This document shows, piece after piece, positions 1 through 64,000 of a DNA stretch of 64,000 bases (position 1 is its first letter; every line of letters starts with the position of its first letter). The DNA comes from Candidatus Thermoflexus tengchongensis. GTDB taxonomy: Bacteria > Chloroflexota > Anaerolineae > Thermoflexales > Thermoflexaceae. The translations under genes and the position numbers were made by a program. The DNA lies in contig JAEVEX010000044.1 of the NCBI GenBank assembly GCA_016842085.1, positions 62,001-126,000 of the forward strand, given 5' to 3'. The notes beneath the pieces were generated by a model that was not told the DNA's origin, did not search any database, and saw nothing but the letters and a program-made list of their open reading frames with translations.

Positions 1-939
1 TGGGAGAGCGGGGTCTTCCCCACCGACCGCCGCTTCACCGGCCAGCGGTGGGAGGGGACGCTGGGCCTGTATGATTACCGGGCGCGCTTCTATGACCCGG
101 CGCTGGGGCGGTTCCTCCAGCCGGACCCCCTCGTCCCGGAGCCGGGGAACCCCCAGGCCCTCAACCGGTATGCCTATGTCTACCACAACCCCCTGCGCTA
201 CACCGACCCCAGCGGGCACGCGGCCTGCATCGATGAAGGGTGCGCTTTGCTGGCCCCTCCAGGGAATCCCCGGCCATTCCTGCGCATTCCCGCACCTCGG
301 GCCATTACCTTCATCCACCGGGAGATGGTTCGCAACGCTCAAAGCAAGATCGCCACCGCCATCCACATGGCCAATGCCATCGCCCGCTGGCCCCTTTGTC
401 CAAGCTGCGTCCTCGGTGGAAAAACCCTCGCCTTCACCCTCTGGACGTCCCAGGTCATGGACGCCCAGGTGAAAAACTATGCAGGGCCTTTGGCCCCTCT
501 GCTTGGAAACTGGGACCATAAACCGATCCTCTATCCTGAGAATCCCCAACAGCAGTCCCCTGTTCCCAAGATTGTTTGGCACAAAGGCTGGTCAACAGTA
601 GGTTCTACTTTGTATCGGTTCGATATCTGGTCTAACATCCACTATGGTTATGTAGGCAGGGCTACTGGCTTCTCTCAGCCTGAACTAACCGGTGGAGCGG
701 GTGTTGAACAAATTGGTTCGGACCTTTACAACTATGGGCATACCCATCAATGGCCCCACCGGTCGCCGAGAGCGGACAACTGGGCTGCTTCATGGGATGA
801 TCCATCGGATAACGCCGCCATCCAAATTGGAATCCGTTTATGGGACCAATACGGCTTGGCGGTCAAGCCAGCCGATATTTATCTGGCTGTGCTAGAAGAG
901 CCGCGCCTGGCTACCTCGCCATTTGGAGGAACACCATGA
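1..939 (+). CDS. Rhs repeat-associated core protein, C-terminal part, with polymorphic toxin type 44 domain (5' end outside window)
   Basis: The reading frame is open from base 1 and ends at TGA 937-939, so only the last 312 residues are seen. Residues about 1-73 are the end of an Rhs core: GQRWEG, then LYDYRARFYDPALGRFLQPD, then NRYAYVYHNPLRYTDPSGH, the usual point where variable tips attach. The rest is the tip. It carries FIHREMVRNAQS, WDHKPIL, DIWSNIHYGYVGRA and DDPSDNAAIQIGIRLW, which I recognise as the polymorphic toxin type 44 (Ntox44) signature. By family knowledge this is a contact-delivered effector, probably a nuclease; its target is not shown here. The tip from about 530 is clearly more AT-rich than the core. 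Its stop codon overlaps the ATG of the next gene (ATGA), which couples toxin and putative immunity protein. Confidence 0.8.
   Translation, partial: WESGVFPTDRRFTGQRWEGTLGLYDYRARFYDPALGRFLQPDPLVPEPGNPQALNRYAYVYHNPLRYTDPSGHAACIDEGCALLAPPGNPRPFLRIPAPRAITFIHREMVRNAQSKIATAIHMANAIARWPLCPSCVLGGKTLAFTLWTSQVMDAQVKNYAGPLAPLLGNWDHKPILYPENPQQQSPVPKIVWHKGWSTVGSTLYRFDIWSNIHYGYVGRATGFSQPELTGGAGVEQIGSDLYNYGHTHQWPHRSPRADNWAASWDDPSDNAAIQIGIRLWDQYGLAVKPADIYLAVLEEPRLATSPFGGTP
31..220 (+). repeat. Rhs-core direct repeat, copy 1
   Basis: This 190-bp stretch encodes the conserved core end (RFTGQRW to DPSGH). It recurs at the same length and with very high identity at 1652-1841, and in damaged form at 3297-3399 and 4543-4700. 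It is the DNA on which tip exchange by homologous recombination would act. Confidence 0.85.
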
Positions 940-1634
940 AAAAATGGCATCGCATCTGCCACTTAGATCACCTTCTCGTTATTCTTTTGAGTATACTTTA
1001 CTTGAGTGGATGTATAGTAAATATCTTTTACTCTACTCATCGTGAGCCTGAACTCCCAATACCACAATTTTTGCAAAGACAAATCGAGGCCTTTCCACCA
1101 GGATGGTATGTGGAGGAAAGTGACATCGTAATTTGGACAGCTGCCAATGATCCTCACGGGAAATTTACAAATGCTCCCTGGGCAGTGGCAGTCGATTTCT
1201 GGTATAAAGATGGCGCACGTATTTCCAAAGGACTGGCAACAGCTCACGAACAGATTTTTGTCTATAAGAGTTCTTTTGATGCACAAACTGTTTCCTATCC
1301 TTCGGAATACTGGGCCACATATTGGGAGGGCTGGATAACCTCCAGGGCAGGCTATATCCCTCAAGGATGGATCTATCGTCCCCCTCACGCAGACCGTTTT
1401 GAATTCAAGTGCTGGGGAGGCGACGGCATCGCTAAGCCTGAGCTATGCAGCTTTATTCTCCGTTATGAGGAATACATTATCGTATTTGACACACCTATTG
1501 TAGACTATATGACTCTGGATGATCTCCAACGGGTTCTGGAGGTGATTGATCAGGAAATGACTCGCCACTTGAAAAATTCAACCCTGCGCCCAGGTCCCCG
1601 GCCTGTGCCAACCGCATTGGATAAATTGAAGTAA
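936..1634 (+). CDS. Putative lipoprotein immunity protein for the type 44 Rhs toxin
   Basis: A 232-residue protein starting at ATG 936, with GGAGGA at 925-930 and overlapping the toxin stop by four bases. The N-terminus MKKWHRICHLDHLLVILLSI is basic then hydrophobic and is followed by a lipobox-like LSGC, so the protein is probably membrane anchored. The body is rich in Trp and Tyr and I recognise no named family. Position directly after the toxin, translational overlap and envelope targeting all suggest it neutralises the type 44 toxin; this is inference from context. The gene is noticeably AT-rich against the roughly two-thirds GC of the housekeeping genes, a sign of transfer with its toxin tip. 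It could instead be an unrelated lipoprotein. Confidence 0.6.
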   Translation: MKKWHRICHLDHLLVILLSILYLSGCIVNIFYSTHREPELPIPQFLQRQIEAFPPGWYVEESDIVIWTAANDPHGKFTNAPWAVAVDFWYKDGARISKGLATAHEQIFVYKSSFDAQTVSYPSEYWATYWEGWITSRAGYIPQGWIYRPPHADRFEFKCWGGDGIAKPELCSFILRYEEYIIVFDTPIVDYMTLDDLQRVLEVIDQEMTRHLKNSTLRPGPRPVPTALDKLK

Positions 1635-1642
1635 TCCCTTCC

Positions 1643-2515
1643 TACGATCGGCGCTTCACCGGCCAGCGGTGGGAAGCCAGCCTGGGCCTCTACGACTACC
1701 GGGCGCGCTTCTACGACCCCGCCCTGGGCCACTTCCTCCAGCCGGACCCTCTGGTCCCGGAGCCCGGGAACCCGCAGGCCCTCAACCGGTATGCCTATGT
1801 TTACAGCAACCCGCTGCGCTACACCGACCCCAGCGGGCACGTCGTCCAGCTTCCCTGCCCCCGGTGCGATCGCCCCTGGATCTCCACCCAGGGCTGGCCA
1901 GGCCTCGCCGTCGATCTGGCCAAAGGCGCCTGCGCCGTCCTGGGCTGTCAGATCGACCCCGTCACGGGTCTCCTCTGGGGACCCTCTTATGCAGAATGGC
2001 TCCAGGCTCAGACCCTGGGCCTGGGAGGGCTGGCAAGCCCGGTCCAGACCCCCAGCGGATGGCTGAAGGCCAGTGGCCTCGAAGTGGCCGCCGAGCTTCG
2101 AGCCCTGGGCGCACGAGGCGTGCCGGGCGTGGAGCGCCTGGCGGCGATGATCGAAGGAGGCCGGCGCGGGGCCGTCTTCCAGGGCCAGCGCGCCCTCCAT
2201 TACGCCGAACAACTCCTCGGCGTCGAGGTGGAAATTGCATTTCCCAAAGGCCTCGGACGCGTGGACCTCCTCCTCACCGGCAACCGCATCGTCGAAACCA
2301 AAGCCTGGGAAAATTGGGAAAAACTGACACCTGAAATTCGGATAAGTATCCTCAGGCAATTCGAGGAACAGATCACGAAATACTTGAGTGATACACGCTA
2401 TACTGTGTTGGTCGAATTTAAAGGAAAGATCCTGGAAGAAGCGCTCCGGGTGCTTCAGAAGCTGGCTCAGGATCCCCGTCACACCGGGCGTCTGAACTGG
2501 ACCACAGTTCCATAG
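1643..2515 (+). CDS. Orphan Rhs C-terminal tip with PD-(D/E)XK-like nuclease toxin (no start codon)
   Basis: The frame reopens just after the immunity gene stop (an in-frame TAA lies at 1622-1624) and immediately encodes the Rhs core end again, YDRRFTGQRWEASLGLYDYR onward to TDPSGH. No ATG or GTG precedes it, so it cannot be made as a full Rhs protein. The first in-frame GTG is at 2084 and would give 143 residues holding the toxin domain alone. The tip has GRVDLLL, then about nine residues, then IVETKAW, the D...ExK pattern of PD-(D/E)XK nucleases, followed by a helical QFEEQITKYL segment. It is best read as a silent cassette that becomes active if recombined onto a full Rhs gene, or a displaced former tip. 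The exact toxin family was not identified. Confidence 0.65.
   Translation, partial: YDRRFTGQRWEASLGLYDYRARFYDPALGHFLQPDPLVPEPGNPQALNRYAYVYSNPLRYTDPSGHVVQLPCPRCDRPWISTQGWPGLAVDLAKGACAVLGCQIDPVTGLLWGPSYAEWLQAQTLGLGGLASPVQTPSGWLKASGLEVAAELRALGARGVPGVERLAAMIEGGRRGAVFQGQRALHYAEQLLGVEVEIAFPKGLGRVDLLLTGNRIVETKAWENWEKLTPEIRISILRQFEEQITKYLSDTRYTVLVEFKGKILEEALRVLQKLAQDPRHTGRLNWTTVP
1652..1841 (+). repeat. Rhs-core direct repeat, copy 2
   Basis: Same 190-bp length as 31-220 and nearly the same sequence. It begins within about 20 bp of the preceding immunity gene stop. It contains an internal microrepeat, TCTACGAC about 21 bp apart, which matters for the deletion seen in copy 4. Confidence 0.85.
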
Positions 2516-2524
2516 AGGAAATCG

Positions 2525-3301
2525 ATGCTCCCGCGAGATTGGGTAGAAGCCCTTGAGCTGAATCTAAGCTTTTGCGAGCGCCTGGATCCTGAACAAGGCG
2601 CTACCCGGCTGATTCGCATAATCCATCAGCATGGAGGCAAGTTCTTGAAATTGAACCGGCGCGAAGTGGAACCCAATCCCCTGGCAGATCTGGTCGATCT
2701 CTTTGTTCCCATCGAGCACCCTCTGCTCCAGCCCGATACCATGACAGATCCCGAAAGGGGAAAGGGGCAAGCTTCATTGAGCTTCGTGCCAGAGAGCTTA
2801 TCCGTGGGCATTAGTCAGGATGTTTCCTTCCCGGATTTGAGTCAAGTGGATCCGGTGGCTCTGGGCTTGCTGGCTTTCGGCCGGCTCCTCTACCCGGATC
2901 TGCGCCCCATATATGGATGGATCGATGAGCCCAGTGGGAATATCCCAGAGACCTCAGAAATCGCCTCCACCCAGCTACGATATATCTTCTGGGCCAACTT
3001 CTGGGGACCAGCGTATGTGGACCGATACGGACGGGATTTCCTGCGAGGGGCGCCAGGCTGGCGGGTGGAGGAGCTCGAAGACGGGGGGATCCTGTATGTG
3101 ACCACCGCCAGCTATGTGGAGTGGTGGCTGATGACCCGCCTGGACCATCTGGATCCGGAGCGCCCGCGGCTGCGGCGGTGGCTGCTCGAACGGCGCGGGC
3201 CGCTGGCCGTGCAGCGGGCCGCCATCCTGGGATATTTCCGGGCGCGAATTCCGGAAATCGAGCTGTATTGGGCCAAGGTCGATCTGGATTGGCTTCCCTG
3301 A
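2525..3301 (+). CDS. Putative immunity protein for the PD-(D/E)XK-like Rhs tip
   Basis: A 258-residue soluble protein starting at ATG 2525, nine bases after the tip stop, with GAGG just upstream. No signal peptide or membrane segment is visible, which fits a cytoplasmic inhibitor of a nuclease. Notable stretches are IYGWIDEPSGNIP, YIFWANFWGPAYVDRYGRDF and GAPGWRVEELEDGGILYV; they look like a conserved immunity-type domain but I cannot name the family with certainty. The function is inferred from the strict toxin-then-immunity order repeated three times here. Its TGA stop (3299-3301) lies inside the start of the next Rhs-core repeat, so this cassette abuts the next with no spacer. Confidence 0.5.
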   Translation: MLPRDWVEALELNLSFCERLDPEQGATRLIRIIHQHGGKFLKLNRREVEPNPLADLVDLFVPIEHPLLQPDTMTDPERGKGQASLSFVPESLSVGISQDVSFPDLSQVDPVALGLLAFGRLLYPDLRPIYGWIDEPSGNIPETSEIASTQLRYIFWANFWGPAYVDRYGRDFLRGAPGWRVEELEDGGILYVTTASYVEWWLMTRLDHLDPERPRLRRWLLERRGPLAVQRAAILGYFRARIPEIELYWAKVDLDWLP

Positions 3302-3399
3302 TCCCACCCCGGTCCCGGAGCCGAGCAACCCGCAGGCCCTCAACCGGTATGCCTACGTTTACAACAACCCGCTGCGCTACCTGGATGACGGAGGGCATC
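3297..3399 (+). repeat. Rhs-core direct repeat, copy 3 (truncated, diverged)
   Basis: Only the distal part of the repeat remains (PVPEPSNPQALNRYAYVYNN, then LRYLDDGGH in place of LRYTDPSGH). Homology begins inside the stop codon of the preceding immunity gene. Confidence 0.75.
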
Positions 3400-4029
3400 T
3401 CCCGGTCGTCCCCCTCCTGGTGGCCGGGGCGATCCTCGCCCTCAAGGTCATCGACTACGGCTGGACGGCGTGGGATGCCTCCCAGAGCCTCCGGGTGCTG
3501 CAGGATCCCAATGCCTCGGAGGCCGCGAAGACGGAAGCCGCCGCCAACCTGGCCCTCATCGCCGCCACCGAGGCCGCTGAGCCGGACGATCTGTTGCCCG
3601 TTGCCTTGCCATTGGACGACCTGGCCCGGAAGGGGATCCTCAAGCTGGGCAGGGAGGCGGGGCAGGAAGCCGCCGAGCGGGTGGGGAAGGAGATAGTGCA
3701 AGAGGCGGCGGAAGAAGCTATTGAAACCACAGCGCGAGGAGGAACCTACAAGCTGATAGACCCGGTAACCGGTGAGGTCCAGTATGTGGGACGAACCAAA
3801 GATCTGGCCAGGCGTCAGGTTGAACATCTCCGTGATCCAATCAAGAGACAACTCGGGTTCGAGGTCGACTGGCGCACCGATGACTATGCGGTTCAGCGGG
3901 GCCGCCGAGCAAATGCTCTACGATCAATATCGGCCACCGCTGAACCGGATCCGCCCCATCAGCCCGCGTCATCCTCGCCTGCAAGAATACCTGGAAGCCG
4001 CAAAGCGCTTGGAAGAACGCATGCGATAG
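3297..4029 (+). pseudogene. Orphan Rhs tip with GIY-YIG nuclease domain, frameshifted
   Basis: The frame through GTG 3420 continues the Rhs core end into a hydrophobic linker (LLVAGAILALKVI), an Ala/Glu-rich helix and then GGTYKLIDPVTGEVQYVGRT, a clear GIY-YIG nuclease start, with ARRQVEHL following. Around 3897-3903 the frame breaks: the coherent continuation (AEQMLYDQYRPPLNRIRPIS to LEERMR, stop at 4027-4029) lies in the +1 frame. One extra base in the run cagcggggccgcc explains it; without it the protein would read QRG-AEQMLYDQY. The tip also lacks a start codon, like its neighbour. So it is a damaged silent toxin cassette unless the shift is a sequencing error. The immunity gene downstream is intact. 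Confidence 0.7.
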
Positions 4030-4038
4030 GAGGAGAGG

Positions 4039-4533
4039 ATGAAAAAAGCACGCCAGAAACACATCCGCTACTCCGAAGGGCAATGGTTCGCCGTGCCCTT
4101 GAAGAATGGAGGATATGCCCTGGGAATCATTGTGCGGGGAAGTTATAAAACAAAAGGCGGCCTGGGTTACTTCTTCGGCCCCCGGTATTCGGAGATTCCG
4201 GATGAGCAGGAGACATGGCGTAAGCAGCCTTCCGATGCGATCTTGATCGGCTGGTTTGGGGATCTGGGGATCATTCAGGGTCGCTGGCCGTTGATCCCGA
4301 GCACCCGGCCGTTTCGGCGAGAGGAGTGGCCCGTGCCGAAGTTCAAGCGGATAGATGCGCTGAAGCCCGAAAAAGGCTGGCTGGTGGAGTATAGCCAGGA
4401 GATTTCCGGAGCAGGTTTACCGGTTCGAGAAGTATACTGCGATGCCAGGGATTTAGAGGGGTTGCCCGAAGATGGGCTTTATGGATATGGGGCGATTGAG
4501 AATGTGTTGACCAAGCTTTTATCCACAGAGTAG
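4039..4533 (+). CDS. Immunity protein 26 family (Imm26)
   Basis: A 164-residue cytoplasmic protein starting at ATG 4039 behind the strong ribosome site AGGAGGAGAGG, nine bases after the GIY-YIG tip stop. The pattern EGQWFAVPLKNGGYALGIIV, then GYFFGPRYSEIP, then GWFGDLGIIQGRWPLI and WPVPKFKRID matches what I know of Imm26, a family that neutralises nuclease-type polymorphic toxins. Its partner here would be the GIY-YIG tip, now frameshifted. Retention of an intact immunity gene after toxin decay would protect against kin that still carry the active toxin. That reading is inference. Confidence 0.7.
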   Translation: MKKARQKHIRYSEGQWFAVPLKNGGYALGIIVRGSYKTKGGLGYFFGPRYSEIPDEQETWRKQPSDAILIGWFGDLGIIQGRWPLIPSTRPFRREEWPVPKFKRIDALKPEKGWLVEYSQEISGAGLPVREVYCDARDLEGLPEDGLYGYGAIENVLTKLLSTE

Positions 4534-4542
4534 CCTGTGGCC

Positions 4543-4700
4543 GGCCAGCGCTGGGATGGGGCCGGGCCTCTACGACCCCGCCCTGGGCCGCTTCCTCCAG
4601 CCGGACCTGCTGGTGTCAGAGCCCGGGAACCCGCAGGCCCTCAACCGGTATGCCTATGTTTACAGCAACCCGCTGCGCCACACCGACCCCAGCGGGCACG
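4543..4700 (+). repeat. Rhs-core direct repeat, copy 4 (with internal deletion)
   Basis: Compared with copies 1 and 2 it is 23 bp shorter. Twenty-one of these correspond exactly to loss of the segment between two TACGAC microrepeats; two further bases are missing just upstream, which shifts the frame between GQRW and YDPALG. Confidence 0.75.
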
Positions 4701-4828
4701 TCCCCGTCATCCTGGTGATGATGGGGATCGGTGCAGTCAGCGGGGCCCTCATCAATTACGGCTTCCAGGTCGCGGCCAACATCCGCCAGAACGGCCTTAT
4801 TATCCAGGCCTTCACCCCCGTGAACTGA
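4543..4828 (+). pseudogene. Decayed fourth Rhs tip remnant
   Basis: GQRW lies in one frame and LYDPALGRFLQPD in another, because of the 23-bp shortening described for the repeat. After DPSGH the frame from ATG 4556 encodes a hydrophobic stretch, VPVILVMMGIGAVSGALINY, typical of the region between Rhs core and toxin, then stops at 4826-4828 after QAFTPVN. No toxin domain and no immunity gene follow. It is the oldest-looking member of the tip series and is probably non-functional. It closes the Rhs region: the next gene is a convergent housekeeping-type gene. Confidence 0.65.
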
Positions 4829-4891
4829 ACCCCGATGGGCACAGAAGTCATCCGTGCAGCCATCCGAGGGGATCACTAGGCGCTGGCTCAG

Positions 4892-4916
4892 GGGGCCGGA
4901 ACGGGGTAACGGCCCC
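4892..4916. terminator. Hairpin between converging Rhs remnant and M28 peptidase
   Basis: GGGGCCG (4892-4898) pairs perfectly with CGGCCCC (4910-4916) around an 11-base loop. It lies between two converging genes and may end transcription from either side, although there is no strong T run. Confidence 0.35.
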
Positions 4917-4932
4917 TTCCCCATAGAGGCCA

Positions 4933-6120
4933 CTACGGGGCCGCCGTCCCTCCGCGATCCCCTAAACCCGCATCGATCGCCTGCAATAGCTTCCACACAA
5001 AGTCCTCCGTGCGGGCCACCACCTCCGGATCCACATTCTCATACACGTCCGATGGCTGATGCCAGTGGGGAAGCACGCCATCCGGCCGCAAATTGACGAA
5101 AGTAAGAACCCGCCAGCCCGCCCGAACAGCCGGCGCTCCATCGGTGTAGGCACCCCGGAAGTTCGGCCAGCAATAGGCACCCAGCTCCGGATGGCTCCGG
5201 GCGATCTGATCCGCCAGCATCAGCAGCTCAGGGTCGCTGCGCAGGGGCAGCAACATCGTCTCCCGGGCGAGATAACATGGACCGCTCCCAGGGCCACCCA
5301 GGGTATCCAGGACAATAAAAATGGGTCGCCCGAGATCTGCATGCTGTCGGATGAAGGCGGCGGCGCCGTATGCGCCGACTTCCTCGCAACCCGTGCACAG
5401 CGCCCATACCTCCGTGCGCTGAAGGGGCTCCCGACGAAGCCGCTCCGCCAGCGCCAGGACCATTCCGGCACCGGTGGCATTGTCGTTTGCGCCGCGCGTA
5501 TAGGGTGTGAGATCCGCCTGAATCGCGATAGCGAAAACGGCCGTTAGCAGCAGCCCCGGCAGCAGCGCCGGCAGACCCCAGTTCGGATTCCCGGTGATCG
5601 CGCCGATCAGGAACAGCACCCCGATCCCCACTGCCCCAGGAAGCCCCAGGGTCACCAGCATCCGGTAGATCGCCAGCGCTCGAGGGGAGGAAAACGCCCA
5701 CGGCGTGCGATGGGTGTCCAGATGACCGCACAGGATCACCCGTTGCCGGACCGGCCCGGCCGGCGGCAGGATGGCATAGACGTTCTGGCTTCGCCCCCGG
5801 GGGACCAGCCAGCGGAGGGGGTTCGGCGTGAAGGTGAGCTCCAGCGCCGTGCAGAGGACCAGCAGGAAGAGGCCGAGGGCGGCGATCCATCGGCCGCCGA
5901 GGAAGAAAACCGGGAACATCAGAAGCATCCCCCCGGTGGCGATGGCGAAAGGACGCCACGCCGAGGTGGCGCTCACGAAAGGCTCCACCTGCGGCTCCAG
6001 ACCCAGGTCCCGGAACACGCGAGCGGCATATTCCGCGGCTTCCCGCTCCGCCCCGGTGGTGCTCCCCCGGGGCCCAATGGTCACCGCCAGATAGGCCACG
6101 TGATCCATCGTGGAAGCCAT
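4933..6120 (-). CDS. M28 family zinc aminopeptidase with membrane segments
   Basis: A 395-residue protein starting at ATG 6120 (MASTMDHVAYLAV) with GAGGAG upstream; the longer open frame to 6441 would run into the next gene and is rejected. Peptidase motifs are visible: CGHLDTH, GANDNATGAGMVLALAE, CTGCEEVGAYGA and the late HWHQPSDVYENVD, which supply the metal ligands and the general-base Glu of the family. Two hydrophobic blocks are inserted, one at about residues 60-95 before the catalytic part and one at about 165-210 inside it, so the enzyme is probably anchored in the membrane. It likely removes N-terminal residues from peptides. M28 proteins with embedded membrane helices are uncommon but known. 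Confidence 0.8.
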   Translation of the reverse strand: MASTMDHVAYLAVTIGPRGSTTGAEREAAEYAARVFRDLGLEPQVEPFVSATSAWRPFAIATGGMLLMFPVFFLGGRWIAALGLFLLVLCTALELTFTPNPLRWLVPRGRSQNVYAILPPAGPVRQRVILCGHLDTHRTPWAFSSPRALAIYRMLVTLGLPGAVGIGVLFLIGAITGNPNWGLPALLPGLLLTAVFAIAIQADLTPYTRGANDNATGAGMVLALAERLRREPLQRTEVWALCTGCEEVGAYGAAAFIRQHADLGRPIFIVLDTLGGPGSGPCYLARETMLLPLRSDPELLMLADQIARSHPELGAYCWPNFRGAYTDGAPAVRAGWRVLTFVNLRPDGVLPHWHQPSDVYENVDPEVVARTEDFVWKLLQAIDAGLGDRGGTAAP

Positions 6121-6223
6121 AGGCGCTCCTCGCTTTCGATGGAAGACCCTCCCATGGGGATCGCTTCTCCCAGGGCGTGGGCCGTTCCGGATGGCCCACG
6201 CCCTGCAAAGCGCAGAGCCCCGC

Positions 6224-8119
6224 CTACCGCTCCAGCAACCATTCCAGCCCCAGCTCCCGCAGCTTCTCCGGACCGGGCACCCCTTCCCGGGTCCAGCCCG
6301 CCAGCTCGTAATAGCGATCCAGGGCGCGTTCCATGGCTTCCCGATCCAGGGCCATGCCGGCGGTGGGGCCTGTTCCCTGCAGGGCTTTAAAGAACTTCTT
6401 CGGGAGCTGATCCGCCCGGCGATCCAGTCCTTCCCGCGCATTGAACCACCGCAGCATATTCAGACGGCGCTCCCCGATCCGCAACAGCTCCTCCAGGGTG
6501 AAATCCGTCCAGCCGGTCACCGCGCGGACCATCCGCACTGTCTCCTCAGGTCCATATAGGGTCCAGGCCGGGCCATACACGAACTGGCACAATCCCGCTG
6601 AATCCAGAAATGAATAGAACAGCTGGGTCAGATAAGCGAAGCGGATTTTCTCCTCGCTCAGGCTGTATGGAGGCTGCGGCTGGGTCAGACCCAGCAGCGC
6701 CAGACGCTGGAGATATAGATCCGAGGCGCCCTCCTCATACATTGGGTCATGTTCGCTGGATTGATGGTCCGCACCGAAGGGGTTCACCGCGTAGATCAGG
6801 CCGAGGGAGCGTTTGGCGTGGGGCATGTGGGCCGGAGCCTCCTGGTTCTTCACGGTGATCAGAAACTCGTGGCCCTTCCCCAGCCGGTCCGCCGCACGGG
6901 CGGAGCCCTCGGCCAGGATATCGCCGATGCCCTCCCGCTTCAGGATCATCTCCAGGAGACGAAGCATCGCCTCCGGGTCGCCGAAGCGCAGCGGGAAACC
7001 GATCTCTGCCTCGGTGAGGACTCCCTTCTCGAAACACTCCATCGCCCAGGCGATGGTCGCCCCACATGAGATGGTGTCCACCCCATACTGGTTGCACATC
7101 TGGTTGGCCAGGGCGATCGCATCCAGATCATCGATCCCGCAATAGGAGCCGAAGGTCGCGATGGTTTCATACTCCGGCCCGCCGTAGAACGGATCCACCT
7201 TTCGGCCGTTCCATTCGGTTTCCACCACCCGCTTGCAACGGACGACACAGGCATAGCAGGTGTCGCGTTCTTTGAGGATGGTCTCCGCCATCCGTTCGCC
7301 GGTGATCTTCTCAAAACCCTCGAATTGCCCGGCATTGTAGTTATAAGTGGGCAGGGTGCCGGCCATCTGCTGCCAGGCGACCACGCTGGCCGTTCCATAG
7401 AGGGCCAGCCCCTGGACGTCGGGGTTGTCCTCGATGTGGCGGGCCCCCCACTGGGCCAGCTCCGCCAGCGCTTTGGGATCGGCGATCGTCACCTTGCGAC
7501 GGCCCCGAACGGCGATGGCTTTCAGGTTCTTGGAGCCCATCACCGCCCCCATCCCGGTGCGGCCGTTCGCTCGATTGGACATGTTCATAATCGCCGCAAA
7601 GCGGACGAGGCGCTCGCCGGCCGGCCCGATCTGAGCGACCTCGATCTGATCGTCCCCCAGCTCCTCCTGAAGCATCCGCTCCACCTCGCCGGTGATCCGA
7701 CCCCACAGGTGAGCGGCATCCCGCAACTCCGCCTCGCCGTCATGGATCCAGAGATAAACGGGCTTCGGGGCACGACCCCGGATCACCAGCCCATCGAAGC
7801 CCGCGTATTTCAGCTCCGCCGGGAAGAAACCTCCGCTCTGGGAGTCCCCGATCGCGCCCGTGAGAGGGGATTTGGCGTTCGCCATCAGGCGGGATTGCCC
7901 GGAGATCGGCGCCCCGGTGAGGGGGCTGAGGAAGAGGGTGAGGATATTGCGGGGATCCAGGGGATCAATGCCTGGAGGCATCTCTCTCAGGATGTAGTAA
8001 AGCCCCATCGCGCTGCCGCCCATATAGGTGCGATAAAACGATTCCGGCGGCGTCTCCACCCACAGGCGGCCTTCCGTAAGATCCACGTGGAGGATCCGAC
8101 CCGTGTATCCGTAAGCCAT
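6224..8119 (-). CDS. aor: Aldehyde:ferredoxin oxidoreductase (tungsten-pterin)
   Basis: A 631-residue protein, full length for the AOR family. It starts at ATG 8119 with AGGAGG at close spacing. The N-terminal domain shows YTGRILHVDLTEG, SPLTGAPISGQSR and GDSQSGGFFP. The 4Fe-4S cluster ligands are CYACVVRC (Cys288, 291, 295) and the distant DSAGLC. The family oxidises aldehydes to carboxylic acids (or the reverse) with ferredoxin, using a bis-pterin tungsten cofactor in the cytoplasm. No ferredoxin or MoaD-like gene is adjacent, but mobA (17508) and xdhC (29013) elsewhere in the window belong to pterin-cofactor biology. Substrate is not readable from sequence. This is an anaerobic or thermophile trait. 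Confidence 0.93.
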   Translation of the reverse strand: MAYGYTGRILHVDLTEGRLWVETPPESFYRTYMGGSAMGLYYILREMPPGIDPLDPRNILTLFLSPLTGAPISGQSRLMANAKSPLTGAIGDSQSGGFFPAELKYAGFDGLVIRGRAPKPVYLWIHDGEAELRDAAHLWGRITGEVERMLQEELGDDQIEVAQIGPAGERLVRFAAIMNMSNRANGRTGMGAVMGSKNLKAIAVRGRRKVTIADPKALAELAQWGARHIEDNPDVQGLALYGTASVVAWQQMAGTLPTYNYNAGQFEGFEKITGERMAETILKERDTCYACVVRCKRVVETEWNGRKVDPFYGGPEYETIATFGSYCGIDDLDAIALANQMCNQYGVDTISCGATIAWAMECFEKGVLTEAEIGFPLRFGDPEAMLRLLEMILKREGIGDILAEGSARAADRLGKGHEFLITVKNQEAPAHMPHAKRSLGLIYAVNPFGADHQSSEHDPMYEEGASDLYLQRLALLGLTQPQPPYSLSEEKIRFAYLTQLFYSFLDSAGLCQFVYGPAWTLYGPEETVRMVRAVTGWTDFTLEELLRIGERRLNMLRWFNAREGLDRRADQLPKKFFKALQGTGPTAGMALDREAMERALDRYYELAGWTREGVPGPEKLRELGLEWLLER

Positions 8120-8161
8120 GGCTGCCCTCCTGGTTTACAGGGTAAAGCGTGCGGATCCTGC

Positions 8162-8656
8162 TCAAAATCCGTGCGATGAGATTTGATGGAAGGGAGGCTC
8201 TCGTCGGCGAACCTTCTCCATCAAATCCCGAAGGGCTCCCCGCGCGGACGCGTAGGCCTGTGGATCCCGCTCCTGCAAGCCCAGGGCCTCAAATTCCCCC
8301 TCATCCAGAACCAGAACCTCCCCTACCGGCGTCACGAAAAGATCCAGGGCAAGGTCCCGGATCTCAATCTCATCTTCTGAAAACCGGGGAGGATACACGA
8401 TATCGCAATACCACCCCTTCAGTCGATCATCCTGATGATGGTGGATCTCATAGATCACGAACCATCGACCGGGGAAGAAATACTCCACAAAGCGATCCGC
8501 GGGCTCCAGGACGGTATATCCCAGATCCAGAGGGGGGCGCTCCCAGTAAGCCTCCAGGACGATCCCTTCGGGGGAGGCCAGCAGCAGGCGCCCGGTGTAG
8601 ATCACCCGAAGCCGGCCATCGGCAGTCAGACGCCGCACCTGGATGGAGGAACCCAT
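8162..8656 (-). CDS. DUF402 domain protein
   Basis: A 164-residue protein read from ATG 8656, eleven bases after the CBS gene stop, so the two are probably co-transcribed. The segment YFFPGRWFVIYEIHHHQDDR, then KGWYCDIVYPP, then IRDLALDLFVTPVGEVLVLD and EGEFEAL is a typical DUF402 core; characterised members are nucleotide phosphatases or RNA-end-processing modules that use acidic metal ligands, here the DLALDLFV and LDEGEFE clusters. The longer open frame up to 8929 is a shadow of the CBS gene. The exact substrate is unknown. Confidence 0.7.
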   Translation of the reverse strand: MGSSIQVRRLTADGRLRVIYTGRLLLASPEGIVLEAYWERPPLDLGYTVLEPADRFVEYFFPGRWFVIYEIHHHQDDRLKGWYCDIVYPPRFSEDEIEIRDLALDLFVTPVGEVLVLDEGEFEALGLQERDPQAYASARGALRDLMEKVRRREPPFHQISSHGF

Positions 8657-8667
8657 CCCCGCCTCGT

Positions 8668-9084
8668 TCAATCCGGACCCCACCCCCGTTCCTCCACCGC
8701 CTGGAAGATATCCGTGTCGCTCACGATGCCGACGGGCTTTCCATCCTGCATCACCACCGCCCGCCGGATGTTGGCGTCCAGCATGATGATGGAGCACTGG
8801 CGGATGGTGGTGTCCGGGGAAACGGTGATCAGGGGCGCGCTCATGAGGTCCCGAACTTTCAATCCTTTCAGGGGCCGGTCGGCAGCAACGACTTTCTTCA
8901 GGATATCCCGTTTGGTCATGATCCCCCACGTCCCATGAGGTCCTTCCGGTTCCACCACCACGCTGGAGATGCCCTTCTGGACCATCAGGTGCAGCGCGTC
9001 CTCCACGGGCATGTCCGGGGGGACAGTCACCACGGGGGAGGTCATGATCTCAGCGACGGTGTATGGTTTGGGCTTGCGCTCCAT
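8668..9084 (-). CDS. Two-CBS-domain protein
   Basis: A 138-residue protein consisting of two CBS motifs: VAEIMTSPVVTVPPDMPVED with GIMTKRDILKKVV, and VRDLMSAPLITVSPDTTIRQ with GIVSDTDIF. Stand-alone CBS pairs bind adenine nucleotides and regulate partner proteins; the partner is not evident. ATG 9084 is preferred because AGAGGG sits about six bases upstream; an in-frame GTG at 9090 is possible. It is followed closely by the DUF402 gene. A TATAAT-like hexamer on this strand at 9120-9125 may be its -10 element, but no good -35 was seen. Confidence 0.8.
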   Translation of the reverse strand: MERKPKPYTVAEIMTSPVVTVPPDMPVEDALHLMVQKGISSVVVEPEGPHGTWGIMTKRDILKKVVAADRPLKGLKVRDLMSAPLITVSPDTTIRQCSIIMLDANIRRAVVMQDGKPVGIVSDTDIFQAVEERGWGPD

Positions 9085-9233
9085 CGCCACCCTCTTTCGA
9101 GCGAAATGGTTCGCATAAAATTATAAGCGACTTCAGCGGAAAGCGGATGGGCCCCTGAAAGCAGCTCACCGGTCCTCAAGCCTCGGATGAAAGCCTGGAA
9201 ATCTCATTAAAGCTGGAGCGAGAGGAGCACCCC

Positions 9234-10544
9234 ATGCGATTGCGGGTTCGACCGGCGACTCGATTGAGCGGCACCATGCGCGTCCCGGGAGACAAATCGC
9301 TCTCCCACCGGGCGCTGTTGTTCGGAGCCCTGGCGGATGGCACCTCGAACCTGAAGGGCTGGCTTCCGGCGGCCGATTGCGAGGCCACCCTCCGCTGCAT
9401 ACGTGCCCTGGGGATCCACGTGGAGCGACCTGCCAGGGATCACCTGATCGTTCACGGCAACGGCCTGAAGGGACTCCAGCCGGCCCCTGGCCCTCTGGAT
9501 TGCGGCGGCTCCGGGACCACAATGCGCCTCCTGATGGGGATGCTGGCGGGATTCCCCTTTCCCAGCACGCTGGTAGGGAACCCTCAGCTCTCCCGGCGTC
9601 CAATGGAGCGGGTTGCCCGGCCATTGCGCCAGATGGGCGCGGAGGTGATGACCACGGAGGGGCACGCCCCCGTCCATATACGGGGCGGCTCGCTGCAGGG
9701 CATCCGCTACGAGCTCCCTATGGCCAGCGCTCAGGTGAAATCAGCCATCCTGCTGGCCGGGCTATATGCGGATCGACCGACCACGGTGATCGAGCCCGCC
9801 CCTTCGCGGGACCACACGGAACGCCTGCTGGGGGCGATGGGCGCTTCCATCCGACGGGATGGGAACGCCGTCACCATCGAGCCGGCGGAACGGTTGCGGC
9901 CGGTTTCCCTGTCCATCCCCGGGGATCCATCCTCCGCGGCCTTCCTGATCGCGGCCGCGCTGCTGATCCCGGGCTCATGGGTGCAGATCCCCGGGGTCCT
10001 GCTCAACCCCACGCGTCTGGGATGGGTGGATGCGTGGCAGGCGATGGGCGCACCCATCCAGGCGATTCCAGAGGGCGAAGTCGGCGGGGAGCCGGTGGGG
10101 TGCCTGCAGGCCGCGACGGCCGCCCGCCTGCAGGCGGTGGAGATCGCTGGGGCTATGGTTCCCCCAATGATCGATGAGTTCCCGATCTTCGCTGTGGTCG
10201 CCACGCAGGCGGAAGGCATCACCCGGGTCCGGGATGCGGCGGAATTGCGCGTCAAGGAAAGCGATCGCATCGCTGCGCTGGCGATGGAGCTGCGCCGTAT
10301 GGGCGCGCGGATCGAGGAACATCCCGATGGCTTCACTGTCTATGGGCCCACCCCTTTGCGCGGGGCCGTTGTCCACAGCCATGGGGATCATCGCTTAGCT
10401 ATGGCCCTCACGGTCGCCGGGTTGATCGCCGATGGGGAAACCCTCGTGGAGGATGCGGCCTGCATCGCCGACAGCTTCCCGGGTTTCGTGGAAACCATTC
10501 AGGCCCTCGGCGCGGAGATCGAGGTAGAGGCCGTTTACGAATGA
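9234..10544 (+). CDS. aroA: 3-phosphoshikimate 1-carboxyvinyltransferase (EPSP synthase)
   Basis: A 436-residue enzyme, normal for the family, with ATG 9234 behind GAGGAG. It joins shikimate-3-phosphate and PEP in the aromatic amino-acid pathway. Landmarks: PGDKSLSHRALLFGAL at the N-terminus (phosphate-binding Lys), RPMERVARPLRQMG, SAQVKSAILLAGLYA, and RVKESDRIAALAMELRRMG with GDHRLAMAL near the C-terminus. The usual NSGTTMRL loop reads GGSGTTMRLL, so the family Asn is replaced by Gly. No other aro gene is nearby; it stands alone and converges with the lipid kinase gene. Confidence 0.95.
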   Translation: MRLRVRPATRLSGTMRVPGDKSLSHRALLFGALADGTSNLKGWLPAADCEATLRCIRALGIHVERPARDHLIVHGNGLKGLQPAPGPLDCGGSGTTMRLLMGMLAGFPFPSTLVGNPQLSRRPMERVARPLRQMGAEVMTTEGHAPVHIRGGSLQGIRYELPMASAQVKSAILLAGLYADRPTTVIEPAPSRDHTERLLGAMGASIRRDGNAVTIEPAERLRPVSLSIPGDPSSAAFLIAAALLIPGSWVQIPGVLLNPTRLGWVDAWQAMGAPIQAIPEGEVGGEPVGCLQAATAARLQAVEIAGAMVPPMIDEFPIFAVVATQAEGITRVRDAAELRVKESDRIAALAMELRRMGARIEEHPDGFTVYGPTPLRGAVVHSHGDHRLAMALTVAGLIADGETLVEDAACIADSFPGFVETIQALGAEIEVEAVYE

Positions 10545-10569
10545 AGGTGCGAGCGCCCGGGAAGAGGAG

Positions 10570-11520
10570 TTATGGTTCCTGAAACAGGCTCGCAGGGGCC
10601 GTCGGTGGAACCAGGATTCGCAGGGATCGGGGGACGACCTCGAAGGCCATGGGGGTATAGCCAATGGGTTCCCCATCCACCTGGACCGGGACAACCGGGC
10701 GGGTTTCGACGACCACGCGACGCCCGATGAAGAATTTGACCGCCGGATCCTGGAGATGGCGTCCGCCGAAGACATTGAAGAAATGGCGGATCGCCCACGG
10801 CAGCCCCATCCCCCGGAACACGCAGATGTTGAGATAGCCGTCATCCAGCACGGCCTGGGGGGCGATGCGCACCAGGCCCCCATACAGCTGGGCGTTCGCC
10901 ACCAGAACCAACAGGGTGCGCCCCTTCACCCGGCGGCGGCCATCCACAACGACAGTGGCCCGCATGGCCGGGAAATCTCTGGCGATCATGGCGGCGGCGA
11001 TCAGATAAGCCAGGGCCCCCAAACGCTTGGTGTTCCGGGTCCGGGGTTCCATATGCTGCGCCACCTGCGCATCCAGGCCGATGCCTGCCCACAGAAGGAA
11101 ATAACGGCCGTTGGCCCTCCCCACGTCGATGGTGTGTTCCCGCGCGGATTCCAGGAGATGCGCGGCAACCTGGATCCGAAGCGGATGGACCAGCGGATAA
11201 ACCGGAAGGCCCAGCTGCCTGGCCCATACGTTGCCCGTGCCCACCGGCAGGACGCCCAGAGCGGCCGGCATTCCGACCAGACCGTTCGCGACCTCGTTCA
11301 CGGTGCCGTCGCCCCCCGCGGCGATCACCCATTCGAATCCTTCCAGGGCGGCCTCGTGGGCCAGGTCTGTGGCCATCCCTGGGCGCTCGGTGATCCGCAG
11401 GAGAACCGACCATCCGCGCTCCTCCTGCCATTTATGGGCCACCGCCTGGATCTCCCGGATCATCTCCCGCGGGCCGGCGGCGGGATTGTAGATGATCATA
11501 ACGTGTCTGGAGCGAGTCAT
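10570..11520 (-). CDS. Diacylglycerol kinase-like lipid kinase
   Basis: A 316-residue protein from ATG 11520 (MTRSRHVMIIYNPAAGPREM) with a GGGGAAGGG ribosome site. The N-terminal lobe has the nucleotide-binding IYNPAAG and the hallmark AAGGDGTVNEVANGL, followed by GVLPVGTGNVWA. The C-terminal beta-sandwich half includes WAGIGLDAQVA and VQVDGEPIG. This is the DAGK catalytic (YegS/LCB5) family, which phosphorylates diacylglycerol or long-chain-base lipids at the membrane. Lipid specificity cannot be read from the sequence. It is transcribed downstream of uvrB on the same strand with a gap of about 45 bases, so co-transcription is possible. Confidence 0.9.
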   Translation of the reverse strand: MTRSRHVMIIYNPAAGPREMIREIQAVAHKWQEERGWSVLLRITERPGMATDLAHEAALEGFEWVIAAGGDGTVNEVANGLVGMPAALGVLPVGTGNVWARQLGLPVYPLVHPLRIQVAAHLLESAREHTIDVGRANGRYFLLWAGIGLDAQVAQHMEPRTRNTKRLGALAYLIAAAMIARDFPAMRATVVVDGRRRVKGRTLLVLVANAQLYGGLVRIAPQAVLDDGYLNICVFRGMGLPWAIRHFFNVFGGRHLQDPAVKFFIGRRVVVETRPVVPVQVDGEPIGYTPMAFEVVPRSLRILVPPTAPASLFQEP

Positions 11521-11564
11521 CGTCCCTTCCCCTGAAGGGCAACTGCTCGCAGTTGCCCTACTCC

Positions 11565-13697
11565 TCAACGAGGGTGGGAAGATCGCCCATGTCGCCGTCC
11601 AGAGGCCCGAGGGGGTTTCCCGGAGATAGGAGCGGCTTCCTCCTCCTCTTCCCCCGCTGCGATCCGCTCCAGCTCGACCAGCCGGCGGAGCCGCGCCTCC
11701 GGCGGGGTTTCCGCCAGCTCGATCATCCGCAGCTGCTCGCGGAGTTCGAAGATCTGATCCCGCAGGGCGGCCGCCTTCTCGAACTCCAGATCCTGGGCGG
11801 CCCGCTTCATCTCCTTTTCCAGCGCACGGATGAGGCGTTGCAATTCGTCTTTCGGCATCGCCGGCGGCCGTCCGGGCATCCTGGCTTCCTCCGCTACCAT
11901 TTCCCGCACCCGATCCGTGAGATCCCGCACCGCCTTCACAATCGAACGAGGCTCGATCCCATGGGCCCGGTTGTAAGCCTCCTGGATCGCCCGCCGGCGG
12001 TTGGTCTCCTCGATCGCCCGGCGCATGGACTCCGTGATCGTATCCGCATAGAGGATGGCCGTCCCGTTCACATGGCGCGCCGCCCGCCCGATGGTCTGGA
12101 TCAGCGCCGTCTCGCTCCGCAGGAAACCCTCCTTGTCGGCATCCAGCACCGCCACCAGGGAGACCTCGGGGAGGTCCAGCCCCTCTCGCAACAGGTTGAT
12201 CCCCACCACCACGTCGTAGACCCCCAATCGGAGATCCCGCAGGATCTCCACCCGCTCCAGGGTCTCAATGTCCGCGTGGAGATAATGGGTGCGGATCCCC
12301 ATTTCGTTCAGGTAATCGGAGAGCTCCTCCGCCAGGCGCTTCGTGAGGGTGGTGACCAGCGCCCGTTCGCCCCGGGCGACGCGTTTGCGGATCTCACCGA
12401 TGAGATCCTCAATCTGGCCTTTGGTCGGCCGCACCTCCACCACCGGATCCAGGATGCCGGTCGGGCGGATCAGCTGCTCGACCACCTGCTCGGACTTCTC
12501 CAGCTCATAAGGCCCGGGGGTGGCGGACATGAAAATCACCTGGCGGACCCGCTGTTCGAATTCCTCAAAGGTGAGCGGGCGGTTATCCAGTGCCGAGGGC
12601 AGGCGGAACCCGTATTCCACCAGGGTCTCCTTCCGGGAGCGATCGCCGTGATACATCCCGCGCAACTGCGGGATCGTCATGTGAGACTCATCGATGACCA
12701 CCAGGAAATCATCCGGGAAGTAGTCCAGAAGGGTCCAGGGCGGCTCGCCGGGCGCCCGCCCATCCAGATGGCGGGAGTAGTTCTCAATACCGTGGCAGTA
12801 GCCTACCTCGCGGAGCATCTCCAGATCATACAGGGTGCGCTGGCGGAGCCGCTCCGCCTCCAGGAGCTTCCCCTGGGCCCGGAGTTCCTCCAGCCGCTCG
12901 TGGAGCTCCCGCTCGATGGCTTCGATCGCCCGCCGCAGCTTCTCCTCCGAGGTCACGAAGTGCTTGGCCGGGTAGATCTCCACAGTTTCGTGGAGACGGA
13001 GCACTTCGCCGGTGAGCGGGTCGAACTCCACCAGGCGGTCGATCTCATCTCCCCAGAACTCAATCCGGATCGCCGTATCCTGATAAGCGGGGAAGACATC
13101 CACCGTATCTCCACGCACCCGGAACGTCCCCCGGCGGAAATCCACATCGTTCCGCGTATACTGGATGTCCACGAGGTGGCGCAACAGGTTGTCGCGGCGG
13201 CGGACCTGGCCGCGCTGGAGACGGATGACCACCTGGCCCCAATCGTGGGGATTGCCGATGCCGTAAATGCAGGAAACCGAGGCGACGATGATCACATCCC
13301 GCCGGGTGAACAGAGCCTGGGTGGCCGCCAGGCGCAGGCGCTCGATCTCCTCATTGATGCTCGTTTCCTTCTCAATGTAGGTATCCGTCTGGGGGATGTA
13401 TGCCTCCGGCTGGTAGTAATCATAGTAGCTGACGAAGTATTCCACCGCGTTATGGGGGAAGAATTCGCGGAACTCCGCGTAGAGCTGCGCAGCCAGGGTC
13501 TTGTTGTGGCTGATGACCAGGGTGGGTTTCTGGATGCGGGCAATGACATGGGCAATGGTGAAAGTCTTTCCGGTCCCCGTAGCCCCCAGCAGCGTCTGAT
13601 AACGATAGCCCTTCCGCAGGCCCTCAACGAGTTTTTCGATGGCCTGAGGTTGATCCCCGGTGGGTTCAAAGGGCGCCACCAGCTGAAAGCGCTCCAT
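11565..13697 (-). CDS. uvrB: Excinuclease ABC subunit B
   Basis: A 710-residue protein from ATG 13697 ([20 protein letters not shown]) behind GGGAGGGAAGGG; the open frame extends 19 codons further but the start is typical of UvrB. Helicase motifs: [12 protein letters not shown] (Walker A), the damage-verifying hairpin region [29 protein letters not shown] (Walker B), [10 protein letters not shown] and QTIGRAARH. The C-terminal UVR motif, [20 protein letters not shown], binds UvrC. It verifies damage in nucleotide excision repair together with UvrA and UvrC, which are not in the window. Confidence 0.97.
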
Positions 13698-13950
13698 GTC
13701 AGATCCCTTCCCTCCCTGGCCGACCCGTGCGATACATTCCCGCCGATCGAACACACGGCTGGCGAGTCGCCATGAGTCGGGGCTTACGTCGCTGGACTCC
13801 AGTTCGGGGAGGTGGGATGGCTCCTGCCCCCAAGCCCCCCGGAAGAGAGGAACGGCGTAATCCCCGCATCTATGAGTTTAACGCAGTTTGCTACCCGAGC
13901 ACCCATCCCCACGCCCGGATCCCGGCTGAGAGGAGGGGAAAGAGATCGAC

Positions 13951-15408
13951 TCACCGGATGGAGGAGCGCTGATCGCGGGCGATGGCCCTTCGGATCTCCT
14001 GCGCCATCGCCCGCGCCCGTTCCGGGGCGTCGCCGATATGGGTGTGGACTTCCACCAGGCGCCGGAGGGTCTCAGGAGAGAGCCACCGCGTGATCTCCGG
14101 ATCCGCGGTCAGGCGCTCCAGCAATGGATTGGGGGCGCCGGATCGCACGCTTTCCCATGCGGCCATGGCGTGATCGCGCAGGCGGGCATGGAGCGCCTGG
14201 CGATCCGCGCCGGCGCGGGCCGCCGCCATGAGGATCGGCTCCAGGGCGGCGAAGGGGGCGTAACGCTCCAGATTGCGCCGCAACGCTTCCTCATGGATTT
14301 CCATGCCATGAAGGATCCGGAGCGTTAGCCGGAGGATCTCATCGGCAGCCAGGAAGGCCTCCGGCAGCAGGATCCGCCGGATCGCCGAATCGTCCAGGGT
14401 GCGTTCCAGGAGGGAGTGGGCAGCGGTTTCCCACATCATGGAAGGCAGCGCGCCCAGGTAGCGGGCCAGGGCGTTGATCCGCTCGGCAAGCACCGGGTTG
14501 CGCTTGAAAGGCATGGCCGAGGAGCCCACCTGACGGGCACCGAAGGGCTCCGACCATTCGCCGAAGGGGGGCGATTGCAGCAGGCGCAGGTCGAAGGCCA
14601 TCTTGTAAAGCGACATGGCCAGCCCGGCCAGCACCGTCAGCACCCACCAGTCCTGCTTGCGGGGATAGATCTGGCCGGTGACCGGGAAAGCCTTCAGGCC
14701 CAGCTCCGCCATCGCGCGCGCTTCCATCTGAGAAGACGTCATGCCGGTCCCATCCAGCAACGCCGCGTAAGAAGCTCCGGTTCCCACGGCCCCTTTGAAG
14801 CCCTTCCCCCGGAGCGCGAAACGGCAGCGGGAGATCTCCTCCCAGTCCATCAGGAGATCCTGGCCATAAAGGGCCAGGCGATAACCCACCGTCGTGGGCT
14901 CCGCCGGCTGGAGATGGGTCCAGGCCATGCAGGGGACCTCCGCCCAGCGCTCGATAGCATCCGCCAGGACTTCCAGAACCTCCCGCAGGCGATCGCCGAT
15001 CAAATCCAGGGCTTCCCGAATCCGAATCGCATCGGCATTGTCTTCGATGTCCGCGGATGTGGCGCCCAGATGGAGCACAGGGCCGCCCTGGGGGGCCTGC
15101 TCGGCGAACGTCAGGAGCTCGGCCATGAGATCGTGTCCGATCTCCCGCTCGATCTGCTCCGCCCGCTCCAGGTCGATGGTCTCCGCATGGGCTTCCAGGT
15201 CAGCCACCTGCTCCGGGCGGACAAGGCCTGCGGCCATCTGAGCGCGGGCCAGCGCGATCCATACCCGCCGCCACAGCCGCCGGCGATAGGCCTCCGACCA
15301 GATCCGGCGCATCGCCGGGCTTCCATATCGCCAGGTGAAGGGGGAAAGAAAGGTCTCGTGCGTGAACATCTCCGGCTCCATCTGTCCAAAGCCCAGTTTA
15401 CAGCCCAT
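13951..15408 (-). CDS. purB: Adenylosuccinate lyase
   Basis: A 485-residue enzyme of the fumarase/aspartase superfamily. It cleaves adenylosuccinate and SAICAR in purine synthesis. Signature GSSAMPFKRNPVLAE carries the catalytic Ser loop; HLGATSADIEDNADA and TSSQMEARA are also present, and the N-terminus FLSPFTWRYGSPAMRRIWSE is typical. It lies 15 bases downstream of purA on the same strand, so AMP is made from IMP by two adjacent genes. Start choice is uncertain: ATG 15408 sits in a small tandem duplication with no clear ribosome site, and ATG 15381 (MEPEMFTHE) is a reasonable alternative. Confidence 0.95.
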   Translation of the reverse strand: MGCKLGFGQMEPEMFTHETFLSPFTWRYGSPAMRRIWSEAYRRRLWRRVWIALARAQMAAGLVRPEQVADLEAHAETIDLERAEQIEREIGHDLMAELLTFAEQAPQGGPVLHLGATSADIEDNADAIRIREALDLIGDRLREVLEVLADAIERWAEVPCMAWTHLQPAEPTTVGYRLALYGQDLLMDWEEISRCRFALRGKGFKGAVGTGASYAALLDGTGMTSSQMEARAMAELGLKAFPVTGQIYPRKQDWWVLTVLAGLAMSLYKMAFDLRLLQSPPFGEWSEPFGARQVGSSAMPFKRNPVLAERINALARYLGALPSMMWETAAHSLLERTLDDSAIRRILLPEAFLAADEILRLTLRILHGMEIHEEALRRNLERYAPFAALEPILMAAARAGADRQALHARLRDHAMAAWESVRSGAPNPLLERLTADPEITRWLSPETLRRLVEVHTHIGDAPERARAMAQEIRRAIARDQRSSIR

Positions 15409-15426
15409 GCTTACAGCCCATGCTTA
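15399..15426. repeat. Tandem 13-bp duplication at the purA/purB junction
   Basis: CCCATGCTTACAG occurs twice in tandem. The duplicated unit contains both a stop-codon-forming TTA and, on the minus strand, the ATG used or usable as purB start, so it spaces the purA stop from purB and supplies alternative starts. Confidence 0.6.
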
Positions 15427-16722
15427 CAGCAGCGCTCCATCCTCAACCATCAGGATCTGGTCCCGGGCGGGGCCTACGGAGACATAGCGCACGGGAGCGC
15501 CGGCCAGCTCGGACAGGCGACGTAAATACCCTCGCGCCGCCTCCGGGAGATCCTGCCAGCGCCGCGCGGTGGAAGTAGGGCCGGACCATCCCGGCAGGCG
15601 CTCGTAGACCGGGGTCACCTGCTCCAGAACCGGCGTGTCGGGGACGTGAGTGAGGATCTCCCCGGATGGGAGGCGATATCCCACACAGAGGGGGATTTCT
15701 TCCAATCCGTCCAGGACATCCAGCTTGGTGACCGCGAGAGCCGTGAAGCCATTCAGCCAGGCGGCATGCCGCAACGCCACGCCATCCGGCCAGCCGCATC
15801 GGCGAGGGCGACCGGTCGTCGCCCCGAACTCCCACCCCTCCGGAGGACCGCCCCGGCGCAGGCGTTCCGCCAGCTCCCCATGCACCTCGGTCACGAGGGG
15901 GCCCTCCCCTACGGCGGTGGCGAAGGCCTTCACCACCCCGATCACCTCCCGGATCGCCTGAGGGGGAATCCCCGCGCCGACCGCGGCGTAGCCGACCAGG
16001 GTGCTGGAGGACGTCACATAGGGATAGATCCCCCAATCCAGATCCCGCATCGCCCCCAGCTGCCCCTCCAGGAGGATACGGGCATCCCGCCGGATGGCGT
16101 CCTGGAGCACCGGAATGGTGTCGATGATCCGATCCCTCAGGCGCTCCCGCCACGTCTCGCAGCGCGCGATCAGCTCCTCCAGAGAAGGCGGTTCTCCGTT
16201 CAACGCGATCATACGTGCGGAGATCGCCGCGTAAGCCTGTTGAAGACGCCGGTGGAGCCAGTCCCGATGGAGGAGATCACCCATCCGCAAACCGATCCGG
16301 GCGGCCTTATCGCTGTAAGCCGGGCCGATGCCGCGGCGCGTGGTGCCCAGGGGGCGATCGCCCCGCCCTCGCTCCTCCAGCTCATCCCGCTGACGATGAT
16401 AAGGGAAAACCACATGCGCCCGATCGGAGATCCACACGCGGGAGGTATCCACCCCGGCGGCCTCGAGCTCCGTTAGCTCCTGAAGCAATGTGTCCGGATT
16501 CACCACGGTCCCTGCGCCGATGATGCAGGTTGTTCCCGGGTGGAAAACCCCAGAGGGCACGAGATGGAGGCGGAACGTTCCGTATTCGTTCACCACGGTG
16601 TGGCCCGCGTTATCGCCCCCCTGCACCCGCATCACGATCTCGGCGTCGCGGCTCAGGTAATCGACGATGTGGCCCTTGCCTTCATCTCCCCACAACGCGC
16701 CAACTACAGCGATCACGGGCAT
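15424..16722 (-). CDS. purA: Adenylosuccinate synthetase
   Basis: A 432-residue enzyme from ATG 16722 with GGAGGCAGGG upstream. It makes adenylosuccinate from IMP, aspartate and GTP. Landmarks: [19 protein letters not shown] (P-loop and catalytic Asp; the usual Lys of GKGKIVD is His here), [10 protein letters not shown], the [20 protein letters not shown] loop and [19 protein letters not shown]. It sits between bactofilin (17 bases upstream) and purB (downstream), forming an operon with a promoter at 17250-17279. Confidence 0.97.
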
Positions 16723-16739
16723 AACCCTGCCTCCAGCGT

Positions 16740-17219
16740 TTACATGTGCTGCGTATCCTCCCGCGTGCCCAGGTCGATCACCCTTCCCTCCCGCTCGGCC
16801 GATTCCGCGCGAGGGGCCTCCAGCATCGGGAATTCCGGCTCGGCGCCGGGCATCACCGATTGGCCCCGGAAGTATCCGCCCTCATCGATGACCAGAGAGC
16901 CCGCGTTGATCTCCCCCCAGACCTTTCCAGTGGAAAGGATCTCCACCCGGCCGGAGGCGTGGATTTTCCCGATCAGCATGCCGGCCACCGAGACATTGGT
17001 GGCCCGCACTTCCGCCCGAACCCGTGCGTTCTCCCCGATGATCAGATTGCCGCTGATCTCCATCGAGCCCTCGAACACGCCTTCCATCCGGATCGTTCCA
17101 TCGCCCTGGAGCACGCCTTTCATCACGCAGGTCGGACCCAGCACGGTCTCCACCGGCGTGCCCGGGCTGGCCGGCCTGGGCGCTGCAGGCACTTTCTCCG
17201 GCTTCGATCGTCCGAACAT
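16740..17219 (-). CDS. Bactofilin family cytoskeletal protein
   Basis: A 159-residue protein from ATG 17219 ([16 protein letters not shown]) with GAGGAGG just upstream. After a Pro-rich tail the DUF583 beta-helix begins: [20 protein letters not shown], then [40 protein letters not shown] and [11 protein letters not shown], with short repeating rungs. Bactofilins polymerise without nucleotide at the membrane and organise envelope growth or polarity. It is the first gene of the operon that continues into purA and purB, an unexpected pairing of cytoskeleton and purine genes. A near-consensus promoter lies 31-60 bases upstream of its start. Confidence 0.88.
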
Positions 17220-17249
17220 TGTTCGCCTCCTCACGAATGGATATACTCT

Positions 17250-17279
17250 ACTATAGAGAAAACCGCTCGGGTCTGTCAA
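17250..17279 (-). promoter_or_regulatory. Sigma-70-type promoter of the bactofilin-purA-purB operon
   Basis: On the minus strand TTGACA (17274-17279, six of six) is followed after 18 bases by TATAGT (17250-17255, five of six). The expected start of transcription is about 17243, giving a leader of roughly 25 nt before the bactofilin ATG. Confidence 0.7.
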
Positions 17280-17507
17280 AAGCGTCGATAAAAAGGGCTC
17301 GAGATGTTGAGGCGGGCGATTTCGTCACCCGCCTTATCACCTCCAAAACCCAGCGCGATCCGATCAACCGGGATCTCCCATGAGCGCGCGCCCTTCCTTC
17401 CCGGCTCAATCCAGAGGAACACCCGCTATCGGGCATGGCCCTGGATCGGCCCTGCCCGCGGGGTGGTATGGCAGCTGAAGCCAGGGGTGTCCAGAAAGGA
17501 GGGCGCG

Positions 17508-18092
17508 ATGTATAGCGTGTTGATCCTGGCCGGCGGCCAGAGCCGCCGGATGGGACGGAACAAAGCCTTCCTGGAGTGGAAGGGGCGCCCGCTGATCGCC
17601 GATCTGATTGACCGCTTCCGCCCCATCTCCGACGATGTGATCCTGATCGCCCCCGACCTCAAACCCTTTCAAGGCCTCCACGCTCGCCTCGTCCCGGATC
17701 CCTCGCCACCGGTTGGCCCTCTGGGAGGACTGTGGTCCGGTCTGCTGGGCGCGCGCCATGAATGGGCTTTCGCCATGGCCTGCGATATGCCCCTGGTGGA
17801 TCCGCGGGTGGTGGAATGGATGTTCGAGCAGCGAGGGGAAGCCGACGCGGTCGTCCTGCTGGATGACCAGGGGCGCCCGGAGCCGCTGCACGCGCTGTAT
17901 CGGGTCTCCTGTCTCAACGCTATTGCCTCCGCCCTGGCCTGCGGACAGCGAGCGATGCTCGCTTTTTATCCGGCCATCCGGGTGCGCTATCTCCCCCCGT
18001 CCATGTGGCGCGCGGTTGACCCGGAAGGTCGTTCGTGGCGAAACATCAATACCCCGGAGGACTGGAAACGGCTCCAGGAAGAAATCCCTTAA
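17508..18092 (+). CDS. mobA: Molybdenum cofactor guanylyltransferase
   Basis: A 194-residue protein from ATG 17508 with AAAGGAGGG at ideal spacing; the frame is open upstream to 17304 but that part is not typical. The nucleotidyltransferase signature LAGGQSRRMGRNKAFLEWKG is followed by PVGPLGGLWSGLL and ACDMPLVDPRVVEW with the metal-binding Asp, ending NINTPEDWKR. MobA links GMP to molybdopterin to make the guanine-dinucleotide cofactor. It is a single gene with no other mo- gene adjacent, but fits the XdhC gene at 29013. Length is normal. Confidence 0.9.
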   Translation: MYSVLILAGGQSRRMGRNKAFLEWKGRPLIADLIDRFRPISDDVILIAPDLKPFQGLHARLVPDPSPPVGPLGGLWSGLLGARHEWAFAMACDMPLVDPRVVEWMFEQRGEADAVVLLDDQGRPEPLHALYRVSCLNAIASALACGQRAMLAFYPAIRVRYLPPSMWRAVDPEGRSWRNINTPEDWKRLQEEIP

Positions 18093-18100
18093 GACCTAAC

Positions 18101-18207
18101 CCCCCGGCCCCCTTCCCTATGAGGGAAGGGGGAGCCTGAAAATCCCCCTCCCCGAAACGGGGAGGGGCCGGGGGAGGGATCCCTCTCTCCATTTCAGGGA
18201 GGGAGAC
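18101..18207. repeat. Cluster of three GC-rich hairpins between mobA and ROK kinase
   Basis: Three successive inverted repeats lie between converging genes. The first pairs CCCCCTTCCCT (18108-18118) with AGGGAAGGGGG (18122-18132). The second pairs CCCCTCCCCG (18145-18154) with CGGGGAGGGG (18158-18167). A third, imperfect one is around 18180-18205. Such units are often dispersed repeats in Chloroflexota genomes and may double as bidirectional terminators; there is no T run. Confidence 0.65.
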
Positions 18208-18246
18208 GGCGTTCGGCGGCCCCGGAAGCCCTCCGGAGCAAGAGAT

Positions 18247-19191
18247 TTATGCCAGCGATCCCTGGGCGTATCGCATCCGGGCATAAGCCAGGGCCCCGAG
18301 CAGCCCGACATGGTCTCCCAGCGCGGTCCGGACAATGGGCGTCACATAATCCGGCGTCATGGCGCGCTCCCGGGCATAGGCCCGGATCTTCTCCAGAAAC
18401 CAGTCCCCGGCTTTCATCACGCCGCCGCCCAGGATAACCAGGGTGGGATTGAAGATGTGCCAGAAGCTGGCGATCCCCACGCCCAGATAGAACGCCGCCC
18501 GATCCATAATGGCCCCGGCTACCGGATCCCCCTGGGCGGCCGCTTTGGCCACATCCGCCGCTGTGACGGCAGAAGGATCCGCCCACGGGACAGGATCCCC
18601 GCGTGCCCACGCCTCCCGGGCCATGCGGGCGATGGCGGTCCCGGAGGCCATGGCCTCCAGACACCCGGTTTGCCCGCAGCCGCAGCGCGGCCCATCCCTC
18701 GCTTCCACCACGATATGTCCTAATTCCGCCCCCAGCCCGTGGGCCCCTTCGAGCAACACACCGTGGGTGATCACCCCACCCCCGATGCCGGTGCTGATCG
18801 TCAGATACACCAGGTGCTCATGACCGCGACCCGCCCCATACTGCCATTCCCCCAGGGCGGCCAGGTTGGCATCATTGCCGACGAAGCACGGCACGTGGAA
18901 CGCCTCCCGGAGGCGATCGGCCAGCGGCACATTCTCCCATCCCAGGTTCGGCGCGGTCAGCACCACGCCGGTGCGCGGATCGAGGGGGCCGGGAACGCCC
19001 ACCCCCATGGCCTCCACCGGCTCACCCGCGGGCCAGACCTCCTGGATCGCGCGGATGATCCGGGCGATCACCGCCTCCACGCCTTCTTCCGGTCGGGTGG
19101 GATACCCCACCCGGGCCAGGATTTGCCCCTCCGCATTGCAACGAGCAACCCGTATGTTCGTCCCCCCGAGATCCACCGCAATGTAAACCAT
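18247..19191 (-). CDS. ROK family sugar kinase (glucokinase-like)
   Basis: A 314-residue protein from ATG 19191 with GGAGGC upstream. It starts with the phosphate loop AVDLGGTNIRVA, has the substrate and catalytic segment PCFVGNDANLAALGEWQYGA, STGIGGGVITHGVLL, and the ROK zinc site GHIVVEARDGPRCGCGQTGC, then LEAMASGTAIA. Members phosphorylate glucose, N-acetylhexosamines or act as repressors; there is no DNA-binding domain here, so it is a kinase. Its neighbours give no pathway context. Glucokinase is the most likely activity. Confidence 0.88.
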   Translation of the reverse strand: MVYIAVDLGGTNIRVARCNAEGQILARVGYPTRPEEGVEAVIARIIRAIQEVWPAGEPVEAMGVGVPGPLDPRTGVVLTAPNLGWENVPLADRLREAFHVPCFVGNDANLAALGEWQYGAGRGHEHLVYLTISTGIGGGVITHGVLLEGAHGLGAELGHIVVEARDGPRCGCGQTGCLEAMASGTAIARMAREAWARGDPVPWADPSAVTAADVAKAAAQGDPVAGAIMDRAAFYLGVGIASFWHIFNPTLVILGGGVMKAGDWFLEKIRAYARERAMTPDYVTPIVRTALGDHVGLLGALAYARMRYAQGSLA

Positions 19192-19258
19192 GATGGCCTC
19201 CGTTCGCGCAAGTCCTGAACTGATCCAGACCCCTGGGGAAAACCCGCAATGCGGCCTC

Positions 19259-20212
19259 TCAACCCTTCGGCGCCTTCAAATGAAGCAACCGCTGGCGTCG
19301 TGGAGGGAGATAAGGTCGGCCTCCACCCGGGATGGCCGGCGCGGCCAGAGCCCGTATGCCCTCGGCCGTCACTTCACACACCTGATTCGGCCGGGGATCC
19401 GCCAGATAGCGTTGCATGGCCTCATAGCCTGCCTCCAGCATCTGCGCTGTCCTGGAGAAATCCAGGAAAGAGATCTCCCGAAAGGCGGTCAGGCAGATGT
19501 GATGCACTGTCGCATGGGATTGCAGGGCGTCATACAGGTCATCCAGGGTCTGCTCGCTCAGCAGGGTTTGATAGGCGGTTATGGCGATCTCCGCCAGCCC
19601 GCGCCGTGGGGGGAGAACCTGAGGGCTGAAGCTCAGATCGAGGATGTAAAGCTCCTCCGCGCCCTTTTCCAGGGCGATGGTGATCGGCACCACCGCCACC
19701 ACCCCGCCGTCCACCAGCTGCATATTCCGGAAACGCACGGGCGGATGGATCACCGGAACGCTCGCGCTGGCCAGGACAGCCTCCAGCAGCGGCGCGGAGG
19801 GGTCCTCCCCGAAGAGGATCAGGCGCTGGGTGCGCAAATCCGCTGCTGTGACATAGCAGGGCCGCTGAAGATCCCCGAAGGTGCGAATACCAGGAGGAAG
19901 ATGGGCCTGCAGAACCCGTCGCAATCCCGATCCATCGAACAGGCTATCCTGATGGGTGAGGAGACGCCATAGAATGGTGAACCGATTGCCCGGATAGATG
20001 TCCTGCCGGCGGACGCTCCGCCACGCTGCAGCCAGGCGTTCCACGCCCTCTATGGTGGGATCCGCCGCCAGAGCGACGGCGTTAATGGCACCCGCGGAAG
20101 TCCCCACCAGGAAATCCGGCTCGATTCCGTGCTCCAGCAGCGCCTTCAACGCGCCGACCTGGAGCGGACCGCGGTTCCCGCCCCCGCTCAGCACAAAGGC
20201 CCGTCGCGCCAT
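19259..20212 (-). CDS. Patatin-like phospholipase
   Basis: A 317-residue protein from ATG 20212. Patatin motifs are complete: oxyanion loop SGGGNRGPLQVGALKALLE, nucleophile elbow FLVGTSAGAINAVAL with the catalytic Ser, and the Asp of the dyad in MQLVDGGVVAVVPI. It would hydrolyse acyl chains from membrane lipids or other esters in the cytoplasm. It lies 62 bases upstream of the GT4 gene on the same strand. A second patatin (48406-49299) is present in the window with a different oxyanion loop ([14 protein letters not shown]), so the two are separate subfamilies. Confidence 0.88.
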   Translation of the reverse strand: MARRAFVLSGGGNRGPLQVGALKALLEHGIEPDFLVGTSAGAINAVALAADPTIEGVERLAAAWRSVRRQDIYPGNRFTILWRLLTHQDSLFDGSGLRRVLQAHLPPGIRTFGDLQRPCYVTAADLRTQRLILFGEDPSAPLLEAVLASASVPVIHPPVRFRNMQLVDGGVVAVVPITIALEKGAEELYILDLSFSPQVLPPRRGLAEIAITAYQTLLSEQTLDDLYDALQSHATVHHICLTAFREISFLDFSRTAQMLEAGYEAMQRYLADPRPNQVCEVTAEGIRALAAPAIPGGGRPYLPPRRQRLLHLKAPKG

Positions 20213-20273
20213 GCCGGCATCGCCTCATTCAGGGAATGTTCCGGGAAGAGCCCCTTTTCCCCATTATAGGAGC

Positions 20274-21419
20274 CTATCCCTGCAATAACCGCTCAACGAC
20301 TTCATGCCAGCGCCAGGCGGCAGCCTCCCATGTGAACCGGCGGGCCCGTTCCAGGCCGGCCACCCGCAACCGGGCCTGCTGCTCGGGATCCGTCAGCACC
20401 GCGCGCAGCCCCCGCGCGATATCCTCCACCGATTCCGGATCTACCAGCACCCCCGCCTCGCCGACCACCTCCGGCAATGAGGAGGTTCGCGAGACCACCA
20501 CCGGGACCCCACACGCCATCGCCTCCAGGGCCGGCAACCCGAAGCCCTCATAACGGGAAACCAGGGCGAAGGCCGCGGCGGCGGAATACAGGGCCGGCAG
20601 GTCCTCGTCGGCCACAAAGCCCAGCCAGTGGATGCGATCCGCCAGCCCGGAGCGCCGGATCGCCTCGAAGGTCCCTTCGGCTTTCCAGCCTCGCTCCCCT
20701 ACGATAACCAGATGGCCTTGCGGGAAAATCCCTTCGCGGACCAGGATCGCGAAGGCCTCGATCAGGTGCGGGTAGTTCTTTCGGGGCTGCACCGTTCCCA
20801 CCGTGAGCACGAACGGCCATGGCCCCAGCCCGTAGCGCGCCCGCACCCGGGCTTGCTGCTCCGGGTCCTCAACCGGGCAGAAGCGCGGCTCGACTCCGCT
20901 GTAAAGCACGGTGATCCGCTCCCGCGGCACCCCCCAGAGGCGAACGAGATCCTGGCGGGTGGACTCCGAATCGGCCAGGATGTGGGTCGCCCGCCGCACC
21001 GCGCGCGGCACATTTCGCCGGAGATACGCCACCAGTGGCTCGGGGAGCGTCTCCGGCATGATCTCAAAGGAGAGATCGTGCACGGTCAGCAATGTGGGCC
21101 GACCTGGAAGGGTGGGCGGAAGGAGGAAATCCGGGGAGTAGATCAGATCCGCAGGCCCGGCGAAGAGCTCCACAGGGATGGGAAGCGAAAGTCGATGCCA
21201 GAGCCAGACCATCCCCCGTTCCGGCAGCGGGGCCGCCCGCAGGCACACATGGGGGCCCTGCGCCCAGGTCGGAGGAAAACGGGCCGGACCGGCATAGAAC
21301 AGCGTATAACGATGCTGGGGGAACATGCGCAGGATGGCGCGGGTCAGCTCCCGGGCATAGCGCCCGATCCCCGCCCCCTGGCGAACTGCAGCTGTGATGT
21401 CGATGAGGATGCGCGCCAT
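20274..21419 (-). CDS. Glycosyltransferase family 4 (GT-B)
   Basis: A 381-residue protein from ATG 21419 (MARILIDITAAVRQGAGIGR) behind AGGGGAACC. The N-terminal domain shows GIGRYARELTRAI. The C-terminal half has the GT-B donor site: LTVGTVQPRKNYPHLIEAF, WLGFVADEDLPALYSAA and SRYEGFGLPALEAMACGVPV with the EX7E pair. It likely transfers a nucleotide-sugar-derived residue, often mannose or glucose, to a surface polysaccharide or lipid. Donor and acceptor cannot be read. It is an envelope gene without a surrounding polysaccharide cluster. Confidence 0.9.
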   Translation of the reverse strand: MARILIDITAAVRQGAGIGRYARELTRAILRMFPQHRYTLFYAGPARFPPTWAQGPHVCLRAAPLPERGMVWLWHRLSLPIPVELFAGPADLIYSPDFLLPPTLPGRPTLLTVHDLSFEIMPETLPEPLVAYLRRNVPRAVRRATHILADSESTRQDLVRLWGVPRERITVLYSGVEPRFCPVEDPEQQARVRARYGLGPWPFVLTVGTVQPRKNYPHLIEAFAILVREGIFPQGHLVIVGERGWKAEGTFEAIRRSGLADRIHWLGFVADEDLPALYSAAAAFALVSRYEGFGLPALEAMACGVPVVVSRTSSLPEVVGEAGVLVDPESVEDIARGLRAVLTDPEQQARLRVAGLERARRFTWEAAAWRWHEVVERLLQG

Positions 21420-21512
21420 GAGGTTCCCCTTCTCATGTGTAATTTCGTGTCCATGATTCCGAAGCCCCATCGGCGGGCCGGGACGCCGCAATCGGAGATC
21501 CCCGGGCAACCG

Positions 21513-21522
21513 AATTATAATT
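21513..21522. promoter_or_regulatory. AT-rich palindrome AATTATAATT in a divergent promoter region
   Basis: The perfect 10-bp palindrome lies between the divergent GT4 and Mrr-N-like genes and offers a TATAAT on both strands. The same decamer occurs at 49346-49355 between another divergent pair. No strong -35 was seen, so promoter use is tentative. Confidence 0.35.
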
Positions 21523-21663
21523 AGGACTCACACGGTTGGGCTCAAATTCATGGATGCGGGATGGTCCCTCCCCATACGCTTCGGGACTGCAGGGGGCGCC
21601 TTCGGCCTACCTCTCAGTCCCCTATGGAAAAAACAACGGACCTTTTGCCCACAGGGGGGCACC

Positions 21664-22152
21664 ATGGGACTCTGGGTGATCCGAGGAGGGCCATACGGGG
21701 AATGGGAGGACATCGATTTCGAGCAGGGGATCGTTGTGATCCACTCCAAAGCCCCAGACCTGCTGGAGGCCCCGGATGTATATGAGCTGAGAAAGCGCAT
21801 CCGGGCTGCTTACCCCGAGAAACGGGAACAAACGATCGGATTGTGGACCCGATGGGCCATGGAATTTCTCTATGAAATGCGAGCAGGCGATCTGATCCTG
21901 CTGCCCCTGAAGAAGCACCGGGGATATGTGGCTGTTGGGGAAGTCCGTGGGCCAGCCCAGGAGCGGCCAGATCTCCGCGTATACAAACCTGGATATTTTG
22001 TGTATGGTCGGCCTGTTCGCTGGCTGCTGGGCCGGGTCCCGCGAGATCTCTTCAGCGCCTGGATCAACCGGCCTCATACCACCATCCATCCGGTCCGGGA
22101 GGAAGGCGCAGAAGAGCGCGTTCGGGAACTGATTCGGACTTTCCCTGACTGA
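21664..22152 (+). CDS. Solitary Mrr-N/EVE-like domain protein
   Basis: A 162-residue protein from ATG 21664, with AGGGGGGC close upstream. The sequence MGLWVIRGGPYGEWEDIDFE, then GIVVIHSK, then LRKRIRAAYPEKREQTIGLW and YEMRAGDLILLPLKKHRGYV resembles the N-terminal domain of Mrr-like restriction-system proteins, a PUA/EVE-like fold thought to read modified bases. The nuclease half found in full restriction proteins is missing; the protein ends after REEGAEERVRELIRTFPD. No methylase or nuclease gene is near. It may be a stand-alone reader or a remnant of a restriction enzyme. The family call rests on pattern memory and needs a profile search. Confidence 0.45.
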   Translation: MGLWVIRGGPYGEWEDIDFEQGIVVIHSKAPDLLEAPDVYELRKRIRAAYPEKREQTIGLWTRWAMEFLYEMRAGDLILLPLKKHRGYVAVGEVRGPAQERPDLRVYKPGYFVYGRPVRWLLGRVPRDLFSAWINRPHTTIHPVREEGAEERVRELIRTFPD

Positions 22153-22180
22153 GTTGAGCCAGGAAATTGGATGACCGGGT

Positions 22181-22208
22181 GGATGCGTCGAAGCCGCGTC
22201 CACCATCC
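22181..22208 (+). terminator. Hairpin after the Mrr-N-like gene
   Basis: GGTGGATGCG pairs with CGCGTCCACC (one G-T pair) around a short loop, 30 bases after the stop. There is no T run, so it is only a possible terminator or attenuator ahead of the DUF2298 gene. Confidence 0.3.
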
Positions 22209-22270
22209 CTTACAACAGGAGCACACGGTAAAGGCTTATCCTGATCGCCTGCGCTGAGGTGTGCCTGCTT

Positions 22271-25200
22271 ATGAACGCGATCCGACCCCGCCGCTCGGAG
22301 ATCCTTGCCTCCCTGGTTGCCTTCCCGCTGGCGGCTCTGCTGATCGTCGCCTTCTATTTGCGGACGCTCGGGTTGAACTGGGATGAGAACCAGCACCTGC
22401 ATCCGGATGAGCGCTTCCTCACGATGGTGACGGAGGCCCTGGCCTGGCCTCGCAGCCTGGGCGAATATCTGGACTCCGCCCGCTCCCCGCTGAATCCCTA
22501 TAACCGGGGCTACACCTTCTTCGTCTATGGGGATCTGCCGATTATCCTCACCCGGGGGATCGGCGAGCTGGTGACGGCCATATGCCAGGCCGAGGCCCCA
22601 CACCCGATCGAGGGCCAGACGGAGGCCCGGCTCTGCCCCTTCCCCCGCCGCACCGCCCTGGGTTACGACGAGATCACCCTCCTCGGCCGTGCGCTCTCCG
22701 CCCTGCTGGACACCGGGACGGTGGCGCTGACCTTCTGGATCGGACTGGAGCTCGCCGGGATGGCCGGCGGGCTGCTCACTGCGGCGCTGATGGCCTTCAG
22801 CGTGATGAACCTCCAGCAGGCCCACTTCTATACCACCGACACCTGGGCCACCTTCTTCAGCACCGCCGCCCTGCTGGGGATGGTCCGAATGGTTCGACGC
22901 CCGGGGCTCCCGGCTGCCTCCCTCACCGGGATCGCAGCCGGGGCGGCGCTGGCCTCCCGCATCAACCTCTGGCCTCTCTTCGCTTTAATGGCCTTCGCCG
23001 CGCTCATTTCCAGCGGATCCGGCCGGACCCGCTGGAGCCCCTGGATCGTCGCTGGCCTCATCGCCCTGCTGACCTTCCGCCTGGGCATGCCCTACGCCTT
23101 CGCCGGATGGATCACCCCTGACCCCCGCTGGCTGGCGAATATGCGGGAGATCCAGGCGCTGATCAGCGGGGCCGTCGATTACCCGCCCGGCCATCAATGG
23201 ACCGATCGCGCGCCGATTTTCTTCCCCCTCAAAAACATGGTGCTGTGGGGAATGGGCCTCCCCTTCGGCCTGGCGGCATGGCTCGGATGGCTGGGGTTGG
23301 GGCTGTCCCTCCGGCGCCGGCTGCATGCTGGATCTTTGCGCTGGGATCCCGGGACGCTGGGATGGCTGCTGATCTGGATCTGGACGGGGGGCTATTTCCT
23401 GTATATGGGAACCCAGTGGGTTAAATCCATGCGCTACTTCCTCCCGATTTATCCCACGCTGGCCCTGACGGCGGCCTGGGGCCTGCTGCGGCTTCAGGGG
23501 ATCCCCCGCCCGACCGGTCGATGGCTGGCCCGAATCGGGATCGCCGGGACCCTCCTCGGCACGGCCCTGTGGGCTATAGCGTTCATAGGGATCTACCAGC
23601 AGCCGGTCTCCCGGGTGGCCGCCTCCCGATGGCTGTATGCCCATGTCCCCAGCGCAGTCACCCTCCGATCAGCCGATCCGAAAGACCCTCAGTATCCCCT
23701 TGCTCTTCCCAATCGGATCCAGGTAGATGGCGAACTGGCCCTCCCAACGGAAATCACTCCTTCCCTCACCGTCTCGGGCATTGAAATCCCTCACCTGCGC
23801 GCCCTGGGCGATCCGCCGGGCATCCTCCACCTGACTCTGGAAACCCCGGATGGGCAGGAACGGCTGCAAATCCGCCTGCCTATTCCGGCAACGGCTCGGC
23901 ATCCCGATGGCGATCCGGTCCGGGCCTCACTGCCCGAGCCGGTCTTTCTGCCCGCCGGCTCCTATATCGTGCGCCTGCGGGTGGAGGGCGCGCCGGCCCT
24001 GATCGCGTCCTCCGTCATTGCCAACGAGCACTGGGATGATGGCCTGCCGCTGCGGCTGGAGGGTCGGGATGCCTTCGCGATGTATCAGGGCCTCGAGATG
24101 ACGTGGTATGACGATGACACGGAGGAAAAGCGGACGCGGGCGCTGGAGTGGCTGGAGCGGGCGGACTGGATCATCCTCTCCAGCCAGCGCCTGGTCTGGT
24201 CGATCCCCCGCCTGCCCCTCCGCTACCCGATGACCACCGCCTATTATCGCGCTCTGTTCGAGGGACGGCTGGGCTTCGAGCTCGCCGCCGTCTTCCACGT
24301 CAAGCCTCGCCTGGGGCTGCTGGAGATCGATGATATCGGCGGCCGGGTCGGTTTCCAGCTTCCTCCCCTCGGGTTCGAGGAGCCCTTCTGGGGAGCCGAG
24401 GAGGCCTTCAGCGTTTACGACCATCCGCCGGTCTGGATCTTCCGCAAGCGGCCGGATTTCTCCATCGAGCAGGTCCGTCGGGTTCTGGAATCGGTGGATC
24501 TGAGCCAGGTGGTCTGGCAAACGCCGCGTCAGTATACCCAGGCCCGCAACCTCCTGATGCTGGATCCGGCAACCTGGGCACGTCAGCAAACCGCCTCAAC
24601 TTACCGGGAGCTCTTTCCACCTGAGAATCCCCTCAACCGCTGGCCGCTGTTGGGAGTCATCGTCTGGCTGCTCTTCTTCCTCATGCTCGGATGGTGGGCG
24701 TGGCCCCTCGTGGCCTGGGCCTTCCCGGCCCTCGCGGATCGCGGCTACGCGCTGGCCCATCTCCTCGGCCCGCTGCTGCTGGCCTTTCTCCCGTGGCTGC
24801 TGGCCAGCATCGGAGCCATGGAGTTCACGCGGACAGCAATCCTCCTCACGCTGATCATCGGCCTGGTTGCGGATGCCCTCCTGTGGCGACGGGTCCGGCT
24901 CACCATCCGGGAAGCGCTGCGGGATCCCCTCTGGCGAATGGAAACGGGGGTGTTCCTGGGGACCTTCACCCTGTGGCTGCTGATCCGGTTCGCCCATCCG
25001 GACCTCTGGCATCCGGTGATGGGCGGCGAGAAACCCATGAATCTCTCCTATCTGCTGGCGACGATCCGCTCGCTGCGCTTCCCACCCTATGATCCATGGT
25101 TCGCCGGAGGCTACATCAACTACTATTATTTCGGCTACGTCCTCATCGGCGCGCCGATGAAGCTCCTGGGATTCGATGTCCGCTACGCCTACAACGCGGC

Positions 25201-26995
25201 GATCCCCACCCTGGCGGCCCTGACGGCGATGGGGGCCTTCGCCGTCGGCACCCATGGGGCCGCGGCCTGGTGGCCCCGCTTGAGGAAGAAACAGATCGCT
25301 GCAGGCTTGCTCGCCGCGCTGTTCGCCGTGGGCGTGGGGAATCTGGGGGAATTGAAATTGCTCTCGGACCTGTTCGGGGAGGTGGGCGCGGAGGCCACCG
25401 GGGCGGCGGCGATCTCCCTCCGGGAAACCCTGGTGGGGATCCGGGAGGTCCTGACCGGCCATGCCACCCTGCCCGCCCGGATCGAGTGGTGGTACTGGAA
25501 CCCGACCCGTCTCATCCCCGATCGCGATGTCACGCCGATCACCGAGTTCCCTTACTTTACGTTCCTGTATGCGGATCTTCACGCCCACATGCTGGCCTTT
25601 CCCCTCCAGCTTGCCGCCCTGCTCATCGGGCTGGCCTGGCTGCGGAGGTCCCGCTGGGGGGAACCCTCGGGGATCGTCGCGCTCACGCTGGGAGCCCTCC
25701 TGGTGGGCGCGCTGCGAGCAACCAATACCTGGGATTACCCCACCCACATCCTGCTGGGACTTGCCGCCCTTACCCTGAACGCATGGAAACGTCAGGATTT
25801 CCGCTCGTGGGCAGGGATCGAGGGATGGATGGCCCGATGTCTCGCCTTCATTGGACTGGGCGCGCTCTTCTTCTATCCCTATCTCGCACATTATGCGACG
25901 GCTTATACCTCCTTCGAGCTGTGGAAAGGAGACCGCACGCCTCTGGGCACTTATCTCCTGCTTCATGGTTTATTCCTTCTACCGATCTCCCTTTTGCTGC
26001 TGCGGGAGAGCCGGCGGCTGCTCCGGTGGATCCTCGCGGGATGGGCGGCCGATCCCCTGGGGACCGCGGGGTGGGTCGTGGCGGGGGCCATCGGCCTGGG
26101 CCTCTGGGTGCTGGGGGCACGGCTGGCTCCCGTGGCCGGGATCGCGGTCCCCATCATCCTGATCGGCGCGGCCCTGGCCCTGCGCCCCTACCAGATCCCG
26201 GAGCGGCGGCTCCTCTGGCTCTGGGTGGCAGGAGCAGCCGCCCTCACCCTGGGCGTTGAGCTCATCGTGCTCCGGGGAGACATCGGCCGGATGAATACGG
26301 TTTTCAAGTTCTACCTCCAGGTGTGGTTTCTCTGGGCCATTGCGGCGGCGATGGGGGTGATCGCCGTGGAGAATGCGGCGTGCCGATGGCCTGCCTTCCT
26401 CCGCTCCCTGTGGCGCGGCGCCTTCGGGGTTCTATTGCTCGCCGCCCTGCTCTACCCGATCCTGGCCACCCGCGCCCGCCTGTATGATCGCTGGGATACC
26501 TCGGTGGGCCCAACTCTGGATGGCTTCGCCTTCATGGAAAAGGCCATCGCGGATGAGATGGGAGTGCGCTATCCGGTGCGCCAGGAATGGGAGGCACTGC
26601 AATTCCTCCGGGCCCACAGCGAGGGAACCCCGGTGGTCATGGAATCCATCCGCTCGCCGGCCTATCGGGGGTTGCGCAGTCGGGCCGCGATGTTCGTTGG
26701 GCTTCCCGTGGTCTTCGGCTGGGACTGGCATCAGCGGCAGCAGCGAAGCGTTGTGCCCGAATCGTTCATCCAGCGTCGCGAGGCGGATGTCAACCGGTTT
26801 TACGAGACCCCGGATCCGGAGGAGGCGATGGCCATCCTGCGCCGTTACGGGGTGCGCTACGTGATGGATGGCTACGCCGAACGCCTCTACTACCCGCCCC
26901 AGGGATTCGAGAAGTTCCCGGCCATGGTCGCGCGCGGAGACCTCCGGGTGGTGTTCGATAATGGGGGTGTGCGGATTTACGAGGTGACTCGGTGA
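22271..26995 (+). CDS. DUF2298 (Chlor_Arch_YYY) giant membrane glycosyltransferase-like protein
   Basis: A 1574-residue polytopic membrane protein from ATG 22271 (MNAIRPRRSEILASL) with GAGGTG upstream; GTG 22259 is an alternative. It is a two-part protein. The first half resembles PMT/ArnT-type GT-C enzymes: a first helix, then LNWDENQHLHPDERFL with acidic residues in the first loop, then many helices and a non-membrane region at about 450-790. The second half restarts with a helix cluster and carries the family motif GGYINYYYFGYVLIGAPMKL near residue 950, and RVTPITEFPYFTFLYADLHAH-like metal-site features (ITEFPYFTFLYADLHAHM). Such proteins probably use polyprenyl-linked sugars to glycosylate surface molecules; this is inference from GT-C kinship. 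It is found mainly in Chloroflexi and archaea. Confidence 0.85.
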   Translation: MNAIRPRRSEILASLVAFPLAALLIVAFYLRTLGLNWDENQHLHPDERFLTMVTEALAWPRSLGEYLDSARSPLNPYNRGYTFFVYGDLPIILTRGIGELVTAICQAEAPHPIEGQTEARLCPFPRRTALGYDEITLLGRALSALLDTGTVALTFWIGLELAGMAGGLLTAALMAFSVMNLQQAHFYTTDTWATFFSTAALLGMVRMVRRPGLPAASLTGIAAGAALASRINLWPLFALMAFAALISSGSGRTRWSPWIVAGLIALLTFRLGMPYAFAGWITPDPRWLANMREIQALISGAVDYPPGHQWTDRAPIFFPLKNMVLWGMGLPFGLAAWLGWLGLGLSLRRRLHAGSLRWDPGTLGWLLIWIWTGGYFLYMGTQWVKSMRYFLPIYPTLALTAAWGLLRLQGIPRPTGRWLARIGIAGTLLGTALWAIAFIGIYQQPVSRVAASRWLYAHVPSAVTLRSADPKDPQYPLALPNRIQVDGELALPTEITPSLTVSGIEIPHLRALGDPPGILHLTLETPDGQERLQIRLPIPATARHPDGDPVRASLPEPVFLPAGSYIVRLRVEGAPALIASSVIANEHWDDGLPLRLEGRDAFAMYQGLEMTWYDDDTEEKRTRALEWLERADWIILSSQRLVWSIPRLPLRYPMTTAYYRALFEGRLGFELAAVFHVKPRLGLLEIDDIGGRVGFQLPPLGFEEPFWGAEEAFSVYDHPPVWIFRKRPDFSIEQVRRVLESVDLSQVVWQTPRQYTQARNLLMLDPATWARQQTASTYRELFPPENPLNRWPLLGVIVWLLFFLMLGWWAWPLVAWAFPALADRGYALAHLLGPLLLAFLPWLLASIGAMEFTRTAILLTLIIGLVADALLWRRVRLTIREALRDPLWRMETGVFLGTFTLWLLIRFAHPDLWHPVMGGEKPMNLSYLLATIRSLRFPPYDPWFAGGYINYYYFGYVLIGAPMKLLGFDVRYAYNAAIPTLAALTAMGAFAVGTHGAAAWWPRLRKKQIAAGLLAALFAVGVGNLGELKLLSDLFGEVGAEATGAAAISLRETLVGIREVLTGHATLPARIEWWYWNPTRLIPDRDVTPITEFPYFTFLYADLHAHMLAFPLQLAALLIGLAWLRRSRWGEPSGIVALTLGALLVGALRATNTWDYPTHILLGLAALTLNAWKRQDFRSWAGIEGWMARCLAFIGLGALFFYPYLAHYATAYTSFELWKGDRTPLGTYLLLHGLFLLPISLLLLRESRRLLRWILAGWAADPLGTAGWVVAGAIGLGLWVLGARLAPVAGIAVPIILIGAALALRPYQIPERRLLWLWVAGAAALTLGVELIVLRGDIGRMNTVFKFYLQVWFLWAIAAAMGVIAVENAACRWPAFLRSLWRGAFGVLLLAALLYPILATRARLYDRWDTSVGPTLDGFAFMEKAIADEMGVRYPVRQEWEALQFLRAHSEGTPVVMESIRSPAYRGLRSRAAMFVGLPVVFGWDWHQRQQRSVVPESFIQRREADVNRFYETPDPEEAMAILRRYGVRYVMDGYAERLYYPPQGFEKFPAMVARGDLRVVFDNGGVRIYEVTR

Positions 26996-27000
26996 GAGAC

Positions 27001-27056
27001 TGGTTCCCCGGGGCTGGGCCCATCGCCTTCGGTGGCTGGCCCGGCCCCAGGAACCA
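27001..27056. terminator. Long bidirectional hairpin between converging DUF2298 and Uma2 genes
   Basis: TGGTTCC at 27001-27007 pairs with GGAACCA at 27050-27056. Inside, GGGGCTGGGCC pairs with GGCCCGGCCCC (one T-G pair), and CGCC-TTC-GGTG forms a tip hairpin. It starts six bases after the DUF2298 stop and ends eleven before the Uma2 stop, the right place to end both transcripts. Confidence 0.6.
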
Positions 27057-27066
27057 TGCGCTTCCT

Positions 27067-27621
27067 TTACCCGAAGAGCTCGGCGAGGGGGATCGCGAGG
27101 CCGGGCAACACCTCTTCTCCCTCCAGCACCTCATGCTCCCGCAAAAACCGCGCCGTCCCATCCGGTCGATATACCGTCACCACTCGCGCTTCCGGCGCGA
27201 CCACCCATACCCGCCGCGCTCCGGCCTCCAGATAGTCCCGCACCTTCTGCTGCACATCCACCGGGTTGTCGTTCGGCGACAGCACCTCCACCGCCAGGTC
27301 CGGCGCCCCCTCGATGAACCCCGGGGGCAACCTTCCCTCCGGCAGCCGCTCCGCTGCAATGAACGCCACATCCGGCGCCCGCACCCGCTCGGGATCCTGC
27401 GGCAGACGCAAAATAAACCCTACATCCCCCACAACCACGCGGCCGAGCTGATGCCGCCGGACATACTCCGCCAGCCGACGCCCGATCTCCAGGGTCAGCT
27501 CTCCATGGATCCCCCCCACCGGCGTCATCTCGACGACCTCGCCATCGATGAGCTCCCGTCGCATATCCCCCTCTCCCATCCGCCAGAGATCCATTGCCGT
27601 AAGCCGCATCTTCACCCTCAT
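27067..27621 (-). CDS. Uma2 family (DUF820) endonuclease-like protein
   Basis: A 184-residue protein from ATG 27621 (MRVKMRLTAMDLWRM) or ATG 27609, which has GAGGGTGA upstream. The PD-(D/E)XK-type fold of the family is visible: RRELIDGEVVEMTPVGGIHG, VRAPDVAFIAAERLPEG, and DLAVEVLSPNDNPVDVQQKV followed by RDYLEAGARRVWVVAPEARV, giving the E-D-ExN..K catalytic pattern. These proteins are very abundant in Chloroflexi and cyanobacteria and are often near mobile or repetitive DNA; their biological role is not settled. It stands alone here, converging with the DUF2298 gene. Confidence 0.85.
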   Translation of the reverse strand: MRVKMRLTAMDLWRMGEGDMRRELIDGEVVEMTPVGGIHGELTLEIGRRLAEYVRRHQLGRVVVGDVGFILRLPQDPERVRAPDVAFIAAERLPEGRLPPGFIEGAPDLAVEVLSPNDNPVDVQQKVRDYLEAGARRVWVVAPEARVVTVYRPDGTARFLREHEVLEGEEVLPGLAIPLAELFG

Positions 27622-27788
27622 TCCGGCCCCCCACCGCTTATGGATTCTGGATCCTTTTCTACCGGGCCCTGGGCAACTGGGACTGTGTAAGAATGGAGAG
27701 CCTGCCCTCCATTTTTGGGGCGGGTGGAGGCGCTGAAGGCCCATCCGCCCCGGTAAAACGAAGCCGAAAGATCCTTCATCCCCTCCGA

Positions 27789-28706
27789 CTACGAGGATTG
27801 AATCATCTGTTGATCGATCAGGATTCGCTGATAACTTTCATACCGGCGTCGGCTGATCTTTCCCCGCGCGACCGCCCGGCGGATGGCGCAGCCGGGCTCC
27901 TCCAGATGCAGACAATCCGAGAACTCACAACGGCCAATGTATGGGCGCATCTCCGGGAAACAGGCCGCCAGGTCCTCCGGCCGGATCCCCCACACCCCGA
28001 TATCCCGCAGGCCTGGCGTATCCGCCAGATATCCGCCATCGAAGGGGATCAATTCGCTGCGGGTCGTGGTGTGGCGTCCCATTCCGGTTCGCGGGTTGAT
28101 GGACCCGATCCTGAGGGCCAGGCCGGGTTGCAGGGCGTTCAGCAGGCTGGACTTGCCGACTCCGGAAGGACCGATGAAGGCGGTGATCTTCCCCTGAAGC
28201 CGTTCCCGCAGCGCATCCAGGCCCACCCGGGTGATCGCGCTGGTATACAGAACCGGATAACCCAGCGCTTCATATTCGGTGAATAAAGCCCGAAGCGATT
28301 CGGGGTCCTCCACCAGGTCCATTTTGTTAATACACAAAATCGCTGACAGGCCGTTCGCCTCCGCCACAGCCAGATAACGATCGATCTGAAACAGGTCGGG
28401 CTCTGGAACCGCAGAGAACACGGCCACGATCTGATCCAGATTCGCCGCGATGACATGGGCTTTGCTGGGATCCAGAGGCTCCCGACGCACCAGCGCGGTG
28501 CGCCGGGGAAGGATGGCCACAATGGCGCCTTCCCGGGGCGTGACCCGCTCGAATTCCACGCGATCGCCAATCACCGGGCGCTGGGGTCCCTCCGCCTGAC
28601 GGCGCAATCGCCCTCGCAACACACAGCGCACCACCCCATCCGGCCCCTGCACATCATAGGCCGCGCCCAGCACCCGGATCACCAATCCTTCCTCCCGACC
28701 GCTCAT
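27789..28706 (-). CDS. rsgA: Ribosome small-subunit-dependent GTPase A
   Basis: A 305-residue circularly permuted GTPase. ATG 28706 (MSGREEGLVIRVLGAAYDV) follows the full Shine-Dalgarno AAGGAGGTGA at eight bases, so the upstream open frame is not used. Order of parts: OB-fold (GDRVEFERVTPREGAIVAIL), G4 LCINKMDLVED, G1 FIGPSGVGKSSLLNALQPG, G2/G3 MGRHTTTRSELIP and LADTPGLRDIG, then a zinc finger CEFSDCLHLEEPGC. It helps mature the 30S subunit in the cytoplasm. It is a single gene, divergent from xdhC across a 306-bp gap. Confidence 0.96.
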   Translation of the reverse strand: MSGREEGLVIRVLGAAYDVQGPDGVVRCVLRGRLRRQAEGPQRPVIGDRVEFERVTPREGAIVAILPRRTALVRREPLDPSKAHVIAANLDQIVAVFSAVPEPDLFQIDRYLAVAEANGLSAILCINKMDLVEDPESLRALFTEYEALGYPVLYTSAITRVGLDALRERLQGKITAFIGPSGVGKSSLLNALQPGLALRIGSINPRTGMGRHTTTRSELIPFDGGYLADTPGLRDIGVWGIRPEDLAACFPEMRPYIGRCEFSDCLHLEEPGCAIRRAVARGKISRRRYESYQRILIDQQMIQSS

Positions 28707-28805
28707 CCCCGGTTCACCTCCTTTGCTGGAGAGCTCAGCTCGCCGGCCCGGGAAATCGATGACAGGATTCTCACTATACATCTTACCTGAACTCTCCAAC
28801 TCCGT

Positions 28806-28926
28806 GCCCTGTCCTTATCCAGGGCTTTTTGGGGATCTTACCCATCCCGACAGGGGGTGGAGGGAGAAGGGGGGACACCCCCGCAGCCCCCCGGGAGGGG
28901 GCAAAAGCCCCCTGCATCCCCCTGTC
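28806..28926. repeat. Compound inverted-repeat element in the rsgA/xdhC gap
   Basis: The 306-bp gap 28707-29012 holds no gene. It contains GCCCTG/CAGGGC (28806-28825) followed by TTTTT, a short plus-strand terminator-like hairpin with no plus-strand gene before it. Next comes a nested structure: GACAGGGGG (28849-28857) pairs with CCCCCTGTC (28918-28926), enclosing GGGGGC-AAAA-GCCCCC (28897-28912) and other G/C-run hairpins. It resembles the dispersed GC-rich hairpin repeats of this genome type. Confidence 0.55.
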
Positions 28927-29012
28927 TCTTCGAACAGCAGAGCCCGCCTTCTCCTAATGTAAAATGAAAGCAGGCGTGTCCATGACCGAACCAGGGAGGG
29001 GAATTTCCGTCC

Positions 29013-29846
29013 ATGTGGGATCTCTATCGTGAGGTTCTCAAAGCCTGCGAGGAAAACCGCCCGGTGGCCCTGTGCACCGTCATCCGGGCCCGGGGATCCG
29101 TGCCCCGCCATGAGGCGGCCAAGATGCTGGTGTATCCCGACGGCCAGATCCGGGGGACTATCGGCGGTGGGGAGATGGAAGCCCGGGTGATCCGCGAGGC
29201 CCTCCAGGCGCTTCAGGAGGGCCATCCCCGGCTGGTCCGTTATGTGCTCTCGGATCCCAAACAGGGCGATCCGGGCGTCTGCGGAGGGGAGATGGAGATC
29301 TTCATTGAGCCCCTGCTTCCTCCCCCAACGATCCTGATCATCGGGGCAGGGCATGTCGGTCGAGCCCTGGCCCACCTCGCCAAATGGCTGGGCTTCCGGG
29401 TGCTGGTCAGCGATGATCGGCCGGAGTTCTGCACGCCCGAATGGATCCCGGATGCCGATGGTTTCCTGGTTGGGCCACCGGAGGAAGTGCTCCCCGGAGC
29501 TCCGATCCATGCCCGAACCTATGTGGTGCTCACCACCCGCAACCACCCCCTGGACGTGCGGATCCTCCCGTTGATCCTGGAGACCCCGGCACCTTACATC
29601 GGGGTGATCGGCTCGAAGCGGCGCTGGCTGCTCACAGCGAAGGTTTTACAGGAAAAGGGGGTTCCCCTCGAACAGCTGGCCCGGGTTCGGTCACCAGTGG
29701 GTCTGGAGCTCAACGCGGAAACTCCAGAGGAGATCGCCGTGTCGATCATGGCGGAGATCATCGCGATCCGCCGGGGAGGAAGCGGGATGCCCATGGCCCT
29801 CGATCTCCAGCAGGCGCTCCGGGAGCTTGTGGAGTGCGGTGCCTAG
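29013..29846 (+). CDS. XdhC family protein (molybdenum cofactor insertion/sulfuration factor)
   Basis: A 277-residue protein from ATG 29013 with GGGAGGGG upstream. The N-terminal XdhC/CoxI domain shows TVIRARGSVPRHEAAKMLVY and GTIGGGEMEARVIREAL; the C-terminal Rossmann domain has TILIIGAGHVGRALAHLAKW and IGVIGSKRRWLLTAKVLQEK. Family members bind molybdenum cofactor and load it, after sulfuration, into xanthine dehydrogenase or CO dehydrogenase-type hydroxylases. No such hydroxylase is in the window. The last codons and stop lie inside a perfect 32-bp palindrome (29829-29860), so coding sequence and terminator overlap. Confidence 0.88.
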   Translation: MWDLYREVLKACEENRPVALCTVIRARGSVPRHEAAKMLVYPDGQIRGTIGGGEMEARVIREALQALQEGHPRLVRYVLSDPKQGDPGVCGGEMEIFIEPLLPPPTILIIGAGHVGRALAHLAKWLGFRVLVSDDRPEFCTPEWIPDADGFLVGPPEEVLPGAPIHARTYVVLTTRNHPLDVRILPLILETPAPYIGVIGSKRRWLLTAKVLQEKGVPLEQLARVRSPVGLELNAETPEEIAVSIMAEIIAIRRGGSGMPMALDLQQALRELVECGA

Positions 29847-29860
29847 GCACCGCACTCCAC
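29829..29860. terminator. Perfect 32-bp palindrome overlapping the xdhC stop codon
   Basis: The left half GTGGAGTGCGGTGCCT is followed directly by its exact reverse complement, with the xdhC TAG at 29844-29846 at the centre. It lies between converging xdhC and the sigma-factor gene. It may end transcription in both directions or extrude as a cruciform. There is no T run on either side. Confidence 0.6.
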
Positions 29861-29913
29861 GGTGGATCACGGATAGAGGCCCTCCGGCCTGCCCAGGAGC
29901 CCCTTCGCTCCAG

Positions 29914-31092
29914 TCACTCCCGCAAGAATTCCCGCAGCCGGCGGGCATAGATGGGATGACGCAATCGGGCAAGGGCCTGGGCTTCGATCTGCCGCACCCG
30001 TTCCCGGGTCACCCCCAGCTTGCGCCCCACCTCCTCCAGGGTATACATCCGCCCGTCCACCAGGCCATAACGCAGCTTCAAAATACGCACTTCGCGGGGG
30101 GAAAGGGTGGCCAGGGCTTCATGCAGGATCTCCCGAAGCATTTGCTGGCTGACGGCTTCAGAGGGCGAGGCCGTCCCCCGATCCTCAATGAAATCCCCCA
30201 GCACACTCTCTTCTTCATTATCCGTCGGCGCCTCCAGGGATACGGGCTGACGAGCCATTTGCAGCAGCTGCTCGACCCGGGAAGGCGGGATGGCCATCGC
30301 CTCCGCCAGCTCCTCCACCGTCGGCTCGCGGCCGAGCTCCTGGGCCAGCTGCTGTTGCAGGCGCAAGAGCTTGTTGATCTGATCCCCCATGTGAACCGGA
30401 ACCCGGATCGTCCGGGATTGATCAGCGATAGCCCGGGTGACCGCCTGGCGGATCCACCATGTCGCATAGGTGGAGAACTTGTGACCCCGCCGCCAGTCAA
30501 ACTTCCTGACCGCCCGGATCAGGCCGATGTTGCCCTCCTGGATCAGATCGGAGAGCGGCAGACCCCGGCCGAGGTATTTTTTGGCCACGCTGATCACCAG
30601 GCGGGTGTTGGCCAGGATCAGGTGGTCCTGAGCGGCCCGACCATCCGCCGCGATCTCTTCCAGGCGACGCCGCTCCTCCGGAGGGAGGTTCCCCTGAGCC
30701 AGACGACGCTCCGCCTGGCGGCCCCGCTCGATCCGCTGAGCGAGGGCAACCTCCTCCTCCGGCGTGAGCAGGGGGATCCGCCCGACTTCCTTCAAGTAGA
30801 GGGCCAGGGTGTCATCGGACTCCAGCGCCTCTTCCAGATCCTCTTCCGCCCAGGCCTCCTCCCCTTCCTCCTCTTCCGGCTCCAGGCCCAGGCTCTCCTC
30901 CTCCGGAGTATCGGTCACCTCCACACCGGCCTCCAGAAGGGCCGCGAAGATCTCATCCAGGCGATCCAGGTCGTTCTCCGCCTCCGGAAAAAAGTGAAGG
31001 ATCTCCTCGAAGGTGATATACCCCCGGGATCGCCCCAGAGCGAGGAGCTGGTCCAGCGCTGGGAGGCTTGAAGTTTGAATGTCCTCCAGCAT
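29914..31092 (-). CDS. sigA: Primary RNA polymerase sigma factor (RpoD/SigA type)
   Basis: A 392-residue sigma-70 protein. ATG 31092 ([20 protein letters not shown]) has GGGAGGGA at good spacing; ATG 31128 adds 12 residues with a poor site. Regions in order: 1.1-like helix, an acidic Glu-rich linker, 1.2 [20 protein letters not shown], region 2 [20 protein letters not shown] and [20 protein letters not shown] (core binding, -10 recognition and melting), region 3, and region 4 [20 protein letters not shown] with the -35 helix-turn-helix. Length and intact 1.2 indicate a group 1 or close group 2 factor. It lies at the 3' end of the GldG-type ABC gene series. Confidence 0.93.
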
Positions 31093-31190
31093 AGAAGGAA
31101 TCCCTCCCTGAGGATTCGAAATCTCCATGACCTGCTGGCTCTTGCGTTTTCAAAGTTGCGCGTTGTTTCCCTCTGTCTGTTCTGAGCGAA

Positions 31191-31817
31191 TCAGGGAGCA
31201 GGAGTCGTCGCTGGCGTCGGTGAAGGCCCTGCCGTGGGGGTCGGCGTCACCGTTGGCGTCGGCGTAATGGTGGGCGTGGGGGTAGGGGTCGCCAGCGGCG
31301 GCTGGGTGATCAGCTTCTTCGCTTCATCGATCGCAAAGGTTCCCACCACATATACCGCGGGATCCCCCTCCCGGCGAACGTAATAGCCGCCCCCAATCGG
31401 CGTCTGCGCCCCCACGGTTAACGTGAAGACCCGATCCGTCGTGCTGATCACAATGGTGTAAGTCGGCGTCACCAATCCATAAGCGGAAAGATCGACGACG
31501 TCCGAGATGACCTGCTGCACGAAGAGCGTAGCAAACCCTCCCGCCAGGGTGTCGATGGTGTCCTGACGGACCAGATGATGCGTTGGGACAGTCAGAAACC
31601 ACTGCCCGCTGGCATCCCGCTCAACTTCGGCCTCCAGGCGATTCGCATGATCGATCACCCGGATTCTCTGAATGGACGCGCTGCTCACTTCCAGCAGATT
31701 GCGGGATGCTCCCTCAGGGGTGGGGGTCGAACGAGCGGTGATCTTCGGTTCTAAGTATACAAAGAGCGCCAGAACCAGAAAAGCGATGACCAGGCCCAGC
31801 GTGCCCCAGCGCTTCAT
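31191..31817 (-). CDS. DUF4340 domain protein, membrane anchored
   Basis: A 208-residue protein from ATG 31817 with GGAGGTGA eight bases upstream. One N-terminal membrane helix (LGLVIAFLVLALFVYLEP) precedes an exported domain with IQRIRVIDHANRLEAEVER and WFLTVPTHHLVRQDTIDTLA, the DUF4340 pattern usually found next to GldG-like ABC proteins. The C-terminus is a Thr-Pro tail (TPTPTPTITPTPTVTPTP) likely to extend along the envelope. It is 57 bases downstream of the GldG-like gene, so it is part of the exporter operon. The repeat tail is encoded by slippage-prone DNA at 31200-31290. Confidence 0.8.
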   Translation of the reverse strand: MKRWGTLGLVIAFLVLALFVYLEPKITARSTPTPEGASRNLLEVSSASIQRIRVIDHANRLEAEVERDASGQWFLTVPTHHLVRQDTIDTLAGGFATLFVQQVISDVVDLSAYGLVTPTYTIVISTTDRVFTLTVGAQTPIGGGYYVRREGDPAVYVVGTFAIDEAKKLITQPPLATPTPTPTITPTPTVTPTPTAGPSPTPATTPAP

Positions 31818-31874
31818 CTCCAATTCACCTCCGGTGGAAAAAGCAGCTTTTGGGGGAGGGCGCCAGGAACGCCC

Positions 31875-33449
31875 TCAGCGACGTTGCCACCACACCAGGG
31901 CGCCGATCGCCAGCACGGTCAGCGGCATCGCCACCACCGTCAGCATGAAAACGGTGCGGGTCTGAGCCGGCGTGGCGCTCAGGGTGCGAACCGTGGAAGC
32001 AGGCGACTGGCGCAGCCCGATGAGGGCCTCGGATTCGGACAGCCAGTTCACCGCGTTCACAAAAAGATCCAGGTTCGCAAAGGGCAGATTGGCCCCCACA
32101 TTCTGGTTGGCGGCGAAATCCGCATCCCCGAAGAGAACAACCCGCCCCTTCCCGTTGACCTGCTCCACCGTGAGGGCCAGGGCCAGGGGGCCGAGCTTCT
32201 TCCCCTCCGGCGAGGGAAGGCGCCCCTGGTTCAGGGCCTGGCGCAATCCGGCCAGATCCGTCTCGCTCCAGCTCTGGCCGCTGGTCTCCACCAGACGGAC
32301 CACCCGGAATCGATCCGGCTGGCTGCGAACCTCTTCAATGGATCGGGCCGCCGGGAAGGCGGTGGCGATGCCCCGCAACTTCTCGGTGATGGGGCTGAAT
32401 CCATAACGGCTGGAGAGCGGCGTCAGGGGATCCGTAAACATCGAGCTCACCGGATCGATGATCACGTCGTCCCGGAACGCGACCCCCCAATCCTCCAGAA
32501 CCCGATTGATGGACTCGGTCGCCCCCTCCCCTGAAATCTGCAGAGGGGGGTCGAGGGCGATGAGCATGCGCCCCCCGGCGTTGAGATAGCGCTTTAACGC
32601 CTCCACCTCCCGGTCCAGCAACGGACGCGTGGGCCCTGTTAGGACGATCACGGCAGCATCGGCGGGAACGGTGGAGGTCACAGCGAGGTTCAGAGGCTCC
32701 ACCTGATAGCCCTCGCGTTCCAGCGCCCGACGGACCTGAGCGTAACCGTTGTCCCCTTCTTCGTTCACATCCCGCTCCCCATGGCCGGTGAGGAAGTAGA
32801 TCTTCGGCCGGGTGGTGCGGATCAGCTTCACCAGCGCCGCGGTGAACTCTTGCTCGTTATAAAGCGTGACCTCCTGACGCCGATCCTTCATGACAAAAAG
32901 GATGGTCCCATCCCGGGTGACCCCCCATTGCCGGGCCAGGGAGGCTTGGGCCACCGGGTCAATGAACCGGTAGGAGAACTTCCCGTTGCTGTAATGCCGG
33001 TACTGGTCCAGCAGATCCTCCGCATCCTGACGGGCGAACTGGAAATTCTGCGAGAAGAAGGCCAGAGCCTCCACGGGCTCGGGGAGGCTCTGCAGGATCT
33101 GCAACGTCTGAGGGGAGAGCGAGAAACGCTTCTCCGCTGTCAGATCCCAGCGCTGAGCGTGACGGGTCGCCAGGATGTTCAGCAGGACCATGATGCCGAT
33201 GAAGGCGGCGCTGGCCAGGACGGCGTTCGCGCCGAACGCCATGGGGCGCCCGCTGAACCACGCGCGGACCTGATCCGGGGCGAGGTAGATCGCGATCCCG
33301 CCCAGCAGGATCGCCAGGATCAGAGCGATCACGCCGGGTGCGCCGAATCGCCCCTCGATCACCCATGCGACCCCCGCCGCAACGAGCGCCAGCAGGGCCA
33401 GCCCCCACAGCGCCCGGAGGATCGATTCGGACGGCCGGGCCAGGTTCAT
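31875..33449 (-). CDS. GldG-like ABC exporter auxiliary protein
   Basis: A 524-residue protein from ATG 33449 with GGAGGTGG upstream, overlapping the permease stop by four bases. Two or three N-terminal helices precede a large outside domain of the GldG/IFT52-like type: LTAEKRFSLSPQTLQILQSL, EALAFFSQNFQFARQDAEDL, then RPKIYFLTGHGERDVNEEGD and GRMLIALDPPLQISG. A final helix, FMLTVVAMPLTVLAIGALVW, closes it with WWQRR. In Bacteroidota such proteins work with GldA/GldF; in other phyla they accompany ABC-2 exporters of unknown cargo. The order ATPase, permease, GldG-like, DUF4340 is the conserved one. Gliding is not implied by sequence alone. Confidence 0.85.
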   Translation of the reverse strand: MNLARPSESILRALWGLALLALVAAGVAWVIEGRFGAPGVIALILAILLGGIAIYLAPDQVRAWFSGRPMAFGANAVLASAAFIGIMVLLNILATRHAQRWDLTAEKRFSLSPQTLQILQSLPEPVEALAFFSQNFQFARQDAEDLLDQYRHYSNGKFSYRFIDPVAQASLARQWGVTRDGTILFVMKDRRQEVTLYNEQEFTAALVKLIRTTRPKIYFLTGHGERDVNEEGDNGYAQVRRALEREGYQVEPLNLAVTSTVPADAAVIVLTGPTRPLLDREVEALKRYLNAGGRMLIALDPPLQISGEGATESINRVLEDWGVAFRDDVIIDPVSSMFTDPLTPLSSRYGFSPITEKLRGIATAFPAARSIEEVRSQPDRFRVVRLVETSGQSWSETDLAGLRQALNQGRLPSPEGKKLGPLALALTVEQVNGKGRVVLFGDADFAANQNVGANLPFANLDLFVNAVNWLSESEALIGLRQSPASTVRTLSATPAQTRTVFMLTVVAMPLTVLAIGALVWWQRR

Positions 33450-34174
33450 CGCCACCTCCGCGAGTTCAGGATCTGAACGGTGAGGAAAAGGAAAGCCGCG
33501 ATCACGCTCAGGTAATACACCACATCGCTGGTGTCGATCAGGCCGCGGCGGAAGTTCATCAGGTGGTTCCGCAGATCGATATGATTCAGGATCTGCTGCA
33601 GCGTGGGGTTGGTGATCCCGTCCGCAGGCAGGCTGGCCACCGCCAGCAGGATCACCAGCCCGATCCCCACCACGGCCGCCACCACCTGGTTCTGAGAAAG
33701 CGACGAGGAGAACAGACCGATGGAAAGCAGGGCTGCCCCGAACAGGAACATCCCCAGATAGCCGGAGAGAATGGGCCCGATGTCCGGGTTGCCCCCCATC
33801 CAGAAGAGCAGAAGGGGATAGGCGCCGGTAGCGATGAGAAGCCCCAGGTAAAACACCAGCGCCGCCAGATACTTCCCCAGCACCACCTCCCAATCCCGAA
33901 CGGGCGCCGTCAACAACAACTCCAGGGTCCCCAGCCGCTGCTCCTCCGCCAGCAGGCGCATGGTCAGCACCGGAGCCACGAAGAGGAGGATGGTGGTCAT
34001 GACCCCGAAGATATAACGCATGGTCGGCTCGGAACGGCTGAGGACCGTGAAGATCACGTCGGTGTAGAAGAAGAAGCCCATCATGGCCAGGAAAGCCGCC
34101 CCGACCAGATAGGCGATCGGGGAGACGAAATAGGCCCCCAGCTCGCGACGGGCGATCGCCCACAGATTCCGCAT
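33446..34174 (-). CDS. ABC-2 type permease (GldF-like)
   Basis: A 242-residue membrane protein from ATG 34174 (MRNLWAIARRELGAYFVSP) with GAGGAGG upstream. Six hydrophobic segments are visible, including YLVGAAFLAMMGFFFYTDVI and VVAAVVGIGLVILLAVASLP, with the ABC-2 hallmark RRELGAYF at the start and EEQRLGTLELLLTAPVRDWE in the coupling region. It forms the channel with the ATPase whose gene ends 13 bases upstream. Its stop overlaps the ATG of the GldG-like gene. Confidence 0.9.
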   Translation of the reverse strand: MRNLWAIARRELGAYFVSPIAYLVGAAFLAMMGFFFYTDVIFTVLSRSEPTMRYIFGVMTTILLFVAPVLTMRLLAEEQRLGTLELLLTAPVRDWEVVLGKYLAALVFYLGLLIATGAYPLLLFWMGGNPDIGPILSGYLGMFLFGAALLSIGLFSSSLSQNQVVAAVVGIGLVILLAVASLPADGITNPTLQQILNHIDLRNHLMNFRRGLIDTSDVVYYLSVIAAFLFLTVQILNSRRWR

Positions 34175-34187
34175 GGAAGCAACCTCC

Positions 34188-35108
34188 TCAATCCTGAGCG
34201 GTGACCTGGAGGAAAAGATCTTCCAGCGTGAGGCCAACCGGGCGAAGCTCCAGCAGCCGCCAGCCCTGACGCATCACCGTCTCCGCAATCGCCGGGCTGG
34301 GATCCTCCCGGGCATTATTCGCCACCTCGATCTCATAGACGCCTGGCTCCAGCCGCTCCACGCGGCGCACCCCCGGCAGCGCGCTCAGGATCTCCGGGAC
34401 CTGCCGGTCGCCTCCTTCCACCCGCAGGAAAATGCGATCCGGTCGCCGGCTGCGCAGGGCCTCGCCCAGGGTCATATCCGCCCGGACCCGCCCCCGGTGG
34501 ATGATCAGGACGCGGTCGCAGATCTGCTGGACCTCCGCCAGGATATGGGTGGAGAGAAGAATGGTGTGGGTTTTCCCCAGCTCCTGGATCAGATCGCGGA
34601 CCTCTCTCACCTGCCGGGGATCCAGGCCGATGGTAGGCTCGTCCAGGATCAGGACATCCGGGTTATGCAGGATGGCCTGGGCCAATCCTACCCGCTGGCG
34701 ATATCCCTTGGAGAGCTTGCCGATCAGGACATCTGCCCGATCTTCCAGCCCCGTGAGGGCCATGGCGCGCTCCACCGCGGCTTTCCGGTTCGAAAGGCCG
34801 CGGATCTCGGCCATGAAATTCAGATAAGCGCGAACGCTCATCTCGGGATATAGCGGCACCGTCTCCGGAAGGTAGCCGATGTGGCGGCGAGCCTCCAGGG
34901 ATTGGAGCACGGTATCGTAGCCGGCGATGCGAGCGCGGCCCCGCGTGGGCGGCATATAGCCGGTGAGGATGCGCATGGTCGTCGTCTTGCCCGCCCCATT
35001 CGGGCCCAGGAAGCCGACGATCTGGCCCCGCTCCACCCGGAACGTCACATCCTCGATGGCCACCACCTGGTTGCCATAGATCTTGGTCAATCCCTCCGCT
35101 TCGATCAT
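34188..35108 (-). CDS. ABC transporter ATP-binding protein (GldA-like exporter)
   Basis: A 306-residue ATPase from ATG 35108. Walker A LGPNGAGKTTTMRILTGYM, Q-loop region IGYLPETVPLYPEMSV, signature LSKGYRQRVGLAQAI, Walker B VLILDEPTIGLDP and switch His STHILAEVQQ are all present. A C-terminal extension (IFLRVEGGDRQVPEILSALP) is of the DUF4162 type seen in ABC-2 exporters. It is the first gene of the exporter operon reaching leftwards to the DUF4340 gene. Cargo is unknown. Confidence 0.92.
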   Translation of the reverse strand: MIEAEGLTKIYGNQVVAIEDVTFRVERGQIVGFLGPNGAGKTTTMRILTGYMPPTRGRARIAGYDTVLQSLEARRHIGYLPETVPLYPEMSVRAYLNFMAEIRGLSNRKAAVERAMALTGLEDRADVLIGKLSKGYRQRVGLAQAILHNPDVLILDEPTIGLDPRQVREVRDLIQELGKTHTILLSTHILAEVQQICDRVLIIHRGRVRADMTLGEALRSRRPDRIFLRVEGGDRQVPEILSALPGVRRVERLEPGVYEIEVANNAREDPSPAIAETVMRQGWRLLELRPVGLTLEDLFLQVTAQD

Positions 35109-35235
35109 AAGACCTCACTCCCGCCCGGGATACGCCATGCTGCACAGATCCCAGCTGCTCCGACGAGCACAGGTAACCTGCGAGAGAAAAGGGATGAACC
35201 TCGAGCGATCCCCACAGTCCCTTTATACAACCTGC

Positions 35236-35428
35236 GCTCCGCAAAATTCAGCATGATAGGGGATAACCCACGCCGGCACGATGGTAGGTCACCTGCCGGA
35301 TGAGGTCAAACGGGCAGGATGCCGGCGGCGGGCGGAACCCGAGGGCCTGCCCCCGTCCGGGGGCCAGCCAGCCCTCTGCGAGGGACCTGTACACGAAACC
35401 CCGCCCTTCGGACCGGCGGGGTTTTATT
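35236..35428 (+). ncRNA. Candidate structured small RNA with its own intrinsic terminator
   Basis: The gap 35109-35467 has no gene, yet ends with a plus-strand terminator although every gene for 5 kb before it is on the minus strand. A closing helix GTAGGTC (35284-35290) with GACCTGT (35384-35390) encloses CCTGCC/GGCAGG (35292-35318), CGGG/CCCG (35329-35341), GCCCCC/GGGGGC (35349-35364) and CCCTC/GAGGG (35372-35384). A weak promoter TCGAGC-17-TATACA (35201-35229) could start it near 35236. I could not match it to 6S, SRP, RNase P, tmRNA or a known riboswitch. The 5' end is approximate. Confidence 0.35.
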
Positions 35429-35430
35429 TC
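35396..35430 (+). terminator. Intrinsic terminator
   Basis: AAACCCCGCC (35396-35405) pairs perfectly with GGCGGGGTTT (35415-35424) around CTTCGGACC, followed by T-A-T-T-T on the plus strand. The T-rich tail marks plus-strand termination; in the other direction the tail is TTTCGTGT, so it may also weakly end the HD gene transcript. Confidence 0.7.
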
Positions 35431-35467
35431 CAGCACCATTCAATATAGGCAACCCGAAGACAGCCTG

Positions 35468-36145
35468 TCAAGTCCCTCCATCCTCGAAGTCCTCCCCCCG
35501 GATCTCTGCCTCCAGCCACTCGATGGCTTTCTGCATCCGGGCCAGGCGAACTTCCGCCCATCGCCGACCGGTCTCCGTCTGCATCCGTCCGGGCAGGAAA
35601 CGGATCTTGCGGTAGAACTCACGGGCCGCAGAGTCCGTATCTCTCCCCCCTTCCCCAACCGGCATCCAGAGGGGATGCCGGTGAACGCCGCTGTAGGCGA
35701 AGAGGCGGGCCAGGCCGATGATCCCCAGCGCGTCCAGTTTGTCCGCGTCGAAGAGCACACGGGCCTCCAGCGTGTGAGCGGCCCGGGGCTCCCGGAACCG
35801 ATGGGCTTCGATGGCATGGGCGACGGCCTCGATGAACCCGGGGGGCGCCCCTCGTTCTGCCAGCCACCGGCGGGCGAAGGCCGCGGAAGCGGCGGCGTGA
35901 TCGTTTTCCTCGCGACACACATCATGAAGCAACGCCGCCGCCCGCACCACGGCTCGATCGGCCCCCTCCATGCGGGCGATCCGTTCGGCGAGGTGCATGA
36001 CCCGCAGGACATGCTCGAAATCATGAACCGGATCGCGCCCCGTATACAGGGGGCGAACCGCTTCCGGATCAAGCTCCACGGCGATCTCCTCTCCAGGCAG
36101 GGGTTGCGCAGTGGATTCCCTCCGGGAAGCGGAGCCACTCCGCAT
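35468..36145 (-). CDS. HD domain metal-dependent hydrolase
   Basis: About 225 residues from ATG 36145 (MRSGSASRRESTAQPLPGEE), four bases after the MBL gene stop; starts further upstream overlap that gene. HD motifs are clear: GRDPVHDFEHVLRVMHLAER, RAAALLHDVCREEND and VLFDADKLDALGIIG, giving H...HD...D metal ligands. Such small HD proteins are usually phosphohydrolases acting on nucleotides or related compounds. The pairing with an MBL hydrolase suggests a joint role that cannot be specified. Start assignment is moderate. Confidence 0.8.
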   Translation of the reverse strand: MRSGSASRRESTAQPLPGEEIAVELDPEAVRPLYTGRDPVHDFEHVLRVMHLAERIARMEGADRAVVRAAALLHDVCREENDHAAASAAFARRWLAERGAPPGFIEAVAHAIEAHRFREPRAAHTLEARVLFDADKLDALGIIGLARLFAYSGVHRHPLWMPVGEGGRDTDSAAREFYRKIRFLPGRMQTETGRRWAEVRLARMQKAIEWLEAEIRGEDFEDGGT

Positions 36146-36149
36146 GGGC

Positions 36150-36890
36150 TCACAGCACCCGCATTCCATCCCATCCGACCTCCACCGGGCCCGCGAAGGC
36201 TTCACGGGCACGGGCTTTCCATTCCTCCGGATCGATCTCCGGCGGCACATGCACCAGAACCAGCCGCCGCACGCCGGCTTCCCGTGCCACCCACCCTGCG
36301 CCTTCTGGAGGAGTATGCCCGGGATATGGGCCCGTCGCCTCATGGATCAGGACATCCGCCCCACGGGCAAGGCGGATCATCTCCGGGCATGGCGCGGTAT
36401 CCGCGGAATAGACGGCCACCCCCTCAGGGAGCTCGAGCCGCAGAGCCAGGGTGGGGACGCTGTGGGAAACCGGAGCGGTCACCAGGCGGATCTCCCCGCT
36501 GGCTTCCACCACCGCCCCGTGCTCCAGCGGGATCGGCCGCCAGTTCACCGGAAACATGCCGCTCCAGGACCGCCACTCAAACAGCTCCAGCAATGCGCGG
36601 GCCCGCTCCACGGTATCCTCCGGGCCAGCGATCCAGAGCGGATGAGTTCGTCCCCGCAACCACAATCCCATCAGCAGCAGCGGCAGCGCGCCGAGATGAT
36701 CCGGGTGGCGGTGGGAGAGGAACACCCCTTCCAGGCGCGCCGGATCCAGGCCCATGCGGCTCAGACGATGGAGCGGTGACCCCCCGGCCTCGATCAGAAT
36801 CAGGCGGCTGGCATGCTCCACGACCAGGCCCACATAGTCCCGCTGGGAATCCGGAACAGCCCCCGAAGTCCCCAGAAGCCAGAGCGCCAT
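36150..36890 (-). CDS. MBL-fold metallo-hydrolase (RNase Z-like)
   Basis: About 246 residues from ATG 36890 (MALWLLGTSGAVPDSQRD) with GGAG about nine bases upstream; the frame is open to 36968. The metal-binding motif is FLSHRHPDHLGALPLLLMGL, with later ligands in VTAPVSHSVPTLALRLE, VYSADTAPCPEMIRLA and LVHVPPEI. The layout and the GTSGAVP start resemble the RNase Z/arylsulfatase-like branch. It could process tRNA 3' ends or hydrolyse a small ester; nothing nearby decides. It is translationally close to the HD gene downstream. Confidence 0.82.
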   Translation of the reverse strand: MALWLLGTSGAVPDSQRDYVGLVVEHASRLILIEAGGSPLHRLSRMGLDPARLEGVFLSHRHPDHLGALPLLLMGLWLRGRTHPLWIAGPEDTVERARALLELFEWRSWSGMFPVNWRPIPLEHGAVVEASGEIRLVTAPVSHSVPTLALRLELPEGVAVYSADTAPCPEMIRLARGADVLIHEATGPYPGHTPPEGAGWVAREAGVRRLVLVHVPPEIDPEEWKARAREAFAGPVEVGWDGMRVL

Positions 36891-36992
36891 CGATTTGCAC
36901 TCCATCCGCAGCACGGGTCCGCCAGCTCGGGTTGAAGAGCAGGGTGGACGGACCATGAACCCGCCCACGTTCCTGTCCCCGCTCGTCCAGAT

Positions 36993-39458
36993 CTACCGAC
37001 GGTTCTTCCCCCGGCGTCCCTTTCGACCGTTCCGTCCGCCTCCCTTTTCGTAAGCGGCCGGGGCGATCAGACGGATCATCGTTTCGTTGTTCTTCAAGCT
37101 GACCACCGCTGTCCCAGGCCGCGCCCGGCCAGCCCGAGGGAGATCCTTCACCCTGACCGCCTTCACCGTCCCCCGGTTGCCCACCACCCACAGGGTCTCA
37201 TCCTCCTCCGCCGCGGCGACCCCAACCACGGGCCCGGTCTTCGCCGAAACCGTCGTTGTCTGCACGCCCACACCATACCGGCCCTGTCGCGGGTATTCTT
37301 TCGCCGCCGTGCGCTTCATAAAGCCATGGGCCGTCCCGATGACGATAACCCCCTGCGGTTTCACCAGGGCGGCCCCGATCACCTGATCCTTCTCGCCGAG
37401 CTTGATGCCCAGCACCCCGGCGGCGCTCAGGCCCATCACCCGCACTTCTTCCTCCGCGAATCGGATGGCCTGACCTGCTGCGGTGGCCAGCAGGATCTCG
37501 CCATCCCCGTAAGTGGTGAAGGCAGCCACCAGCGCATCCTCCTCGGCAACCCCCATCGCTGGGAAGGCGCCAGGGCGATTCAGGTCCGCCCAGGCCACGC
37601 GCTTGCACATGGCATTCCGGGTCACGAGGAACACATAAGGGCCCGCCCCGTCGGTATCGATCCGCCCCGGCATCGGCAGCGCGGCCACCACGGTCTCGCC
37701 CTCCGGAAGGGCGATCAGATCAGGGAGGGGAACCCCTTCCTCGCCCTCCGGGATCCGATGCACGGCCACGGCCGCCGCCGTCCCCCGGTCTGTGAAGAGG
37801 ACCACTGCGCCGCGGGTGTTCCCCCGCACCAGCGCCACCGGTCGGTCTCCGTGGGGCCATGCCGGCCCACCCCGAAGCGGCGTTCGGAGGATCCGACCGC
37901 CGGCGGTGATCGTCACCCAGACCGGCTGATCGGGCATCAGATCTTCCACCGTGAGAGCCCCACGCGCCCGGTCCGCGATGAACGTCCGCCGCGCGTCCCC
38001 ATACTTCGCCTTGAGCTCCTGGAGTTCCTCGCGGATCACCCCCAGGATCTTCTTCGGATGGGCCAGCAGATCCTCCAGCTCCCGGATCCGGCGCTGCTTC
38101 TCTTTGTATTCCGTCTCGATCTTCTCCCGTTCCAGCCGCGCCAGCCGCCGCATGGGCATCTCCAGGATGGCCAGCGCCTGAACCTCCGTCAGCCGATAGC
38201 GCCGCATCAGCCCCGCCTTTGCCTCCTCCGCATCCTTCGAGCGCCGGATCAACATGATCACCTCATCCAGGTGCGCCAGGGCGGTCAGCAACCCTTCCAG
38301 GATATGGGCGCGCTCCCGGGCCCGGGCCAGCTCGTATTCGCTGCGACGCCGGATCACCTGCTGCCGGTGCTCCACGAAGAGCTGAAGGACCTTCTTCAGA
38401 GGGAGCAGACGCGGCTCCCCATCCACCAGAGCCAGCATCTGCACACCGAAGGTCGTCTGCATCGGCGTATGTTTGTAAAGGGCCGCCAGCACCTCCCGGG
38501 GGTCCGCGGTCCGGGCCACCTCGATCACCAGCCGCATCCCCCGCCGGTCGGATTCATCGCGCAAATCGGTGATCCCCTCGATGCGCCCTTCCCGGACCAG
38601 CTCGGCGATCCGCTCGATGAGGGCCGCCTTGTTCACCTGATAGGGCAGCTCCGTCACCACGATCCGCACCTTCCCCCGTTCCGCCTCCTCGATGTGGGCG
38701 CGGGCTTGAACAATAAACTGCCCCTTCCCGACCGCATAAGCCGCGCGCAGCGCGTCGGTTTCGCCATCATCCGCATAGCGGAACACCACACCGCCCGTCG
38801 GGAAATCCGGACCCTTGATGAAAGCCAGCAGATCGTCCACCGTGATGCGATCCAGGCGGCCCCAGTTGTCGATCATGTAACACAGGGCGTCGCAGACCTC
38901 GCCCAGGTTGTGGGGGGGGATGCTGGTGGCCATCCCCACTGCGATCCCCGACGCCCCATTGATCAGAAGCTGCGGCACCTTCGCCGGCAGCACCACCGGC
39001 TCCCTCAACGAACCATCGAAATTGTCCGCCCAGTCCACCGTCTCCTTCTCCAGATCCGTCAGCAGCTCCTCCGCCATCGCCGTCAGCCGCGCCTCCGTAT
39101 ACCGCATCGCCGCCGGCGGATCCCCATCGATGGACCCGAAATTCCCCTGCCCGTCCACCAGCGGATAACGCATCGTGAACTCCTGGGCCATCCGGGCCAG
39201 GGCCTCATACACCGCCATATCCCCGTGAGGGTGAAACTTCCCCAGCACCTCCCCCACAATCCGCGCCGACTTCTTGTAAGGGGCGTTCGGATGCAGCCCC
39301 ATCTCGTGCATCACATACAGGATGCGGCGCTGCACCGGCTTCAGCCCATCCCGCACATCCGGCAGCGCCCGCGCCACAATCACACTCATGGCGTAGGAGA
39401 GATACGCCTGCTGCACTTCCTCCTGGATCTCAATTTGCTGAACCCGCTCAACCGCCAT
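36993..39458 (-). CDS. gyrA: DNA gyrase subunit A (type IIA topoisomerase A subunit)
   Basis: An 821-residue protein from ATG 39458 ([20 protein letters not shown]) behind AGGAGG. The breakage-reunion domain has [37 protein letters not shown] and the active-site Tyr120 in [10 protein letters not shown]. The C-terminal six-bladed beta-pinwheel shows repeated G-x-(I/V)-LRT and SKKG-like turns. The GyrA box, usually QRRGGKG, is replaced by RQGRYGVGV, so the wrapping motif is degenerate, which leaves open a topoisomerase IV-like activity. It would act with GyrB, not in the window. The C-terminus ends in a basic tail [14 protein letters not shown]. Confidence 0.93.
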
Positions 39459-39542
39459 CTTGCCTCCTGAGAGCTGAAGTGTAAGCGAATCGTTCTGGCT
39501 AAGGGGCATCGAAGGTGTCTCCTCAGCCCGGAAATCCTTTCC

Positions 39543-40721
39543 TTAAACGACATCTGGTGGAAGCGGCTCTGTTTTTACGATCCCCAGGATATGGCGGGCG
39601 ATCACCAGGCGCTGGATCTCGCTGGTACCCTCCCCGATGGTCATCAGGCGGGCATCCCGATAAAGCCGCTCCACCGGGAACTCCCGGCTGTAGCCATAAC
39701 CCCCGTGGATCTGAATCGCGTTGCGGGTCACCCGCTCCGCCATCTCGCTGGCGAACAGCTTGGCCATCGCCGCCGCCTGGGTATAAGGCAACCCCTGATC
39801 CCGCAGCCACGCCGCCCGATACACCAGAAGCCGCGCGGCCTCGATCTCCACCGCGGCATCGGCCAGCATCCACTGGATCGCCTGATAGGCGGCGATGGGC
39901 TGGCCGAAGGCCGTTCGTTCCCTGGCATATCGCACCGCCTCCTCGAAGGCGGACTGAGCCAGCCCCACGGAAAGGGCCCCGATGCCGATACGGCCGCCAT
40001 CCAGCACCTGCAGGGCGTAGGGCAGGCCCCGACCCGGCTCCCCCAGCAGGTGGTCCATAGGCACCCGCACGTGATCGAACGTCACCGCGTGGGTGGGCGA
40101 CCCGTGAAGGCCCATCTTCTTCTCCGGCGGAGCGATGGAAACCCCGGGGGCATCTGTGGGCACAATGATCAGGCTGAGGCCGCGCTTGCCGGCCTCGGGG
40201 TCCGTGCGGCAGAGGGTCACGATGACCTCCGCGATGCCTGCATTCGTGCACCACATCTTCTGGCCCGTGATCACCCATTCGTCCCCATCGCGAACCGCCA
40301 TCGTGCGGATCGCCCCCAGGTCGCTGCCGCAATGGGGTTCCGTCAGAGCCAGAGCGGCCAGCCCGTTACGGCCGCTGGTCAGAGCGGGCAGCCACCGTCG
40401 CTTCTGGGCCTCGCTGCCGAACAGCACGATGGGCGCCAGGCCCAGGCCATTGTGCGCAGCCAGGGAAAGGGCGGTCGAGCCACAGCCCCGGGCGATCTCC
40501 TCGATCGCCATCGCCGCGCTGACATGATCCAGCCCGGCCCCCCCATAGGCTTCCGGCACGGTCAATCCCAGCAGACCCAGGGAGGCCCCTTTCCGGACGG
40601 CTTCCCAGTTGAACTCCCCGGTTTCATCCACATGCCGGGCTCGGGGCCTCAGTTCCTGCTCCACGAAATCCCGAACCGCCTGCCGAAACAGCCGCTGTTC
40701 TTCCGTTAGCCGGAAATCCAT
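39543..40721 (-). CDS. Acyl-CoA dehydrogenase
   Basis: A 392-residue flavoenzyme from ATG 40721 with GGAGGG upstream. Family features: ALTEPHCGSDLGAIRTMAVR and QKMWCTNAG (FAD contacts), RTAFGQPIAAYQAIQWMLAD, and IQIHGGYGYSREFPVERLYR followed by IGEGTSEIQRLVIARHIL, whose Glu in GEGTSEIQ is the catalytic base. It oxidises acyl-CoA to enoyl-CoA and passes electrons to ETF. The chain-length preference cannot be read. It stands between gyrA and the LCP gene on the same strand without other fatty-acid genes. Confidence 0.93.
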   Translation of the reverse strand: MDFRLTEEQRLFRQAVRDFVEQELRPRARHVDETGEFNWEAVRKGASLGLLGLTVPEAYGGAGLDHVSAAMAIEEIARGCGSTALSLAAHNGLGLAPIVLFGSEAQKRRWLPALTSGRNGLAALALTEPHCGSDLGAIRTMAVRDGDEWVITGQKMWCTNAGIAEVIVTLCRTDPEAGKRGLSLIIVPTDAPGVSIAPPEKKMGLHGSPTHAVTFDHVRVPMDHLLGEPGRGLPYALQVLDGGRIGIGALSVGLAQSAFEEAVRYARERTAFGQPIAAYQAIQWMLADAAVEIEAARLLVYRAAWLRDQGLPYTQAAAMAKLFASEMAERVTRNAIQIHGGYGYSREFPVERLYRDARLMTIGEGTSEIQRLVIARHILGIVKTEPLPPDVV

Positions 40722-40740
40722 GGCGAGCCCTCCGGGAAGT

Positions 40741-42069
40741 TTAACGCTCCGGGAAATCCGCGCCCAGGCGGATCAGCAGGTCACACGCGCAACGGAGATC
40801 CTGGACCTCCCGGATCGCTGTTGGAGGCAGGCCCAGCCATCCGGCCACCTGGCGGCCGGCCTCCTGGGCTTCGGGGCGGACCAGGATCCGGGTCTCCGGA
40901 TAATCGAAGCGATCCGCGTTGCTGATCTCCACGATCTCGGCCCCCAGCCCGCGAAGGGCATCCGCCACGCGGGTCGCCAGGCCCGGCCGCAGCGTGCCGT
41001 TCTGAACCGCGACCCGGGCCTCCAGGCGAGGCAGCTGGGGTCCGAAGAAATCCACCAGCGCCTCCCGAACCTTCTCCGGGATCCGGACCAGAACCTCCGC
41101 CCCATCGGGCGTCGTGTAGGGTCGGGTCATGGAAGGGCCGATGGTCACCATGTGGATCTTTTCATCCGGGATGCGAGCCGCCAGGCGGGCCAGGGCGATC
41201 ATCTCTTCCAGGGTCAGGTTCGTTCGGATCCCATCCTTCAGGGTTTCCCACAAAGCGGGAGCGCGGGCAATCAAAGCGGGCAGCATGTTCAGCCGCAACA
41301 CCCGATCTCGAACCGCCCGGATCACCTCCTGCTGGCGGCGCATCCGATCGAAATCCCCCCCGCGCGTGGCCCGCGTCCGCGCGTATTTCAACGCTGTCCG
41401 TCCATCGAGATGCTGACACCCGGCATCGATGTGGAACGGCTCGTAACCATAGCGGGCATCCGGATAATGCGGATCATCAATGGGTTCCGGGACACAGAGA
41501 TCAATGCCCCCGAGGAGATCAATAGCTTTCTCGAAGGCCGTGAAATTCACCCGCACATAATAAGCGATGGGGATTCCGAAGTTATAGCGGATTGTCTCCT
41601 GAGCCAGGGCGATCCCTCCACCTGGATACCCATAGGCATCCCCCAGGAAATGCGCGGTGTTGATCCGGTTCTCCCCGAATCCCGGGATGGTCACCCACAG
41701 ATCCCGGGGGATGGACAGCAAACCCGCGGAGAGCCCAACCGGGTCCAGCGTAGCGATCATGATCGTGTCCGTCCGCCACGGCCCCGGTTCCCCTTCCCGC
41801 TGGTCGATCCCCAGGATCAGGATATTCACCCGCTCCCTGCCGGTCCACTCGGGAACCACAACAGGATGATCGGGAGAGGTTCCCGAAGAGGAGGCAGATT
41901 CCCCCCCGGGCGAGGGAGGTGAGGAAACCCGCAGCGCCTCCTGGAAGGCGAGCCGATAGCTCAGCGTGCCAAGCCCCCCACCCAGCCCCAGGACCAGGAG
42001 GACCCAGAGCGCGGCGGGCCAGCGGAAAGGGGAACGCCGTGGGAATGAGCGCTGGAGCCCGGGCGTCAT
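40741..42069 (-). CDS. LCP family cell-envelope glycopolymer transferase
   Basis: A 442-residue protein from ATG 42069 behind GAGGGGGAG. One membrane helix (ALWVLLVLGLGGGLGTLSY) is followed by a Ser/Pro linker and the LytR-CpsA-Psr domain: VNILILGIDQREGEPGPWRT, DTIMIATLD, LLSIPRDLWVTIPGFGENRI and LKYARTRATRGGDFDRMRRQ, the Arg-rich pyrophosphate site. A LytR C-terminal domain (VAVQNGTLRPGLATRVADAL) ends it. LCP enzymes ligate polyprenyl-linked polymers to the cell wall outside the membrane. It follows cdd by ten bases, probably an operon of convenience. Confidence 0.92.
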   Translation of the reverse strand: MTPGLQRSFPRRSPFRWPAALWVLLVLGLGGGLGTLSYRLAFQEALRVSSPPSPGGESASSSGTSPDHPVVVPEWTGRERVNILILGIDQREGEPGPWRTDTIMIATLDPVGLSAGLLSIPRDLWVTIPGFGENRINTAHFLGDAYGYPGGGIALAQETIRYNFGIPIAYYVRVNFTAFEKAIDLLGGIDLCVPEPIDDPHYPDARYGYEPFHIDAGCQHLDGRTALKYARTRATRGGDFDRMRRQQEVIRAVRDRVLRLNMLPALIARAPALWETLKDGIRTNLTLEEMIALARLAARIPDEKIHMVTIGPSMTRPYTTPDGAEVLVRIPEKVREALVDFFGPQLPRLEARVAVQNGTLRPGLATRVADALRGLGAEIVEISNADRFDYPETRILVRPEAQEAGRQVAGWLGLPPTAIREVQDLRCACDLLIRLGADFPER

Positions 42070-42079
42070 TCGCTCCCCC

Positions 42080-42475
42080 TCAGCGAACGGCTTTCAGGTC
42101 CTTGGGGCCGAAAGGCTCCGGGAGCAACCGGCGGAGGGATGTCTCTCGAACCTCGCCTTTCGCATCCACCAGCAGGATCCGCAGATCCGGAGCGAACTCC
42201 GAAAGCACCTGGCGGCACGCCCCGCACGGTGTGCCGCCGTTCTCCGTCGCGATGGCGATCGCCGTAAAACCATATTCCCCTTCCGAGATCGCTTTAAAGA
42301 CCGCCACTCGCTCCGCACATAATCCGAGCGGATAAACTGCGTTCTCCACATTGCATCCGGTGAACACCTGACCGGAGGCACCCAGCAGGGCGGCCCCCAC
42401 CCGGTAACCGGAGTAAGGCGCATAGGCGCGCTCCCGCATTCGCATGGCCAGCTCAACCAGCACCCGATCGTCCAT
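42080..42475 (-). CDS. cdd: Cytidine deaminase
   Basis: A 131-residue enzyme from ATG 42475. The zinc site is complete: FTGCNVENAVYPLGLCAERV (Cys and catalytic Glu) and NGGTPCGACRQVLSEF (two Cys). The start APYSGYRVGAALLG is typical of the tetrameric class. It deaminates cytidine and deoxycytidine in pyrimidine salvage. It precedes the LCP gene. The 272-bp gap to the right (42476-42747) separates cdd from the amino-acid transporter, and I see no gene, RNA or clear hairpin in it. Confidence 0.96.
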   Translation of the reverse strand: MDDRVLVELAMRMRERAYAPYSGYRVGAALLGASGQVFTGCNVENAVYPLGLCAERVAVFKAISEGEYGFTAIAIATENGGTPCGACRQVLSEFAPDLRILLVDAKGEVRETSLRRLLPEPFGPKDLKAVR

Positions 42476-42747
42476 CTCAGATGCCCCCCGACGAAGTAGG
42501 CCCTTTCATACTACAACTGCATCAAAGCCCAGAGAAGAATTTTACAGCGAAGGGGGGGAGTCGACCGGGGTTGAGAAGGATCAAGGCATATGGCCCGTGG
42601 GCTCATGAGGATCGATGGGAGATTTTCCCGTGGGAGATGCCTGGGGATCCTGCCCGCATCCCGGAGGGGAAGAGCCGTTCGGCCTCCCGGATTGAGGTCA
42701 ACGGCGTAAGTCCCGTGGGATCCGGACCGAACGCCGGGGACTCCCTG

Positions 42748-43512
42748 CTATCCCCGGCTGAGGCCTGACCGGCGCTCCAGCGCGCCGGCCACGCGGCCCA
42801 GGGCGTAGTTGATCAGGAAATAGATCACGGAGACCACATACAGGGTTTCCATCGGGTTACGCTCCCCCTGGAACAGGATCACCCCCCGCCGATACAGCTC
42901 GATGAACCCGATGATGGCCCCCAGGGAGGTGTCCTTCACCAGAGTGGCGAATTGGGCGACCAGCGGGGGAAGCGCCCGGCGGAAAGCCTGGGGGAGGATC
43001 ACCAGGCGCATGGCCTGACCATACGTTAACCCCAGGGAGCGGGCCGCTTCCCATTGCCCCCGCGGCAGGGAGAGGATCGCGGCCCGTAAAGCCTCGCCGT
43101 TCACTGCCCCGGTATAGAGCCAGAGGGCAGCGATCACCGCCGCATCCGGCCGGGTGAGGGCATCCATCCCCATCTGACGGCCCAGCGCGCTCAGGCGCAG
43201 GAAGAGATAGAACATGAGGCCCAGCAGGGGTAACGCGCGGATCCCTTCGACCACCCCGATCACCGGATAACGAAGCCACGGAGGGCCGCTGTGGCGCGCC
43301 AGGGCGAAGAAGAGAGCCAGGGGGATGCTGGCCAGGATAGCGATCACCGAGGCCTCCAGGGTGAGGGCAATCCCCAGAGCAAGGAACCGCCAGGTGGAAA
43401 ACCGGGTGAAGGGCTCAAACCGCGCCGGCTCCATCCGGAAAGCCAGCGGGATCAGGATCAGCACCATCACCACCCCGAGAAAAGTCTGCCAGGGCCGCTC
43501 CTGCACCTGCAT
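42748..43512 (-). CDS. Polar amino-acid ABC transporter permease (distal)
   Basis: A 254-residue membrane protein from ATG 43512 with GGAGGTG upstream. It belongs to the HisM/GlnP family: membrane segments include FLALGIALTLEASVIAILAS, and the cytoplasmic EAA loop reads GQWEAARSLGLTYGQAMRLV followed by ILPQAFRRALPPL. IKDTSL-type LVKDTSLGAIIGFIELYRRG is also present. It is the last gene of the importer operon and pairs with the permease just upstream to form the channel. The ligand is probably a polar amino acid such as glutamate or glutamine. Confidence 0.92.
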   Translation of the reverse strand: MQVQERPWQTFLGVVMVLILIPLAFRMEPARFEPFTRFSTWRFLALGIALTLEASVIAILASIPLALFFALARHSGPPWLRYPVIGVVEGIRALPLLGLMFYLFLRLSALGRQMGMDALTRPDAAVIAALWLYTGAVNGEALRAAILSLPRGQWEAARSLGLTYGQAMRLVILPQAFRRALPPLVAQFATLVKDTSLGAIIGFIELYRRGVILFQGERNPMETLYVVSVIYFLINYALGRVAGALERRSGLSRG

Positions 43513-43548
43513 GTCCGCACCTCCGTGCGTCGAACGCCTTCCCCCGGC

Positions 43549-44190
43549 TTAGAACATGATCCGCAGCCGCCGCTCCATGAAGTTCACAAGCCCACTTAAG
43601 GGAACCGTGATCACCAGATACAGGAGAAAAGCGATCAGCATGGGCCAATCTGCAAACGTGCGCCCGATCACGAACTCAGCCTGATAAAGCAATTCCTCGA
43701 CCGCGATCGCGGAGGCGATGGAGGTGTTCTTGACCAGCGCGATGAACACGGTGCCCAGCGGGGGGATCATCATCCGGAACGCCTGGGGCAACAGGACCAG
43801 GCGCACCATCTGGGGGAAGGACATGCCGAGGGAGAGGGCGGCCTCGATCTGCCCCCGATGGACGGATTGGAGGCCAGCGCGCACCACCTCCGCGACAAAG
43901 GCGGCCGTATAAACCCCCAGCCCGGCCACGGCGCTATCGAACGAAGTGGGGAGGCGGAGGCCCGCTTTGGGGAGCCCGCTGTAGACAAAAACCAGCACGG
44001 GAAGCAGGGGGATATCCCGGAAGAATTCCACATAGCCTGCGGCGAACCATCGAAGCACTGCGATCGGTGCCACCCGCAAAACCCCGATCAGGGTTCCCAG
44101 GGCGAGGGCCACGCCCATGCTGGCCAGGGAAAGCCTCAACGTCGTCCACAGGCCCAGGAGCAGATAGTGCCAGACGTCCGCTGTGCTCAT
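43549..44190 (-). CDS. Polar amino-acid ABC transporter permease (proximal)
   Basis: A 213-residue HisM/GlnP-family permease from ATG 44190. Segments: LLLGLWTTLRLSLASMGVAL, FRDIPLLPVLVFVYSGLP, the EAA loop GQIEAALSLGMSFPQMVRLV with LLPQAFRMMIPPLGTVFIAL, and LVKNTSIASAIAVEELLYQ. No Shine-Dalgarno is evident before this start, unlike its neighbours, so translation may depend on coupling or be weak. It lies 145 bases after the binding-protein gene, across a strong hairpin. Confidence 0.92.
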   Translation of the reverse strand: MSTADVWHYLLLGLWTTLRLSLASMGVALALGTLIGVLRVAPIAVLRWFAAGYVEFFRDIPLLPVLVFVYSGLPKAGLRLPTSFDSAVAGLGVYTAAFVAEVVRAGLQSVHRGQIEAALSLGMSFPQMVRLVLLPQAFRMMIPPLGTVFIALVKNTSIASAIAVEELLYQAEFVIGRTFADWPMLIAFLLYLVITVPLSGLVNFMERRLRIMF

Positions 44191-44263
44191 CGATGGGATG
44201 GGGGACCTGGAATGGGATATCGGCTGGCTCTCCAGGGGTTTACATACGCATATACGAGATGAG

Positions 44264-44298
44264 AGGCAGGGCGGGCGGATTTACCGCCCGCCCTGCCT
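44264..44298 (-). terminator. Strong intercistronic hairpin in the amino-acid importer operon
   Basis: AGGCAGGGCGGGCGG (44264-44278) pairs perfectly with CCGCCCGCCCTGCCT (44284-44298) over an ATTTA loop. It lies between the binding-protein gene and the first permease gene. Without a T run it probably acts as a partial terminator or an RNA 3'-end stabiliser, giving more binding protein than permease. Confidence 0.6.
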
Positions 44299-44335
44299 TG
44301 CCCTTCCCTCCGCGTCCTTTCACCGGTGCGAGCGC

Positions 44336-45226
44336 TCAGGGCTGGCTTACCGCGCGCCAATCATCGGGCGGGGGCTCGGGCACGGTATCGCTGGGGATCC
44401 ACTTCCTGTAGATCTCCTTCCAGCGGCCGGAGGTCTTCAACTCCTTGATCACCGTATTGACGACTTCGAGCAGTTCCTTCTCGCCCTTCTTGACCCCGAC
44501 GCCGTAAGGCTCCACAGTGAATCGGCCCCCAACGACCTTCCACTTATCAGGCTCCTGGCGCACAAAGCCGTAAAGGATGATGTCGTCGGTGGTCACCGCA
44601 TCCACCCGCCCCGCGTCCATCGCCGCCACCGCTTCCGAATAGGTATCAAAGAGCACCACTTCGATGTTCAGGCCCTGCTGATCGGAGATGGCGCGGATGT
44701 TCTTCTCGGAGGTGGAGCCCTTCACGGTGCCCACCCGCTTGCCCTTGAGATCCTGAAGGCCGTTGATGGGACTGTTCCTGGGAACCAGGAGAGACTGTCC
44801 AGCAACATAATAAACGATGGAGAAATCGATCTCCTTCAGGCGCTCTTCATTGATGGTCATCGTGGAGGCGACGATATCGACCACCCCTTCTTTGAGGAAG
44901 GGGATGCGGTTCTTGGAGATGGCCTCTTTGATCTCCACCGCGTTGGGGTCTCCGAAAATATATTCTGCCACCGCCCGGCAGATCTCCACATCGAAACCTT
45001 CAACCTGATTGGTCTGGGGGTTAAGATAACCGAAGGTGGGGATGTCATATTTCGTGCCACAGATGAGCTTGCCGCGATCCTGGATCCTGCGCAGGAGGGT
45101 TCCTTCGGGGGCCAGCGGGGCACGGCCTTTTCGGGCCGGCGGGGCGCCGCCGGGCGCCTGACAGGCCACCAGCAGCAGCGCCAGGATCCACCCGATCCAT
45201 AACCACTGGAAGAGCCTGGAGCGCAT
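44336..45226 (-). CDS. Amino-acid ABC transporter substrate-binding lipoprotein
   Basis: A 296-residue protein from ATG 45226 with GGAGGTGG upstream. The signal peptide ends with the lipobox LLVAC. The SBP family 3 fold is clear: LICGTKYDIPTFGYLNPQTN, VEGFDVEICRAVAEYIFGD, IVASTMTINEERLKEIDFSI, KRVGTVKGSTSEKNIRA and DAVTTDDIILYGFV. The Asp in GFDVEICRAVA binds the ligand amino group. The overall look (NQVEGFDVEI, TVKGSTSEKN) is that of glutamate/glutamine-type binding proteins. It is anchored outside the membrane and delivers ligand to the two permeases. Confidence 0.93.
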   Translation of the reverse strand: MRSRLFQWLWIGWILALLLVACQAPGGAPPARKGRAPLAPEGTLLRRIQDRGKLICGTKYDIPTFGYLNPQTNQVEGFDVEICRAVAEYIFGDPNAVEIKEAISKNRIPFLKEGVVDIVASTMTINEERLKEIDFSIVYYVAGQSLLVPRNSPINGLQDLKGKRVGTVKGSTSEKNIRAISDQQGLNIEVVLFDTYSEAVAAMDAGRVDAVTTDDIILYGFVRQEPDKWKVVGGRFTVEPYGVGVKKGEKELLEVVNTVIKELKTSGRWKEIYRKWIPSDTVPEPPPDDWRAVSQP

Positions 45227-45336
45227 CGGCCACCTCCTTACGAAGAAGTGAAGTATGGTTTTAAATAGACTGCTCCCCTGAGCCTGCTCTCCCCCATGGT
45301 CTTTCGGACCGGGACGAGGGGAAATCCAACAGAAGC

Positions 45337-46080
45337 TCAGTGGCGCAGGACCTGGCTCAGGAAGACCCGGGTGCGCTCGTGTTTGGGGTTCTCGAAGATC
45401 TCATCCGGAGTCCCGATCTCCACGATCCGCCCGCCCTCCAGGAACACCATGCGATCCGCCACGTGACGGGCAAAGCCCATCTCATGGGTCACCACCACCA
45501 TGGTCATCCCCTCGCGGGCCAGGTCCTCCATAACATCCAGCACCTCTTTGATCATCTCGGGGTCGAGGGCGCTGGTCGGCTCATCGAACAGCATGATCTT
45601 CGGTCGCATCGCCAGACCCCGCGCGATGGCCACGCGCTGCTGCTGGCCGCCGGAGAGCTGAGCCGGGTAGGCATGGGCTTTCTCCGGGATCCCCACCCGC
45701 TCCAGCAGCTGCATCGCCAGCCGTTCCGCCTCGGCCCGCGGCACTTTCTTCACATGCACAGGCCCCAGGATGATGTTCTCCAGCACCGTCAGGTGCGGAA
45801 ACAGATTAAATTGCTGGAAGACCATGCCGATCTCCTGGCGGAGCCGGTTGACGTTGATCTTCGGATCATGGACCGGGATGCCATCCACCCACAGCTCCCC
45901 AGAGTCGATCGGCTCCAGCCGGTTGATCGTGCGGATCAGCGTGCTCTTCCCACCCCCGCTGGGGCCGAAGATCACCACCACTTCCCCCTCGTAAATATCC
46001 AGGGTGATATCCCGCAGAACGTGGAGGCTCCCAAACCACTTGTTGACCTTGCGAAACGAGATGATCGGCTGCCCTCCCAT
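45337..46080 (-). CDS. Amino-acid ABC transporter ATP-binding protein
   Basis: A 247-residue ATPase of the GlnQ/HisP type from ATG 46080 ([17 protein letters not shown]); an upstream TTG at 46116 is less likely. Walker [22 protein letters not shown]-loop [20 protein letters not shown], signature [15 protein letters not shown], Walker [16 protein letters not shown] and switch [20 protein letters not shown] are intact. It is the first gene of the importer operon: ATPase, binding protein, permease, permease. Length is normal for the family. Confidence 0.95.
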
Positions 46081-46462
46081 ACTCCGCTTCCCCGGCTTGA
46101 GTTCGGAAGAATACAAGCTTCAGGCTGAACAGTGGGTTTCGATATGCAGACCGGTCCAGAATATCAGGACTTGCGCAGCCGGGCTCCGAACAGGAAGGCC
46201 ATGATCTCCGCTTTCAGTGGCCCAGAAGGCTACTGAAAAAGGAAGAAGAACACGTTTTGAGGCCACGAGAGGCCAGCTGCGCAACTCTTATTATACAGGC
46301 GTATACCTCAAGCCAGCAGCCCTCCCGGGAGGGGGCCTCCGCTGATTTCCCGGGCAGGGGTCAGGATCATCCGTAGCTTTCACCAGCATCTGGAGCGGCC
46401 CGCTGACTCCGCCCGGCCCTGAAAGCCCTTGGCGGAGCCAGCAGTTTCCAGGGGGCTTTTGC
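46081..46462. promoter_or_regulatory. 382-bp gap upstream of the amino-acid importer operon with a -10-like TATAAT
   Basis: No gene is seen here. On the minus strand TATAAT occurs at 46290-46295, which would start a transcript near 46283 with a leader of about 200 nt before the ATPase gene; no good -35 is at the right distance. Beyond it, towards the CNNM gene, AAAGCCC and GGGCTTT arms form a loose hairpin at about 46420-46456. Confidence 0.3.
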
Positions 46463-47719
46463 TCATCCATGAACCTGAGGCTCCAGCCGGCGGACCCGGA
46501 TCTTGCGGATGCGGCGGCCGATGACCTCCTCCACCCGGAACTCCAGCCCCTCCTCCGTAAAGGTTTCCCCCGCAGTGGGGATATGCCCCAGGCGTTCATA
46601 GACATAGCCCGCAAGGGTATCTGCCCCTTCGGCCGACAATGTCACCCCCAGCAACTCCTGGACTTCATCAAGGTCCACCCGTCCATCGAAAAGATAAGTG
46701 TGCTCATCGACAGGCAGAACCAGCGGTTCCTCCGAACGATCGAATTCATCCTGAATCTCGCCCACGATCTCTTCCAGGATGTCCTCAATGGTCACCAGGC
46801 CCGCCACTCCCCCATATTCATCGACGACGATCGCCATGTGAACCTTGCGCTGCTGCATCTCTCGCAGGAGATCCACGATCCGTTTGCCTTCAGGGACGAA
46901 ATAGGGCGGTCGCAACAGCTCTTTCAGGGAAGCCTCCTGGATCCCGTCTCGCATCAGGCGGAGGAGATCCTTCGCGTAAAGCACACCAATGATATGGTCG
47001 ATAGTGCCCTCGTAAACCGGGATACGGGAGTAACCGGCCTGGAGGATGATATTGAGCGCTTCGGAGAGGGAGGCGGTCACGGGGATCGCGACCATATCGG
47101 GCCGTGGGACCATGATCTCCCCAACGACAGTATCGTGGAGCTCGAAGATCGAGACGATCATCTCCTTCTCAGTGGCCTCAATCGCCCCACCCTCCTCCCC
47201 CGCATCCACCAGTGTGCGAAGTTCCGTCTCATCGATGACCGGGACCGCGCGCCCTTCTATCTGGGGTCCTGTTCGCATGGCGAGATAACGCAGCGGGCCT
47301 GTCAGCCATCGCAGCGTCATCAGGGTTAGAGCGCCCGGGATGGCCAGGGCCTCTGCATGGCGCTGGCCGAGGGCCCGCGGCCAGGATTCCCATGGGCCAT
47401 GCAGAAGCCAGGCCAGGATCAGCCAGAAAAAGAGCATCCAGAGGGAAGGTCCCGAACGATGGAAGATCCAGAAGGTCCCCCAACCGGCCACCGCGAGATC
47501 CAGAAAGAGAAGCCCCAGCCGCAGGCTCTGCAGCCGGACCGCGCTGTCTTCGGCCAGCCGATAAAGCCATGAAGCCAGAAAACGCCCTTCCTGGACCCAG
47601 GCCCGGCGTTTCTCCTCCGGAAAGGTTGGGATCGCCGCTTCAGAAGCCACGATCCAGGCCCGCAGCATCAGGCCGATCAGCACGCCCAACCCGAAGATCC
47701 AGGCACTCCTTCCTTCCAT
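46463..47719 (-). CDS. CNNM/CorC-type membrane protein with CBS pair (hemolysin family)
   Basis: A 418-residue protein from ATG 47719. The N-terminal DUF21-like part has a helix FGLGVLIGLMLRAWIVASEA and two more at about 65-105. A CBS pair follows: TVVGEIMVPRPDMVAIPVTA with YSRIPVYEGTIDHIIGVLYA, and HMAIVVDEYGGVAGLVTIED with ILEEIVGEIQDEFD. The CorC_HlyC domain ends it (FDGRVDLDEVQELLG, AGYVYERLGHIPTAGETF). The family is linked to magnesium or cobalt efflux; the old 'hemolysin' name is misleading. The membrane part looks shorter than the usual four helices. Confidence 0.88.
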   Translation of the reverse strand: MEGRSAWIFGLGVLIGLMLRAWIVASEAAIPTFPEEKRRAWVQEGRFLASWLYRLAEDSAVRLQSLRLGLLFLDLAVAGWGTFWIFHRSGPSLWMLFFWLILAWLLHGPWESWPRALGQRHAEALAIPGALTLMTLRWLTGPLRYLAMRTGPQIEGRAVPVIDETELRTLVDAGEEGGAIEATEKEMIVSIFELHDTVVGEIMVPRPDMVAIPVTASLSEALNIILQAGYSRIPVYEGTIDHIIGVLYAKDLLRLMRDGIQEASLKELLRPPYFVPEGKRIVDLLREMQQRKVHMAIVVDEYGGVAGLVTIEDILEEIVGEIQDEFDRSEEPLVLPVDEHTYLFDGRVDLDEVQELLGVTLSAEGADTLAGYVYERLGHIPTAGETFTEEGLEFRVEEVIGRRIRKIRVRRLEPQVHG

Positions 47720-48388
47720 TTAACCCAGCCCCTCATCCAGGTAAGCCTTGATATTGTGCTCCACGGCGTAGGCGGCTGCCTCCGCGCGGTTCGACAGCCC
47801 GAGTTTGCTGAGGATACTGCTGACATAATTCCGCACGGTCCCCTCGCTGAGAAAGAGCGTCTGGGCGATCTCGCGGTTCGTCTTTCCTTCAGCGATTAAC
47901 GCCAGCACCCGCAACTCCTGCTCGGTGAGATCCTTGAAGGCGGAGGCCATGGCGCTGCGCCGCGCCGCCCGCACATGTCGAAGCAGGCGTGGCGTCATCG
48001 AAGGATCGATCAGGGCTTCCCCCCGCGCCACGCGTTCGATCGCGGTGATCAGCTCATCGCTGCCGATCTGTTTTAACACATATCCGGAAGCCCCCGCCTC
48101 GATCGCCTCGAGGAGCAGCTCATCTTCCGCGTAGGAAGTCAACATGATCACCCGGGTTTCCGGAAGCGCCTCGACGATCTTTCGCGTGGCCTCAATCCCG
48201 TTTCCGCCAGGCAGGCGGATATCCATCACGATCACATCCGGCCGGTGATCCATCGCCTTCTGAACGGCCTCATCGGCCGATCCGGCCTCCGCCACCACCC
48301 GGAAGTCCGGCCGCCGCTCCAGCAGCGCCCGTAAACCCACCCGCACCACCTCGTGGTCGTCGACGATCATGATCCGCACCGTTCGCAT
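47720..48388 (-). CDS. NarL/FixJ-family response regulator
   Basis: A 222-residue regulator from ATG 48388 ([19 protein letters not shown]) with AGGAGGGG upstream; its stop abuts the CNNM gene start. The receiver domain has IVDDHE, the phospho-acceptor Asp in [15 protein letters not shown], and [25 protein letters not shown]. The LuxR-type HTH is [20 protein letters not shown] followed by [20 protein letters not shown]. No histidine kinase gene is adjacent; it sits between a patatin gene (17 bases upstream) and the CNNM gene. It may answer to one of the orphan kinases elsewhere, such as those at 54023 and 58508. Confidence 0.93.
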
Positions 48389-48405
48389 TCCTGATCCCCT
48401 CCTGA

Positions 48406-49299
48406 TCATGCCGCTTGAGGCAGAAGCCGTCGCAGCCAGCGCGGACGGGCCATGGCTTGCTCCAGCCCCATGAGAGCAGCCCGCGCAGCCCGCTCTCCTC
48501 GTTCCAGGATCTCCGGCGCCAGATCCAGAGCGAACACCGGGATATCTCCGGTGGGCACACGGATCAACCAGTCCGGCGGGGCCTGCGCCAGGCGAGACTC
48601 CGTGATCCACCGCGCCATGATCCCCACCGAGCGGAACACCCCTTCCAGGGTCCGGCTCCAGCGCGCCCGGCGGGTCAACCATCGGACCAGCAAGGGGCCG
48701 GGCAGCTCCTCGGGGAAATGGCGATCGGTCTGCCCGGGTTCCACCCAGGAAAGATCCACGCCGATCACAAAGGTAGCTCCCAGGGCCCGGGCCGCATCCA
48801 CCGGCAGGGGATTCAACACCCCTCCATCGACCAGACGCCGCCCCTCCCACCAGACCGGCGGGAAAACGCCGGGAAACGCGCTGGTGGCCAGCATGGCCTC
48901 CACCAGGGGACCCCGATCGATCCAGAGCTCCTCTCCGGTATCCAGATCCACGGCTACGGCCGCAAAGCGGATCGGAAGATCCTCAATGCGGACATCGCCC
49001 ACGGCTTCCCGCAGGAAGCGAGCCCAGCGGTCCGTCCCAACCAGAGCGTTCCCATTGGGATCCAGTCGCATGAACAACCGCCAGCTGATCCGGCGGGCCA
49101 GTGCCTCGATCCTCTCTGGCGAAAGCCCTGCGGCAAACAATCCCCCCACGATCCCACCCGCGCTGGTGCCGGTGACGATCTCGGGCCGCCAGCCCGCTTC
49201 CACCAGCACCCGAAGCACCCGGATGTGCGCAAATCCCCGAGCCCCTCCGCCGCTGAGCGCGATCCCCAGCCGGTGCGAGCGTCGGATTCCCCAGCGCAT
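48406..49299 (-). CDS. Patatin-like phospholipase (RssA-like)
   Basis: A 297-residue protein from ATG 49299. Motifs: oxyanion loop [20 protein letters not shown], nucleophile elbow [18 protein letters not shown], and [18 protein letters not shown] with the catalytic Asp, followed by VIGVDLSW. This is the RssA/NTE-like branch, different from the patatin at 19259. It leads an operon with the response regulator and the CNNM protein, suggesting a membrane-related response. Substrate unknown. Confidence 0.88.
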
Positions 49300-49345
49300 G
49301 GCGTGGGCTCCTGAAGGTTCTGGGGCTGTTTCATCATTCCTCTTG

Positions 49346-49355
49346 AATTATAATT
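49346..49355. promoter_or_regulatory. AATTATAATT palindrome between divergent patatin and lipoprotein genes
   Basis: This perfect decamer gives a TATAAT on both strands midway between divergent starts at 49299 and 49409, the right distance for -10 elements. It is identical to the decamer at 21513-21522. Confidence 0.4.
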
Positions 49356-49408
49356 CGAAAGCTGCTTGCGAAAGATGATCCATCTATCGATCGGGAGAGG
49401 TGGTGCTC

Positions 49409-50557
49409 ATGCCTTCCTGGACCCGTCGGCAGCTTTTGAAACAGATGGGCTGGATGGGATTGGGCCTGGCGGTGGGGGCCTGCGCCCGCGCCCTGGGGCT
49501 CCGCACCCCTACGCCTTCCCCCGCCCCTTCGCCCAGCCCAACCCTCAGCCCCAGTCCCTCTCCTTCCGTCACGCCGATCCCGACCGACACGCCGGTCCCT
49601 GCCTCGCCGACGCCGGCGCCCACACCCACCAAGACGCCGTGGCCGTCGTTCCCGCGCCCCAGCAAGCTGGGGATCGTGGTTCAGTGGTTCCGGGACGTGC
49701 ACATCGTCAACCTGATCGTGAACACGCGGATGCGGGTGGTGAAAATCATTGACGATTTCGGGCGCGCGCCGGAGATCAAGGCCGGGTCCCCGAACACGAT
49801 CCTGATCGGCCGGATCACCCATAACTTTGACTTCAGCGAGCATATCCGGGATGGGCGCACCGACATGCGGGCGGCCGCCGAGTGGTATGTGAGCCAGTTT
49901 ATGGATAAATACCTGGCGAACCCTCACATCGATTACTGGGAAGGCCACAACGAGCCGCGACCCCACAATCACGAGGTGATGCGCCTCTTCGCGCAGTTCG
50001 AGATCGAGCGGATGAGACTGATGGCCCAGCGGGGCCTGAAATGCGCCATCGGGAATTTCCCGAACGGCTCGCCGGACCTGGAGCTGTGGGTCGATTTCCT
50101 CCCCGCCCTCCAGGTCGCCAAACAGCTGGGTGGGATCCTGGCGCTGCACGAATACGCTTCCCCCACCCTGGATGCGGGGGTGGATCATCAGACCGGGGAA
50201 GGATGGTTCACCCTGCGCTATCGCAAGGTGTATCGCTATATGGTGCCGCCGGAATATCGGATCCCCATCGCGATCACCGAGCTGGGGATCGACGACATCC
50301 CTACCTTCCAGGGACCTCCGAATCGTGGATGGCGGAACTACTGGAGCTACTGGGAGCAACAGGGGCTGGGGAACCCCCATTTCTTCTATCTGCGCCAGCT
50401 GTGGTGGTATGATGAGGAGATGCAGAAGGACGACTATGTGCTGGGCGCCACCATCTTCACCGCCGGCGCCTTCGATCCCTTCACCTCTTACGAGATCATG
50501 GTGGAGCCCTTCCGGGAGATGTTCGAGGATTACCTCCGGGCGCATCCCAACCCGTAG
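49409..50557 (+). CDS. Exported lipoprotein with glycoside-hydrolase-like (clan A) domain
   Basis: A 382-residue protein from ATG 49409 with GAGAGGTGG upstream. The N-terminus SWTRRQLLKQMGWMGLGLAV resembles a Tat-type signal with twin Arg, and GAC is a lipobox. A Thr/Pro/Ser linker of about 45 residues follows. The main domain has IDYWEGHNEPRPHNHEVMRL and IAITELGIDDIPTFQG; the Glu in NEP and the Glu in TELG are placed like the acid/base and nucleophile of clan A (TIM-barrel) glycoside hydrolases. The family number and substrate are not clear. It could be a non-catalytic sugar-binding relative. Maf follows 16 bases downstream. Confidence 0.6.
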   Translation: MPSWTRRQLLKQMGWMGLGLAVGACARALGLRTPTPSPAPSPSPTLSPSPSPSVTPIPTDTPVPASPTPAPTPTKTPWPSFPRPSKLGIVVQWFRDVHIVNLIVNTRMRVVKIIDDFGRAPEIKAGSPNTILIGRITHNFDFSEHIRDGRTDMRAAAEWYVSQFMDKYLANPHIDYWEGHNEPRPHNHEVMRLFAQFEIERMRLMAQRGLKCAIGNFPNGSPDLELWVDFLPALQVAKQLGGILALHEYASPTLDAGVDHQTGEGWFTLRYRKVYRYMVPPEYRIPIAITELGIDDIPTFQGPPNRGWRNYWSYWEQQGLGNPHFFYLRQLWWYDEEMQKDDYVLGATIFTAGAFDPFTSYEIMVEPFREMFEDYLRAHPNP

Positions 50558-50573
50558 CACAGGCTCCCGAACC

Positions 50574-51296
50574 ATGCCGGATCAGATCCCCAAACGATGG
50601 GTTCTGGCTTCCGCCTCTCCGCGACGTCGGAGGTTGATCCAGCTCCTCGGCCACCCGGTGGAAGTTCTGCGGGTCTCGATCGATGAGACCCCGGAGCCCG
50701 ATGAGGATCCAGGGTCCTGCGCGGCCCGTCTGGCGCTCGCCAAGGCCGTCGCCGGGGCCCGGCTCGCCCCGGACGCCCTGATCCTGGCGGCGGATACGGT
50801 GGTGGACCTGGACGGTAGGATTCTGGGCAAGCCGGAAAACGTGCAGGAAGCGCGGGCGATGCTTCAGGCGCTGCGCGGGCGCCCGCATGCGGTGCACACC
50901 GCGGTTGCGCTTTACCTCCCGCGTCGGGACGAGCATCTTCTCGAAGTGGCCACCACGAGGGTCTGGATGCGCCCTTACACGGAGGAAGAGATCGAAGCCT
51001 ACCTGGCCACCGGCGATCCCCTGGATAAAGCGGGCGCCTACGCGATCCAGCATCCGGAATTTCGCCCCGCCCAGGGGGTCGAAGGCTGCTACGCGGCCGT
51101 GGTGGGGCTGCCCCTTTGCCACCTCGCCCGGGCCCTGCGCCGCTGGGGATGGTCTCCGCCGGAGGATCTGCCCGCACGGTGTCAGTCCATCCTGGGGCAC
51201 GCCTGCAGCGTTTACCCGGACATCCTGGTGGGGGAAGAAAATCGTCGATCGAAAAACCATGAGGGGCCTGGAGGCTCCTTGACGCGCTCCCGCTGA
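50574..51296 (+). CDS. maf: Maf family nucleoside triphosphate pyrophosphatase
   Basis: About 240 residues from ATG 50574 (MPDQIPKRWVLASASPRRRR). Maf signatures: LASASPRRRRLIQLLGH, ALILAADTVVDLDGRILGKP, VWMRPYTEEEIEAYLATGDP, DKAGAYAIQ and GCYAAVVGLPL. The enzyme hydrolyses non-canonical or dTTP/UTP-type nucleotides, keeping them out of nucleic acids. After the normal end it carries about 45 extra residues (ARCQSILGHACSVYPDILVG and a basic tail) not typical of Maf. The promoter of the tRNA-Asn gene lies inside this extension, so the extension may be a read-through of intergenic DNA. Confidence 0.93.
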   Translation: MPDQIPKRWVLASASPRRRRLIQLLGHPVEVLRVSIDETPEPDEDPGSCAARLALAKAVAGARLAPDALILAADTVVDLDGRILGKPENVQEARAMLQALRGRPHAVHTAVALYLPRRDEHLLEVATTRVWMRPYTEEEIEAYLATGDPLDKAGAYAIQHPEFRPAQGVEGCYAAVVGLPLCHLARALRRWGWSPPEDLPARCQSILGHACSVYPDILVGEENRRSKNHEGPGGSLTRSR

Positions 51297-51307
51297 TCTT
51301 TTATAAT
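51279..51307 (+). promoter_or_regulatory. Promoter of tRNA-Asn
   Basis: TTGACG (51279-51284) and TATAAT (51302-51307) are separated by exactly 17 bases; transcription should start near 51314, just ahead of the tRNA. The -35 overlaps the last codons of maf. Confidence 0.85.
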
Positions 51308-51318
51308 TTTAATGACCT

Positions 51319-51394
51319 TCCCCGGTAGCTCAACAGGCAGAGCAGCCGGCTGTTAACCGGCGGGTTGGAGGTTCGAGTCCTCCCCGGGGAGCCA
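51319..51394 (+). tRNA. tRNA-Asn (GTT)
   Basis: The acceptor stem pairs TCCCCGG (51319-51325) with CCGGGGA (51384-51390). The D arm contains AGCTCAACAGGCAGAGC, the anticodon stem GCCGG/CCGGC encloses CTGTTAA with anticodon GTT, and the T arm contains GGTTCGAGTCC. Discriminator G and an encoded CCA end it at 51394. It decodes AAC and AAT. Confidence 0.97.
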
Positions 51395-51396
51395 GG

Positions 51397-51424
51397 GGCC
51401 GCCGCTGGGCGGCCTTTTGTTTTT
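51397..51424 (+). terminator. Intrinsic terminator of tRNA-Asn
   Basis: GGCCGCC (51397-51403) pairs with GGCGGCC (51408-51414) over a four-base loop, followed by TTTTGTTTTT. It begins three bases after the CCA end. Confidence 0.9.
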
Positions 51425-51486
51425 AAGGCTTGCGCCGCAGGAGCGCGAGGGGACCATCCCGGCATGGATGGTGCGAGGAGGTATAA

Positions 51487-51645
51487 ATGTTTGCGGAAAC
51501 CCCGCTCCTTCCGGAGAATTCTTCCGCAACCGATCTCTTCCTCGAGGACTACCGGTGCGAGATTTGTGGATTTCCCATGGAGGAAATCCATTGTAAACTC
51601 CGCTGCCCGAATTGCGGACGGATGCGAGATTGCTCGGATCCCTGA
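51487..51645 (+). CDS. Small zinc-ribbon protein (52 aa)
   Basis: ATG 51487 follows GAGGAGG at good spacing, and the frame closes with TGA at 51643-51645. The 52 residues start MFAETPLLPENSSATDLFLE and then give a compact four-Cys ribbon: YRCEICGFPMEEIHCKLRCP and NCGRMRDCSDP, with CxxC pairs at residues 24/27 and 40/43 and further Cys at 36 and 49. Small proteins with this CEICG...RCPNCG...DCSD pattern occur in Chloroflexota and cyanobacteria, function unknown to me. It is too short for many gene finders and lies just after the tRNA terminator, so it needs its own promoter; none was obvious. Confidence 0.75.
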   Translation: MFAETPLLPENSSATDLFLEDYRCEICGFPMEEIHCKLRCPNCGRMRDCSDP

Positions 51646-51652
51646 TAAACTG

Positions 51653-52795
51653 TTAGCGCATCGGCAGCGGAGGGGTTTGAGGAAGCCGCCGCCCGTTGAG
51701 GGTGATGAAAGGGGCCGCCCGCTCCGTAAAAACCCCGAGGGCCGCCAGATCCTCGGGTCGAGTTAAGCGACCCTCTCGCCGGGCTCGCAGAATCGCCCGT
51801 GCGGTTTTCGGGCCGATCCCCGGGACCCGTATCAGCTCCTCATAAGAGGCCCGGTTGATCTCCACCGGCCGGTCTGCCAGCGCTCGACGCGCCCACGCCA
51901 GCTTCGGATCCTCTGCAAGAGGCAGGTTCCCCGCCTCGTCAAGGGGAAGTTCCTCCAATCGAAAGCCATAAACCCGCAACAGCCATTCCGCCTGGTAGAG
52001 GCGCTGTGCTCGCAAGGGCGGGGTCGGCGGAAGATCCTCCAGAGGCGTGTCCGGCACTGGCTGGAAGGGCGAATAGTAGACGCGGGCCAGGCCGATCTCC
52101 CGATGCAGCCGTGCCGTGGTTTCCAGGATCTCCCGATCGGTCTCTCCCGCCGCCCCCACGACCAGCTGGGTGGTCAGCGATGGCCAGCGCCCGGACCAGG
52201 CGAGAGAGGAAGATTCTTCCTGACGGATCCGCCCGGCGGTGTAGAGCGGCCTTTCCAGCTCCGCCGCAAAGGCCTTGTGAGGCGCCAGACGGGATAGCCG
52301 CTCCGGGTTGGGGGCTTCCAGATTGATGGACACGCGATCCGCCCAGCGCATGGCCGCCCGCACCTGATCGGGTTCCGCGCCCGGCATTAACTTAAGATGA
52401 AGGTAGCCCCGGTAGCCGTAGCGCTGCCGGAGCAGCTCCGCGACCGTGAGCAACCGATCCTGAGTCCGCACCCCCCCTCCCAGGATCCCGGAGCTCAGGA
52501 ACAACCCATCCACCAGCCCCCGCTGATGCATCGCATAAAAGGCCCGAGCCAGCTCGTCCGGCTGGAATGTGGCGCGGCGGAAGGAGCGGCCGGCCCGGAA
52601 CGGACAGTAGTAACAATCCCGTTCGCAGGCGGAGGTTAATAAAACTTTCAGAAGACGGATGGGGCGGCCATGGGCACGCGCCTCATAAATGCACTCCATC
52701 AGCAGCATCCGGGGCCGCCCGGAGGGGTCCGTCTCCTCCGCCGGCTCCCACATCGCTGCCTGGGTCAGGAGAGCCAGCTTCGTCTCGAGATCCAT
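51653..52795 (-). CDS. Radical SAM protein with helix-hairpin-helix (DNA modification/repair-linked type)
   Basis: A 380-residue protein from ATG 52795 (MDLETKLALLTQAAMWEPAE). The cluster motif is SACERDCYYCPFRAGRSFRR (CxxxCxxC), after PIRLLKVLLT. Radical SAM barrel features VDGLFLSSGILGGG and RVSINLEAP follow, then YYSPFQPVPDTPLEDLPPTP. The C-terminus has the DNA-binding helix-hairpin-helix YEELIRVPGIGPKTARAILR. This matches the family annotated as putative DNA modification/repair radical SAM protein, usually next to a uracil-DNA-glycosylase-like gene; that partner is not adjacent here. Reaction unknown. Confidence 0.85.
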   Translation of the reverse strand: MDLETKLALLTQAAMWEPAEETDPSGRPRMLLMECIYEARAHGRPIRLLKVLLTSACERDCYYCPFRAGRSFRRATFQPDELARAFYAMHQRGLVDGLFLSSGILGGGVRTQDRLLTVAELLRQRYGYRGYLHLKLMPGAEPDQVRAAMRWADRVSINLEAPNPERLSRLAPHKAFAAELERPLYTAGRIRQEESSSLAWSGRWPSLTTQLVVGAAGETDREILETTARLHREIGLARVYYSPFQPVPDTPLEDLPPTPPLRAQRLYQAEWLLRVYGFRLEELPLDEAGNLPLAEDPKLAWARRALADRPVEINRASYEELIRVPGIGPKTARAILRARREGRLTRPEDLAALGVFTERAAPFITLNGRRLPQTPPLPMR

Positions 52796-52832
52796 AGGAA
52801 CTCCGTCCTTGTGGCCCGAAGGACTCCGGGAA

Positions 52833-53306
52833 TTACCCGGTGGTAATGGGCTCAGAGGTCTTCCAGTAAGTCCGCTCGATCTCCGCAACCTGAGCCAGGC
52901 AGGCATCATCCTCCGGGTTCGGGATATAACGGGTGTTGAACCAGGCCTCCAGGATCTCCCGGGCGATCGCCTCGGAGGTTCGGCGCAGGCTCATACAGAG
53001 GACGTTGGCGTTGTTCCAGAGGCGCGCCCCTCGCGCCGTCTCGGCGTCCTCGCAGAGCGCGGCCCGGATCCCCGGGACCTTGTTGGCGGCGATGCTCACC
53101 CCTGTCCCGGTCCAGCAGAACAGGATCCCCTCATCGGCCTCTCCCCTCGCGACCTTCTCCGCCACGATCCGGGCCACCTCGGACCAGGATTGCTGGACGC
53201 CGGCGAGGGGGCCCACGGGCTCCACCTCGAACCCCCGTCGCCGCAGCTCCTCCAGGACGACATCCGTCACGTGGGTGCGTTCATCGCTCCCAACGACGAT
53301 CCGCAT
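52833..53306 (-). CDS. RpiB/LacA/LacB family sugar-phosphate isomerase
   Basis: A 157-residue protein from ATG 53306 (MRIVVGSDERTHVTDVVLE) behind AAAGGAGGGG. The active-site region is GILFCWTGTGVSIAANKVPG followed by IRAALCEDAETARGARLWNN and ANVLCMSLRRTS, the RpiB pattern with Trp-Thr-Gly-Thr-Gly in place of the usual Gly-Thr-Gly. It would interconvert ribose-5-phosphate and ribulose-5-phosphate or a related sugar phosphate. The usual catalytic Cys position (CGTG) holds Trp-Thr, with the Cys two residues earlier (FCWTGTG), so specificity may differ. It precedes the radical SAM gene by 37 bases. Confidence 0.85.
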   Translation of the reverse strand: MRIVVGSDERTHVTDVVLEELRRRGFEVEPVGPLAGVQQSWSEVARIVAEKVARGEADEGILFCWTGTGVSIAANKVPGIRAALCEDAETARGARLWNNANVLCMSLRRTSEAIAREILEAWFNTRYIPNPEDDACLAQVAEIERTYWKTSEPITTG

Positions 53307-53390
53307 GGCCACCCCTCCTTTCGCAAAGCCCATTCAGGAGTTCAGGTCCTCAGCGAACGTATCGGGCCCACCGGGCCACTCCGGCACGCC

Positions 53391-53756
53391 TCACTCCGGG
53401 CATTCGTGCTGGATCCCCTCCACCCAGGCCAGGATCCGATCCAGCAGACCGGGATCCAGGCGCGAGGTGTCCAGACAGACGCGGGGCTCCAGATAGGCAT
53501 CCAGGACCCACGCCTGCGGGCCTTTCACGGCCGAAAGGAACAACCCTGGATCAACAAGGACGACTGCCCCCCGTAGAGCCGCCGGCTCGGGGGTCAGGAC
53601 CACCAGGGCCGCTCCCGCCTCTGCAATCCGTGGGCTGGCCGCCTCCCACCGCGCCCGTCGCTCGGCCTCCAGCCCCGGCTCAACGGCGACGATCACCGGC
53701 ATCCGATGGCGATAAGGCTGGAGCTGCTTCATGGCCTCCGGAAATGGAAACCCCAT
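53391..53756 (-). CDS. Small protein of unknown function, possible thioredoxin-like fold
   Basis: A 121-residue protein from ATG 53756 (MGFPFPEAMKQLQPYRHRMP). The alternation VIVAVEPGLEAERRARW, AGAALVVLTPE, GAVVLVDPGLFLSAV and AWVLDAYLEPRV looks like a redoxin-type alpha/beta fold, but there is no CxxC or peroxidatic Cys; the only Cys residues are late and isolated. I do not recognise a family with confidence. It is the first of three minus-strand genes (this, RpiB-like, radical SAM) and its 266-bp upstream gap holds a TATAAT on this strand at 53854-53859. Confidence 0.5.
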   Translation of the reverse strand: MGFPFPEAMKQLQPYRHRMPVIVAVEPGLEAERRARWEAASPRIAEAGAALVVLTPEPAALRGAVVLVDPGLFLSAVKGPQAWVLDAYLEPRVCLDTSRLDPGLLDRILAWVEGIQHECPE

Positions 53757-54022
53757 CCTCGCCTTCCCTACCTGGGATAGTCCGCGCCCATCTGCAGATC
53801 ACCAGGCCAGCGCGGCAGATCCGGGAACAGCGCGGAATCGCTTCGCTGCCTTTATTATACGCTGCGAGCTCCTTCCCGAACCTTCCAGATACGCGTTCTA
53901 TTCCCCCAACCCGGAAGCGGGCGGACCGGCATCAGAGGTGCGTTTCCCCTGGAACCGCGATTCGGGTTAACATTGCCAGCGGGAACCGTAATGGACGGAC
54001 TGCCCAGAGAGGGAGCTGCCTC

Positions 54023-57000
54023 ATGCGGCTGGAGCTCTGGAGCTTCCCGGGCAATCTGACGGGGCCGGCCTCCCTGTGGGGCTGGGGATGCACGATAATC
54101 GGGTTCCTGGCCCTTTTCGGCCTATGGCTCAGACGACCCCAGGACCTTCGATCCTGGAGGGAGCTTCGCGTCCCGGAAGCGGGAAGCTTTCTGCTTCTGG
54201 CCCTCCTGACCGGTCTCACCCCTGTGCTCTCCTGGGAGTTCCCGGGCCTCCCCTTCCGCGTCGGCTTTCCGCTCCTGCTCTGGTTGCCGTATCTGATCTG
54301 GGGCGGACGGCTCCGGCCGGGTGCGCTCGCACTGGCCGGGCTGGTTGCGGGAGCCGCGATCGGGCTTGTGAGCGACGGCCGTTTCCTGCATCTCCCCTGG
54401 ATCATGGCTCTGGACGCGGCCCTGATCGGCGAATTGCTTTCCCAGAATTACGTGGGGCGTTTCTCCCGCATCCTGCGCCAACCGCTGGCGGCGGCCATCG
54501 CGGGCTGGTTCACGTGGATGCTTCTGCAATCCGTTTCCTGGGGGAGCTTCTACGCCTCATGGCCGGAGGCGCTGGATGGAACCTGGACGCTGATCACCAC
54601 CATCGCCGTCCCCTCATGGATAAGCGCTCTGATCTGCGGGCTGATCGCTCAGGGGCTCCATCTCCGATGGTCCCGGATCCTTTCCACCTCCAGGCCCCCT
54701 GAATGGCCGCCTTATGCCCGGCAGATCCAGGCGCGCTTCCTGTTCTTCTCCTCCATCTGGATGGTCACCATGGTCCTGGCTCTCCTTCTGCTCCTGACCG
54801 TCCTGGCCTTCCACCAGACCGATCGGGAGCAGCTACAGGCGGTTCATCAGGGGGTCCATCGCGCCGGTGAGCAGATCTCGTATTTCCTGCACACCGGGGA
54901 GACCCTGCTGGCCGATCTGGCCGCCCTGGGCATCCCCCAGGGGGAGGCGCCTCCGATCATCGCCCCCATCCTTCAGCGCTTCGTTCAAACCGGGCCGATC
55001 TACCATGCGGTCCTGCTGGTTGGGCCGGAAGGGGAGATCCTGGCCGCTTATCCGGCAGGCGAGCAGGCCCGGGGGCTCTCGACGTTCGAACGCTCCGCGA
55101 TAGCCCAGGCTCGCGCTGCTCGCGCGGTGATCCGCACCGACGTGCACCGCCTTCCGGACGGAACGCCCGGTCTATCCTTCGTGGCGCCGCTGGCGGGGGA
55201 GCCTCCTGCAGGCTTCCTGATCGGACGCGTGCGGATCGCGGAGCACCCGGCTCTCCGGGAGGCCCTGGCCTCCCTGGGCGGGGGCCTGCCAGCCAGCGAG
55301 GGATTCATCATCGACCGCCAGGGGCGGATTCTGCTGCACCCGGATCCCCAGCGCCTGCTGGATGCCTTCCCCCTCCCCACCTCCGCCCTCCCCGGACCTC
55401 CTGACATCGCGCAACGGTCCCCCACGGGGACCATCACCGAGCTACACCTTCGCCGGCTTCCGGGAACGGATTGGTGGGCCGTCGTCCGCTATCCTCGATC
55501 GGCGAGGATCCAGCGAGCTTTCGAACTGCTCTGGCCTTCCGGGCTCTTCCTGGTCATATTCACTGCGATGGGCATGCTGCTGCTCAACGCGCTGAGCGGG
55601 CAGGCGACGCGACGATTGAAGAAACTGGCCACCGCGGCAGGGCGCATGGCGGAAGGGGAGCTGGAGATGCCCATCCCGAGCGATGCCCCGGATGAGATCG
55701 GATATCTGGCGGAAACCATGGAACGCATGCGCCACGCCCTGCGAGCACGGCTGGCCGATCTCTCCCTGCTGCTGGAACTGAACCAGCGGCTGGTGGAGAC
55801 CATCGATCTGACCCATGGCCTGCCCGAGGTGGCGCGATCGCTGGAGCAGGCGATCCGGGCTTCAGGAATCCGGATCCTCATCCCTGGGGCCCATGGATCC
55901 CTCCGGGTGTTCACCGCGACGGGCGAAGAGAATCCGGGGCCGCTCGATGAGGCCTGCTGGAGGCTGGGGCTGGAGCGGAAAGAGCCCCTCTGGGTCGAGC
56001 ACGTGCTTCGTCATCCGGAACTTTCCTCGATCTTCCGATCGGAAGAACGTGGACGGGCGCTGGGGATCCTTCCGGTTTGCTCCGGGGAGGATCGGCTGGG
56101 GATCGCATGGATCCCCTTCGCTCAGCCCCGGCGGATGATCCGGACGGAACAGCAACTGATCCACCTGATCCTCAGCCAGGCAGCGGTGTTCATTGCACGG
56201 GCCCGCCTGTATGAGGCCGCTTTAGCCGAACGCGAACGGCTCCGGGCCGTCCTGGAAAGCAGCCCGGATGTGCTGATGCTCATCGACAGCCATGGGGATT
56301 TGCTTTACCTGAATCCCACCGCGGAGCGCTTCCTGGGCCTTCCCGCCTCCCGGGCGCTGGGCCAGCCGGTTGCCCCGCTCCTGAGGGATGCAGAACTTCG
56401 CGAGCTGTTAACCGAACAGATCCCGCCAGGGCAGATCCGGAGCCGGGAATTCCGGCGGGCCGATGGCCGGGCGTTCTGGGCGGGGCGCTATGATCTGCGT
56501 CTGGAGGACGGTCGGGAGATCGGCCAGTTGCTGTTCGTGCGGGACATCACTCCTTTTAAAGCGCTGGACCAGCTGAAGTCCGACTTCATCGCCGCTGTCT
56601 CCCATGACCTGCGCTCTCCCCTCACCTATATGCGAGGCTTCGTCACCATGCTGGGCATGGCCGGCCCCCTGACCTCGCGCCAGCGGGAGTATGTGGAGAA
56701 GATTATGAGCGGCATCGATCAGATGACACGGCTCATCGAGGATTTGATGGATCTGAAACGGATCGAGGAAGGGATCGGTCAGCGGGGGATCTGTCGCCTG
56801 AGCGACCTGATCCGGGACGTCTTCCATGAGATGCGCCCCCATGCGATGGCCCGGGGGCTTCGTATGACGCTGGAGATCAAAGGGCATGGGATCGTGAATG
56901 GGGATTCCGCGTGGCTGCGCCGGGCGATCACGCACCTGGTGGACAATGCCATGAAATACACCCCGGAAGGAGGAACCATCTCCCTGGGTCTTATCGAACA

Positions 57001-57265
57001 GGGCGCGGAGGTCATTGTCTGGGTGAGGGATACAGGGCTTGGCATTGCGCCGGCGGACCAGGCGCGGATCTTCGAGAAGTTCTATCGGGTGCGCCGTAAA
57101 GAGACCGCCCATGTGAAAGGGAGCGGCCTGGGGCTGGCGCTGGTCAAATCGATTGTGGAATGGCATGGAGGGCGTGTGTGGGTGGAGAGCCAGCTGGGCC
57201 AGGGCAGCACCTTCTACATGGCCATCCCGATGACCCCCGTTCCTGCCAGCGCGGATAGGCCCTGA
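54023..57265 (+). CDS. Membrane sensor histidine kinase (Cache-HAMP-GAF-PAS-HisKA-HATPase)
   Basis: A 1080-residue kinase from ATG 54023 (MRLELWSFPGNLTGPASLWG) with GAGAGGGAG upstream; the frame is open to 53630 but that part is not conserved. About seven N-terminal helices form a MASE-like membrane region to residue 260. A Cache-like outside domain follows (HTGETLLADLAALGIPQG, GLSFVAPLAGEPPAGFLIGR), then a helix and a HAMP domain (LKKLATAAGRMAEGELEMPI). Next a GAF-like region, a PAS domain (ESSPDVLMLIDSHGDLLYLN), the phospho-acceptor His861 in AAVSHDLRSPLTYMRGFVTM, and an ATPase domain with NAMKYTPEGG, DTGLGI and GSGLGLALVKSIVEWHGGRV. No response regulator is adjacent. Confidence 0.93.
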   Translation: MRLELWSFPGNLTGPASLWGWGCTIIGFLALFGLWLRRPQDLRSWRELRVPEAGSFLLLALLTGLTPVLSWEFPGLPFRVGFPLLLWLPYLIWGGRLRPGALALAGLVAGAAIGLVSDGRFLHLPWIMALDAALIGELLSQNYVGRFSRILRQPLAAAIAGWFTWMLLQSVSWGSFYASWPEALDGTWTLITTIAVPSWISALICGLIAQGLHLRWSRILSTSRPPEWPPYARQIQARFLFFSSIWMVTMVLALLLLLTVLAFHQTDREQLQAVHQGVHRAGEQISYFLHTGETLLADLAALGIPQGEAPPIIAPILQRFVQTGPIYHAVLLVGPEGEILAAYPAGEQARGLSTFERSAIAQARAARAVIRTDVHRLPDGTPGLSFVAPLAGEPPAGFLIGRVRIAEHPALREALASLGGGLPASEGFIIDRQGRILLHPDPQRLLDAFPLPTSALPGPPDIAQRSPTGTITELHLRRLPGTDWWAVVRYPRSARIQRAFELLWPSGLFLVIFTAMGMLLLNALSGQATRRLKKLATAAGRMAEGELEMPIPSDAPDEIGYLAETMERMRHALRARLADLSLLLELNQRLVETIDLTHGLPEVARSLEQAIRASGIRILIPGAHGSLRVFTATGEENPGPLDEACWRLGLERKEPLWVEHVLRHPELSSIFRSEERGRALGILPVCSGEDRLGIAWIPFAQPRRMIRTEQQLIHLILSQAAVFIARARLYEAALAERERLRAVLESSPDVLMLIDSHGDLLYLNPTAERFLGLPASRALGQPVAPLLRDAELRELLTEQIPPGQIRSREFRRADGRAFWAGRYDLRLEDGREIGQLLFVRDITPFKALDQLKSDFIAAVSHDLRSPLTYMRGFVTMLGMAGPLTSRQREYVEKIMSGIDQMTRLIEDLMDLKRIEEGIGQRGICRLSDLIRDVFHEMRPHAMARGLRMTLEIKGHGIVNGDSAWLRRAITHLVDNAMKYTPEGGTISLGLIEQGAEVIVWVRDTGLGIAPADQARIFEKFYRVRRKETAHVKGSGLGLALVKSIVEWHGGRVWVESQLGQGSTFYMAIPMTPVPASADRP

Positions 57266-57302
57266 CCCGGAGCGCAGCGCAGGAAGGCCTGAGTCCCGGG
57301 CC

Positions 57303-58454
57303 TCACGTTCCTCCCTCAAGGCGCCAGCTCCGTTCGATGCTCTGAATTTCCCTCCGGAGGCGTTGGGCTAAAGCCTGGCGCTCCTCCAGGCTGAGGAAAG
57401 CGGCCTCCACCGCGTTCTCCAGGATCCGCAACAGGTCCTTCCACTGTAAACCCATCCCCGCCATCGCGAACAGATATTCATCGGTCAATGTCGTGTCACT
57501 GATGCTCGGGTCATCGGTATTCAGCGTGACCTTCAGGCCCAGCCGGTAGAGATCCGGGAGGGGATGATGATGGAAACCCGCAACCGCCCCCGTCTGCAAA
57601 TTGCTGGTCGGGCAGATCTCCAGGGGGATGTTTCGCTCATGAAGCAATCGAAGGACCTCGACATCATGGATGGCCTGGATCCCGTGGCCGATGCGGTGGG
57701 CCCCCATGACCAGAATCGCGTGGCGGATGTTCGCCGGAGGGCCAACCTCGCCGGCATGAACGGTCAGGCAAAGCCCCTGCTCCCGGGCCCATCGAAAAAC
57801 CGGAACCAGATCCCCTGCAGACTTGTGGAGCTCATCCCCCGCCAGATCCAGAGCCACCACACCTCTGGAACGATAGGCCACTGCCAGGCGGGCGATCCGC
57901 CAGGCGATCTCCGGATCTTCCCCCCGCAGGATGGTCAGAATCATACGCACCTGAATGTCGAACTCCTGCCGGGCCAGCTCCACGCCCTCCAGAACCCACT
58001 CAACGACTTCCTCCAGGTGAAAGCCCTGGGCCTGCGCGAGCGCCGCCGGGTTAAAACGAAGCTCCAGATAGCGGACATGGTCCAGAGCCGCATCAACGAC
58101 TGCCTCATAGGCCATGCGACGGATGGCCTCCTCGCTGGTATAGAACCGGCGGAGAAGCTGGAAGCGGGAGAGGAAGCGATGGAAATCCGCGGGCTCGCTG
58201 ACGGTGAACCGGATCAGGGGCTCCAGCTCCGCCGCCTCCAGATCCAGCCCCAGCCGGATCGGATGGCGGCGGGCGATCTCCATGAGGGTGCTCAGGCGGA
58301 GGGAGCCCTCCAGATGCCGGTGCAGATCGACTTTAGGGAGGCGATGGAGAAGGGAACGCCATGCCTGCGCCACCGGGCCGCGTCGCAGGCGCATCCGCAG
58401 GCGCTCCGGAAATTGCTCCAGAGATCTTGACCCCTTATCCTCTCGACTTTGCAT
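57303..58454 (-). CDS. Adenosine deaminase family protein
   Basis: About 383 residues from ATG 58454 (MQSREDKGSRSLEQFPERLR), with GGAG nine bases upstream; ATG 58463 and GTG 58511 are alternatives. All adenosine deaminase motifs are present: KVDLHRHLEGSLRLSTLMEI (zinc His pair), TVHAGEVGPPANIRHAI (His and catalytic Glu), RIGHGIQAI, LEICPTSNLQTGAV and LKVTLNTDDPSISDTTLTDE. The enzyme deaminates adenosine or a related purine in salvage. It follows the GAF-array kinase on the same strand, so co-transcription is possible. The C-terminus converges with the kinase at 57265 across 37 bases. Confidence 0.9.
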   Translation of the reverse strand: MQSREDKGSRSLEQFPERLRMRLRRGPVAQAWRSLLHRLPKVDLHRHLEGSLRLSTLMEIARRHPIRLGLDLEAAELEPLIRFTVSEPADFHRFLSRFQLLRRFYTSEEAIRRMAYEAVVDAALDHVRYLELRFNPAALAQAQGFHLEEVVEWVLEGVELARQEFDIQVRMILTILRGEDPEIAWRIARLAVAYRSRGVVALDLAGDELHKSAGDLVPVFRWAREQGLCLTVHAGEVGPPANIRHAILVMGAHRIGHGIQAIHDVEVLRLLHERNIPLEICPTSNLQTGAVAGFHHHPLPDLYRLGLKVTLNTDDPSISDTTLTDEYLFAMAGMGLQWKDLLRILENAVEAAFLSLEERQALAQRLRREIQSIERSWRLEGGT

Positions 58455-58507
58455 AGAACCCATCTCCGGGCGCTCTACAAGCCGGCTGCGGAAAAAGAGC
58501 GCGCCGC

Positions 58508-61500
58508 TCACGATTCGCCGAAGAGAAACTCCAGCAACTCATCAGGGGCCGTGGTCGGCGGCTTGGGGATCGTGAAATAGAAGGTGCTCCCTTTCCCCAG
58601 CTCGCTCTCCGCCCAAACCCGGCCGCCATGGGCCTCCACAATCCGCTTGACGATGGCCAGGCCCAACCCCATCCCTCCGAACCGCCGCCGGGTGGATCCA
58701 TCCACCTGATAAAACCGCTCAAAGATGCGCTCCAGTTTATCCGGCGGGATCCCAATGCCCGTGTCCTGAACGGACACCTGAACAGAGTCCTCCAGGTCCT
58801 GAATGCGAACCGTGATGCGCCCCCCGTTCGGGCTGAACTTCACCGCGTTATGCAACAGGTTATCCAGGACCTGGGAGAGCCGCTCTCGATCCCCCCAGAC
58901 AATGGCCGGACCCCCCGGATCCTCCATGGTGAACTCCAGGCCGGCCTGGGAGGCCGTGAGCTGGAAGCTCTGGACGGAAACCCGGGCCAGGGCCACGATA
59001 TCCACCGCCTCAAAGTTGAGCGCCCCTCGCTCGATCCGCTGGAGGGTGACAATATCGCTCACCAACCGGCTCAGAAGGTTGGTTTTCTCCGCGATGATCT
59101 CCATCGCCTCTCGCTGGGCTTCGGTTAATGGTCCCATCTGGCCATCCAGCAGGAGATCCACATACCCCTTGATGAAGGTCAGAGGGGTCCGGAGCTCGTG
59201 AGAGACGTTCTGCACGATTTCATCTTTCAGGCGATCCGCCTCCTGAAGCTCTTCGTAAGCCCGACGCAGCTCCTCCGCATGGGCCTTCAATTCGTAGAAC
59301 AGGCGGGCGTTCTCAATCGCTGCCGCCGCCTGCGTGGCCACAATGGTCAGCAGGCGCTCATGCTCCGGCTGAAAGGCATGGGGGATCTCATGGTCCACCG
59401 AGAGGGCACCGATCACCCGATCGCCGACCATCAGCGGGACGCACAGCAACGAGCGGACCGAGGGGTCGAACACCACGAAACGGGGATCCGCCCGGGTATC
59501 CGGGACGTAGATCGGGCGCTTCTGCTGGACGACCTCCCCGGCGATCCCCTCGCCGATTCGCAGGCGGGCCTCCTGCCGCCAGCGGTCTTTGACCCCGGCG
59601 GCGGCCCGGATCTCCAGCATCTCCGTGCGAGGGTTCAACAGCATGATGTTCGCCGCCCGACAAAGGAGAACCTCGCGCAGGGTCGTCACCACCGAATCCA
59701 GCAGGATCCCCAGGTCCAGGGTGGTGCTCATCCGGCGGGCGAACTCATACAGCGTGGTGACCTCCCGCAGGCGCTGGGTCGTCTCGCGGTAGAGGCGGGC
59801 GTTCTCCAGGATCACCGCGAGATGCCCCGCCAGGGTGGTCATCAGGCGCAGGTCCTCCTCTGTGAAAGCATTCAGGCGCGGGCTCTCCGCGTTGAGCACG
59901 CCGATGACCCGATTCTCGATCTTCATCGGGACAGCCAGCTCGGATCGGGTGCCGGGCTCCGCCTCCAGATAATCCGGATCCTGCGTGACATCCGGGACCA
60001 GCGCGGGGATCCCCGTCCGGGCCACCCGTCCGGTGATCCCCTGATGGATGGTGAGGGGAACCGAGATCGCCTGCTCGGAGAACCCGTAATGCCCGAAGCT
60101 CCGAAGACGTCCTGTCTCTTCCTCCAGCAACAGGCACTCCACCGCTTCAAAGCCCAGCGTTCGCTGGATGGCGAGGAGGGCCTGATGGATCACGCGCTCC
60201 GGATCCAGTGTGGCGGTCGCTGCCGCGATCACCTCGTAGAGGATGCTCAGCTCGTTGAGCCGGCGGCGCACCTGCTGGAAAAGCCGTGCGTTCTCCAGGG
60301 CGATCGCCAGCTGCCCGGCCAGGGCGCTGAGCAGACGAACGTGATCCTCCTGAAAAGCCCCCGGTTCGGGGCTCTGGACATCCAGGACACCGATCAGGCG
60401 ATCGCCCAGCAAAAGGGGAACGGCCAGCTCCGCCCGGGTCTGGGGGATCCGCGGCAGGTATCCCTCATCGGCCTGGACATCCGGCACCCGTACAGGGGAC
60501 CGGGTCGCCGCGGCACGTCCTACCACCCCCTCCCCCCGTCGCAGGCGATGGGCGCGCTGGGCCTCCTCCCCTCGCCCGCTGGTTCGATACCGCACCAGCA
60601 CATCCGGATCCGCGGGGTCCACCAGGAAGAGGGCCACAAACTGAAAGGCCGGATCCTCCTGAAGCAGCCGGATAATTTCATCGATGAGGGCGTCGAAATC
60701 TGTGAAGCGGACGGCGATCTCGGAGGCCCGGTGGAGAATTTCCAGCTCCCTCAGGCGGCTCAGAGCCTCCTCATAAAGGCGGGCGTTGGCGATCGCTACC
60801 GCCACCTGATCGACGATGGTGCTGAGCCAGCGAAGTTCATCCGCACTGAACAGACGAGGGGATTCAAACACCACATGCAGTGCACCCATCACCTGGCCAG
60901 CATGACGGAGCGGGAACGCCGCAATGGCCCCAATCCCCCAGGCCCGCGTCTCGGGGTCCTGGAACAGCGGATGCATGGATGTGTCGGGAATCACCAGTGG
61001 ACGCCCTGTTCGGACCACGGTCTCGGTGACCCCTTCCGGGCGAGGAAGGGGCGCTTCGAAGAGAACCTCCCCCTCCCGCGTGAGGGTCATCCCCGAACGC
61101 CAGCGCTCCCCATTCTCACTGAGCAGATGGATATATACCCGATCCGCGCGGGTGTGCCCCATCAGGTGCCGACCCACCGTCTCCAGCACCTGGTGGAGAT
61201 CCAGGGTGGACGTGACCTGAGCGGCCATTTCCTGAAGGGCACTGAGCTCAGCGACCCGCTTCTGCGATTCCTCGTAAAGCCGAGCGTTATGAAGCGCTAA
61301 GCTGATGTGATCGGCCAGTGAGCGAAAGATCGGCTCGTCTTCGGGGAAGAAAGCATGGGGATGAACAGAGAAGAGCACCATGACGCCGATAATGAAATCC
61401 TCCATGCGAAGGGGAACCGCGATCATCGAGCGGATTGAGTCGACCCCTTCAGGAGCAAAGGACAGATCCTCCTCATCCTTCAGCGCATCCCCAATCCACA

Positions 61501-64000
61501 CCCTCACATCCTCTGCGAGGGCGCGAGCAAGAGCTCCCACCAGCGGCCGGACGCTGCCCTTGACGAGGTATTCAGATAGCCAGCCCGCTGAGGCCGCAAC
61601 CTCCAGCCGGGCTGGATCCGGACTGATCAGGAAAACCGCCGCCCCATCGCCCATCATCTCCTCGACGGCTACCCGGACCGCTGCCTCAAATACCTCTTCA
61701 GAGCGCAAGGTGGCAGTTAACGCGCGGGAGATCCGGCTCAGCGCTCCCTGCAGGCGGGCACGCCGCTGCTCGGCCTCGTAAAGCATCGTGTTGGCCATGG
61801 CCACCCCGAGCTGATCCGCCAGCGCCCGGGCCAGCTGGATTTCCTCCTCGGTGAAATGGCGCAGCCGAGCATCACTGAGCTCGATCAGACCGATCGCGCG
61901 ACCCCGCACCCACAGCGGGAGCATCAGGCAGGTCTGATAGCCGAAACCCTGCATCCAGGCCTTCTCATGGGGATCGGCTTCCGGATCGTCCATCCGGACG
62001 ACCAGGAAATCCCCTTCCTGCAACAGGCGTGCGGTCGCTGGATATTCCGACAGAGGATAATGACGGCCGATCTCCGGTGGAGAGGGATCTTCCACCAGTC
62101 GCTCCGGGGGGGTGTAATCCGCGTAAACCACAAGCGCATCGCCCGAGGGGTTCAGGAGCGAGATGGTGCAGTTGGTGACCTGGAGCACACTGGCCAGATG
62201 ACGGGATGCCTGCCAGAGGACTTCCTCCGTGCTGGTGGTGGAAGCCGCCAGGGCGGCTCCCACCACCAGCGCGCCCAGATCCCGGATCCGTCGCTGGGTC
62301 TCCTGATACAGGGCCGCATTCTGGAAGGCGATGGCCGCATGGAAGGCCAGAAGCTGCATAGCTTCCAGTTCTTCCGCCTGAAAATCCCTCGCGGTATCGA
62401 CCATGAGCGCGAGATAACCCAGAATCCGCTCCCCATGCGGCAGCGATGCCATCCACACCTGAGCCTCCGGGCCCTCGCCGGGCCATCCCGCATCTCCGCC
62501 CTTCGAAAGCAGGCGCGGTCCAACCGGTTGCTCTCCGAAAAGGGCAGCCCATTTCCCATGAGACAGGCGCTGCCCGGGAGGGCATCGACCCGGATCCGTC
62601 GTTGCGCGCAGAACCAGATCCCCCCCGGAGGCATCCCACAGCCAGATCTGGGCGCTCTCCGCATCGAAAAGTTCGCAGGCCACCCGGACCGTTCGATCGA
62701 GGATGATCTCCGGATCCATCTCGCTGGCCAGCTGGGCCATCGCCCGGTTCAGCCGGGCCATGAGCTGGCTCCGACGACGCTCCCGCTGGCTCATTCGAGC
62801 CGTTTCCAGGATCGTCCCCAACTGATCGGTGATCGCCGTGATGAACGTCTGCTCCGGGGGAGTTAGCCGCTCGGGATGGGAAGAGGCCAGGCCCAGCAAG
62901 CCGATCGTTCGGTCCTGGGCCCGAAGCGGAGCCAGGACCAGGGCGCGAAGGCCCCCCGGCCAGCCTGCTTCAGGCGACAGATGGATCTGGACTCGATCGG
63001 CCTGAAATGCCTGGTCCAGCATCGCCGGAGGCAACTGTTCGATCAGCGTCCGCACCGCTTCTGGATCGCGTCCCCGCACATACCATCCTTTCCCTTCACC
63101 CTCCGACAGGAGCAACCATCCGCCCTCGAAGCCCAGGCCCTCCAGAAGCCGTCCCAGGGCTTCCTCAGCCAGCCGGGAGACGTCAGGGATCAGGCTGGAC
63201 AGGCCGATCATCGCCTGGAAAGCGGCAAGCTCGCGGCTTATTCGCCGGGATTGCTCCAGCAACCAGAAGACATAGATTGTAGAGGCGAGCAGCCCGCCCA
63301 GGGCCTCCATAAGACGCGCCTCCACCTCCGTCCTCTCGGAGATCGGCTGGCTTCGTCCGAGAATCACCAGGCCCAGCGGGCGGCCAGCGAAGCGCAGCGG
63401 AATCCCATCGACAGAGGCGAAGGCAGAGGCAGGCAGCAGCTCCTTCAGAGGGTCCGGAAGACGTTCCCACAGGATCCCATGAAAACCCTGCATTCCTATC
63501 AAAACCTGCAAATCCCTCTGCGCAACCTGAGGAACCCATTCCCCAGGCTCCCCCGTCGAACGGATGGCAATGGATGCGGGAAGGGAAGAGCGGGCCTCGT
63601 CCGGCAGGAGAAGGATCCCGGTCTCCGCGCGGGCCAGTTTCAGGATGATTCGCAGGGCCAGGCGCAGCCACTCCTCCACATCGGTAGCCTGAGCGATCTC
63701 GCGACCGGTCTCCGAAACCTGGGCGATCACCTGACGATATTGTTCCAGCTCTGCCTGGACAGAGCGCAAACTCCTGGCGGTCACCAGGGCGATCGCGATT
63801 TGATTGGCGATCAGGGTCAGCAGATCGCGTTCCAGAGAGAAGGCCGGACGAGGCCATCGGTAGCCAAAGGCCAGAAGACCAATCGGGGTTCCCTGATGGA
63901 TCAGGGGGAGCATCACCAGTGTGCGAACACCGATCGACTCCACAATCTCCCGGGTGATGGGCGCCAGTAAAGCCGTCCGGGTATCCTCGATATACCAGGC
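58508..64000 (-). CDS. Multi-GAF sensor histidine kinase (5' end outside window)
   Basis: The frame is open from the window edge to TGA at 58508-58510, over 1829 residues. A partial GAF domain is followed by nine complete ones, each ending in a signature such as FQNAALYQETQRR, MANTMLYEAEQRR, LHNARLYEESQKR, IANARLYEEALSR, LENARLFQQVRRR or LENARLYRETTQR, spaced about 170-190 residues apart. The end is a HisKA domain (EIVQNVSHELRTPLTFIKGY) and an ATPase domain (NAVKFSPNGG, DTGIGIP, GMGLGLAIVKRIVEAHGGRV). There is no membrane segment in the visible part, so it is probably cytoplasmic. GAF repeats bind small molecules or light-active tetrapyrroles; no conserved chromophore Cys was evident. Ligands are unknown. 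Confidence 0.93.
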   Translation of the reverse strand, partial: AWYIEDTRTALLAPITREIVESIGVRTLVMLPLIHQGTPIGLLAFGYRWPRPAFSLERDLLTLIANQIAIALVTARSLRSVQAELEQYRQVIAQVSETGREIAQATDVEEWLRLALRIILKLARAETGILLLPDEARSSLPASIAIRSTGEPGEWVPQVAQRDLQVLIGMQGFHGILWERLPDPLKELLPASAFASVDGIPLRFAGRPLGLVILGRSQPISERTEVEARLMEALGGLLASTIYVFWLLEQSRRISRELAAFQAMIGLSSLIPDVSRLAEEALGRLLEGLGFEGGWLLLSEGEGKGWYVRGRDPEAVRTLIEQLPPAMLDQAFQADRVQIHLSPEAGWPGGLRALVLAPLRAQDRTIGLLGLASSHPERLTPPEQTFITAITDQLGTILETARMSQRERRRSQLMARLNRAMAQLASEMDPEIILDRTVRVACELFDAESAQIWLWDASGGDLVLRATTDPGRCPPGQRLSHGKWAALFGEQPVGPRLLSKGGDAGWPGEGPEAQVWMASLPHGERILGYLALMVDTARDFQAEELEAMQLLAFHAAIAFQNAALYQETQRRIRDLGALVVGAALAASTTSTEEVLWQASRHLASVLQVTNCTISLLNPSGDALVVYADYTPPERLVEDPSPPEIGRHYPLSEYPATARLLQEGDFLVVRMDDPEADPHEKAWMQGFGYQTCLMLPLWVRGRAIGLIELSDARLRHFTEEEIQLARALADQLGVAMANTMLYEAEQRRARLQGALSRISRALTATLRSEEVFEAAVRVAVEEMMGDGAAVFLISPDPARLEVAASAGWLSEYLVKGSVRPLVGALARALAEDVRVWIGDALKDEEDLSFAPEGVDSIRSMIAVPLRMEDFIIGVMVLFSVHPHAFFPEDEPIFRSLADHISLALHNARLYEESQKRVAELSALQEMAAQVTSTLDLHQVLETVGRHLMGHTRADRVYIHLLSENGERWRSGMTLTREGEVLFEAPLPRPEGVTETVVRTGRPLVIPDTSMHPLFQDPETRAWGIGAIAAFPLRHAGQVMGALHVVFESPRLFSADELRWLSTIVDQVAVAIANARLYEEALSRLRELEILHRASEIAVRFTDFDALIDEIIRLLQEDPAFQFVALFLVDPADPDVLVRYRTSGRGEEAQRAHRLRRGEGVVGRAAATRSPVRVPDVQADEGYLPRIPQTRAELAVPLLLGDRLIGVLDVQSPEPGAFQEDHVRLLSALAGQLAIALENARLFQQVRRRLNELSILYEVIAAATATLDPERVIHQALLAIQRTLGFEAVECLLLEEETGRLRSFGHYGFSEQAISVPLTIHQGITGRVARTGIPALVPDVTQDPDYLEAEPGTRSELAVPMKIENRVIGVLNAESPRLNAFTEEDLRLMTTLAGHLAVILENARLYRETTQRLREVTTLYEFARRMSTTLDLGILLDSVVTTLREVLLCRAANIMLLNPRTEMLEIRAAAGVKDRWRQEARLRIGEGIAGEVVQQKRPIYVPDTRADPRFVVFDPSVRSLLCVPLMVGDRVIGALSVDHEIPHAFQPEHERLLTIVATQAAAAIENARLFYELKAHAEELRRAYEELQEADRLKDEIVQNVSHELRTPLTFIKGYVDLLLDGQMGPLTEAQREAMEIIAEKTNLLSRLVSDIVTLQRIERGALNFEAVDIVALARVSVQSFQLTASQAGLEFTMEDPGGPAIVWGDRERLSQVLDNLLHNAVKFSPNGGRITVRIQDLEDSVQVSVQDTGIGIPPDKLERIFERFYQVDGSTRRRFGGMGLGLAIVKRIVEAHGGRVWAESELGKGSTFYFTIPKPPTTAPDELLEFLFGES

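Follow-up and report, generated by a model that had tools for sequence, protein, structure and literature searches.

The window, the 64,000-nt stretch of DNA analysed here (G000:C88:62001-126000), opens within a series of Rhs-core fragments, and all of its features given below lie on the + strand. This genome (G000) carries two loci of this kind, C88, which includes the window, and C11; arrays A and B of genome G002 serve as the main comparison. A contig of G006, a genome of the same genus, is identical to one of Thermoflexus sp. SKYG36, which places this hot-spring bacterium in Thermoflexus (Chloroflexota). Between window positions 1 and 4828, the Rhs-core 3′ end occurs four times as a direct repeat (24-220, 1645-1841, 3311-3411, and 4504/4612-4712), with 69-88% identity to reference copies, and all four fragments align to the 3′ end of the core of a complete Rhs gene. 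Copies 1 and 2, the two that were scanned, matched the Rhs_assc_core profile TIGR03696 (E = 4e-22 and 1.5e-19, respectively). The core fragments of elements 1 to 4 are 690, 201, 102, and 162 nt long, and the elements carry an Ntox44 toxin, a PD-(D/E)XK-like toxin, a frameshifted GIY-YIG toxin with an intact Imm26 gene, and a toxin-less remnant, respectively. The original prediction, that a core repeat restarts four times, each time after an immunity-type gene, in the unit order core-toxin-immunity, was borne out, the immunity gene preceding the first copy lying upstream of the window. The predicted near absence of spacing also held in substance, as cores start within about 11 bp of the preceding immunity stop or overlap it, though the claimed range of 0-10 bp was both exceeded and undershot, with gaps of +11 bp (1634 to 1646), −4 bp (3301 against 3297), and about +5 bp (4533 to 4538).

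Element 1 begins in the window with the 3′ part of a core fragment (1..219) that starts at about window position −470. Position 1 cuts an open frame of 526 codons that holds no more than about 690 nt of core and opens inside the end of the 139-aa immunity gene of the active tip described below. Displaced tip 1, an Ntox44-type toxin with an intact frame, follows at 220..939, and its match to PF15607 (E = 7e-17) confirmed the type 44 assignment made from the sequence beforehand. The accompanying immunity-type gene (936..1634, 232 aa) has an ATG with GGAGG upstream and encodes a lipoprotein-like N-terminus (LSGC), without a significant Pfam match. The Ntox44-type tip of G008 is also followed by a lipoprotein-like gene. 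As a separate observation, the Ntox44 tip is 82% identical to copies in genomes of other families of the class (L103-L105), whereas no other genome of its genus has a copy above 37%, so that a recent horizontal transfer of this tip is likely.

In element 2, a core fragment (1646..1840, core residues 1812-1876) without an in-frame start codon leads into displaced tip 2 (1841..2515), whose frame is intact and which carries a GRVDLLL...ETK motif. The tip is a probable PD-(D/E)XK nuclease, as proposed earlier; the assignment is supported by the GRVDL...E[TV]K motif, which is conserved in orphan 2 of array B of G002, though the profile search returned no match for this tip. An AlphaFold model of tip 2 from single-sequence input was poor (pLDDT 50) and was set aside. 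The immunity-type gene of this tip (2525..3301, 258 aa) is paired with the same tip in C11, where the tip of orphan 7 shows 93% aa identity, and G002 holds a diverged version of the pair.

Element 3 consists of a core fragment (3297..3398, core residues 1844-1876), a pre-toxin linker (3399..3656), displaced tip 3 with a GIY-YIG nuclease domain (3657..4029), and an intact Imm26 gene (4039..4533; PF15428, E = 1.6e-23) with AGGAGG upstream. C11 has the same junction between this core and the immunity gene before it. The GIY-YIG call stands through a relative, since the window copy matched below threshold (E = 0.012), whereas the G008 copy lies above the Pfam cut-off (E = 9e-5). This counterpart is orphan 1 of G008. 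A frameshift puts the C-terminal part of the domain out of frame in the window copy, and a nonsense codon interrupts the G008 copy, while Imm26 is intact in both. A programmed frameshift in this tip is unlikely, considering the nonsense codon in G008 and a further copy in G005 that remains open through the frameshift point. The URI-nuclease class of toxins corresponds to GIY-YIG. A URI-nuclease class whose partner is Imm26 is among the toxins listed in PMC3482391, where Ntox44 is recorded in Chloroflexi.

Element 4 had been read as a further toxin/immunity cassette, though 4538-4828 holds only a core remnant (4538..4699) and a truncated tip stub of 42 codons (4700..4828), which is homologous to the start of the tips of C11 orphan 2, array B orphan 1, and array A orphan 5. 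The suggested decrease in integrity along the series is only loosely correct, with tips 1 and 2 intact, tip 3 frameshifted, and element 4 without a toxin, though core lengths do not fall monotonically and other arrays contain intact tips far downstream.

The complete Rhs gene (G000:C88:54834-61070; L009:6834-13070; 2078 aa) was found about 0.9-7.2 kb upstream of the window. It has an ATG start, a strong Shine-Dalgarno (SD) ribosome site, and a hydrophobic, signal-like N-terminus. Ten stretches of RHS/YD repeats (PF05593, E = 6e-53) and the Rhs-associated core (TIGR03696, E = 1.8e-20) were detected in it (L009:6783-13067), and a profile scan of the protein found no PAAR domain. The N-terminus appears Sec-like by inspection, and the full Rhs protein is probably exported. 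The active tip of this gene, which is followed by its own immunity gene, matches no known family and differs from the three toxin types of the window. The earlier placement of the active end at the window start is ruled out by this upstream gene with another tip; the Ntox44 tip is therefore displaced element 1, and four displaced elements, not three cassettes, follow the full gene. The broader expectation of displaced toxin/immunity cassettes 3′ of a full Rhs gene was supported. Considering these features, window 1-4828 very probably represents the downstream end of an Rhs polymorphic-toxin locus, which as a whole is made up of a complete Rhs gene and then four displaced elements.

In G000, a 12.3-kb insert containing only the Rhs gene and its cassettes lies between rpsB and a gene for an M28 peptidase (L009:6642-18970, ending near window position 4970). 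The same two genes are spaced by about 250 bp in G003, the nearest relative as judged by the two neighbouring proteins (95-96% identity), and by about 590 bp in G008. By this comparison, the rpsB/M28 junction of G003 appears to be the empty site.

The layout recurs widely. C11 contains a full gene and eight further cores, with AHH and CDI_toxin_EC869_like among its tips; G002, a genome of the same genus in a single contig of 3.3 Mb, has two arrays, with a full gene followed by six and by three cores; and G008 has a full gene followed by three. Among 77 core-bearing loci found in public genomes, 42 have at least two core 3′ ends on the same strand. An assembly error joining separate loci, which had been named as a possible refutation, is unlikely because the architecture is repeated at the second locus, in the single-contig relative, and in many other assemblies. 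Independent complete Rhs genes upstream of each tip, the other such possibility, were not seen. Orphan tips are mostly intact in C11 and G002, and the last element is a remnant without a full toxin in C88, C11, and both arrays of G002. Plasmid matches to the core all had less than 60% identity, and viral carriage of the core was rejected, as viral contigs gave no match to it. A PDB sequence search with the Ntox44, active, and PD-(D/E)XK-like tips and a PADLOC search were also without matches.

It had been proposed that relatives be searched for a downstream tip fused to a full Rhs gene. Such a case was clear in orphan 2 of array B of G002, as L013 carries this cassette at the active end of an Rhs frame of 1930 codons (89.6% identity over 2.4 kb). 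The reverse was also found, the active tip of C88 being an orphan in C11 (71% aa identity), array A of G002 (87%), and L017 (87%). For the Ntox44 tip, the only fused counterpart was distant, namely the active tip of G008 (33-37% identity). Judging from gene context, one cassette lies silent in one species but is active in a second.

The alignments between loci indicate where cassettes are joined. Cassette 2 of C88 and cassette 7 of C11 share a block with 91.7% identity over 1739 nt (C11:22084-23822, C88:15649-17380), both ends of which fall in core fragments and the neighbours of which differ on both sides. Among 24 loci, all 12 alignments that run over an immunity-core junction end at or before the core 3′ end, with a different tip following each of the 12 shared junctions, and 94 of 95 tip-sharing alignments start inside a core, the exception being a pair of full genes; these alignments are partly non-independent pairs, and the pattern is one-sided. 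Because junction-crossing alignments stop, and tip-sharing alignments start, within cores, the core fragment is the exchange joint and the exchange boundaries sit in core fragments, though the core is too conserved for the crossovers within it to be pinpointed. Furthermore, the pre-toxin linker of tip 3 shows 93% nt identity to that of the active tip (L009:12411-12668), after which the toxins diverge, suggesting that the linker acts as a second exchange joint. The original proposal that new tips enter at the core and push older ones downstream was thus incomplete, as cassettes are exchanged at core fragments, also within arrays.

Toxin and immunity genes differ in their potential for expression. 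An ATG with an SD sequence is present in 22 of 24 immunity genes, while the short-core orphans of relatives are mostly without a start codon that is accompanied by a ribosome site, and cassettes 2 and 3 of C88 contain no start codon in the core frame at all. Nevertheless, dN/dS between tip pairs is 0.10-0.18, with upper 95% bounds below 0.38, and the orphan tips are thus under codon-level constraint. Low dN/dS despite missing starts points to periods during which tips occupy the active position. The constraint could partly stem from such periods ahead of the latest displacement, and in some orphans translation may start internally at a low level.

Considering these results, we propose the following scenario. 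Core fragments would serve as recombination joints, and homologous recombination at the cores flanking a toxin/immunity pair would move the pair into, out of, and along the array, so that a tip active in one strain may be silent in another. The recombination may be of the ordinary homologous type and involve DNA in linear or circular form. The immunity gene would take along the 5′ end of the core fragment behind it, while the core 3′ end would remain with the neighbouring tip. Because the immunity genes have retained starts and ribosome sites of their own and the silent tips are mostly without starts, the array would shield the cell through the immunity genes, which are presumably expressed, and would keep the tips in store for reuse. 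The toxins would act on competitors after delivery by a route that is likewise presumptive.

Alternatively, the array may be kept chiefly for its immunity genes, as a defence against neighbours, with the orphan toxins as passive and decaying passengers. This explanation deserves some weight, though it is rather unlikely: the GIY-YIG tip has been broken in different ways here and in G008 next to an intact Imm26 gene, SD sequences are found on immunity genes and are absent from most short-core silent tips, and comparable immunity arrays are known in Vibrio (PMC5361080), whereas the orphan tips of C11 and G002 are mostly intact and under purifying selection, and cassettes reappear elsewhere in the active position. 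A stricter form of displacement, in which tips are added singly at the 3′ end of the full gene, their order gives their age, and no internal exchange takes place, would account for the distal elements being the most decayed here and for the terminal remnants in C88, C11, and the two arrays of G002. However, the same cassette occurs between different neighbours in different arrays, the shared immunity-core junctions always lead to a different tip, and position 7 of C11 holds an intact tip; this strictly ordered stack is already disfavoured and appears improbable.

It is also conceivable, though very improbable, that cassettes are formed by a specific activity that cuts the core near residues 1806-1813 and not by homologous or illegitimate recombination. 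Among 24 junctions that involve distinct immunity genes, 7 have a core fragment whose 5′ end falls in this one 8-residue window (in L009, L010, L012, and L090-L092), with a Monte Carlo p of 0.002. However, the remaining junctions are scattered, the 12.3-kb insert showed no recombinase gene, and the breakpoints were taken from alignment ends in a region that follows a variable core stretch. The cluster may thus represent a preferred breakpoint or an alignment effect. By extension, Thermoflexus and related Chloroflexota might share a genus-wide, horizontally shuffled bank of silent tips, with cassettes bounded by a preferred cut point at about residues 1806-1813; the chance of this is slim, though if true, the cut point would imply a dedicated route for making or mobilising cassettes, not chance recombination. 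Exchange at the core fragments by homologous recombination remains our preferred reading.

The locus is, by its layout, a further C-terminal displacement array of an already known kind. The Rhs arrays of Enterobacteriaceae likewise consist of a full rhs gene followed by dissociated modules of core fragment and tip, with core fragments of varying length and a GC content that falls from core to tip, and exchange by homologous recombination at the core fragments was proposed for them (Jackson et al., 2009, PMC2935791). In contrast to those arrays, the host here belongs to the phylum Chloroflexota (Thermoflexus). Their model would predict the one-sided junction pattern described above, as does a double crossover of linear DNA at the core fragments on either side. 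In Jackson et al., the mechanism is a proposal that includes circular intermediates, whereas the test of shared junctions and switched tips used here gives a direct signature of core exchange.

Similarly, the Rhs loci of Snodgrassella alvi contain a 5′ complete Rhs gene and its immunity gene followed by truncated tips and immunity genes, with toxins under purifying selection and immunity genes that sometimes outlive their toxin (Steele et al., 2017, PMC5727410). In S. alvi, delivery is by a T6SS and many orphan tips are transcribed, whereas short-core orphans mostly lack starts here and the N-terminus of the full protein appears Sec-like. Orphan rhs-CT/rhsI modules are also without translation starts and have core homology through which the main gene can gain the orphan tip by fusion (Poole et al., 2011, PMC3150448); their reactivation by switching has been shown in evolved Salmonella (Koskiniemi et al., 2014, PMC3967940), whereas we infer switching by comparison across species. 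In the T6SS immunity arrays of Vibrio cholerae, successive displacement also builds arrays that retain immunity genes (Kirchberger et al., 2017, PMC5361080), though old effectors are replaced and often only the immunity genes stay, whereas whole toxin/immunity cassettes with their core joints stay here. Cassette-based toxin polymorphism is general (PMC3482391), and our literature search found no paper that pairs Thermoflexus with Rhs or describes such arrays in this genus.

Tip displacement has been worked out mainly in Proteobacteria. The same layout, with up to eight downstream cores, is now seen in thermophilic Chloroflexota, at two loci of G000 and two of the complete relative, suggesting that tip displacement is a general way to store and trade weapons. 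The pattern of shared junctions followed by different tips makes the proposed exchange mechanism testable on any set of genomes. Furthermore, silent tips that lack starts and yet evolve under purifying selection imply that such tips may return to service.

Some further observations were made at related loci. L011 (G000:C11:38256-44724) represents a second, distant Rhs family with a 2395-codon frame and one downstream core copy that is broken by an in-frame TGA. In L090, which corresponds to array A of G002, the core of orphan 1 shares 97.5% identity with that of orphan 3 over 554 nt, far more than other core pairs show, suggesting a recent gene conversion or duplication. L049, a Chloroflexota-like Rhs array with four cores, is located on a contig that has been assigned to an archaeal MAG (Methanosuratincola), probably as a result of a binning error.
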